Source of the DNA: an uncultured Flavobacteriales bacterium
GTDB taxonomy: Bacteria; Bacteroidota; Bacteroidia; Flavobacteriales; Crocinitomicaceae
NCBI GenBank assembly: GCA_946480815.1
Contig: CAMLLB010000045.1
Location: forward strand, 1 to 36,886
Length of the DNA stretch: 36,886 bases
Reading direction: 5' to 3'
Below the pieces are notes generated by a model. It saw only the letters and a list, made by a program, of their open reading frames with translations. It was not told the origin of the DNA and did no database searches. The position numbers and the translations under genes are program-made. This document shows positions 1 through 36,886 of this stretch, one piece after another (the first letter of the stretch is position 1; each line of letters begins with the position of its first letter).

Positions 1-902
1 TAATGAGTGATGGTCTTTCTTCCATAATTAAATGTGATGCTACTTTGAACTTTATACGGATTTCCATTTTCATCGGATGACATCCATTTGTATTCCTTAC
101 CCGGACCATCTTCTACTGAAGGAAATGAAATTGTAAGTGTTTGTTCGTTTTTTAAAGTAATGACTATCTCTCCACTGTTCTCATCGTTAGCGGCTCTATT
201 GAACACGATATTGTAAGGCGTTCCATATCTGACCCGTGAACCATCCTTTATTTCACTTTCACTTTCATTGAAAGTCAAATTCCCACTTCGAATACTACCG
301 ATCCTTGTCCAATTATCCCTCGAAAATGGCAAATACAAATTACAGATAACCTTCGATTTATTACTAGAAACCAATACCAACTTCGGCAGATATTGATTGG
401 CATCATTACATCGATTAAAGGCATCATACATATCCTTTGCCGTTCGTTGGTCCACAAAACTTACTTGTACCTGCCGATGCTCGTTTTCATCAAATTTAAA
501 GTTCGTTTGACCCCGATACTTTTCCTTCAGGGATGCAACATTGGCTTTACCGGAATTATAACTTCCGCTGCCATACGAAGGAAGCCATGCGCTAAGACCT
601 GATGAACTTCTTTTGTTGTTATACTTTTCCCTGTCTAATGAGTAAATCTCATCTAAAGTAACAAGCAAAGAGTAATCATCCTGCACCTTAAATGTAGTAT
701 ATAACGGATTTAAAAGAGCTGTACAATTACTAATCATATTCAATTCTTGCATGCTTTTTTGGTGACTGCCGGACGTACCTTTTTCCAGGTTTGATAAAGT
801 GTCATCCTGAAATAATTCAAAACCAACTTTTTGTATTGATTTTTGGCTATATCCTGTAAATGCGATCAGAACAAGTAATGCCGGAATTAGTTTTGTTTTC
901 AT
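1..902 (-). CDS. Secreted protein of unknown function, 3' end cut by window edge
   Basis: Reading leftward from an ATG at 902-900, the frame stays open for 300 codons to the left edge, where the last two bases are TA, so the next codon could be a stop or Tyr. The protein begins MKTKLIPALLVLIAFTGYSQ, a typical Bacteroidota signal peptide with probable cleavage after GYS. The mature part is polar and rich in Asn, Ser and Lys, with no transmembrane segment and no catalytic motif I recognise; cysteines are rare. There is a Ser/Gly-rich stretch around residues 95-112. The C-terminal sorting domain, if any, would lie outside the window. It is divergent from the protease operon at 1309. No function can be assigned; it is an exported hypothetical protein. 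Confidence 0.8.
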   Translation of the reverse strand, partial: MKTKLIPALLVLIAFTGYSQKSIQKVGFELFQDDTLSNLEKGTSGSHQKSMQELNMISNCTALLNPLYTTFKVQDDYSLLVTLDEIYSLDREKYNNKRSSSGLSAWLPSYGSGSYNSGKANVASLKEKYRGQTNFKFDENEHRQVQVSFVDQRTAKDMYDAFNRCNDANQYLPKLVLVSSNKSKVICNLYLPFSRDNWTRIGSIRSGNLTFNESESEIKDGSRVRYGTPYNIVFNRAANDENSGEIVITLKNEQTLTISFPSVEDGPGKEYKWMSSDENGNPYKVQSSITFNYGRKTITH

Positions 903-1018
903 AATAATATCTTTTATTCCCTACTCATTTGGCTTTTCGGTATCGCCCCGTTTTTTTATGGTTTCTGGTCTCCATTTTATTTATCGAAACAAAATTGACC
1001 AATCCGAAAGAACGGTTC

Positions 1019-1060
1019 AATCCCTCTTCGGGGTGATTGATGATGCCCCTAAGAGGTATT
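1019..1060. repeat. Imperfect palindrome / hairpin copy 1
   Basis: CCTCTT (1023-1028), a C, and GGGG (1030-1033) pair with CCCC (1046-1049), a T, and AAGAGG (1051-1056) around a 12-nt loop. Outside, AAT (1019-1021) pairs with ATT (1058-1060) across a C/T mismatch. No T-tract follows, so it does not look like a normal terminator. Copy 2 lies about 100 bp downstream. Confidence 0.55.
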
Positions 1061-1151
1061 TGCAAACCATTTATCCAAAATCTTTGTCAATGGGAGAATC
1101 CGAATAAAACAGTAAATGATTTTGTTCAAAATCACCCTGTACGATCCATCA

Positions 1152-1171
1152 AATCCCTCTCGGGAGGTATT
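1152..1171. repeat. Imperfect palindrome / hairpin copy 2
   Basis: AAT-C-CCTC, loop TCGG, GAGG-T-ATT. It has the same base as copy 1 at 1019-1060, including the C/T mismatch three pairs in, but the middle is missing. It lies in the putative leader of the protease operon. It may be a dispersed palindromic repeat or an RNA leader structure. Confidence 0.5.
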
Positions 1172-1192
1172 TCATTGTGATCCATGCAGTTC

Positions 1193-1200
1193 TAATTTTG
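1193..1200 (+). promoter_or_regulatory. Possible -7 promoter element (TAATTTTG)
   Basis: This is an exact TAnnTTTG match, the Bacteroidota -7 consensus. The nearest upstream TTG (1175-1177) is only 15 bp away, shorter than usual, and the leader to the protease ATG would be about 100 nt. It is the only exact match in the gap on this strand. Confidence 0.3.
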
Positions 1201-1308
1201 CTTATATCAAATTCAAGTCTTCAAAGAGAAGTTTGAATCTATTTATTTTACTATTTTGTCCAACGAAAACTAAAACTAAAACTAATTCTTACTTAAACAC
1301 ATTCACTT

Positions 1309-2082
1309 ATGGTACAACAAGTTATGGGTGGACAACTGCGTTGCATGCAATTCCCTCCACTAAGTGCAGTCCCTCCTGAATATCTTCCCGATCCCTGGAA
1401 ACCTGGAAGTACAAATCAGGAATTCAACAACGGTGTACACCCTGATCTTTCAGGAATACACGGATATTACTCTGCAACTGGAAGAGTAGCTACGACGGGT
1501 CCTGAAAAAGAAATTAGATTCGCTACAGGATTTATGATCACATCGCAAATTGCATTGACTGCTGCCCATGTAATTGCTCCGGAACTAACATGGAAAACCA
1601 GGATATTATTTCAGCCGGCATTTAACGGAAGACCTTTATTGAACTTCGAAAAACTCACTGTTCGTGCTGCATTTATCCCTGCTGACTATTTCGAAGTAAA
1701 TGATACCGGAAAAGATTACGCGATTCTTGTTTTGGATAAGGCTGTTCCAACAGATATACTCTACAGGCTTTCAAAATTAAATCCTGGTGCAAATCTTAAC
1801 ATTCCATCATTTGCAATTGGGTATCCCAACTCTCCGCATCAACAGGCTAAAAATGGTAACGTAATTTGGTCAACTCCTTTACAAGTTGGACATTCAATCC
1901 AGACAATAAACGGTTTCAGCGGAAGCGCAATAGCAGCTCATCAACCCTCAACCGGCACCGATTTTGTAGTTGGAATTCACAACAATCAAGGAAAAGCATC
2001 TATTGTATCTGATGCTATGCTGGCAGAAATAAACTTTGTCAGAAATAACTTAACGAATGCTCATTTAAACCTCTTCTCATGA
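1309..2082 (+). CDS. Trypsin/V8-like serine peptidase without signal peptide
   Basis: A 257-residue protein with the chymotrypsin-fold triad in order: His87 in TAAHV after an ATGFMIT beta strand, Asp136 in KDYAIL, and Ser204 in NGFSGSAI. VVGIHNNQG near residue 220 matches the strand after the serine in V8-like (S1B) glutamyl endopeptidases. Unlike most relatives it has no signal peptide, lipobox or membrane segment; the first 60 residues are Pro-rich (QFPPLSAVPPEYLPDPW). It is therefore either cytoplasmic or exported by another route. ATG at 1309 fits the A-rich upstream sequence; a second in-frame ATG lies at 1324. Its stop overlaps the start of the next gene by 4 bp (ATGA), so the two are probably translationally coupled. 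The fold and triad are clear; the substrate is unknown. Processing of the co-encoded envelope proteins is an inference only. Confidence 0.88.
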   Translation: MVQQVMGGQLRCMQFPPLSAVPPEYLPDPWKPGSTNQEFNNGVHPDLSGIHGYYSATGRVATTGPEKEIRFATGFMITSQIALTAAHVIAPELTWKTRILFQPAFNGRPLLNFEKLTVRAAFIPADYFEVNDTGKDYAILVLDKAVPTDILYRLSKLNPGANLNIPSFAIGYPNSPHQQAKNGNVIWSTPLQVGHSIQTINGFSGSAIAAHQPSTGTDFVVGIHNNQGKASIVSDAMLAEINFVRNNLTNAHLNLFS

Positions 2083-4694
2083 AAACAATCAATTTATTAT
2101 TCTTTCTATTGACTTTCATTCCTGCATTTTCGCAATATACGCTTTACTTTGATTCTTCGGGTAAATTGACCGGGGAACCACCTGAAAAGCTTAAAAAAGG
2201 GGAATCAGTAGATGCTGTATTAACGCTTTCCGCGCAAGACATGAAAGCCATAGTTAGTGATGCAGCAAAAAGACACCTTTCACTTTACAACAGTCTCGAA
2301 TTTGCTGATAGTGTTTTTGGAGACGCTAAAACAAACGAGCTGAGAAAAGAGTGTCTGTACAATCTTTATCAAATCCAATTGCATTATCCGGATTACCTGG
2401 ATGAAACAAGCAAAGTTGAATTTGCACGGATCGGTAACATAACAAGATCTGTAACTACCGATCCAAAAACAACATACTTTCCGGTCTTGAAGACATTACT
2501 GAATCCCAAATACATCCTTGAAATGATTCAACTGGATAAAAACGGTAAACAATTGGGCCATTCGTTACAAATACTTACAGGCAAAGACTCAAGTGCCAAT
2601 ATTTTTACCCGATATTCTCTTCCTAATTCTGTCAAAATCCTCAAAGATTTTGATCGTTTTGAGATACAGGTTCGAAAACAAAATAGCAATTGGGAATTCT
2701 TTCAGCAAAAGAAGACTGATATCTCTCTATCTGAATTTGACAATAAAACATTAAATACCATACTTAAAAAGAGTGAAATTACTTATTTAGCACTCGACTC
2801 TGCCGGGCTTTCTAATGCTACACGAGAAATTAGTCTGAGTTGTGATTCCTTAATGACTGAGTTGTTAATCCGGTTTCCAGGATCATATGTAAAGGCCGAT
2901 TTTCTAAAATATATTGATTCTATTTTTACACGAAAAAAAGCAGCTGTTTTTAATTGGGCATCCATCTTTACTACAAAAAAAACAACAGAAAAACACAGCT
3001 TCGGTGAAATTGACTTTAAAAAACTCGTAGAAGATTACCTACTCGATTATAATAAGGAGTTGGGGAACTTTCATGGAATAATAAAAAAAGTAAACTCTCT
3101 TCAAGACGTAGATGAATCAAAAATAAAGGTGTTTTTAGCTATTAATCCAAAGTTTAAGATCTTCGAGGAAAGCTTTCACAAATATTCCAAACGTTGCGAT
3201 TTTGATGCGCTATACGCCAAAGCAAAAGACCAATATGCCTTGTACCGGGAAAATCCGGATTTCAAATACGATTCTGAATTCTTATTAGAAATTGAACATG
3301 CCAACGGGTATCTTCAACAATATGTTTTGCCACAATTAAAAAGAATCAACCAGCAAACTGCTGCAAAATCACTTCAGGAAGTCATCATCCAACAACTCTG
3401 GCTGACAAATTCAGAATGGATGGAACTAAACATCATTCAACGAGTTCGAAATGGCGGAAACGGCGAACCAGAAAAAAAGGGGCGAACTATTGAATCAGTT
3501 ACTGCTGAGATTGCAGTGTTGCAGGTACAGATTGATTTCCTGAATGCACTTTCTGGCAATTTAACGATTCACACCAAGGGAGATAGTCTTCCGATACCTG
3601 ATCACTATCTGAAATTGATCAAAGATCTTCAGAACCAAAAGAATGATAAAAATACAGAGTTGAAAAAATTGGAAAAATCAAATACTTCCTCATCCGTTTC
3701 TCCGGAGTCTCTGGCAGCTAAACTAGGATTGGAAACCAGTGATTTCTTGCTGAACAAAGTCGTATTCGGACCGAACCTGATGCATCATATTGACTACACT
3801 GAAAAGCAATTTATGAATAGACGGCCAACTCAAGAGATCAACGAGATGGAAGTACTCGATATTTTTGTGCATAACGATAAAGCAGCTACAGATTATTTGT
3901 TCAAATACACATTTACAAAATCGGATAAAGATGTAACCGTTTTGGAAGAACAAATGACTTTTAACGCACCTCAGTCCAATTCAGGTTCTAAAGATCCGAA
4001 GGTATTTCTTCAAAATTATGTGCTTGTGAAAATTTACAAGGAAATTGCTGCTTCTCAATTCACAGCTATTCCACCGAAAACTCTTCCGCGCTCTGAAAAA
4101 CCTCAATTCCAAACCAATAAAGTAAATGCGAAGATCAAACCGGGAAATATCATGGAAGTTCCTGGCAAAGTCAATTACAAAGTATTGAATCCGCTCAATG
4201 ACAAAGATACGATTGCTGCGGGAGCTTACCGGGTCAATAAACTGTACCGTTTCCGATACAAGATCGGACCTTCTTACAGCTGGTTGACACAACGGCATTA
4301 TACGTTGAATGAAGACCAAACTTATACCCTCGATGAAAAAAAAGCAGGACTCCAAACAGTTTTCGGATTGCAGTATTATTTTCTTCGAAATGATATTCGC
4401 AAACAAGAACCGAAACGACAATTCTTTGCTTTCCTAGGCCTAAACATTGGGACGGACATAGTAGAAAATATTTACCTCGGTGCCGGATATGAAATCGTTG
4501 ACGGAATGTCTATTACTGCAGGATTCCACTTTGGAATGACGGAAAAACTCTATTCCCGAAATGGTATACTGGCTGTTGATGAACGTGCGTGGAGCAAACC
4601 TGCTCCTTTTATCACCCTTGGTTTCGATCATGGAATTTTCAAAGCTTTATTCAAAAACAATATTCGAACAAGTAATACAACCATTTTTAAATAA
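2079..4694 (+). CDS. Large exported protein with coiled coil and probable C-terminal outer-membrane barrel
   Basis: An 871-residue protein starting MKTINLLFFLLTFIPAFSQ, a signal peptide cleaved after about residue 18-19. The next roughly 450 residues are a charged helical-looking region. Residues about 470-535 have a heptad-like, Leu/Lys/Glu-rich pattern consistent with a coiled coil. From about residue 695 the composition changes to alternating hydrophobic and polar strands with aromatic ends (FRYKIGPSYSW, GLQTVFGLQYYF, IYLGAGYEIV, MSITAGFHFGM), as in small outer-membrane beta-barrels. I do not recognise a named family. It overlaps the protease gene by 4 bp and is followed 7 bp later by the lipoprotein gene, which implies one transcript. 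A plausible reading is an outer-membrane-anchored periplasmic protein working with the protease and the surface lipoprotein. The function is unknown. Confidence 0.8.
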   Translation: MKTINLLFFLLTFIPAFSQYTLYFDSSGKLTGEPPEKLKKGESVDAVLTLSAQDMKAIVSDAAKRHLSLYNSLEFADSVFGDAKTNELRKECLYNLYQIQLHYPDYLDETSKVEFARIGNITRSVTTDPKTTYFPVLKTLLNPKYILEMIQLDKNGKQLGHSLQILTGKDSSANIFTRYSLPNSVKILKDFDRFEIQVRKQNSNWEFFQQKKTDISLSEFDNKTLNTILKKSEITYLALDSAGLSNATREISLSCDSLMTELLIRFPGSYVKADFLKYIDSIFTRKKAAVFNWASIFTTKKTTEKHSFGEIDFKKLVEDYLLDYNKELGNFHGIIKKVNSLQDVDESKIKVFLAINPKFKIFEESFHKYSKRCDFDALYAKAKDQYALYRENPDFKYDSEFLLEIEHANGYLQQYVLPQLKRINQQTAAKSLQEVIIQQLWLTNSEWMELNIIQRVRNGGNGEPEKKGRTIESVTAEIAVLQVQIDFLNALSGNLTIHTKGDSLPIPDHYLKLIKDLQNQKNDKNTELKKLEKSNTSSSVSPESLAAKLGLETSDFLLNKVVFGPNLMHHIDYTEKQFMNRRPTQEINEMEVLDIFVHNDKAATDYLFKYTFTKSDKDVTVLEEQMTFNAPQSNSGSKDPKVFLQNYVLVKIYKEIAASQFTAIPPKTLPRSEKPQFQTNKVNAKIKPGNIMEVPGKVNYKVLNPLNDKDTIAAGAYRVNKLYRFRYKIGPSYSWLTQRHYTLNEDQTYTLDEKKAGLQTVFGLQYYFLRNDIRKQEPKRQFFAFLGLNIGTDIVENIYLGAGYEIVDGMSITAGFHFGMTEKLYSRNGILAVDERAWSKPAPFITLGFDHGIFKALFKNNIRTSNTTIFK

Positions 4695-4701
4695 TCACTT
4701 T

Positions 4702-5703
4702 ATGAGAACTTTTATATCACTGCTGCTTTTGAGTGGAATTCTGCTTCAAAGCTGTAAAAAAGACGACAGCAAAACTTACCTGAACGGAACCGCCGTTATT
4801 GAAGGAACAACTGTTTATTATGATTCACAGGATGAACAGGAACATGCAGTAACAGACATCTTGATCACTGTATCGGTCAAAAATGGTGAAACTTACAAAA
4901 AGCTCTTTGAAACAACTTCTGCTAATGGAAAATTCCGGTTTGAGTCACTCAAGGGAGGTTCTTATGAGCTTAGAACTTCTTTCACTACTAATGGTAATCT
5001 GTACACTAAAACAGAAGAATTTGAATTGGAAAATGGTGAATACAAATCGGTAAAACTGGTATTGACAATTGATCAGGAAGCACCCGGAACCTATAAAATT
5101 TCCGGAACTGTTCGTTTTGATAATCCTTTAACAGCTTCAAATGTCCCCGCTGCCAGTGCATCCGTTAGTTTATTGAACAATCTTGGGGAAGAAGTCGCCA
5201 CAACAACAGCCGCTTCAAATGGTTTCTTTGAATTCTCCGGGTTTAAAGCCGGCAGTTATACAGTCAAGGCTGTGCTTTCTACCTCTCCGGATGCTGATGG
5301 TGTACCTTTAGATTACGAAGGAATCCTTCCGGTCACACTTACTGTGAACGATCTTACGTCTCAGAATATTGAACTGGCATGGACTGCTAACAGTACACTA
5401 TTGCGAATACATGTCACGGACAGTTTACAAAATCCTTTAGCCAATGCCAGCGTCTGTATTTACAGCAACCAGGTTTTTATGACCGCAAACAATTATTCCT
5501 GTAACGGAAGCGAACGAAGCGCTTCAACAAATGCACAAGGTAATGTGCTATTTTCTAACCTGTCAACCGTACGATATTATGTTGCCGCCACAAAAAACGT
5601 TGGAACGATAGAACTCTATTCAGATTCATTGGAAGCTACCTCTACTCCTTTATCCGGAAATGCACTCAATACGAGAAATATTCAGTTGCGACAAGAATGG
5701 TAA
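4702..5703 (+). CDS. Surface lipoprotein with three Ig-like (transthyretin-like) domains
   Basis: A 333-residue protein. I place the start at the ATG at 4702 rather than the in-frame ATG at 4561, because only then does the protein begin with a lipoprotein signal, MRTFISLLLLSGILLQSC, with Cys18 as the lipidated residue; the longer form would run inside the previous gene. CKKDDS after the cysteine resembles the Bacteroidota lipoprotein export signal (acidic residues just after Cys), which sends lipoproteins to the cell surface. Three repeats follow at about residues 27-125, 130-240 and 245-330, each with the CarboxypepD-regulatory-like/SdrD-B pattern (a turn such as NGKFRFESLKGGSYEL or NGFFEFSGFKAGSYTV). 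It is the last gene of the protease/barrel operon and is followed by a strong terminator. The likely role is a structural or binding component on the cell surface; no enzyme motif is present. Confidence 0.82.
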   Translation: MRTFISLLLLSGILLQSCKKDDSKTYLNGTAVIEGTTVYYDSQDEQEHAVTDILITVSVKNGETYKKLFETTSANGKFRFESLKGGSYELRTSFTTNGNLYTKTEEFELENGEYKSVKLVLTIDQEAPGTYKISGTVRFDNPLTASNVPAASASVSLLNNLGEEVATTTAASNGFFEFSGFKAGSYTVKAVLSTSPDADGVPLDYEGILPVTLTVNDLTSQNIELAWTANSTLLRIHVTDSLQNPLANASVCIYSNQVFMTANNYSCNGSERSASTNAQGNVLFSNLSTVRYYVAATKNVGTIELYSDSLEATSTPLSGNALNTRNIQLRQEW

Positions 5704-5746
5704 TGGGACGGGTTCAAACTTGTTTTTAGTGACTATTTAGTGAAAA

Positions 5747-5780
5747 AAAAGAGCGATACATACATGTCGCTCTTTTCTTT
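5747..5780 (+). terminator. Rho-independent terminator of the protease operon
   Basis: A perfect 10-bp stem, AAAAGAGCGA (5747-5756) with TCGCTCTTTT (5767-5776), has a 10-nt loop and is followed by C and a T-rich run. The stem is identical to the one at 8541-8570. Confidence 0.85.
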
Positions 5781-5913
5781 TTCTAACCCCTAACGTATTC
5801 TGCCGGACTTTGGTGAGGCATTTTTCAAATCTGTTGCATTCTAAAATTTGACTGATTGTTTTTAGCAGTTTCAAAAAGTATTGTAATTTAAGTTCACCAA
5901 ATAAAACTGCATT

Positions 5914-8391
5914 ATGAAAAACACACTATTCATCATCCTATTGACCCCTTTATTCACATTTGCTCAACCAAGTTCCTGGCAAAGCCGTGGAATTGGCGGT
6001 GGAGGTGCCCTGTTTTGTCCAAGTATCAGTCCGTTGGATGCCAATAATATTTACCTGCAATGCGACATGTCGGAGGTTTTTCATTCCACCGACAAAGGAG
6101 GATCGTGGAACATTGTTCCTTTTCGTGAAATGATCTCAACAGGCGGGATCAATACGGTCGAGTTTACATCTGATGCGAATATTCTTTATGCCGTAAACAT
6201 GGATTACATTACGGAAGAATTGTTCCCGGTAAAAAGCACCGATGGCGGAGCACATTGGTCGCCTACCACCCAGGATCCTACCGGGGCCGAAACCTGGTTC
6301 CTGTCTGCTGATCCGCAATCAACGAATCGCCTGTTGGTAGCTTCTTATGATGAATTATTTTTTTCAGGCAATGGCGGAACAAGTTTCCAAAGCGTCTTTT
6401 CTATGAGTGATTTTCACATTGCCGGCGTTTTTTGGGATGGAACTAATATTTATGTGGGAACACGCCAGGGTTTACTTGTTTCCACGAACGGCGGCACCAG
6501 TTTTTCCATGAGCAGCACTACCGGAATTCCGGCCGGAAGCGGTTTCATTTCGTTTACAGGAGCAAAATCAGGTGGTACGACCCGTTTAATGGGAACTATC
6601 GCCGATCAAGCTGATCTTTATCCCGGTATCAAAGCTCTTGATATCGGAATTTGTACGGGAATTATTAAACTGGACGTTGGGACAGGAAATTGGACCGCTG
6701 CAAATACCGGTATCGATACAGATCATGAGATCTTCCTGATCTCTTCCGCTACAAACGACATCAATACGTTTTATGTGGGAGGGACAAATACCAACAACAG
6801 CTTCCCGGTAGTTTACAAAACCACGAACGGCGGCACAAGTTGGTCGGAAACTTTCCTGGGAGTCAACAATCAAAATATCACAACGGGCTGGAGCGGATAC
6901 CAGGGAGATGAGAACTGGTGGTTCGGGGAAATCATCTTCGGACTGAAAACCGCACCGAATGATGCCAATACGGTTATTATTACGGATTACGGTTATGCAC
7001 ATGTGACTTCAGACGGTGGAGCAAACTGGAAGCAGGCCTATGTAAATACCGCCGATCAGAACCCGGCGGGAAGTCCCACACCAACGGGGCAGTCTTATGC
7101 GGGTAACGGACTCGAAAACACGGCATCGTGGTACATGCACTGGACAGACAACAACAACATTTTTGCAGGATACACCGATATTACTGCAATCCGAAGTACG
7201 GACAATGGACAAAAATGGTCGAAAGATTATTCGGGAATTAATTACAACACCGTTTATCAGGTGATCGAAGCACCCAACGGAACCTTATATGCTGCAGTAT
7301 CCAGCGTTCACGACATGTACCAAAGTACTTACCTGCAAGACGACCGCATCGATAACGGTTCAGGCGCTATCCTCTACTCTACCAATGATGGTGCGGATTG
7401 GAATATGCTGCATGATTTCAATATGCCGGTAATTTGGCTGGCTATTAATCCGAACAACGCAAACGAACTATATGCCAGTGTGATCAATAGCACAAGCGGT
7501 GGAATTTATAAAACTACCAATCTGAACAACAATGCCGCTTCTACCTGGTCGCTCACTGCCACTCCACCACGTACGGAAGGCCATCCGTATAACGTGCGCG
7601 TTCTGAACGACGGAACGGTTATTTCAAGCTGGTCCGGGAGACGAAACAACAACGCATTTACTGAAAGTTCGGGTGTGTATAGCTCAACGAACGGTGGTAC
7701 CAGCTGGCAGGATGTCAGTGATGCCGGGATGCATTATTGGACGAAAGATCTCATTGTTGACCCGCACGACACAACCCAAAATACCTGGTACGCTGCTATA
7801 CACAGTGGTTGGGGCGGTCCTGCAAACGACCTGGGAGGATTGTACAAGACCACCAACCGTGGAACAAGCTGGGTGCGCATTTTCGATTCTTACCGGGTAG
7901 AATCTGCGACCATTCATCCACTGAATGCGAATGAGATCTATGTGACAACTGAATCTGACGGTTTGTGGTACAGCAACAACTTAAACAGTGGTTCACCAAG
8001 CTTCTCCGAACTGGAAGAATACCCGTTCCAACATCCAACGCGGGTCTTCTTTAATCCGTATAACGAGCATTATATCTGGACAACGACCTTTGGTAACGGA
8101 TTGAGATTGGGAGTTGACGGAAGCGTGAGCAATGGAATTTCAGAAAATCAGTTCACCTTAGAAACGATCCGTGTTTATCCCAACCCGGCTGATAAAGAGT
8201 TGATTGTTGTATCCAAAAGCACCATCAACAGTTGGTCAATCATTGATCCATTGGGACAAACCGTGTTGGAGGGAAGCACTAAATCAACCCAATTGACGAT
8301 TGATACACAACATTTGAAAGCGGGAAGTTATGTGCTAAAAACAACAGATAATAACGGGAATACAGGGATTCGGAAAGTGATTTTAAAGTAA
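5914..8391 (+). CDS. T9SS-exported BNR/sortilin-like beta-propeller protein
   Basis: An 825-residue protein starting MKNTLFIILLTPLFTFAQ (signal peptide). It contains many BNR/Asp-box-like repeats of the form STDKGGSW, KSTDGGAHW, TTNGGTSW, STNGGTSW and TTNRGTSW spread over residues about 40-700, with intervening strand patterns as in VPS10/sortilin, GH74-type and sialidase-like propellers. The last roughly 80 residues (ETIRVYPNPADKELIVV to GIRKVILK) are a type A T9SS sorting domain, so the protein should be exported across the outer membrane and either released or anchored. No catalytic residues for GH74 or sialidase can be identified by eye, so an adhesive, carbohydrate-binding or polymer-degrading role all remain possible. 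It is monocistronic, between two terminators. Related architectures occur at 8673 and 24423. Confidence 0.88.
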   Translation: MKNTLFIILLTPLFTFAQPSSWQSRGIGGGGALFCPSISPLDANNIYLQCDMSEVFHSTDKGGSWNIVPFREMISTGGINTVEFTSDANILYAVNMDYITEELFPVKSTDGGAHWSPTTQDPTGAETWFLSADPQSTNRLLVASYDELFFSGNGGTSFQSVFSMSDFHIAGVFWDGTNIYVGTRQGLLVSTNGGTSFSMSSTTGIPAGSGFISFTGAKSGGTTRLMGTIADQADLYPGIKALDIGICTGIIKLDVGTGNWTAANTGIDTDHEIFLISSATNDINTFYVGGTNTNNSFPVVYKTTNGGTSWSETFLGVNNQNITTGWSGYQGDENWWFGEIIFGLKTAPNDANTVIITDYGYAHVTSDGGANWKQAYVNTADQNPAGSPTPTGQSYAGNGLENTASWYMHWTDNNNIFAGYTDITAIRSTDNGQKWSKDYSGINYNTVYQVIEAPNGTLYAAVSSVHDMYQSTYLQDDRIDNGSGAILYSTNDGADWNMLHDFNMPVIWLAINPNNANELYASVINSTSGGIYKTTNLNNNAASTWSLTATPPRTEGHPYNVRVLNDGTVISSWSGRRNNNAFTESSGVYSSTNGGTSWQDVSDAGMHYWTKDLIVDPHDTTQNTWYAAIHSGWGGPANDLGGLYKTTNRGTSWVRIFDSYRVESATIHPLNANEIYVTTESDGLWYSNNLNSGSPSFSELEEYPFQHPTRVFFNPYNEHYIWTTTFGNGLRLGVDGSVSNGISENQFTLETIRVYPNPADKELIVVSKSTINSWSIIDPLGQTVLEGSTKSTQLTIDTQHLKAGSYVLKTTDNNGNTGIRKVILK

Positions 8392-8540
8392 GCAAATGAA
8401 CATAGGTAATTGAGAGCAACGAGTTATATACAGACAACTAAAAAAGAAAAGCCCGATTTAGTTTCATTGTAAGTAATGATACAGTTCCTGCCGATTCAAA
8501 TCCGGTTTTTAACAAGAGTTTAACCGCTTGTAGCGAAAAG

Positions 8541-8575
8541 AAAAGAGCGACACTCATGTATCGCTCTTTTCTTGC
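8541..8575. terminator. Terminator between convergent T9SS genes
   Basis: AAAAGAGCGA (8541-8550) and TCGCTCTTTT (8561-8570) form a perfect 10-bp stem with a 10-nt loop; T-rich on the plus strand and equally A/T-flanked on the other, so it may serve both convergent genes. It has the same stem as 5747-5776. Confidence 0.8.
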
Positions 8576-8672
8576 TTTATCCGATCCTTAATGTATTCTG
8601 CCGGATCTTTATGGGCTTACATTCTGAGTCCTTGTTCAAAATGAAATGAGAATCAGAAATACAATCAATTTA

Positions 8673-9989
8673 TTACTTGTCCGTAATGATTAATTTCCGG
8701 GTGAAGGTTTTGTTTTCTTCTGTCAGACGAATAAAATAGATTCCTGCCTGAAGATTTTCACGGGAAAGCGCGAAGCTTTGCCCTGAAATATTTTCGAAGT
8801 GTTTGACTGTTTCACCCAAAGAATTGTTTATTGTCAGTGCAGCATTCGTAAGTGGTTTGTCCGCATACAAAATGGCTTCCGAAGAAAAAGGATTCGGGAA
8901 GATGCTTATTTGATTGTCAGCCGTTATTCCAGGAACAGACACCGTAGACGGATCCAGCTTATAAACCCCTTCCAGGTTCCCGGAATGATCGCGGGTAAGG
9001 ATGCATAAAACGGAATTGTACATCACCATGCTGATTACCTGCTTATCTTCATTCGGAAAAGTTTCCTTTACCCATTCCGTCCAGTTTGAACCTTTGTCAA
9101 GACTTCTGAAAATGCGAAGTGTGTCATTCGTCCCATTTACCGCACCGGCCGCATAGAGTGTATTCGGATTGTTTTCATCATACACAATGGAATAAATGTA
9201 TTCGTAATGCGGAGTTGTGAAGACATCAGACCAGGTAAGGCCTTTGTCGGCAGAGCGGCTGATCTTACCTTCCTTACCAATAAAAATAGTGTCGGCATTG
9301 GTTGGGTGAAATGCAATACCATTTACCGCGTTATTGGATTCCACTGCCGAAACGCCCCAGTTTGTTCCCGAATCCAGGGAGTAAGCCAAATACGAATCAA
9401 AAAGAGACAATTCTCCTCCTGAGTAGATATACGCACTGTTTAATGGATGGTACCGAAGCACGCTTGGCTGGTAAACCGAATAACCCCAGGTTAAATAAAT
9501 GGGATCCCAACTCCCGGAAAAATCAGTGGAACGGGCCACACATGATCCGCTCATGGCGATCAGTTCCTGGTGATTGTTTGGATTTACATCGATCCTGGAA
9601 CCTGATTGAAAATCGATTCCTGTACTGCCGAAACCATTGGTAGCATTTACAAATGAATTTCCATTGTTTACGGAAATAAAAACGGTATTCCCCTCAGTAC
9701 TATCCACCACACAAATCATGGAGTCCTGACCGATGAGTACAAAATCATTTATTTTCATTCCCTGCAACCCGGCAGAAATCCACAAGGTATCATTGGACAT
9801 GACCGGTTTTTTGAACAAGCCGTTTTGCGTTGGCACATATAGGGTATCCTGCTTTAGTTTGATCAGCGCATTTGTAGCCGTAGTCAGCTTTTGGGCCGGT
9901 CTCCCCATATAGATTAACTGGCCGTGAACGTTCCCTGCAAGGAGCAAGAACAACAGAAACATGTATTTTCGATCGATTTTCATCTTCAT
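8673..9989 (-). CDS. T9SS-exported BNR-repeat protein
   Basis: A 438-residue protein if started at the ATG at 9989; this gives MKMKIDRKYMFLLFLLLAGN, a signal peptide ending VHGQ, whereas the longer frame from 10019 puts ten polar residues in front of it. A third ATG at 9983 is also possible. Asp-box-like repeats appear as SVNNGNSF, SLDSGTNW, SADKGLTW and SLDKGSNW over residues about 110-335, typical of a six- or seven-bladed propeller. Residues about 360-438 (ISIFPNPFSSEAIL to TRKLIITDK) are a type A T9SS sorting domain. It is convergent with the 825-aa propeller protein and looks like a smaller relative of it. No enzymatic signature is visible; export to the surface or medium is well supported, the function is not. 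Confidence 0.87.
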   Translation of the reverse strand: MKMKIDRKYMFLLFLLLAGNVHGQLIYMGRPAQKLTTATNALIKLKQDTLYVPTQNGLFKKPVMSNDTLWISAGLQGMKINDFVLIGQDSMICVVDSTEGNTVFISVNNGNSFVNATNGFGSTGIDFQSGSRIDVNPNNHQELIAMSGSCVARSTDFSGSWDPIYLTWGYSVYQPSVLRYHPLNSAYIYSGGELSLFDSYLAYSLDSGTNWGVSAVESNNAVNGIAFHPTNADTIFIGKEGKISRSADKGLTWSDVFTTPHYEYIYSIVYDENNPNTLYAAGAVNGTNDTLRIFRSLDKGSNWTEWVKETFPNEDKQVISMVMYNSVLCILTRDHSGNLEGVYKLDPSTVSVPGITADNQISIFPNPFSSEAILYADKPLTNAALTINNSLGETVKHFENISGQSFALSRENLQAGIYFIRLTEENKTFTRKLIITDK

Positions 9990-10073
9990 TGGTATTTGAT
10001 GTGATATCCTATATACCACTCAAATATTCAAAGGTTGCTTGTGTTTTTGCTTTTCGGCAGAATGCTGAATTAT

Positions 10074-10610
10074 TCAATAACAAAACAATATCAGATCCTG
10101 TTCATGGTCCATGGCAATTTGTACCCAATCTATGAACTGATTTTTCTGCTCATCTGAATACGAACTATTGTCAATTTTCAGTTTGGCATTTTCAAGCTGA
10201 TGATTTTCAATGGTAAACACCAGTGGATTGGCTTCGGGAGCAGGAAGACGGACCAACGGATCCATTCCCAAAAAGTACATCCGAAATTCATCGTAGTCAT
10301 ATAAATCCGCAAGGGAAGTATGCTGCCAGGTATCAGCAGGTAATTCTTTCCCGAAGCCGTTACAAAGCAATTCTACTACATACCAGTGTTTTGCTGTGTC
10401 CGGGATGTCTGCAAACGGTTTTCCGTCGAGGAAATCTTTCAAAATAGTTTCGGCATCTAGCCAACCCCATTTAAGCGGAAGATCATTATCCAGTGAACTG
10501 CAATAAGTTTTTGAGCTTGTAAGGATCTTTTCTTTCAGATCATCTGAGAAAGTACCTCTTGCCTGACGAATTTTCTCTAATTGAATGCGATAAAGATTTA
10601 CTTGTTTCAT
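10074..10610 (-). CDS. Conserved hypothetical cytoplasmic protein
   Basis: A 178-residue protein beginning MKQVNLYRIQLEKIRQARGT, without signal peptide or membrane helix. It is rich in Trp, Asp and Leu (KWGWLDAETILKDFLDG, TAKHWYVVELLCNGFG, DYDEFRMYFLGMDP) and ends with a helical segment QKNQFIDWVQIAMDHEQDLI. The overall look is of an immunity-type or SMI1-like small globular protein, and it reminds me of an uncharacterised family (possibly DUF7691), but I cannot confirm either. No toxin-like partner is visible next to it: upstream is an SDR gene 93 bp away, downstream the BNR protein. It seems to be transcribed alone. Confidence 0.7.
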   Translation of the reverse strand: MKQVNLYRIQLEKIRQARGTFSDDLKEKILTSSKTYCSSLDNDLPLKWGWLDAETILKDFLDGKPFADIPDTAKHWYVVELLCNGFGKELPADTWQHTSLADLYDYDEFRMYFLGMDPLVRLPAPEANPLVFTIENHQLENAKLKIDNSSYSDEQKNQFIDWVQIAMDHEQDLILFCY

Positions 10611-10702
10611 TAGATTTAAGTTTTAGGTAACGATAGATTTATTGCGTCTAAAATAATCATTTTGGAATAGAATCCGAATACAAGCAAATACTCACTCTGC
10701 TC

Positions 10703-11503
10703 CTAGATCTTTTGCATCAATGGTTTGATCTGCAGGCTCACGATACTGCAACGCTTGGGTTGTGAAAGGCAAAAAAGGATCGCTCCGGCGATGTCTTTGG
10801 CTTCAAGCATCTCTTTATCCTCTACCTTTTTTTTAAGTTCTTCCCCGGAACCTTTCTGCATATCGGTAAGCACAGCTCCGGGTTCGATCAGTGTCACCTG
10901 GATATTGTGCGGATTCAATTCTTTGCGCAAGGATGACGAAAATCCACGGATTGCAGCTTTAGCGGCTACATACATAGAACTTCCACCCTCTCTTGCTTCG
11001 GCACTCATGGACCCGATATTAACAATGTGTCCGCCGCCAATTTTTTTCATGCGTGTTGCAGCTTCATGTGCGCACATGAGATACCCGTCTACATCTGTAC
11101 TTAAAAGGTACTCACGGTCTTCGTGACTTCCTTCCAAAACGCTCCCATACCCGATCGCGGCATTGTTGATCAGTACATCTATTGACCCGAATTCTTCGTC
11201 AAACCGTTTGAATACAGTTACCACGTCTTCTATATCGGACACATCAGCAGCTATCCCGATAAACCTGTTGGTCCCTTTTTTTCGTGGTTCTTTCAAGGTC
11301 TTATCCAGTTCTTCCAGAGCTTCATCAAGTTCTTCCCTGTGCCTGCCGAAAATCATCACACGGGCTCCCATAGAAGCCAATAAAACTGCGGTTGCCCGTC
11401 CAATTCCTGTAGTTCCTCCTGTGATGAGGATATTTTTGTCTTTTACCGTTACCGGTAAGTAATTTGCCAGCTTTTCCATACTATTCACTTCTCTGTTTTC
11501 CAT
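10703..11503 (-). CDS. Short-chain dehydrogenase/reductase (SDR)
   Basis: A 266-residue classical SDR. The cofactor motif TGGTTGIG sits near residue 29, NNAAIG near 112, the catalytic Ser in NIGSMSAEAR near 163, and the YVAAK catalytic Tyr-Lys pair near 177. After the catalytic helix comes IEPGAV, as in many NAD(P)-dependent alcohol or ketone reductases. The residues after the first beta strand (IFGRHREE) contain an Arg, which favours NADP(H). There is no export signal, so it acts in the cytoplasm. The last 30 residues (ILFCLSQPKRCSIVSLQIKPL) match the usual SDR tail. It is about 80 bp downstream of the VOC gene and may be read through with it, although no promoter is evident. The substrate cannot be predicted. 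Confidence 0.9.
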   Translation of the reverse strand: MENREVNSMEKLANYLPVTVKDKNILITGGTTGIGRATAVLLASMGARVMIFGRHREELDEALEELDKTLKEPRKKGTNRFIGIAADVSDIEDVVTVFKRFDEEFGSIDVLINNAAIGYGSVLEGSHEDREYLLSTDVDGYLMCAHEAATRMKKIGGGHIVNIGSMSAEAREGGSSMYVAAKAAIRGFSSSLRKELNPHNIQVTLIEPGAVLTDMQKGSGEELKKKVEDKEMLEAKDIAGAILFCLSQPKRCSIVSLQIKPLMQKI

Positions 11504-11582
11504 AGAAAAATAAGAATAGCAGCATACTAAAACTTACAAAATCCTGCCTGTGATTTGTAAAATTCTTGGGCTGAAAATCACT

Positions 11583-12050
11583 TTAAAAATCAGCAATGAT
11601 CAGTTTCTTCATTCCCATCATTTTTTTGAATGCCCCTGGTTTTTTGCTGAGTTCTTCCCAATTGTCGGGACATACCTGCCAGCTTAAACCGTATTTGTCC
11701 TTTAGCCAGCCACAAACACTTTCTTCTCCACCGTTTGCTGTGAGTGCATTCCAGTAGTAGTCAATTTCCGTTTGGTCTTTACAGGATATCATCAGTGAAA
11801 TTGCTTCGGTAAATTTGAATAAAGGCCCTGCATTGATACCTATAAAACGCATCCCTAAAATCTCAAACTCTACCGTAAGCACCTTACCGGCAAAATCTTT
11901 CTGAAAATCGGCAAGCCCTTCCGCTTCTGTCATTGGATAGTAAGTTGTATTAATCATTTTCCCGTCTTTGAAAATTGACAGGTAGTATTCGGCAGCTTCT
12001 TTTGCATTGCCGTCAAACCAGAGATTTGGAATTATTTTTTGTGTTTTCAT
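11583..12050 (-). CDS. VOC-superfamily (PhnB-like) protein
   Basis: A 155-residue protein of the vicinal-oxygen-chelate fold, PhnB/3-demethylubiquinone-methyltransferase-like subgroup: it opens [20 protein letters not shown], has the central [16 protein letters not shown], and ends in the family tail [19 protein letters not shown]. Two beta-alpha-beta-beta-beta halves can be traced. In this subgroup most metal ligands are lost and many members are of unknown function, so I do not assign an enzyme activity. Its start overlaps the stop of the SRPBCC gene by 4 bp, so the two are translationally coupled in an ArsR-SRPBCC-VOC operon, an arrangement common in Bacteroidota. Confidence 0.88.
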
Positions 12051-12550
12051 AATCCTATTTTTTTTAAGCTTGATAATAAATTGTCGAGTTCGTTCAGGGT
12101 CATTGTAAATCCGCCCTCGAAGCCCATTTCAATCATTTGCTCCATGCGCTCCAGCGATTCATTGTAAATAGAAATATTCACAGTTGTCATTCCGTTTTCT
12201 TCACTGAAATTTAAATCCCAATCAGAACCGGGCAAGTTCGGATTTGCATTTTCGTCCGCAAAGGCATTCAGGTATTTGAAATTCGTTTTCGGATTAATGG
12301 CTGTATATTGCTGAATTGCCCAATGCTTTTGTCCTTCGGGGCTTACCATGGCATAAAACCGGTGTCCGCCAACTTTGAAGTCCATCACCTTTGTTTCGGA
12401 TGCAAAGGGTTTCGGTGCCCACCATTGATCCAGAATTTCCTTTTTTGTAAATGCATCCCACACCAGGTCAAGTCCTGCATCAAATTGTTTGTTTACAAAT
12501 ACGGTTTTCGTTGCTTTGTCAACGATAAAATCAAATAATAAATTTTCCAT
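12047..12550 (-). CDS. SRPBCC (AHSA1-like) ligand-binding domain protein
   Basis: A 167-residue START/SRPBCC protein of the Aha1 C-terminal-like (AHSA1) family. The signature is visible: [19 protein letters not shown] at the first strand and helix, then DQWWAPKPF, a beta sheet with [26 protein letters not shown] and a long C-terminal helix [20 protein letters not shown]. These proteins form a hydrophobic cavity for an unknown small ligand. It lies between the ArsR regulator (71 bp upstream) and the VOC gene (4-bp overlap), so it is probably controlled by that regulator. A paralogue-like SRPBCC gene is at 18707-19165. Fold assignment is firm; ligand unknown. Confidence 0.9.
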
Positions 12551-12621
12551 TTTTTTTAGTTTTAGATCCTGTCCGGCACATGCAGGACCGGAGTTGTTCT
12601 TATAGTAGTCCGGAATGGACT

Positions 12622-12936
12622 TTACTGTTTCTTCATTTTTGCCAATACATCATCCAATTGATCGAAGCGGCTTTCCCAGATCTTCCGGTATTGCTCCAGC
12701 CATTGATCTATTTCTTTCATTTTCCGGATCTCAAGCGAGTAGTAAATTTCCCTGCCCTCCTGCTTTTGTGAGACCAGCTCACATTCAGTGAGAATACGTA
12801 AATGTTTGGAAACTGCCTGCCGTGTCGTGTCAAAATGCTCGGCGATAGCATTAGGCGTCATTGCCTGCAATGCAATAAGTGCAATAATTGCTCTCCTGGT
12901 TGGGTCTGCGATTGCCTGAAAAACATCTCTTCTCAT
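12622..12936 (-). CDS. ArsR-family winged-helix repressor
   Basis: A 104-residue regulator if started at the ATG at 12936 ([20 protein letters not shown]). The longer frame from 12981 would overlap the promoter elements, so I reject that start. The winged helix is plain: [15 protein letters not shown], the recognition helix [19 protein letters not shown], and the wing [12 protein letters not shown], followed by a C-terminal helix [19 protein letters not shown]. There is no cysteine-based metal site (no CVC motif), so it is of the SRPBCC-linked ArsR subtype rather than an arsenic sensor. It heads an operon with the SRPBCC and VOC genes. An 18-bp near-palindrome overlapping its -7 element is the likely autoregulatory operator. 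Confidence 0.92.
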
Positions 12937-12963
12937 GTTGTTGCTATTTATGAAACCATTTGA

Positions 12964-12981
12964 TTGCAAATATATATGCAA
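12964..12981. promoter_or_regulatory. Predicted ArsR operator (18-bp near-palindrome)
   Basis: TTGCAAATA-TATATGCAA is symmetrical except for one position, AT-rich in the middle and G/C at the ends, like ArsR/SmtB-type operators. It covers the -7 element, so bound repressor would block initiation. A further 7-bp inverted repeat, GAAACCA (12952-12958) and TGGTTTC (12987-12993), surrounds it. Confidence 0.65.
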
Positions 12982-12998
12982 CTTTTTGGTTTCGCAAA
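12967..12998 (-). promoter_or_regulatory. Promoter of the arsR-SRPBCC-VOC operon
   Basis: On the minus strand TTTG (12998-12995) and TATATTTG (12974-12967) are separated by 20 bp, an exact match to the Bacteroidota TTTG / TAnnTTTG promoter. Transcription would begin near 12961, about 25 nt before the ATG at 12936. Confidence 0.7.
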
Positions 12999-13147
12999 TT
13001 TATTTTCATTTTTTTTGATGGAATGAGAGTTGGAAGGATTAAGATTCTCTCTAAAGACCGGATTCCTGTTTTATTTCATACTACAAATACACGCAATTGG
13101 CATGTCCTGCTTTGAATAGCTCTTTTGTGAACAGTTATTTTGTTTTT

Positions 13148-13435
13148 TCATTCTATGAAAGCCGCAAAGCCTTCGTCATATCTGCTGGGAATTACTTCGG
13201 TTATATCATAATCCGCAATACCGTTCTGATAAAACGGATCTTCTTTGATCATGTCAGCCAATGTTTCTTTGTCTACGTTGCGAACTAAAATAACACCACC
13301 TGTTCTTGGATTTTTTCTTCCGGAGAAAATAATTTTTTTATCTGCGTAGTATTTGTCCAGGAATTGGATGTGTGGCTCAATGAATTTTTCTACTTCACTG
13401 ATCTCTTTTTTGTAGGATAACGAAACTATAAACAT
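13148..13435 (-). CDS. YCII-domain protein
   Basis: A 95-residue ferredoxin-like protein of the YCII/YciI family: MFIVSLSYKKEISEVEKFIEPH opens the fold, FLDKYYADKKIIFSGRKNPRTGGVIL carries the conserved Ser-Gly/Gly-Gly turns, and EDPFYQNGIADYDITEVIP is the family's EDPF motif. His22 and the Asp in EDPF correspond to the His-Asp pair proposed as the active site of the family. It is cytoplasmic. It appears monocistronic, about 165 bp from the arsR start. Substrate unknown; family members may act in chlorinated aromatic breakdown, but many are orphans. Confidence 0.88.
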   Translation of the reverse strand: MFIVSLSYKKEISEVEKFIEPHIQFLDKYYADKKIIFSGRKNPRTGGVILVRNVDKETLADMIKEDPFYQNGIADYDITEVIPSRYDEGFAAFIE

Positions 13436-13550
13436 GAATTCCCGCTTTACTATTTATGTTGTGACCTGCTTGTCAATTGTTTCAACTCATTAAAGGTAAC
13501 TATCCATTTTCAGGATGCATTGTTTTGTTGGGGAAAACTGCGCAAAAAGA

Positions 13551-13579
13551 AAAAGTCCAACGCGGTGCGCTGGACTTTA
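13551..13579 (-). terminator. Rho-independent terminator of the Cys-rich/MerT-like operon
   Basis: On the minus strand AAAGTCCA and TGGACTTT (13571-13578 and 13552-13559) form an 8-bp stem that continues with CGC/GCG after one mismatch, and it is followed by TTTCTTTTTG. It lies 85 bp beyond the stop of the MerT-like gene. Confidence 0.78.
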
Positions 13580-13663
13580 ATTGGTAATCCCCGAATGAGG
13601 GAATTTCAACATATCCCCTGAAAAGAACGGGCACTTATCTGCCTACAATAGGTTCCGAATATG

Positions 13664-14161
13664 CTATTCACAGCCACTTTCAGAACATTCACCTGTACTT
13701 GAACAAGACGGCGAAGCTGTGGAACATTCTGTTTGTTCCGATTTTGCCTGTTCGTTTGTTGCAGCACTGTATTTCGCGTATTCGAAATAACTTAAAAAGC
13801 TTAAACTGATTACCAGTCCGATCCAAAAGATGGCTTTAGACAGTTTCACTTTACGTTTTTCTTTGTCCGTTGGAGCACACTCGCATGAATTTCCTGTATT
13901 GCAGCTAGTAAACTTTGGGATTACATAGAGCGAATAGTAAGAAATGGTAAATGAAACCGCACTTATTGCAATAAATAATGGTTCAAGCACGCTCATAACC
14001 GGAGAATTAGCGATCGTGGCCGAAGACACTCCGAATAAGGATGCTACCGGACTTGCGCAAACTCCTACACAAGCTCCGCTTTTGCAACATGCCAGTAAAA
14101 TCGGGGCAGATGAAGTCACACCACCGGTAATGGTTGTCCAAATGGTTCTTTTCGCCTTCAT
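13664..14161 (-). CDS. MerT-like cysteine-rich membrane protein
   Basis: A 165-residue inner-membrane protein with hydrophobic segments at about residues 14-50, 56-82 and 108-128. Vicinal Cys25-Cys26 in ILLACCKSGACVGVC resembles the metal-binding cysteine pair in the first helix of the mercury transporter MerT. Further cysteines are in the loop CNTGNSCECAP (87, 93, 95) and a hydrophilic tail with Cys146, 153, 159 and 164, 11 in total. There is no MerP-type GMTCxxC domain and no mercuric reductase nearby, so mercury specificity is not established. It begins 3 bp after the secreted Cys-rich gene and shares its promoter. The likely role is transport of a thiophilic metal across the inner membrane; the direction is unknown. 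Confidence 0.72.
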   Translation of the reverse strand: MKAKRTIWTTITGGVTSSAPILLACCKSGACVGVCASPVASLFGVSSATIANSPVMSVLEPLFIAISAVSFTISYYSLYVIPKFTSCNTGNSCECAPTDKEKRKVKLSKAIFWIGLVISLSFLSYFEYAKYSAATNEQAKSEQTECSTASPSCSSTGECSESGCE

Positions 14162-14164
14162 TTA

Positions 14165-14395
14165 TTAGTGTGTTGTAGTCTGAGGGGATTTACATTCTGC
14201 CTTACATTTTTTATTTTTTGAGTCGCATGAAGCCCCGGTACATTTTTCACACGCTTTGTCTTTGCATTTTCCTTTGGAACATTCCTTTTTTGTGCACTTC
14301 TTTTCGCAATTCGGAGGACATTGATTTGGTTCCTGAGCAATGGTTGAAAGAGCCACAAACAGCACAGCTGCTGATGATAAAATTATTTTTTTCAT
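14165..14395 (-). CDS. Secreted metallothionein-like cysteine/lysine-rich small protein
   Basis: A 76-residue protein starting at the ATG at 14395: MKKIILSSAAVLFVALSTIA is a signal peptide ending at AQ. A longer frame from 14440 would lie across the promoter and is unlikely. The mature part, about 55 residues, holds 10 cysteines spaced 3-7 apart (QC, NC, KKC, KEC, KC, AC, KC, SC, KKC, EC) among many lysines and few hydrophobic residues, so it cannot form a normal globular core. Such composition is that of a metallothionein-like metal chelator, but with a signal peptide it would act in the periplasm or outside. It is the first gene of an operon with the MerT-like protein and is divergent from a two-component system. 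No homologous named family comes to mind. Confidence 0.78.
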   Translation of the reverse strand: MKKIILSSAAVLFVALSTIAQEPNQCPPNCEKKCTKKECSKGKCKDKACEKCTGASCDSKNKKCKAECKSPQTTTH

Positions 14396-14415
14396 GTGTA
14401 CGATATTAGTTGCAC

Positions 14416-14423
14416 CAAAACTA
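14416..14423 (-). promoter_or_regulatory. -7 element for the Cys-rich/MerT-like operon
   Basis: TAGTTTTG on the minus strand is an exact TAnnTTTG. The start site would be near 14410, 15 nt before the ATG at 14395. No TTG sits at the -33 position; the tandem GTTA array begins 22 bp upstream, consistent with activator dependence. Confidence 0.6.
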
Positions 14424-14445
14424 TCAAGTACCTTCTGCATACGGT

Positions 14446-14482
14446 GTTAGTCACTCGTTATTGTCGTGTTAATGACTTGTTA
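14446..14482. promoter_or_regulatory. Predicted OmpR-family operator: four GTTA repeats at 11-bp steps
   Basis: GTTA occurs at 14446, 14457, 14468 and 14479, each exactly 11 bp after the last; the preceding base is T, C, T, T. The 15-mers starting at 14446 and 14468 agree at 12 of 15 positions. Direct repeats with an 11-bp period are the known binding geometry of OmpR/PhoB-type regulators (head-to-tail dimers). The array lies between the two divergent -7 elements and next to an OmpR-type regulator gene. Confidence 0.75.
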
Positions 14483-14509
14483 ACAGCAGGGACCAGTAGT
14501 ATTTTAGCC

Positions 14510-14517
14510 TACTTTTG
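14510..14517 (+). promoter_or_regulatory. -7 element for the histidine kinase/response regulator operon
   Basis: TACTTTTG is an exact TAnnTTTG, only 5 nt before the kinase ATG at 14523, so the transcript is probably leaderless or nearly so. No -33 TTG is at the usual distance; the GTTA array ends 27 bp upstream. Confidence 0.55.
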
Positions 14518-14522
14518 ACTTT

Positions 14523-15773
14523 ATGAAACAGCATACCAGGACATTCCTTCTTCCAACATTGGCCCTTCTTGCGCTATTGGTTATACAGGTTGTATGGATA
14601 TTTCAACTGGTGGCCAGCAAGGAACGCATATTCAATGAAAAAGCAAATATGGCGATTTCGGGAACTGTGAATGCCTTAAACAATGATACGGAACTGTGTT
14701 CCAATATGGAAGGCGTGTGCCGGGGTGAAGTGATGCAAAATTGTCCTTTGCGTTTATCGCGGACAGACGAACGAAAGATCGATTCTGTATTGAAACAGCA
14801 ATTGGAGTATTACCAGTTAAAAACCAACTACTCCCTGATCATTTCAAAAAATGGGAAAACCATTTCCAAGACTAAACTCAGCGGCAACGCCAACACTAAA
14901 TACATTAAAAAACTTCCTGTTAACGGTGGAAGGGATGAAATTGAATTTCAGTTGTCCCTGCCCGGAAAATACAGTTATATCACCAAAGAGATCGGGTTGC
15001 TCTTTTTAGCTTCCATTGCACTGATCGTTCTCATTTCCATTTTCTACATGAAAACAATCATTTCTTACAGAAAAGAAAAATTGCTTTCCCAGCGAACTGC
15101 CGATTTTCTGAATACCATTACTCACGAATTTAATACTCCATTGACCAACATCGGACTGGCCTCCAAAATGTTGCGAAAAACCGGGACTTCCGATCCTGAG
15201 AAAGCAGAAACATACTTTGAGATCATCCGGAGTGAAAACGAAAAGTTGAAATCTCAGGTCGCTGACATCTTAAATTTGGCTGCCCTGGAAAAAGGCGAGT
15301 TCCATCTTAACAAAGAAACCATCAACATACACGATCTTTTAAATGAACGCATAAACTGTTTCCGTATACGGTTGGAAAATTTGAAGTTCGCTGTTCACCT
15401 GAATTTATCTGCTGCAAACAGTATGATCTCCGGGGACGCCGTCTTGCTTTCGAACGCTATTAATAATTTGATCGATAACGCCCTGAAGTATTCACCGGAC
15501 ACGCGTGAACTGACCATTACCACGTCTAACCAGGCGGATAAGATCTGCATTGAATTTTCAGATAAAGGCATCGGAATAGCTCCTGAGAACCATCCGTTGA
15601 TATTCACGAATTATTTTCGGGTGAACACCGGAAACGTTCATAACGTAAAGGGATTTGGGATCGGACTGGCGTACGTGCAAAAAGTCATTGAGCTGCATCA
15701 GGGCAAAATACACGTTAAAAGTGAGTTGGGCCATGGCACCACATTCATTCTTGTTTTACCGGATTTGAAATGA
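14523..15773 (+). CDS. Sensor histidine kinase with cysteine-bearing periplasmic domain
   Basis: A 416-residue membrane kinase. Transmembrane helices lie at about residues 8-30 and 157-177. The periplasmic domain between them carries Cys59, Cys66 and Cys74 (ELCSNMEGVCRGEVMQNCP), a plausible metal or thiol-redox sensor. The cytoplasmic part has the H-box FLNTITHEFNTPLTNI with His201, the N-box NNLIDNALKYSP, G1 FSDKGIGIAPE and G2 FGIGLAYV; it ends TTFILVLPDLK. His is followed by EFNTPL, the common HEF(K/N)TPL variant of Bacteroidota. The regulator gene overlaps its stop by 4 bp. Divergent placement from the Cys-rich/MerT-like operon across a tandem-repeat operator suggests that it controls that operon. 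The stimulus is inferred only. Confidence 0.92.
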   Translation: MKQHTRTFLLPTLALLALLVIQVVWIFQLVASKERIFNEKANMAISGTVNALNNDTELCSNMEGVCRGEVMQNCPLRLSRTDERKIDSVLKQQLEYYQLKTNYSLIISKNGKTISKTKLSGNANTKYIKKLPVNGGRDEIEFQLSLPGKYSYITKEIGLLFLASIALIVLISIFYMKTIISYRKEKLLSQRTADFLNTITHEFNTPLTNIGLASKMLRKTGTSDPEKAETYFEIIRSENEKLKSQVADILNLAALEKGEFHLNKETINIHDLLNERINCFRIRLENLKFAVHLNLSAANSMISGDAVLLSNAINNLIDNALKYSPDTRELTITTSNQADKICIEFSDKGIGIAPENHPLIFTNYFRVNTGNVHNVKGFGIGLAYVQKVIELHQGKIHVKSELGHGTTFILVLPDLK

Positions 15774-16462
15774 AAACACCTGCTCCTCATATTTTACTCG
15801 TTGAAGACGATCCGAACTTAGGCTTACTGCTTCTGGACCTGCTGCAAACCGAAGGATTCAATGTGAAACTCATCCGGGATGGTGAAAGCGCTTTATCTCA
15901 TTTTAAAAAAGGGACATTCTCATTGTGCCTCCTTGATATCATGTTGCCTAATATCGATGGGTATACAATTGCCAATGAGATCAGGCTCATTGATCCGGAC
16001 CTCCCGATCATTTTTATTACGGCAAAAGCGCTGAAGGAAGATAAACTAAAAGCTTACCAGATCGGGGCGGACGATTACATCGTAAAACCTTTCGACGAAG
16101 ATGAACTGATATGGAAAATCAGAGCATTTGTAAAACGTGTACCCATTCAAACAAAATCAGTTATTCATCCGATCTCCGTTGGCTGCTACATATTTGACTA
16201 CGAGAACCTCAGTTTAAATGATGGAAAGCACACACAAAGAATCACATCAAAAGAAGCAGATTTGTTGTTATTCCTGGTGAGAAACAAAAACAAACTGATG
16301 AAACGGGAAGAAATTCTGCTCGAAATATGGGGCCAAAATGATTACTTCATGGGAAGGAGTCTGGACGTGTTTATTACCAAGCTCCGAAAATACCTGAAGG
16401 CTGATCCGCATATCAAAATAGAAAACGTGTTCAACGTTGGTTTTATTTTCAAGGTTAATTAA
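15770..16462 (+). CDS. OmpR/PhoB-family response regulator
   Basis: A 230-residue regulator. The receiver domain (residues 7-122) has the acidic pocket VEDDP (Glu12, Asp13, Asp14), phospho-acceptor Asp56 in LCLLDIMLPNIDGY, Thr/Ser in IIFITAKA and Lys in DYIVKPFDEDE. The winged-helix DNA-binding domain (about 130-230) shows ITSKEADLLLFLVRN, LMKREEILLEIWG and the recognition helix SLDVFITKLRKYLKAD, ending VFNVGFIFKV. It is translationally coupled to the kinase (ATGA overlap). The four 11-bp-spaced GTTA repeats upstream of the kinase fit this family's binding mode, so it probably controls itself and the divergent Cys-rich/MerT-like genes. Confidence 0.94.
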   Translation: MKTPAPHILLVEDDPNLGLLLLDLLQTEGFNVKLIRDGESALSHFKKGTFSLCLLDIMLPNIDGYTIANEIRLIDPDLPIIFITAKALKEDKLKAYQIGADDYIVKPFDEDELIWKIRAFVKRVPIQTKSVIHPISVGCYIFDYENLSLNDGKHTQRITSKEADLLLFLVRNKNKLMKREEILLEIWGQNDYFMGRSLDVFITKLRKYLKADPHIKIENVFNVGFIFKVN

Positions 16463-16614
16463 GGATTCTCTGAGAGAAAACACTAAGTTTTTGATCTATT
16501 CTGAACTCAAGCCGCTCCACTCCTGCCCTCGACAATAGTCGGACAAACTGCCTTTACGGGATTCTCCGATAGATTTAATGGCTACTTTGCCATTCATGCT
16601 ATAACTTCAGAACT

Positions 16615-18618
16615 ATGTTTAAGAGAACTAAATTACTTGGCTTCCTTTTGCTAATGCATGCGGGAAGTTTGCTCGGGCAATCAAGTCCTTACGGGACAGG
16701 ATCGATTTTCAACCAGGTATTGGGAAACCTGCAGGATAACTCGGTAATTTTCGAGTCGAATACCGGGTTGGGAAACAATGGTTTCTTCCCGGATCCCTCA
16801 GCCATCCTGCCAAATGCCACCTTCGACATTTATGTACCCACAACGTATGACGGTTCCGAACCATATGGATTGATTACCTATATTTCTTCCGTAAATGACG
16901 GCGGAATAAAACCGGAATGGATCCCCGTACTGGAATCACACAAACTGATCCTGGTTGCGGGAGATAACATCGGGAATTCCCAACAGCTCGACATCCGGAT
17001 GGGTACCGCATGGGCAGCGGTTTACCGGATGAAGGAACTCTTCAACATCGATACCAGCCGCATTTATTCCTCGGGGCAGTCGGGCGGCGCAAGAATGGCA
17101 CAAACGCTGGCCTACATTTACCCGGAATGGATTTCCGGAACTGTGCCGATTTGCGGATCGTCCTATCCTACGGAAGTGGCACAGGATTATGAAACACAGG
17201 ATCCGGACGGGCATTATGAGGTCATTTTTGATTTTTACCAAAGTGAAATAGATTATATCAAAGGATTCGGTCAGCGTTTCGGGATCATGACCTCGTTTAA
17301 TGATTACCGCGAGGGCGATATCATGAATATTTATTACAATGGATTCGAACAGAACGGATTTGCCGGGAAATTCCTGGAAACAGCCGGAAACCATTGTGCA
17401 ACAACCACAGCACACTTTCTGGATGCCATCAACTTTGTGGAACACCCGGAGATAATGATACAAAAAGACCATTTTACGAGCACACAACCTGAAACCGGAC
17501 CGGATTATTTTAAAGCCGGAGCTACAGTTTCGGGTGGAGTGTGTGTGCTGGAAGCAGATCCAACAAATGGTGATTCATCTGCTTACCTGAAAACTACTTC
17601 CGGATTTAAATGGAATAACCCCTATGGAACAATCCTCTCAACCAACACAGGCTGGACAGGGCCTGCAGGTAACGATCCGATCCGCCTGGGATGCTGGGAA
17701 TACAGCAGCGATTCGGCTTATTGTATCAATAACGGATTCAATCAAACGGGTGAAGGAAAAGGATTGGTCGTGTCCGTTTTCAGAACAGATTCCACGACAC
17801 ATGCGGTAATCATTGCATCGAAAGCAGGAATAACTGACACGCTTTTTTCCGGGCAATTTTCGGACTGGGACGGAAGCACTCCGCTTCGCGTAAAATGGCA
17901 TTTGTGGGATGCCGAATGGCGTGTTGAGTTTGGTAAGCACTTTGTCTCTTCCAGTACAATGAATGCACAGATCAGGTTGCTGGACGATCGCCGGGCTGTG
18001 CGGATCCGCTGGTCGGAAATGAATGGAAATACGGGTTATTGGAATGCTGCCGATTGGACAAACGGAGCTTATTTTATAGCAAGTACCCAAAAACCGGATT
18101 CTTCCAATGCGGATGTCAGCCTGGACGACCTGGAAATCCGGTCCGGGAATGATTCGGTGTTCATTGATCCGGTAGCGGATGTGAGTATTATCCAGGATCA
18201 GCATTCCATCGTTGCTACAGCGGGGTTTGCCAATTATCAGTGGTGGCTCAACGGACAATTGGTAGCAGAGGGCCCGGACAACATCCTTCCGGATGTGGAG
18301 GAAGGAACCTATACTGTCGTGGCAGAAAATAACTGGTCGTGTTCAGCCGGCTCCAATTCAATAAGTATCAGTTATGCCGGGTTGAAGGATTTTCAAAACC
18401 AGATTTTCAGCACTTACCCGAACCCTGTTTCCGGTTCCCTGACAATTAAATCATCCGATGAACTGCCGCATGCTTACCGCTTGTACAGTGTAAACGGAAC
18501 AGTGCTCCAGGAAGGAACATTCGAAACAGTTACAGTGGTACCCGTTCAGCATTTGGTGAAGGGAATTTACCTATTGAGAATAGATGAAGGTGAAGCGGAG
18601 CTGATCGTAAAGGAATAA
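16615..18618 (+). CDS. T9SS-exported alpha/beta-hydrolase (esterase/depolymerase-like)
   Basis: A 667-residue protein with signal peptide MFKRTKLLGFLLLMHAGSLL (cleavage before QSSP). Residues about 65-275 form an alpha/beta hydrolase of the PHB-depolymerase/feruloyl-esterase kind: FDIYVPTTYD opening strand, nucleophile Ser156 in YSSGQSGGARMA (GxSxG), a probable Asp230 in TSFNDYREG, and His260 in TAGNHCATT. Residues about 280-505 look like a beta-sandwich (lectin/concanavalin-like) with many Trp, followed by an Ig-like segment (YQWWLNGQLVAEG) at about 525-580. The end, STYPNPVSGSLTIKSS to LIVKE, is a T9SS sorting domain. It is likely to be a secreted esterase acting on a polymer with a binding module in the same chain. 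It follows the two-component genes by about 150 bp but has its own spacing, so co-regulation is unproven. Confidence 0.83.
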   Translation: MFKRTKLLGFLLLMHAGSLLGQSSPYGTGSIFNQVLGNLQDNSVIFESNTGLGNNGFFPDPSAILPNATFDIYVPTTYDGSEPYGLITYISSVNDGGIKPEWIPVLESHKLILVAGDNIGNSQQLDIRMGTAWAAVYRMKELFNIDTSRIYSSGQSGGARMAQTLAYIYPEWISGTVPICGSSYPTEVAQDYETQDPDGHYEVIFDFYQSEIDYIKGFGQRFGIMTSFNDYREGDIMNIYYNGFEQNGFAGKFLETAGNHCATTTAHFLDAINFVEHPEIMIQKDHFTSTQPETGPDYFKAGATVSGGVCVLEADPTNGDSSAYLKTTSGFKWNNPYGTILSTNTGWTGPAGNDPIRLGCWEYSSDSAYCINNGFNQTGEGKGLVVSVFRTDSTTHAVIIASKAGITDTLFSGQFSDWDGSTPLRVKWHLWDAEWRVEFGKHFVSSSTMNAQIRLLDDRRAVRIRWSEMNGNTGYWNAADWTNGAYFIASTQKPDSSNADVSLDDLEIRSGNDSVFIDPVADVSIIQDQHSIVATAGFANYQWWLNGQLVAEGPDNILPDVEEGTYTVVAENNWSCSAGSNSISISYAGLKDFQNQIFSTYPNPVSGSLTIKSSDELPHAYRLYSVNGTVLQEGTFETVTVVPVQHLVKGIYLLRIDEGEAELIVKE

Positions 18619-18664
18619 CTTACGAAGAACTGATACCGGAAAAGAATTGGAAGAATGAAAAACA

Positions 18665-18692
18665 GAATGAGTCTGCAGAGGCGGACTCATTC
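18665..18692. terminator. Terminator between convergent genes
   Basis: GAATGAGTC (18665-18673) pairs with GACTCATTC (18684-18692), a perfect 9-bp stem with a 10-nt loop. The T-run is better on the minus strand (CTGTTTTTC), so it may mainly end the leftward SRPBCC gene while also serving the esterase. Confidence 0.72.
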
Positions 18693-18706
18693 TCCTTTCC
18701 GAATTG

Positions 18707-19165
18707 TTATTTTTCACAAAGCTCTTTCAGTTTGGCAAGTGCTTTGGGGTAGGTCTGGTTCATATACTCTACGAAGTCTTCCGTGACATCTATGTCAACA
18801 GTAACGGTTGTTACCCCATTAGTTTCTTCGAAGGTATAATTTTCATACCCGTTTGCCCATTTTTCCACGTCCGGCCCTTCTGTAATTTCCTCTCCCGCTT
18901 TTAAGATCCCATAATGCTGAATAGAAACATGTTGATTGGGGATATTCTCAGCTATCCTGGACACCATACCTCCCTTCTCTCCTTTGTCATCTACTCCGAT
19001 AAACAGGATTTTACTTCCCTTGTCCCAGTCTCCCTCATAGGTAGATGTGGGATTAAATGATGCGGTCCATTGTTCATAAGTTGATTTGGCTTTCATGCCA
19101 AGCATACACTCATACACCTTGGCTGCCGGCGCATTAATACTTACTTTGAATTGCAACTTTTTCAT
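18707..19165 (-). CDS. SRPBCC-domain protein
   Basis: A 152-residue protein starting MKKLQFKVSINAPAAKVYEC, the first strand and helix of the START/SRPBCC fold. It then shows YEQWTASFNPTSTYEGDW, GSKILFIGVDDKGEKGGMVS, and a C-terminal helix EYMNQTYPKALAKLKELCEK. It is a polyketide-cyclase/AHSA1-like member with an unknown ligand and no catalytic motif. Cytoplasmic. It is monocistronic and convergent with the esterase gene; a more distant relative is at 12047-12550. No -7 box was found directly upstream. Confidence 0.87.
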   Translation of the reverse strand: MKKLQFKVSINAPAAKVYECMLGMKAKSTYEQWTASFNPTSTYEGDWDKGSKILFIGVDDKGEKGGMVSRIAENIPNQHVSIQHYGILKAGEEITEGPDVEKWANGYENYTFEETNGVTTVTVDIDVTEDFVEYMNQTYPKALAKLKELCEK

Positions 19166-19391
19166 ACTATTAACTATTTTAAATTAATCTTCTGAGTTGT
19201 ATTTTCCGTTTACCCGGCAGTTTTTTAGCAATACTAAATATAGGGAGTTTTACCGACAATTCGAATTCCAATCGTTCTTTAGAGAAGATCAGAGTGGTTA
19301 TAAGTGAGCATACTGAAAGCAAAAAGAAAAATTGGAACCAAATCCCTCACTGTCACAGAAGTACGAACCCTTTGCTTTTGCAAAACGACTG

Positions 19392-19934
19392 TCAGCGGTC
19401 CGGACCTTTTTCAGTATGTTCCAGTTTTAGCAACTCGGTATAAGGGTCTCCTGTTAAGCCGAGTGCCAGTGCAAACGCCGGTTCTGTCTTTTCTCCCTGT
19501 TGTTTGAGTTGAATGATCTGTTTTCTAAATTCTTCTCCGTACTTACTTAGTAAGCTATGTTCAACTAGTAAGTGTCTGTATGCAAATTGCTGTTTTGTCG
19601 GAATATTTTGTCCAAAAATCTCAATTTCAAAATCGTCCAAAAAGAAGTTGACAACAATCGTCCATGTATCTAAACTGAGTTGCTCTCTGAGTGTGAAATT
19701 TCTTTCGTTCTTAAAATTGTCTCTGATTAATTCCTGAAACGCTTGTTTGTCTTCGAAACAGCAGATGATGTCAAGGTCGCTGGTTTCTATGTCAATGTTT
19801 ATAGGTATTGTCCCGACAAGAATGGGGTCAAACCGTTTGAGTTTTGATAAAATCTGATTATCCGTCAAGACAGCATATGCTTGTCTTTGGCGGTTGGTGC
19901 CGTATTGTAAATATTCGATGTTGTCAAAATTCAT
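19392..19934 (-). CDS. DUF4269-like protein (nucleotidyltransferase-like)
   Basis: A 180-residue protein from the ATG at 19934 (MNFDNIEYLQYG); the frame could also open two codons earlier with GTG. It matches what I recall of DUF4269: NIEYLQYGTNRQRQAY, then LVGTIPINIDIETSDLDIIC, where the Gly-Thr and Asp-x-Asp pattern resembles the catalytic strand of nucleotidyltransferase-fold proteins, and a helical C-terminal half with FAYRHLLVEHSLL. Activity is unproven. It may be a minimal nucleotidyltransferase, but no HEPN or toxin-antitoxin partner lies beside it. A TAAGTTTG box ends 5 nt before the ATG, so the mRNA may be leaderless. Confidence 0.78.
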   Translation of the reverse strand: MNFDNIEYLQYGTNRQRQAYAVLTDNQILSKLKRFDPILVGTIPINIDIETSDLDIICCFEDKQAFQELIRDNFKNERNFTLREQLSLDTWTIVVNFFLDDFEIEIFGQNIPTKQQFAYRHLLVEHSLLSKYGEEFRKQIIQLKQQGEKTEPAFALALGLTGDPYTELLKLEHTEKGPDR

Positions 19935-19939
19935 ATTCA

Positions 19940-19947
19940 CAAACTTA
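19940..19947 (-). promoter_or_regulatory. -7 element of the DUF4269-like gene
   Basis: TAAGTTTG on the minus strand matches TAnnTTTG exactly. It ends 5 nt upstream of the ATG at 19934, the same spacing as at the kinase gene at 14523. No well-placed -33 TTG was found. Confidence 0.4.
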
Positions 19948-20197
19948 GTTTTTCAATTTTCGGTTTTGATGTCCGGAAACAATGGTATTCCTTCATTTTT
20001 GTTGCCTGATTCATAGTCGCTAAAGTCAAAACCCAGAGTCGTGGTTTTTGCCTGCACTTACCTAAATATAATAAAACACAGCAATAGATTACTTCTGCAG
20101 TAACTGTTTCTCCTCTTTATGTTTAATCCCTGAAGTTTCCCGACCGCAACCAGTAAATCAAAAATGTTTAATTTAGCATGTATCCCGAATATCCCTT

Positions 20198-23092
20198 TTG
20201 AATTATCCATTTCGATACCTCACGATCAGGCTCATCTTATTGAATCTGCTCTTACTGATAAGTGATGATGCTTCAGCACAACAACCTGCGTCGTTTTTAC
20301 TGGGTGAAGACCAGTTTCGTGGCATCCAGATTTACGATGTCATCCAGGATAAATCGTTGAATTATTGGTTCGCGACCAACGAAGGGTTGTTTTGTTTCAA
20401 TGGTGTTGTTTACGAACAGGTGGTTTGTAAAAAAGCCAAAAGTAGTTCGGTGTTCAACTTCGTTATGGATCCGTTCGGGACAATCTATTGCACGAACCTT
20501 AACAACCAGGTGTTCCGCATCAGGAACAAACAATGCACGCTCTTTTATGAACTTACTGAAGATGAAGGCAGCGCAGATATTAGTTTGGCGGTTGATCCTT
20601 ATGGAAATGTGCTCGTTTCTTCCAGAAAAATCATTATACTGGACCCGAAGGGCGGCGTATTGAAGCGAGAACGCAATTATGGACATTATATCGGGCCACC
20701 GTTGACTACTGCAGGTGGAACAGTTCTATATCACCTTAGCCACAGCGATTCAGTATTAACCTATTCACAGGGACAGTTCGAATTAAAGCGTCTGAAACTT
20801 TCCGGTAAGCGGTTCAAAAATGCTTCGGGTGGAGTTCTACGTTGTTTCCATACTGGGAACGATTACTTTGCGCTGGACTTGAAAACAAAGGTTTTTTATT
20901 CCTTTGATCCGAATACATTTAACCTGACACCTCAACCCGATTGCCCGTTGTTTAAGCGAAGCGAATACGTTCGGGTATATGAAAATACAAACGGTTTCTG
21001 GATTGCCAGCACCTTACCGGGAATCAGCTATTTCGACAAAAAAATAACGTGTACGGAAAACATCTTTTTCGACAATTACTTTATCTCCGATGTGTTCGAA
21101 GATGTCGAAGGCAATATCCTGCTCAGTACATTCGATAAAGGAATACTCGTGGTCTCCGATCTCAAAACACCGGATGTTATTTATCAATTTACCGATGATC
21201 CGGTAATGTCCATTTATTCCGAACCTGCCAGCGGACTTATTCTTGGGACTTCAAAAGGCAAACTGATGTGTTATGCTAACGGTGAATTGATTGAATTGCG
21301 AACTTCCGGTAAGCGTCCAATTGAAGTAATCGATGGTTTTCCGGGAGCGAAACAATGGGTATTCGACGACGGACACATCCGCATTTACAATTACGAAAAA
21401 CGCACAACTACTGATCTGATCGAAGCGTCGTTGAAAGACGTTGCATTTGTATCGGAAAATCTCTTTTACCTGGGAACGAACCAGGGAGTTATCCGCGTAA
21501 CTCCCGAAAAAGGCGGCGGCTATAGATGCGAACAACTCCCGCAACTCAACAATCGTATTCATTTTATCGAATACGATCCAATTCACCGCCTGGTTTATGT
21601 TTCCACAACTACCGGATTGATTGTGTTCGGTCGATCCGGAAAAACGAAACACCTGAAGTACCAGGGTGAAGAATTGTATCCCAACGGCATTCAAACAGAC
21701 AACGGATCAGTGTATGTGAGTTCGAAAGAAGACGGAATACTGGTGTTCCGAAATGGGAGATTCGTTCGGAAAATTGTTCCGCGAATAAACAACAAAACGA
21801 CCATCATCAAAAAACTGATTGTGTACCGGAACACCATCATCGCTACCACTTCGAACGGCTTTTTCCAATTCGACCTCAACGGAAAGTTGCTGCGTTCTAT
21901 CAGTTCTACTTATGGTTTCTCCCGGAATCGTGTAGTAGATTTTACCTTTCATAAAGGGAAACTTTGGGTGAGTCACGCGGGCGGTGTGCAACAAATTGAT
22001 CCGGATTACCACGCTCCAAATCATATTATTCCATTTGTGCGAATTGATAAAATACTGGTAAATGATAAAGAAGTAATGCTGCAATCAGGTCGTGTGTTTG
22101 CTCCCAACCAACGAAAATTCCAGTTTTTCTTCTCATCTTCCAGCCTGCGTAACCGCGAAACCATTAAGTACCACTACCGATTGCTGGGAAGTGACAGACA
22201 CTGGTCTACTGCTGATTACAACACCCGTCAGGTAAGCTATAACTCCCTGGCTCCCGGAAAGTATGTCATGCAAATCCGCATCGAAAATCAAGGGGATTTC
22301 AGCGAAATCCGGTCACTGACATTTACAGTTCTCAGCCCATGGTATACGCGTTGGTGGTTCATCCTGTTGATTGCTGTCTTCTTAATTGATACCATTGTAT
22401 ACAGCTACCACTGGCAGTTGGCCATTCAACGTAAAAAAGCCGAACGTATCAATGAATTGAATGCATCGAAACTAACAGCCATACAATCTCAAATGAACCC
22501 GCATTTCATTTTCAACTCGCTCAATTCCATTCAGGATTTGATATTGAAGGGAGATGTAGAACATTCCTACTCCTACATCACTACATTCTCTGACCTGGTT
22601 CGACGCACATTGAATTATTCGGACAAAGATTTCATCAACTTCGAACAGGAACTGAAACTGCTTGAATTGTACCTGTCATTGGAAAAACTGCGTTTCAAAA
22701 AAGAGTTCGATTATACCATCGATACCGATCAGATAGATGAAGATGTGATGATTCCTCCCCTGTTGATTCAACCCTTCATTGAAAATGCGCTGGTTCATGG
22801 ACTATTGCACAAAAAAGGCGAAAAACGCTTGAGGATTACATTTATTCTGGAAGATTTGCTTATTTGTAGCATCGAAGACAATGGAATCGGAAGAGAAGCG
22901 GCAAAAAATATTCGTCAGCGGCAACGTTCAGACCATGAATCCTTTTCGGGAAAAGCCATTAACCGGCGATTCGAGATTTTGAACACTATTTTCGAAGGCC
23001 GCTTCGGTTGCGTTTATGAAGACCTTTATGAAAATGGCATCGCTTCCGGTACCCGGGTCACACTTCACATTCCGATAAAACAACAATTCTGA
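20198..23092 (+). CDS. YYY-propeller sensor histidine kinase (LytS-type)
   Basis: A 964-residue membrane sensor. The frame starts at TTG 20198; an in-frame stop lies at 20174-20176 and there is no ATG between, so TTG (or a later codon) must serve. Residues 1-28 form a signal peptide (LILLNLLLLISDDASAQ). Residues about 35-610 are two-component-regulator propeller repeats (YDVIQDKSLNYWFATNEGLF and similar), about 645-712 a Y_Y_Y domain (YHYRLLGSDRHWSTA, YNSLAPGKYVMQIRI), then a transmembrane helix near 718-740. The kinase is of the His_kinase/LytS type: MNPHFIFNSLNSIQDLI with His769, and an ATPase domain PFIENALVHGLL and IEDNGIGREAAK. The LytTR regulator follows 75 bp later. The periplasmic ligand is unknown; relatives often sense glycans. 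Confidence 0.9.
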   Translation: MNYPFRYLTIRLILLNLLLLISDDASAQQPASFLLGEDQFRGIQIYDVIQDKSLNYWFATNEGLFCFNGVVYEQVVCKKAKSSSVFNFVMDPFGTIYCTNLNNQVFRIRNKQCTLFYELTEDEGSADISLAVDPYGNVLVSSRKIIILDPKGGVLKRERNYGHYIGPPLTTAGGTVLYHLSHSDSVLTYSQGQFELKRLKLSGKRFKNASGGVLRCFHTGNDYFALDLKTKVFYSFDPNTFNLTPQPDCPLFKRSEYVRVYENTNGFWIASTLPGISYFDKKITCTENIFFDNYFISDVFEDVEGNILLSTFDKGILVVSDLKTPDVIYQFTDDPVMSIYSEPASGLILGTSKGKLMCYANGELIELRTSGKRPIEVIDGFPGAKQWVFDDGHIRIYNYEKRTTTDLIEASLKDVAFVSENLFYLGTNQGVIRVTPEKGGGYRCEQLPQLNNRIHFIEYDPIHRLVYVSTTTGLIVFGRSGKTKHLKYQGEELYPNGIQTDNGSVYVSSKEDGILVFRNGRFVRKIVPRINNKTTIIKKLIVYRNTIIATTSNGFFQFDLNGKLLRSISSTYGFSRNRVVDFTFHKGKLWVSHAGGVQQIDPDYHAPNHIIPFVRIDKILVNDKEVMLQSGRVFAPNQRKFQFFFSSSSLRNRETIKYHYRLLGSDRHWSTADYNTRQVSYNSLAPGKYVMQIRIENQGDFSEIRSLTFTVLSPWYTRWWFILLIAVFLIDTIVYSYHWQLAIQRKKAERINELNASKLTAIQSQMNPHFIFNSLNSIQDLILKGDVEHSYSYITTFSDLVRRTLNYSDKDFINFEQELKLLELYLSLEKLRFKKEFDYTIDTDQIDEDVMIPPLLIQPFIENALVHGLLHKKGEKRLRITFILEDLLICSIEDNGIGREAAKNIRQRQRSDHESFSGKAINRRFEILNTIFEGRFGCVYEDLYENGIASGTRVTLHIPIKQQF

Positions 23093-23167
23093 CCTGTTTA
23101 TGAAGAAAAACCGAACTTTCATGAAGAAATCCCAATTAAAATTAAAAACACCCTCATTTTTGTATCT

Positions 23168-23911
23168 GTGAAAACAATACGAGCAATAATTGTTGATGAC
23201 GAGGAAAGTGCAAGAGACGTACTTGAAAATCTCTTGTTGCGCTTTTGTCCGGATGTTGAAATTCTCCGAAAGTGTGAGCACATTCCCCAAGCTGTAGAAG
23301 CAGTAAGGGAATTGCAACCGGATCTGTTGTTCCTGGACATCGAAATGCCGCAATATGCCGGGTATGAAATCACGCGCTTTTTTGACACCCTTCCATTTCA
23401 CATTATTTTTGTAACCGCTTACGATCAATATGCCATTCGTGCTTTTGATCTGGCCGCAATCGATTACCTGTTGAAACCGATTGATATTCCAAGACTAAAA
23501 CTGGCAGTTGAACGGGCACATCAGCGTGTGAACACCGAACAACAGGCTGAGCGCATTGCCTCTCTGAAAGAGAACCTCGAAAATCGTTCGGTGAACAACA
23601 TGGTGGTAAGCGATAAAAACCAGCAACACCTCATCCCTACTTCGAAATTGATTGCCATTGAAGCTCAGGAATCATACTGCATGCTTCACACCACCGAAAA
23701 GACATACATGGCAAGCAAGAACCTGAAGCATTTCGAAACACTTCTGGAAAATACCCCTGACTTTTTCCGGGTCCACAAATCCTGGATCATCAACAAGCAA
23801 CATCTGAAACATTATTCCAAATCAGAGTTAACGATCCAGATGAACAATGGCATTGTTACCCGCCTTTCCAAGTACAAAAAAGCTGAATTCGAGGCAATTT
23901 TGATACACTAA
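23168..23911 (+). CDS. LytTR-family response regulator
   Basis: A 247-residue regulator beginning at GTG 23168 (MKTIRAIIVDDEESARDVLE), where the acidic pocket DDE comes at the usual place, so the GTG start is credible. Phospho-acceptor Asp57 lies in DLLFLDIEMPQYAGYE, and YLLKPIDIPRL closes the receiver. Residues about 145-247 are a LytTR DNA-binding domain: SKLIAIEAQESYCMLHTTE, FFRVHKSWIINKQHL, and NNGIVTRLSKYKKAEF. It is the natural partner of the propeller kinase 75 bp upstream. LytTR regulators bind direct repeats; I found no convincing target in this window. Confidence 0.92.
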   Translation: MKTIRAIIVDDEESARDVLENLLLRFCPDVEILRKCEHIPQAVEAVRELQPDLLFLDIEMPQYAGYEITRFFDTLPFHIIFVTAYDQYAIRAFDLAAIDYLLKPIDIPRLKLAVERAHQRVNTEQQAERIASLKENLENRSVNNMVVSDKNQQHLIPTSKLIAIEAQESYCMLHTTEKTYMASKNLKHFETLLENTPDFFRVHKSWIINKQHLKHYSKSELTIQMNNGIVTRLSKYKKAEFEAILIH

Positions 23912-23935
23912 ATAATCCATTGCTGATTGAATACC

Positions 23936-24016
23936 ATGTCTCAGGAAGAAATCCGGAAATTGACCGGGTTGAGTATCCGGGAGATGAATAAGGTGGTGAA
24001 GGAGGTTGGCAAATAA
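23936..24016 (+). CDS. Possible 26-aa small protein or gene remnant
   Basis: ATG 23936 to TAA 24014 encodes MSQEEIRKLTGLSIREMNKV followed by six residues, a clean amphipathic helix-turn-helix-like peptide with a protein-like composition. It lies 24 bp after the LytTR stop, and an in-frame stop precedes it at 23924. It could be a real small protein, the tail of a decayed gene, or chance; there is no promoter or further evidence. Confidence 0.25.
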   Translation: MSQEEIRKLTGLSIREMNKVVKEVGK

Positions 24017-24041
24017 TCGTTCCTGAAAGCGATTTGGCCTG

Positions 24042-24307
24042 TCCTCCCCCTTTATCCCCCTCCAAAGGGGGAGACTTTAGATCCTCCTTCTTTTTTTAGA
24101 TAGTCTTAATGATTCGGAAATCACTCCAGGTTTCGATTTTTTTATTTTCGAAGAATTGTCTCAATTCCCTCCTCCCAAGGGGAGATTCTAAATCTCCTTT
24201 GAGTTTAAAGATTGAAATTCAAAGGAATGATTAAACCAAATAGCTAATAGTTTCCAGCTTAGGAGCCGGATCGAATTCCCCCTTTGGAGGGGGATAAAGG
24301 GGGAGGA
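24042..24307. repeat. 266-bp element bounded by perfect 31-bp inverted repeats
   Basis: The arms at 24042-24072 and 24277-24307 are exact reverse complements over 31 bp, made of C-runs and G-runs (each arm is itself part-palindromic: CCCCCTCCAAAGGGGG). The 204-bp middle is non-coding and holds a degenerate extra copy near 24168-24205 (CCTCCCAAGGGGAGATT, compare CCAAAGGGGGAGACTTT at the left arm). It looks like a non-autonomous, MITE-like or dispersed palindromic repeat. No target duplication can be read with certainty. Confidence 0.7.
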
Positions 24308-24370
24308 TATTTAAAATCACCAAGGGAGAAAATGTGAAATCTGCGTTTTTGCATTCTTAGCGGAAAAACA

Positions 24371-24404
24371 AAACCCCGATCCTGTATACACAAAACCGGG
24401 CTTT
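24371..24404 (-). terminator. Probable terminator of the 1254-aa T9SS gene
   Basis: On the minus strand AAAGCCCG (24404-24397) can pair with CGGGGTTT (24378-24371) across one G/G mismatch around a long loop, followed by TGTTTTTCC. It lies about 20 bp past the stop. The stem is modest, hence moderate confidence. Confidence 0.5.
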
Positions 24405-24422
24405 ACTCTTATCATTTCATCT

Positions 24423-27400
24423 TTACCGTTCTAATACAATCGGAACGGTCTGACGTGCATTTGCAGCCATGACTTTAACGGTGTATGCTCCATTTGCCAG
24501 GTCTGAAATGTTTATCTTCACAGAAGTGCTTTTGGAATCTTTGATTTCCCGCACGATCCTGCCTTTGCTATCGTAAATGATAATATGATCAATGATCCAT
24601 TTTCCTGCGTCAACCGTAAACAATCCGTTTGATGGGTTCGGATAAATGGAAACAAATGATAGTTCGTTTTCCTTTATTCCCGCACAATCATCTACTTGCA
24701 CATCAATTGATGCAGTTCCGGTACAACCATTTCCATCTGTAACCAGATAAGTAAGTGTGGTTACACCTGTTCCTGCAACAGCCGGACTGAATTGTCCGCC
24801 GCTTACACCGTTTCCGCTATAAGTTCCTCCTGCGGGAGCTCCTTGAGTAAGGGAAAACGCCGGATCATCCAGGCAAAGATCTGCGATTGCTGCAAACGTG
24901 ACGGTTGGATTCGGGTTAATAACCACGGTTGTCCCTGTAGAAGCTGCAGATAAACATGTTCCGTTTGAGGCAGTTACAGTATAGGTTCCTGCAGTTGAAA
25001 GTGTTATAGATTGAGTAGTTTCTCCATTCGACCAGGTATTACCGGTTGCAGCGGAGGATGTCAATGTTACGCTGTTACCTGCACAGAATGTAGTTGGTCC
25101 TCCTGCAGTGATTGTTGGTATTGCAGGTGTTCCCGTTACAGTTACATCATGTGTTACAGTTCCACCACCGTTCACAGTTAGTGTGATTGTTTTTGTTCCT
25201 GCCGAAGAATAAGAAACCGTATGAGGGCCAACTCCCGTTGCAGTTGCCGGTGTTGCTCCAGGTCCAAAATCCCAGTCCCATGAAGTAACGGTTCCTACGG
25301 AAGCATCTGTCACTGTTACATTTTCTCCGGTACAAACTGCTGCAGGTGCTGCACCGAAATTAGGTCCTGGAGGCGCAGTAACACCTGTCAGATTAATATT
25401 ATCGATGTATATATTTTGTCCATAATGGCCCCTGTTCTGAAAACTGATCATCACATTCGCGTTCCCAATGTATGGGCTTAAGTCTACTGTTTCTGTGCGC
25501 CATTGAGAAGGTGTCGGTACAAATCCATCCGAAGTATAATCTCCCGGAACCGTTGATAAGGAGGTTCCACCATTATAGTAAACTGTAGTAAATGATGTAC
25601 CGCAATCTGTTGAAACAAGTACCGCTAAGGAATCTGAATAATTAGCTGCATACCTTCTGAATGCAACATCAAAGGTTAAGGTCGCATTTGACATTCCCGT
25701 GAAATCATACGTACTGCTTCTCATTTCATCGCGGTTCCCATTGTAATGATCATAATTGCGGTACTGCATACTTTGTGTTGAACCCTGGGATCCAACAACT
25801 GCGTTACGTTCCCATAGCTCCGAAACGTTTGCTATATTGACTTGGCTCCAGCCCATTGGCGGAAAAGCCGCAGAAACAAATCCTTCGGTCAATGGCAAAG
25901 CAAGCTGCGTGTTCACCTGGACATATACGGCAATTGTTTTTGTTGATGTATTATTCAATACATCGGTTGCGGTTAATGTAACATTATACGTTCCCGTAAC
26001 CGGATAGGTGACGTTCACACTTGCTGCCGTTGATGTGGAAGGTGTTCCTCCCGGGAAACTCCAGGAATAGGCAATCGGAGTATTCACAGCACCAACACAT
26101 CCTTGCGTATAAAGCACTGAAGAGTTATCACAATCAATTACACTATCTCCAACCACAATATTTGCGCTAAACGGTCGCAGATTATCAAACGCGCTTTCCC
26201 AAATAGCCCTGCCAAAACTAGCGTATCGGATCCTGGATTGATTGGTTCCGTCATCATACATCGAAAATTCTGTCGGAGATCTTCGTGAAGGCAGGTTTGT
26301 ACTGTAATTAGTCCAGGTTACTGCACCTGCTTTTTTGTAATAAACGGCATTATTTGTTGCTATAAATACCAATTCTTCCGTTCCACCGAATTGTTCTGCC
26401 AAAATTCGTCTGTGATTCACATTCGGAAGGTTGTAAGTTATATTAGTCCAGGTTGCGCCGGCATCTGCAGATCTGTAAACGGCATTATTTTCCGATACAT
26501 AAACGATATCCGCATTATTGGCTATGGCCGCAACACTTCCAAGTGAGCTTGCCGATCCGGGTGGAGTGCGCAAGACAAATGTTGGGCTTGCAGCTAAAGC
26601 ATTGGATGATACATAGATATCTCCATTTGAAACCAGTACATACAAGCGATTTGGATCAGCAATACTACTGTGAATATCCACGATTGTTTGATTGAATGTT
26701 GATATTTGAGTCCAGGTTGGTGTTCCCGCAGTAAGATCAGTGGTACGGTAAACATCCGTTACCCCCACAAATCCTAAATTGACATTGGTGCGGTTAAATC
26801 CAAATGCATTCCAGTTGGTTGTTGGGAGACCATATGCTCCGGTTGCTCCTGTGTGATTAAGCTGTCTGTCTGTCCCATCAAAATAAATATTCCCATTATA
26901 GTCACATTGTCGTTTAGCATAATCATCCCCGCCTCCGGTTGTGAACCAACCATTGGCATTGGCAATCACACGACCGTTATCCTGCGTTCCGATAGAAATG
27001 AAATTTTTGTCGACCTGACTGCCAATCCCACATTTATTACCGATTTCATAGGCGTAGAGTCCATTACTTGTCGGAGTCCAGCTATTACCTCCATCGGTAC
27101 TCAACCAAACACCTCCGTCATTCATGCTATACAATTTGTTTCTATTGAATGGTGCTTGCTGAATTTGGTGCATGTCCGTATGACATTTTTCCCACCAATG
27201 GGTTAGTAATGTCCACGTAACTCCACTATTTGCAGAATACCAGGTACAATGTGACTGGACCCATAATTTAGAGGGATCCACAAGATCTACAGTAATGGTG
27301 TGATTGTAATTTCCCTGACCACCTTCGGTTACATCGTCGTCGTAAAAAGTAATATACGGACTTCCCTCCGCTTTTTGGGTCGTGAAAGTCAAACCGCCAT

Positions 27401-28187
27401 CAATTGATTTCAGAATAATACCTCCGCCCCCAACAACGGACAAGTACACAATGTTCGGATCGGCAGGAGTTACCCCGATACGTGATCCCGACTGGATGTT
27501 TGCTGTTGAAGCAATCACCCCGCTGGTTATTTGCGTCCAGGTAGTTCCGAAGTTTGTTGATCTGTAAAAGCGTGGAACATTCTCTTCCGTACAGGCATAA
27601 ACAATTTGAGAATTTGTCGCTGTATTCACTTTCATATCTGTGAAAGGAATATTTGTAGCGGTAGATGCCGTCCAGTTATTTCCGCCATCTGTAGATTTAT
27701 AGATTCCTTTATTGGTTGCAGCAATGTATTCCAATGAATTTGTTGAATTCTGGATAATTTCAATGACCAAACAATTTGTCAAACTAGTAGCTGTAAACGT
27801 TACACCTCCATCGTTGGATTTTCTTAATCCGGCAGAACTATTGTAATAATAATTGGCATCTCCCGTTCCCAAAAGTAAGTGCTGATCATTGGTATAATCA
27901 ATACAAATCGAAGCACAGTAACTCGTTAATACATCGGTTCCGGGTGCCACCGTCCAGTTTGCTCCCTGATCGTTTGAGAAGAATAATCCGCCTTCACCGG
28001 TAACTGCATAATATTTATTGGTGTCGGAAGGATGAAACTTCATTTGACTGATTCTGCAGAAACCATGTATTTGCCCGGAATTATTCGTCGGGAAATTCGT
28101 TCCGCCTGGAACCGGTGTCCAGTTTGCTAATTGCGCATGAGAGGAGATACTCAAAAGCACTGCGCAGATAAGTAGTATTTTTTTCAT
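24423..28187 (-). CDS. Large T9SS-exported multidomain protein (sortilin-like propeller, PKD, cleaved-adhesin-like, Ig-like)
   Basis: A 1254-residue exported protein. Residues 1-18 are a signal peptide (MKKILLICAVLLSISSHA). Residues about 20-665 carry many Asp-box-like repeats (FSNDQGANW, KSNDGGVTF, KSTDGGNNW, STDGGNSW, RSADAGATW), a VPS10/sortilin-like double propeller. A PKD domain follows at about 690-762 (YSWSFPGGTPSTSTAA), a cleaved-adhesin/MAM-like sandwich at about 768-938 (YDFTGMSNATLTFDVAFRRY), a second PKD-like domain at about 940-1018 (WDWDFGPGATPATATG), two Ig/PKD-like repeats to about 1165 and a T9SS sorting domain from about 1172 (VSIYPNPSNGLFTVD). It is 6 bp downstream of a small exported protein and forms a pair with it. 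The role is probably adhesion or polymer binding; no protease or glycosidase residues can be named. Confidence 0.9.
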   Translation of the reverse strand: MKKILLICAVLLSISSHAQLANWTPVPGGTNFPTNNSGQIHGFCRISQMKFHPSDTNKYYAVTGEGGLFFSNDQGANWTVAPGTDVLTSYCASICIDYTNDQHLLLGTGDANYYYNSSAGLRKSNDGGVTFTATSLTNCLVIEIIQNSTNSLEYIAATNKGIYKSTDGGNNWTASTATNIPFTDMKVNTATNSQIVYACTEENVPRFYRSTNFGTTWTQITSGVIASTANIQSGSRIGVTPADPNIVYLSVVGGGGIILKSIDGGLTFTTQKAEGSPYITFYDDDVTEGGQGNYNHTITVDLVDPSKLWVQSHCTWYSANSGVTWTLLTHWWEKCHTDMHQIQQAPFNRNKLYSMNDGGVWLSTDGGNSWTPTSNGLYAYEIGNKCGIGSQVDKNFISIGTQDNGRVIANANGWFTTGGGDDYAKRQCDYNGNIYFDGTDRQLNHTGATGAYGLPTTNWNAFGFNRTNVNLGFVGVTDVYRTTDLTAGTPTWTQISTFNQTIVDIHSSIADPNRLYVLVSNGDIYVSSNALAASPTFVLRTPPGSASSLGSVAAIANNADIVYVSENNAVYRSADAGATWTNITYNLPNVNHRRILAEQFGGTEELVFIATNNAVYYKKAGAVTWTNYSTNLPSRRSPTEFSMYDDGTNQSRIRYASFGRAIWESAFDNLRPFSANIVVGDSVIDCDNSSVLYTQGCVGAVNTPIAYSWSFPGGTPSTSTAASVNVTYPVTGTYNVTLTATDVLNNTSTKTIAVYVQVNTQLALPLTEGFVSAAFPPMGWSQVNIANVSELWERNAVVGSQGSTQSMQYRNYDHYNGNRDEMRSSTYDFTGMSNATLTFDVAFRRYAANYSDSLAVLVSTDCGTSFTTVYYNGGTSLSTVPGDYTSDGFVPTPSQWRTETVDLSPYIGNANVMISFQNRGHYGQNIYIDNINLTGVTAPPGPNFGAAPAAVCTGENVTVTDASVGTVTSWDWDFGPGATPATATGVGPHTVSYSSAGTKTITLTVNGGGTVTHDVTVTGTPAIPTITAGGPTTFCAGNSVTLTSSAATGNTWSNGETTQSITLSTAGTYTVTASNGTCLSAASTGTTVVINPNPTVTFAAIADLCLDDPAFSLTQGAPAGGTYSGNGVSGGQFSPAVAGTGVTTLTYLVTDGNGCTGTASIDVQVDDCAGIKENELSFVSIYPNPSNGLFTVDAGKWIIDHIIIYDSKGRIVREIKDSKSTSVKINISDLANGAYTVKVMAANARQTVPIVLER

Positions 28188-28193
28188 CGGAAA

Positions 28194-28718
28194 TTACTTT
28201 TTTGGAGTATTGAGTTCTTCTATTTTTTTTCGCTCTTCGGATTGTGCATCGATTATTTTCTGCTGTTCCTCGGGAGAAACAATACTGCCGTCTTCACGAA
28301 CCCAGGGTTTAACGGCTTTCATCCATCCTTTAAATGCACGAACTTGCGCAGCATAAAGCATTGTTTCGTCGGGTTTCCCTTTTCGCTTTCTCTTTTTCTC
28401 TTTGCGGGCATGTTCCTTTTTACGTTCCTCCTCTGATTCATCGTCGTGCTCTAACCCCACTTCCCTTTCGAATGTATCCAGCTCATGATTTTCAAAGGGT
28501 TCTTCGGGTAAGATACGGCTCTTCCAATATTCCCTAAAGGCTCTGATGGTTTGATAGTAGTTCGCATTCGGATCATTCATCATTTCAATCCAAATCGGTT
28601 CTTTTCGAAATTGTCTCGGTTTGTATTTCTTTGCTGAGTCTTGTGCCAGACCGGTGAAATTGACACAAATCAGGAGCAGGAATGTAAGTAGTATTCCAAT
28701 TTGCCGTTTGCCGTTCAT
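28194..28718 (-). CDS. Small exported, highly charged protein of unknown function
   Basis: A 174-residue protein with signal peptide MNGKRQIGILLTFLLLICVN ending near FTGLAQ. The mature protein is extremely charged: QFRKEPIWIEMMNDPNANYY, an acidic-basic stretch at about 104-126 (HDDESEEERKKEHARKEKKR), then a conserved-looking KGWMKAVKPWVREDGSIVSP and a helical tail. It has no cysteines other than in the signal peptide and no sorting domain, so it should stay in the periplasm or be lost outside. Its stop is 6 bp from the start of the 1254-aa T9SS protein, so both share a transcript; a chaperone or stabiliser role during export is a guess based on this pairing only. Confidence 0.8.
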   Translation of the reverse strand: MNGKRQIGILLTFLLLICVNFTGLAQDSAKKYKPRQFRKEPIWIEMMNDPNANYYQTIRAFREYWKSRILPEEPFENHELDTFEREVGLEHDDESEEERKKEHARKEKKRKRKGKPDETMLYAAQVRAFKGWMKAVKPWVREDGSIVSPEEQQKIIDAQSEERKKIEELNTPKK

Positions 28719-29184
28719 AAGTATTGAGTTTTTATGGTTTATTTCAGTTGTTTTCTAAACGTTTAAAAAACAACATTTTTCCAGGCTGAAAGTTAATAAA
28801 CTTCTTTTCGTGGAATCAAGAAACAAAAAGTGTATTAAAAAATGTGCGCGTGTTGTATTTCCAACTTAATGCCTCATATTGTTTTAAAATACCGGCTTGG
28901 TGAGTATCGCTTATTTATTTCTTCCGATCAATTAAAAATCAGTGCAGATAGCCGACATTTAAACTAAAAACCGACTGTTTTCTTTTCCCATCACGCATGC
29001 AGGAAAAACTGTCAATTTCCGTATTCATGAGATGGATTCAATTAAATTAAAGGGATCAGCGTTTTAATAAATCGATATAGGATTCAAATAATGAAGTAGA
29101 AATTAATGCTTCAATGGTTAACCGGATCGTCAAAAAAGATTCCAATTGATTCGAACATGTTGTTTGTCATACAGAAAAATCAGC
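28719..29184. other. Intergenic region without recognisable feature
   Basis: This 466-bp AT-rich gap lies upstream of the 174-aa exported protein and downstream of the TSUP gene. I found no TAnnTTTG box at a suitable distance, no strong hairpin with a T-tract, no tRNA-like cloverleaf and no coding frame. Confidence 0.6.
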
Positions 29185-29964
29185 TTACAAAATTCCTGTC
29201 ATTAAAAGAATGGAAAACACTAAAAGCATGATTGCAACAAAGTTTTGAAGAAACTGGATCGTTACTTTCTTCAATAACCTGTTTCCGACATAAGCTCCTA
29301 AAAATGCTGATAAAACAGCCAACGTTAATAGTAAATAATCCAGTTTATCCTGCTGCTTTACAATATCCGATGAATAAATTCCTAATCGGGAAATATCAAT
29401 TAAAAGAGCGATCACCGCACCGGTTGCAACAAACTGCTCTTTCGACAAACCTGCACGGATCAAAAATGCGGTTCTCAGTGCTCCCTGATTTCCTGACAAC
29501 CCACCAAAAAAACCACTCAGCAAGCCTCCCAGCGGAATATACTTTTTATGAAACTCCAGTTTTGATAAGCTGGGTATGATGTCAAAAAGCGTAAAAAAAC
29601 AAAGCAGTGCACCAATCAGAAGTTTCGTAATGGTAATACTGCCGGAAATATGGAATACAGAATATGAAAGAATTGGCTCCATCCCAGAAAGGAGTGTCAG
29701 CACGTAAGCACCGATAAATGCAGAAACAATTGCCGGAATACCAAACTTCAATACCATGCTCCGGTTTGCATTTTTTCCTACCAGGTACAGTTTAAACACA
29801 TTGTTGAGGAAGTGAACAATGGCAGTTAATGAGATGGCCAGTTCCAGGGGAAAGAAAATAGCAAATATGGGAACCAAAATAGTTCCGAGACCAAACCCCG
29901 AAAAAAATGTTAGTCCCGAACCAAGCAATGAAAAAAAGCAAATGGTTATGTATTCAATTACCAT
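29185..29964 (-). CDS. TSUP (TauE/SafE) family membrane transporter
   Basis: A 259-residue integral membrane protein with about 8 hydrophobic helices. The family repeats are visible: the N-terminal half begins LLGSGLTFFSGFGLGTILVP, an internal helix pair follows AISLTAIVHFLNNVFKL, and the second repeat has PLGGLLSGFFGGLSGNQGAL, the Gly-rich loop with NQGAxR typical of TSUP. These proteins export sulfite, sulfoacetate or related organic sulfur anions across the inner membrane; the substrate here is not clear. It is monocistronic, with a promoter candidate at 30010-30041. The neighbour genes do not point to sulfur metabolism. Confidence 0.9.
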   Translation of the reverse strand: MVIEYITICFFSLLGSGLTFFSGFGLGTILVPIFAIFFPLELAISLTAIVHFLNNVFKLYLVGKNANRSMVLKFGIPAIVSAFIGAYVLTLLSGMEPILSYSVFHISGSITITKLLIGALLCFFTLFDIIPSLSKLEFHKKYIPLGGLLSGFFGGLSGNQGALRTAFLIRAGLSKEQFVATGAVIALLIDISRLGIYSSDIVKQQDKLDYLLLTLAVLSAFLGAYVGNRLLKKVTIQFLQNFVAIMLLVFSILLMTGIL

Positions 29965-30009
29965 AGTTATCTGTTAACAGGCAGTAAAGTAAAGCAAATT
30001 AAACAAACT

Positions 30010-30041
30010 CAAAATTATCTGAATAAGAAGTTTAAAGTCAA
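30010..30041 (-). promoter_or_regulatory. Possible promoter of the TSUP gene
   Basis: On the minus strand TTG (30041-30039) and TAATTTTG (30017-30010) are separated by 21 bp; TAATTTTG is an exact TAnnTTTG. Transcription would begin near 30004, about 40 nt before the ATG. Confidence 0.45.
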
Positions 30042-30244
30042 GTACCGTTAATTGACGAAAAAATGGACATCCGGCTGAAGGGTTTTCCGGAACTGATCTG
30101 GCGGTTCCTTATTTTTGTCAGATTCAAATCCAAGAATGGAACACTATTTTATGGATATTTTGTTTGACAGCGTAAAAAAAACAGATTACTTAGTGCTCAA
30201 ATCGTTAATTGTTGCGTGAAAATCCTTATTACCTCTTCCCAATT

Positions 30245-32665
30245 ATGCTCAAAAGAATTGTAGTAATAGCAATTACAGCTTGTCTGTCCTCGTTAGCTCA
30301 TTCACAAAAACTTCAAATTCTGGATAGCTATACAAATCAACCGATTGCCCATGCTGTTGCAATTCAAAACCAAAAAGTCTACACTTCAAATGTTGCCGGG
30401 TTAATGGATTTAACCGGAATCACTGTTCCTGCGGAAATCATAGTTCAGCATCCGAATTATGTGAGTATGACCGTACAAATCTCCCATTATGAAGTGACTG
30501 TTGTTTCATTACTTGAAAAAAACATTGACCTGGATGAAGTTACTGTTTCATCAAGCCGGTTTTTAGAGAAGAAATCGGATGTTCCGAAACGCATTGAATC
30601 AATCAGGAGTTCCGAGCTACAGCGAATGAACCAAAGCAGCAGCGCGGATTTACTGGCATCAAGCGGCGCAGTTTTCGTTCAAAAATCCCAATTGGGAGGC
30701 GGTTCCCCCGTAATCAGAGGGTTTGAAACCAACAAAGTTCTTCTGGTAGTAGATGGTGTTCCGTTGAATAATGCTATTTACAGGGGCGGTCATCTTCAGA
30801 ATGTCCTTACAATCGATCCGGCATCTTTAGAAAACATTGAGATTGTTTATGGCCCGGGTTCTGTAGTATACGGATCAGATGCCCTGGGAGGTGTGATGCA
30901 TTTTCACACCATCAAACCTCAATTCTCCGAAACTAACTCCCTATTGATCAAAACAAATTCATACGCACGGTACTTTTCAGCCGCAAACGGTTATTCCGGG
31001 CACGCCTCATTGAACCTTGGCTGGAAACGCTGGTCTTCGGTTACAAGTTTTACGTATTCCCATTTTGGCGACTTAACCCAGGGAAAGGTAAGAAACCCGG
31101 AGTATCCGGATTTTGGCGAAAGAACATTTTATGTAGAGAGAATCAACGATACAGATTCAATGATGGCTAATTCAAACAAAAATAAACAGGTAGGATCAGC
31201 ATACTCACAATACGACATCATTCAAAAAATTGCATTCAAACAAAAAGATCACGTGGTCCATACCCTGAACATGCAACTTTCAAATTCTTCTGACATTGAT
31301 CGATACGACAGGCTTACCCAGACAAAAAATGGACTTCCCCGCTTTTCAGAATGGTATTACGGACCTCAATTCAGGTCGTTAATCAGTTACGATTTATCCA
31401 TCACCAAAAAAAGGAAATTATATGACCAGGTGAAAGCGAATGTTTCGCAGCAATGGATTGAAGAAAGCCGCCATGACAGAGCCTACAAATCCGACTTTTT
31501 AAATCACAGGACTGAAAAGGTTATGGTTAGTACCTTCCTGTTTGATTTGGAGAAAAGAGCTGGAAAACATGAAATCAGATATGGGCTATTTGCTAAATAT
31601 GATCGTGTTCAATCGACTGCAAATCAGCAAAACATCCTGGTTGATACATTCGGTTCTTTGGATACCCGCTATCCGGATGGAGGATCTTCTATGTTTACAA
31701 GCGCTGTATATTTAACAGATGCCCTTGAGATTTCAGATAAGCTTATTTTAAGCGGTGGAATACGGGGCAATTACGTGATGCTTAAAGCTAAATTCAACGA
31801 TCGGACATTCTATCCTTTTCCATACACCGAGGCGAAGCAAAACAACAGTGCTTTGAACGGAAATATCGGGATCATTTTTCAACCGATCAAGAGTATCCGG
31901 ATTTCATTGAGCGGATCAACCGGGTTCAGAGCACCCAATGTTGACGATTTGGCCAAAGTCTTTGAATCAGTAGTCGAAACAAGCAGTACTCCCGGGAAAC
32001 TGGTAGTTCCAAATACAAACTTAAAGCCCGAAACGGTATATACCGGTGAATTAGGTATAAGCTACCGGTATAAGGACCACATCCAGGTGTCGGCCCTGGG
32101 CTATTATTCAAGAATAGAACATGTTATTGCAATTCTCCCGACTACCTTAAATGGTTCGGATACTGCTTTTTACAATGATAACTATGTAGATGTTTATGCT
32201 GCGCAAAATGCGAATTACGGGGTTATTTATGGTGCTGAAGCGAGTATCAAAGCACTATTACTGAAACATTGGACTTTGGGTTCTTCCATAAACTATACAT
32301 ACGGTCGGGTTTACGCAGAAGGCAACGAAAAACCACTGGATCATATACCACCGCTCTACGGAAAAACATCCCTTCAATTTACCTGGAAAAAGCTCCAGGC
32401 TGAGTTTTTCAGTCAGTACTCCGGTTGGAAAAAATTAGCCGATTATTCGGATAGCGGGGAAGATAATCTGGCGTATGCAACAGCAGATGGAATGCCTGCC
32501 TGGGTCACTTACAACTTAAGAATCGGGTACCAGTTCAGTTCTAAATTATCTGCTCAGGTTGCCTGTGAAAACATACTGGACAAAAATTACAGAACATTCG
32601 CATCAAATATCAGCGCACCCGGAAGAAATTTCATTTTTACACTCAGGCTAAACACGTTTAAATAA
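30245..32665 (+). CDS. TonB-dependent outer-membrane receptor (possibly heme/siderophore type)
   Basis: An 806-residue receptor from the ATG at 30245; an upstream TTG-initiated form would add 12 residues in front of the signal peptide MLKRIVVIAITACLSSLAHS. Residues about 22-95 are a CarboxypepD-regulatory-like domain (LQILDSYTNQPIAHAVAIQ), followed by the plug domain (about 105-225: LDEVTVSSSRF, GGGSPVIRGFETNKVLLVVD, IEIVYGPGSVVYGSDALGGV) and the 22-strand barrel, ending with the terminal aromatic signature NFIFTLRLNTFK. FRAP at about residue 561 followed by NTNLKPE resembles the FRAP/NPNL motifs of heme and hemoglobin receptors, but the histidine between them is absent, so substrate is uncertain. 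No SusD partner follows, so it is not a SusCD glycan pair. Confidence 0.92.
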   Translation: MLKRIVVIAITACLSSLAHSQKLQILDSYTNQPIAHAVAIQNQKVYTSNVAGLMDLTGITVPAEIIVQHPNYVSMTVQISHYEVTVVSLLEKNIDLDEVTVSSSRFLEKKSDVPKRIESIRSSELQRMNQSSSADLLASSGAVFVQKSQLGGGSPVIRGFETNKVLLVVDGVPLNNAIYRGGHLQNVLTIDPASLENIEIVYGPGSVVYGSDALGGVMHFHTIKPQFSETNSLLIKTNSYARYFSAANGYSGHASLNLGWKRWSSVTSFTYSHFGDLTQGKVRNPEYPDFGERTFYVERINDTDSMMANSNKNKQVGSAYSQYDIIQKIAFKQKDHVVHTLNMQLSNSSDIDRYDRLTQTKNGLPRFSEWYYGPQFRSLISYDLSITKKRKLYDQVKANVSQQWIEESRHDRAYKSDFLNHRTEKVMVSTFLFDLEKRAGKHEIRYGLFAKYDRVQSTANQQNILVDTFGSLDTRYPDGGSSMFTSAVYLTDALEISDKLILSGGIRGNYVMLKAKFNDRTFYPFPYTEAKQNNSALNGNIGIIFQPIKSIRISLSGSTGFRAPNVDDLAKVFESVVETSSTPGKLVVPNTNLKPETVYTGELGISYRYKDHIQVSALGYYSRIEHVIAILPTTLNGSDTAFYNDNYVDVYAAQNANYGVIYGAEASIKALLLKHWTLGSSINYTYGRVYAEGNEKPLDHIPPLYGKTSLQFTWKKLQAEFFSQYSGWKKLADYSDSGEDNLAYATADGMPAWVTYNLRIGYQFSSKLSAQVACENILDKNYRTFASNISAPGRNFIFTLRLNTFK

Positions 32666-33106
32666 AACCGACTTCAAATGAGTGACCTCAAGGGGAAATG
32701 TCTGACGTTTTGGATAAGTAAACAGCTTTCGTCAGGCTTGCACTGCATTCACTCTTTCAACTTCAGCGGAATGATAATCAAAACACTTTTCACTGATTGC
32801 TGATGCGGAGTACTCACTCCCGATTGCGGATTCTCAAATCTTATTTAGATCAAACAATTGTTTTCCCAACAACTAATGATCTGTCGAAGATCAAAGTCTT
32901 CTCTTTCAGTAACCGATTCCGGAAAGTGCAAATCCCGAAGTGTTTGCAAAACTACTGCGGGGTTGCATTTGGGATCCTGATCCCTTCTTTCCGTGAAGCG
33001 GTCCGAAAGGGAAGACTGCTTGATGGGCAAGCGGGCAAAGGCGTTTTTGCTACTTTTTGGCCTTGGAAAAAAGTAGGAAGATCATGCAGAAGATGAATAA
33101 CTTTCA
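32666..33106. other. Intergenic region with dispersed-repeat-like palindromes
   Basis: This 441-bp gap after the receptor gene holds GGGATC-CT-GATCCC (32971-32984), CTTTC...GAAAG (about 32988-33010) and a longer hairpin at 33050-33076. The 99-codon plus-strand frame over 32797-33096 is not protein-like in its first half; its second half (SFREAVRKGRLLDGQAGKG) resembles spurious translations of repeats common in Bacteroidota. I treat it as non-coding. Confidence 0.5.
33050..33076. terminator. Hairpin near the end of the receptor / small membrane gene
   Basis: CTACTTTTT (33050-33058) pairs perfectly with AAAAAGTAG (33068-33076) around GGCCTTGGA, a 9-bp stem. It is preceded by CGTTTTTG and lies 31 bp beyond the stop of the leftward small gene, whose transcript could end there. 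It also looks like part of a dispersed repeat. Confidence 0.45.
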
Positions 33107-33289
33107 TCAAGCATGTACCGCTTGCAGGGTTTCATAGACAAGAAAAGCAGGCCAAACCAAAGCTTTTAGAAAACCAACCACTCCCATCCAGAATCCGGTT
33201 GCTGCTGAGATGTAGTAAACTGCTGCACCGATCAGTCCCAAGCCATAGACGGCATTATGAGACGCATTTTGCTTCATTTTTTCTTTCAT
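33107..33289 (-). CDS. Small conserved membrane protein
   Basis: A 60-residue protein, MKEKMKQNASHNAVYGLGLI followed by GAAVYYISAATGFWMGVVGF and LKALVWPAFLVYETL. Two hydrophobic segments (about 14-32 and 35-55) are joined by a short turn, giving a hairpin in the membrane. The pattern NAVYGLGLIGAxVYYxxxATxFW, with a WPAFLVYE-type end, is one I recognise as a widely conserved small protein in Bacteria with no assigned function. ATG at 33289; a second Met at residue 5 is an alternative. It is single, between the repeat region and the metallopeptidase gene. Confidence 0.75.
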   Translation of the reverse strand: MKEKMKQNASHNAVYGLGLIGAAVYYISAATGFWMGVVGFLKALVWPAFLVYETLQAVHA

Positions 33290-33402
33290 GATCTTATTTT
33301 TTTACAAGTTCGCAAAAAAATGGGTTCTCTGATATGACGCTCCTAATATTAACAGATGATCATTGTCATATCTGAATACCTGTCAACGGAATTTCCTGAA
33401 AC

Positions 33403-33430
33403 AAAAAAGTGAGGGTAATCCCCCACTCTT
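33403..33430 (-). terminator. Rho-independent terminator of the metallopeptidase gene
   Basis: GTGAGGG (33409-33415) pairs with CCCCCAC (33420-33426) with one mismatch around TAAT; on the minus strand it is followed by TTTTTTG. It lies about 30 bp downstream of the stop at 33460. Confidence 0.7.
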
Positions 33431-33459
33431 TTCCGATTTATGTTACCGATTTAATATCA

Positions 33460-35643
33460 CTACCTGATCGCAATTCGCAGAGCAGTGCTTGTTTCTCCAT
33501 CGTTAATCCGGGCAGTATACACTCCCTTCGCAAAAGTGGAGGTGTTGATCTCAATTTCCTGCTCCTGAAGAACATGTTTAAAGACACATATTCCTTGTAA
33601 GTTGTAGATCTCAACAGTTCCATTGAATGTTGTTCCGCTGTTTCTTCGAATGGTAACAAACTCAGAAGCCGGATTCGGAAATACACTGTAGTTCTGCGAA
33701 CCGGAAGTCGGTCCGGTTATTCCTAAAGAAAGGCAATCGGGATAAGTGGCGCAGGTGCAGTTGATTTCCATTTGGCTTACTGAAAAAGGAACCAGGGGAT
33801 TATTTACATCCATATTATCCGGGTGTGTAGCTGTTCGACCATCACACTCAAGAAGATTATCCTCATAATAATTGGTCATTCTGTAATACACGCCGTTATT
33901 GCAGTTTCCTTCCATATTGTAAACAACGACATCTCCACCAACCTCAATTGTACCCGACAAGTTGTAGTTGCTGACACGTGCCCGCATGTGAACCAATGCG
34001 TTCTGGGAAACAGTATCGTTCTCCAGGAACGCTTGTCCTTTGATCAACGCATTATCGGCATAGATACCACCTGTAATGAAGGCATTTCCACTGACTTCGA
34101 CATTTCCGCCAATGGTCGCATTTTTGACAAGTGCCGTGTTTAAGACACGCACATTACCCGTAAGCACTGAATTCCCCAGGACCATTGCATGTGGAGCAAC
34201 AAACACTGAGTTGGCTACTGAAGCCGTATTTTGAACCCAACCACCACCGTTCGAATGCAGGTGACCATTCGATTTGAGCTGCTGACGAAAATCAGCCGCC
34301 GCTTGAAAACCTTCCGGCACAGCTCCGCTAACAGAAAACTCATAAGGAAAACGGAAATGTTTCGGATACCCCTTCCATGTATCGTTTGCAACAGAAGTTG
34401 TGATTTCATCGGATGGAGCCCCCATTACAACGAAGTAAAGAAATGCTTCGTTTCCTTCCAGCGCGAATCCTGTTTCGGAAGTTTCATTAGCATAAACGGG
34501 GCTATAGCGACTCACCGTTCCATCTGCATTCGCAGCAACAAACCCATATCTCCAGCCACTGTGTGCATTCACTTCAGTATGTCCTTTAAACTTCACGATG
34601 ACCGAACAACTGTCCGGATCCGGGTGAAGCGGAATGATGTTATAGCTGTATTCTTCCGGTGCCCGTTCGATGGGAATCCGGTAGATCTGCGGATTCGACG
34701 AGTCTTGTTCGGGAATGGTATAAAGTGCCTGAACCGTTGGCAGGAAATTCTGCTGATCATTTGCCCGGTAATTACGGAAAAACTGCCCCATACCATTGGT
34801 TGAAAAATCATATGTCGCCATACGTCTGATGTGCTGGTACATTTTATCGTTGAACTGCTGCTGATTATAACCCGCAAGTCGTTTATATGCTTGCAACGGA
34901 TATTCGGTGCTCAAAGATTCCCTCCACAGGCGGTTGACCATATCAATCCCTTCTGTCTCCATAATTCCAAAAAGCAGCGGATAATTTTCATAGGTATTTT
35001 TCCAGTCGCCCCATGCCTCTGCATGGTAAACATCCATTCCCCATGCTGTCACATCCATTGGATACAACAGATTGCGCATGAAATTGGCGTGAGTTTCCCA
35101 AAAGATACCCGCATGATCCCAAACCGGTCCGAATCCGTTCATTGAGCGATAATCTATAACAGTCTGCGCCTGCAGGGCATGTGCGAATTCGTGAGCGGCC
35201 ACATGTCCGTTTTGCATAGCGATCGGATGTACCCAAAATGCACCGATCACTCCATCCACATGATTCGCATAAGCAAATCCCTCAGCTCCTCCGGGACCCC
35301 AGGTATTCAGCATGATAACGGGAATTTTGTACTGACTCATATTGGTACCCGGAACTTCATCAATAAAACCGAAACCGTTGAAAGCAGTATAGATCATTTC
35401 CATCGTATCCAGAATGGCCTGCGGATTGAAAGCAAGATTAGGATTGGGGGAATTGACCGGATCCGTTCCAACCGTATTTCCCCAAATGATAATGAAGTTG
35501 GCACTTTCAGCTGTCTTGTTCATCGTAAACTGGCTACCGTCTACCGTATTCGTATCTTGCAGGTAAAGTGGAATATGGAGTGTTTTTTGAGTAAATGAAT
35601 GGCTCGCCCAAAAGATGATTACTAAAAATAATACGTGTTTCAT
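33460..35643 (-). CDS. T9SS-exported zinc-metallopeptidase/left-handed beta-helix fusion
   Basis: A 727-residue protein with signal peptide MKHVLFLVIIFWASHSFTQ. The N-terminal domain (about 45-330) contains HVAAHEFAHALQ, an HExxH zinc site with His151, Glu152 and His155; Glu183 in FWETHANF, 28 residues on, is a plausible third ligand as in gluzincins. The region resembles DUF6055-type peptidases, but I cannot confirm this. Residues about 335-455 form a beta-rich linker. Residues about 475-580 show a hexapeptide pattern (VFVAPHAMVLGNSVLTGNV, NATIGGNVEVSGNAFITGG, DNALIKGQAFLENDTVSQNA), that is a left-handed beta-helix. The end, YSVFPNPASEFVTIRRN to LRIAIR, is a T9SS sorting domain. The likely role is a surface or secreted protease with a rigid helix as spacer or binding module. 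Confidence 0.85.
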   Translation of the reverse strand: MKHVLFLVIIFWASHSFTQKTLHIPLYLQDTNTVDGSQFTMNKTAESANFIIIWGNTVGTDPVNSPNPNLAFNPQAILDTMEMIYTAFNGFGFIDEVPGTNMSQYKIPVIMLNTWGPGGAEGFAYANHVDGVIGAFWVHPIAMQNGHVAAHEFAHALQAQTVIDYRSMNGFGPVWDHAGIFWETHANFMRNLLYPMDVTAWGMDVYHAEAWGDWKNTYENYPLLFGIMETEGIDMVNRLWRESLSTEYPLQAYKRLAGYNQQQFNDKMYQHIRRMATYDFSTNGMGQFFRNYRANDQQNFLPTVQALYTIPEQDSSNPQIYRIPIERAPEEYSYNIIPLHPDPDSCSVIVKFKGHTEVNAHSGWRYGFVAANADGTVSRYSPVYANETSETGFALEGNEAFLYFVVMGAPSDEITTSVANDTWKGYPKHFRFPYEFSVSGAVPEGFQAAADFRQQLKSNGHLHSNGGGWVQNTASVANSVFVAPHAMVLGNSVLTGNVRVLNTALVKNATIGGNVEVSGNAFITGGIYADNALIKGQAFLENDTVSQNALVHMRARVSNYNLSGTIEVGGDVVVYNMEGNCNNGVYYRMTNYYEDNLLECDGRTATHPDNMDVNNPLVPFSVSQMEINCTCATYPDCLSLGITGPTSGSQNYSVFPNPASEFVTIRRNSGTTFNGTVEIYNLQGICVFKHVLQEQEIEINTSTFAKGVYTARINDGETSTALRIAIR

Positions 35644-35954
35644 AAAGCAGTTTTACATAAATAAGTCACTAAAACTAACCGAAAGGTTGGTGATTTCGGA
35701 TAAAATCACTCAGACAAACATCCGACAACTATTTTGATAGAAGGAGAAAACGGGAACCAGAATAAAAGTACGTTGCCTTGCCTGTGGTAAGTTTTTGGCG
35801 GCCGATGGAGCAACAAATTTATCCGTGTCTGCCTTCACTGCAAAAGAGAATGTGTGACCACGAGCAAGGAAACGTCAACCTTTTTGATAGAGGATTTGGA
35901 GCCGGTGTTACAGTTAGAAACCTTAGATTCTTTTACATAGATCATCCCTTGTAC
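35644..35954. other. Intergenic region without recognisable feature
   Basis: This 311-bp gap between two leftward genes shows no TAnnTTTG box on the minus strand, no strong terminator and no convincing coding frame. The 61-codon plus-strand frame at 35778 runs into the end of the flavoprotein gene and is judged spurious. Confidence 0.55.
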
Positions 35955-36869
35955 TCATTTTAAAAATTCTTCTTCTGTCATTGCGTTATTTAAAAACACT
36001 CCTGTATTACTTCCTGTTGATATAGCATATGGCACAGAACGAAGAGGATTGGTATTGTCTCCACAAGCGAATACATTGTCTACCGTTGTTTTCTGAAATG
36101 CATCTACTTTGACAAGTCCCTGTTCTGTCAGTTCACAACCCAATAATTCGGGGATTTTACAATGTTGTTCAAAAGGAGGTCTTGAATAAATCGTTTGTAA
36201 TTGAAAAGTTGAATTGTCTGCAAAAATTAGTTCTTCCACTACTCCGTCTTTGTGTTTCAATGAGGTAATTTCCTTTTCAACTATTGAAATATTGTGTCTT
36301 TTGATTTCATCGGTTTGCTCCTGTGTCAATTGAGATTTTCCATTGGTAAATATGGTTAGATCCTTTGTCCAATTATTAATGAGCCGAGCCAAATGAAATG
36401 CACCATATCCATTTGCCAAAATCCCTGTTTTTTCATTCTTTACTTCATATCCATGGCAATAGGGACAATGAAGTACTGTAATTCCCCAACATTCAGAAAA
36501 TCCCTTAATGCTCGGCATGATGTCTTTTAAGCCTGTTGCAAAAATGAGTTTCTTGGCTGAAAACAGTTTCCCTGATTGAGTTGAAATTTCAAAACCTTTA
36601 TCGGTTTTCGTTCCATTAAGGGCAAGGTCAGTTAAGAATTTTACCGTGTCGTATTTCAACACTTGCTTTTTTGCTTTTTCTGCAATAACGCCTGGTTTTT
36701 CTCCGTCTTGCGTAATGAAATTATGTGAATGAGGTGTTTGCCGGTTACAAGGCAAACCGCTGTCAATGATTAAAACGGTTCTCAATGCCCGGCCCAAAGC
36801 CATCGCTGCTGAAAGTCCTGCATAGCTTCCACCAACTATGATTACGTCAAAATTTTTGTTATCTGTCAT
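35955..36869 (-). CDS. Thioredoxin-reductase-like FAD/NAD(P) oxidoreductase
   Basis: A 304-residue flavoprotein of the TrxB-like family. FAD-binding VIIVGGSYAGLSAAMALGRA is at the N-terminus, ATGLKD near residue 111, redox-active Cys135-Pro-Tyr-Cys138 in HCPYCHGYEV, and the second FAD contact VFACGDNTNP near 266. The NADPH-binding Rossmann loop is weak (LANGYGAFHLA instead of GGGxSA), and PCNRQTPHSHNF at about 40-51 matches the small-molecule dithiol oxidase relatives (GliT-like) more than classical TrxB, which suggests a different partner or use of oxygen. It is cytoplasmic. It ends about 310 bp from the metallopeptidase gene; its promoter is likely to lie outside the window. No thioredoxin gene is next to it here. 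Confidence 0.9.
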   Translation of the reverse strand: MTDNKNFDVIIVGGSYAGLSAAMALGRALRTVLIIDSGLPCNRQTPHSHNFITQDGEKPGVIAEKAKKQVLKYDTVKFLTDLALNGTKTDKGFEISTQSGKLFSAKKLIFATGLKDIMPSIKGFSECWGITVLHCPYCHGYEVKNEKTGILANGYGAFHLARLINNWTKDLTIFTNGKSQLTQEQTDEIKRHNISIVEKEITSLKHKDGVVEELIFADNSTFQLQTIYSRPPFEQHCKIPELLGCELTEQGLVKVDAFQKTTVDNVFACGDNTNPLRSVPYAISTGSNTGVFLNNAMTEEEFLK

Positions 36870-36886
36870 GTCGTTAAAATTTGAAA

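Follow-up and report, generated by a model that had tools for sequence, protein, structure and literature searches.

A directional array of four GTTA words, located between a two-component system of the OmpR type and a divergently oriented gene pair, is very probably the operator of the adjacent response regulator and is predicted to activate both the regulator's own operon and the divergent operon. The copies start at positions 14446, 14457, 14468 and 14479 on the plus strand of the analyzed stretch of 36,886 bases (the window) and thus follow each other in exact 11-bp steps (GTTAGTCACTCGTTATTGTCGTGTTAATGACTTGTTA). OmpR-family regulators bind as tandem dimers, and the four words would represent four half-sites with room for two head-to-tail dimers of the regulator encoded at 15770-16462. 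The membrane kinase would sense a signal, upon which the regulator would be phosphorylated and the array filled. Array-bound regulator could then recruit RNA polymerase to the promoter of the kinase-regulator operon, resulting in positive autoregulation, and also to the divergent promoter of the genes for a Cys-rich and a MerT-like protein. The repeats all point the same way, so that each promoter would face a different end of the array. As the array is positioned just upstream of two promoters that lack a -33 element, the arrangement fits activation, and we infer that the regulator binds there and activates rather than represses. One operator for two divergent operons, together with autoregulation, had been proposed in an earlier note on this DNA. 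This appears to be the best reading of the sequence and is supported by conservation of the array, its clustering on the regulator tree and the presence of both promoter boxes at near-constant gaps. The features are listed in Table 1.

Table 1. Array, promoter boxes and genes of the predicted divergent regulatory unit.
Feature	Position	Strand	Basis or remark
Predicted operator array of four GTTA half-sites, one every 11 bp	14446..14482	+	Repeats, conservation, matrix score
-7 box TACTTTTG of kinase-regulator operon, 27 bp from array	14510-14517	+	
-7 box TAGTTTTG of predicted divergent target operon, 22 bp from array	14423-14416	-	
Sensor histidine kinase, 416 aa	14523..15773	+	Pfam HisKA, HATPase_c
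OmpR/PhoB-type response regulator, 230 aa	15770..16462	+	Pfam Response_reg, Trans_reg_C
Small secreted Cys-rich protein, 76 aa from ATG 14395	14165..14395	-	Predicted first target gene
MerT-like membrane protein of 165 aa; CCKSGACVGVC contains a vicinal Cys pair	13664..14161	-	Predicted second target gene
Likely terminator of target operon, perfect 8-bp inverted repeat then T-rich run	13552..13578	-	By eye

Conservation of the array was analyzed in relatives that were chosen by alignment of the kinase, blind to the array. The best 80 matches were taken, the top one being 43% identical, and 79 loci were counted after exclusion of L029, in which the contig starts with the kinase. Four GTTA copies at 11-bp steps lie no more than 450 bp ahead of the kinase match in 24 of the 79 loci, and three copies do so in eight; in L042, L047 and L067 three copies are located farther upstream. 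No other 4-mer (homopolymers excluded, periods 8-15) was found four times in more than two of the 79 loci. The spacers between the GTTA words are conserved as well (mean 1.32 bits), and the consensus of the array is approximately TGTTAntgAgtAGTTATTGncTTGTTAAyGACTTGTTAA. A matrix derived from the 24 relatives, with the window excluded, assigned 51.8 bits to the window site and 0.65 to the next best site in the window. The conservation is observed from about 43% kinase identity on, i.e. among distant relatives of the window. The comparison proposed in the earlier note, conservation of the array where the genes are conserved, was carried out for the kinase and regulator genes and did not refute the proposal, as the array is kept with them in the loci counted above. 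As a set, the four genes are not conserved in the readable loci. A kinase search at E 1e-75 in 395 Flavobacteriales genomes, with up to four candidates per genome scored among the matches listed, gave no match, an empty answer that is no proof of absence.

The array was also searched for as a pattern. The plain four-copy pattern occurs in 24 of the 25 genomes of the first loci, exactly once in 19 of them, and its reversed control gave eight matches in three of the 25. Some of these genomes have a second site, located ahead of a target gene that no kinase accompanies. Because the reversed control matched and arrays of another kind (L103, L104) were caught, the plain pattern is not fully specific. 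A stricter pattern derived from the known sites was searched for in one order, where 22 of 87 genomes matched (10 already known), and in the class, where 14 of 395 did (five already known); the reversed control yielded no match in either sample. Of the 23 loci obtained with the strict pattern (one already in the set), 19 harbor a kinase match adjoining the array. The DNA of locus L144 ends shortly past the array.

Both flanks of the array carry an exact TAnnTTTG box, TACTTTTG preceding the kinase ATG at 14523 and TAGTTTTG preceding the Cys-rich gene, and by eye no TTG is present at the -33 spacing on either side of the array. The letters thus confirm what had been stated before about the two promoters. 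The -7 box is placed at -12 to -5 (PMC9723704). With this placement, transcription is predicted to start at 14522 for the kinase operon and at 14411 for the target operon; relative to these starts, the array would cover -40 to -76 upstream of the kinase operon and -35 to -71 upstream of the target operon. The mRNA of the kinase operon is predicted to be nearly leaderless, as its start lies one base before the ATG; the kinase leaders of L001 and L005 are, by eye, just a few bases longer. Since the predicted target promoter would sit within the longer open reading frame that begins at 14440, position 14395 is the likelier start of the Cys-rich gene.

The layout is nearly constant among the loci: a divergent TAnnTTTG box, 22 bp, the array, 27-29 bp and the TAnnTTTG box of the kinase. 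Based on 25 sites (24 relatives and the window), the left gap is exactly 22 bp in 22 and 21 bp in one, with two sites lacking an exact box. The right gap measures 27-29 bp in 21 sites and 37 bp in one, and three have no exact box. In an enlarged set the left gap is 22 bp in 43 and the right gap 27-29 bp in 36 of 51 sites, where 22 of the added loci had been picked by the array pattern and are not independent for the array itself. Among 11 three-copy loci the left gap is 22 bp in five and 33 bp in two, and the right gap is 27-29 bp in seven; loss of one repeat would explain the left gap of 33 bp. When both gaps were left free over 31 positions, the class-wide sample yielded 20 matches in 17 of 395 genomes, and the reversed control had none in the 395 genomes. 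Two of the 20 matches represent a single site, and array matches had already been obtained in 12 of these 17 genomes. The left gap was 22 bp in 16 and the right gap 27-29 bp in 14 of these 20 matches. The right gap exceeds the left one by roughly half a helical turn.

The array might nevertheless act in one direction only, i.e. activate the divergent target operon and be neutral or repressing at the kinase promoter, which we consider rather unlikely. Six array sites have no kinase match in the fetched DNA (L093, L094, L105, L133, L145, L150), and each of them is located before a leftward gene. In four of the six the left box is retained at 21-22 bp, and all six lack a right box at 27-29 bp, so that these sites look as a target-only operator should. 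The Salmonella PhoP/PhoQ system provides a second argument for one-way action. According to the part of the study available, a PhoP box at a given place is active in one orientation only: boxes pointing at the -10 element are active at 12 or 23 nt and reversed boxes at 27, 37 or 48 nt, whereas reversed boxes at 23 and 28-32 nt give little expression (PMC3335776). In the window, it is the promoter across the 27-29-bp gap that the array faces, and its back is turned to the one across the 22-bp gap. Compared to PhoP, the half-turn offset is alike and the orientations are exchanged. Therefore the comparison is an analogy only and, taken literally, it speaks against a straight transfer. One-way action is opposed by the kinase-side gap, which is tightly held at 27-29 bp in 21/25 sites and in 7/11 three-copy loci. 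Moreover, repression by blocking would not be expected, because the array does not reach into the kinase box, which lacks a -33 element. Activation from both ends of the array thus remains the preferred reading.

The same source, as far as available, describes further similarities to PhoP, namely tandem half-sites of an OmpR-family regulator with the word (T/G)GTTTA, and an activity that is set by distance and orientation to the -10 element, the two orientations being about half a turn apart (PMC3335776). The systems differ in the number of half-sites, two there and four here. In addition, the divergent Salmonella genes pagC and pagD are described as activated independently via their own boxes (PMC3335776), whereas a single array is positioned between the two promoters of the window.

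The link between the array and the adjacent regulator was analyzed on a regulator tree. The regulator gene overlaps the stop of the kinase gene with its start, and its product contains a receiver and a winged-helix domain (Response_reg 101.3 bits, Trans_reg_C 57.5 bits, both above the cut-off), in accordance with the OmpR-family regulator previously reported beside the array. On a tree of 79 regulators including that of the window, the presence of the array requires five changes, compared to a mean of 25.2 for shuffled labels, and none of 500 shufflings was as low; such shuffling shows clustering only, and near-copies favor clustering. Locus L029 was scored as lacking the array because its contig ends. 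Fewer than three copies accompany 47 of the 79 tree regulators, the window being included in the total, and therefore the array is confined to one part of the family. L027 (the same locus as L126) and L125 are positioned within the array-bearing regulators, yet have two exact copies. Where fewer than three copies are present, the regulators for the most part differ at two positions (Phe201 versus Tyr, Phe221 versus His), which we take to be located near the DNA in the OmpR family. Shared descent alone could explain these differences.

It is improbable, though somewhat less so than a chance origin, that another OmpR-type regulator of the cell binds the array instead of the adjacent one. GTTA arrays with 11-bp steps do occur near other systems. 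A pattern with a left gap of 21-23 bp, at least three GTTA copies and a right gap of 26-41 bp gave two matches in 386 Flavobacteriales genomes and none in the control. By eye, the array of L160 precedes, with a right gap of 27 bp, a regulator-kinase pair that is divergent from a sodium-phosphate cotransporter-like gene, and that of L161 precedes another kinase-regulator pair with a right gap of 28 bp. The regulator of L160 shares 31% identity with that of the window and the regulator of L161 35% over a 57-residue piece. Based on these two loci the layout may be a wider grammar, though a rare one in Flavobacteriales. GTTA arrays also precede TonB-dependent-receptor-like genes in L103 (six copies, other promoter spacings) and L104 (four copies), and these are probably sites of another OmpR-type regulator. 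However, four-copy arrays cluster in one part of the regulator tree, the kinase adjoins the strict consensus in 19/23 loci, and the four-copy pattern is single in 19/24 array genomes, all of which argues for the adjacent regulator as the protein that would bind. A further four-copy GTTA array, similar in layout, was observed in the class sample in L173 between dapF-like and HtrA-like genes (by eye), with a left gap of 25 bp and a right gap of 28 bp; this 3.1-kb locus contains no match to the kinase of the window.

The four GTTA words at 11-bp spacing described previously are beyond chance in simulations. No other 4-mer is repeated four times at 11-bp steps in the window, and no four-fold 4-mer repeats were found there at other periods from 6 to 30. 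Among 60 order-2 Markov simulations of the window none contained a 4-mer four times at 11 bp (homopolymers excluded); some 4-mer repeated four times at any period from 8 to 14 was present in 5% of the simulations. The expected number of four GTTA copies at 11 bp in the window is 3e-6. Phased repeats near the helical period can bend DNA, and 11-bp repeats could do so because 11 bp is close to one helical turn, but an array that is purely structural (curved DNA, repeat slippage) or accidental, with no regulator involved, is extremely improbable, as sequence, position and flanking gaps are kept across distant loci, and the repeat scan, the 0/60 simulations and the reversed strict patterns (0/87 and 0/395 genomes) rule out a chance origin.

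Direct repeats with an 11-bp step are shared with the Pho box of PhoB and the sites of Mycobacterium tuberculosis PhoP (7-bp motif plus 4-bp spacer in the available part of PMC4832192). The regulator of the window scores below the cut-offs of the PhoB models TIGR02154 (128.1 bits, cut-off 296.2) and NF053854 (150.4 bits, cut-off 270). The core word of the PhoB Pho box differs from GTTA. RprX/RprY of Bacteroides and Porphyromonas is related in that RprY (NF051850) is the best NCBIfam model for the regulator, but its 235.4 bits stay under the cut-off of 370, and the kinase-matched Bacteroides loci L070, L079 and L080 have at most one in-step GTTA ahead of the kinase. The heavy-metal systems CzcRS, SilRS, CopRS and CusRS show a similar arrangement, in which a two-component pair is transcribed away from genes whose thiol-rich products are of the metal type. 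However, the subfamily models score far below their cut-offs for the regulator (CzcR/SilR/CopR model TIGR01387, 117.3 bits, cut-off 279.2) and the kinase (heavy-metal model TIGR01386, 124.5 bits, cut-off 292.55), and no efflux pump was noticed by eye in the open reading frame lists beside the system. In open full-text literature, which covers few subscription journals, no title or beginning of an abstract among the matches listed dealt with such an array. Tandem sites of OmpR-type regulators are already known; deep conservation, two fixed gaps and exchangeable targets are added here, along with a possibly wider use of the layout and a connection of the MerT-like family to arsenic operons. If the proposed function is true, part of the phylum would follow a geometric rule with a known operator motif, so that the adjoining DNA reveals what a sensor controls, and it makes testable how one directional OmpR-family array serves two divergent promoters.

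The divergent gene itself is exchangeable and belongs to about six types, as judged by eye. Three of these are lipoproteins, namely cytochrome-like ones that contain a single CxxCH, short ones with Gly-Cys at the end and propeller-like ones; the others are secreted proteins rich in Cys, TonB-C-like proteins and a GRLPTY-type family. Five of the six sites without a kinase match precede genes of these types, the exception being L105. The names cytochrome-like and TonB-C-like were given by eye, and one scanned member of each had no Pfam match. A single common function of the divergent genes was not found; eight target-side or downstream proteins gave one Pfam match (E up to 0.01), YceI, for the gene downstream of the first target in L005. 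Lipoproteins of about 140 aa that contain a single CxxCH haem-type motif and are conserved in their C-terminal half are often located under the array (L005, L007, L017, L018, L022, L094, L133, L137, L147), the one member scanned having no Pfam match. Lipoproteins of 60-74 aa that end with Gly-Cys or Asn-Cys are likewise frequent divergent targets (L002, L014, L019, L020, L021, L026, L134, L139, L143). For the Cys-rich protein of the window, no Pfam family was found with its 91-aa open reading frame, and eight tblastn matches with 39-54% identity were obtained in five genomes (three counted twice), each adjoining an array. If the array functions as proposed, unnamed lipoprotein, cytochrome-like and Cys-rich families would be outputs of one sensor lineage.

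The MerT-like protein was rejected as a general partner of the system: it has no tblastn match in the loci searched, its homologues occur in 4/39 genomes searched (39 of the 47 array genomes), and no GTTA pair at 11 bp is present around these four genes. With MerT, the mercuric transport protein, it shares a vicinal Cys pair near the N-terminus and the character of a small membrane protein, but its score for Pfam MerT (PF02411, 29.7 bits) is below the cut-off of 32.9 and the NCBIfam cut-off is also missed. The label PF02411 is precomputed for many of its close homologues, and homologues share 84% identity in an uncultured Fluviicola and 71% in Fluviicola chungangensis, so that the window probably derives from this group. 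The motif CCKSGACVGVC is nearly invariant in the alignment of the family. No mer genes are located beside the gene in the window, where the immediate neighbors are the Cys-rich open reading frame without a Pfam match and a gene for a YCII protein, and none were seen near the homologues in L156-L159 (by eye, partly with NCBIfam). Instead, the neighbors of the homologue in L159 include ArsR, ArsM and ACR3, all of which exceed the NCBIfam cut-offs, and a gene that by eye is ArsC-like. The homologue of L158 adjoins ACR3, likewise above cut-off, and a piece that by eye resembles ArsC. For L156, the proteins encoded nearby are ArsC-like and an aquaporin, neither of which reaches its cut-off, and in L157 no arsenic gene is present near the homologue. 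The family thus adjoins arsenic genes in L158 and L159 and probably also in L156. From this context it looks like an unnamed arsenic-related membrane protein, and if so, it belongs with arsenic genes in at least two of four genomes.

The sensor region of the kinase contains Cys59, Cys66 and Cys74 and is flanked by two long N-terminal helices in a structure model, which has a mean pLDDT of 77.7 and values below 50 in the Cys loop (residues 67-75). In a fold search with this model, the 50 matches listed of 623 were kinases or kinase complexes, which does not illuminate the sensor region. On average, the sensor region contains 2.7 Cys in 40 four-copy kinases and 3.0 in nine three-copy kinases, compared to 0.66 in 47 kinases with fewer copies. 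A sensor stretch with at least three Cys is present in 11/15 loci with Cys-rich targets versus 6/32 others (Fisher p 0.0007). On the tree this association is represented by six independent pairs, one of them on well-supported branches, and is not significant; owing to these few pairs and the lack of significance it is a hint only. In view of the Cys-bearing sensors, Cys-rich targets and arsenic-gene neighbors, a thiol-binding metal or metalloid can be guessed as the signal, albeit tentatively.

An even broader reading, and a speculative one, is that Bacteroidota possess a fixed grammar for autoregulated two-component systems, consisting of a -7 box, 22 bp, a directional array of three to four GTTA copies, 28 bp and a second -7 box. 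The half-turn offset would allow one asymmetric row of dimers to activate from both ends, the layout would be common to unrelated OmpR-type systems, and it would reveal the direct targets of orphan systems. The system of the window would then sense, through its Cys residues, a metal or metalloid that binds thiols, with arsenite-like ligands favored, and drive the Cys-rich protein together with a MerT-like protein associated with arsenic. Among close relatives, the kinase and the MerT-like protein agree in the length of their longest contig, which is 33,280 (P0007/P0126), 5,464 (P0005/P0133) and 62,224 (P0006/P0174); this suggests that the kinase and MerT-like genes are located on the same contigs there.
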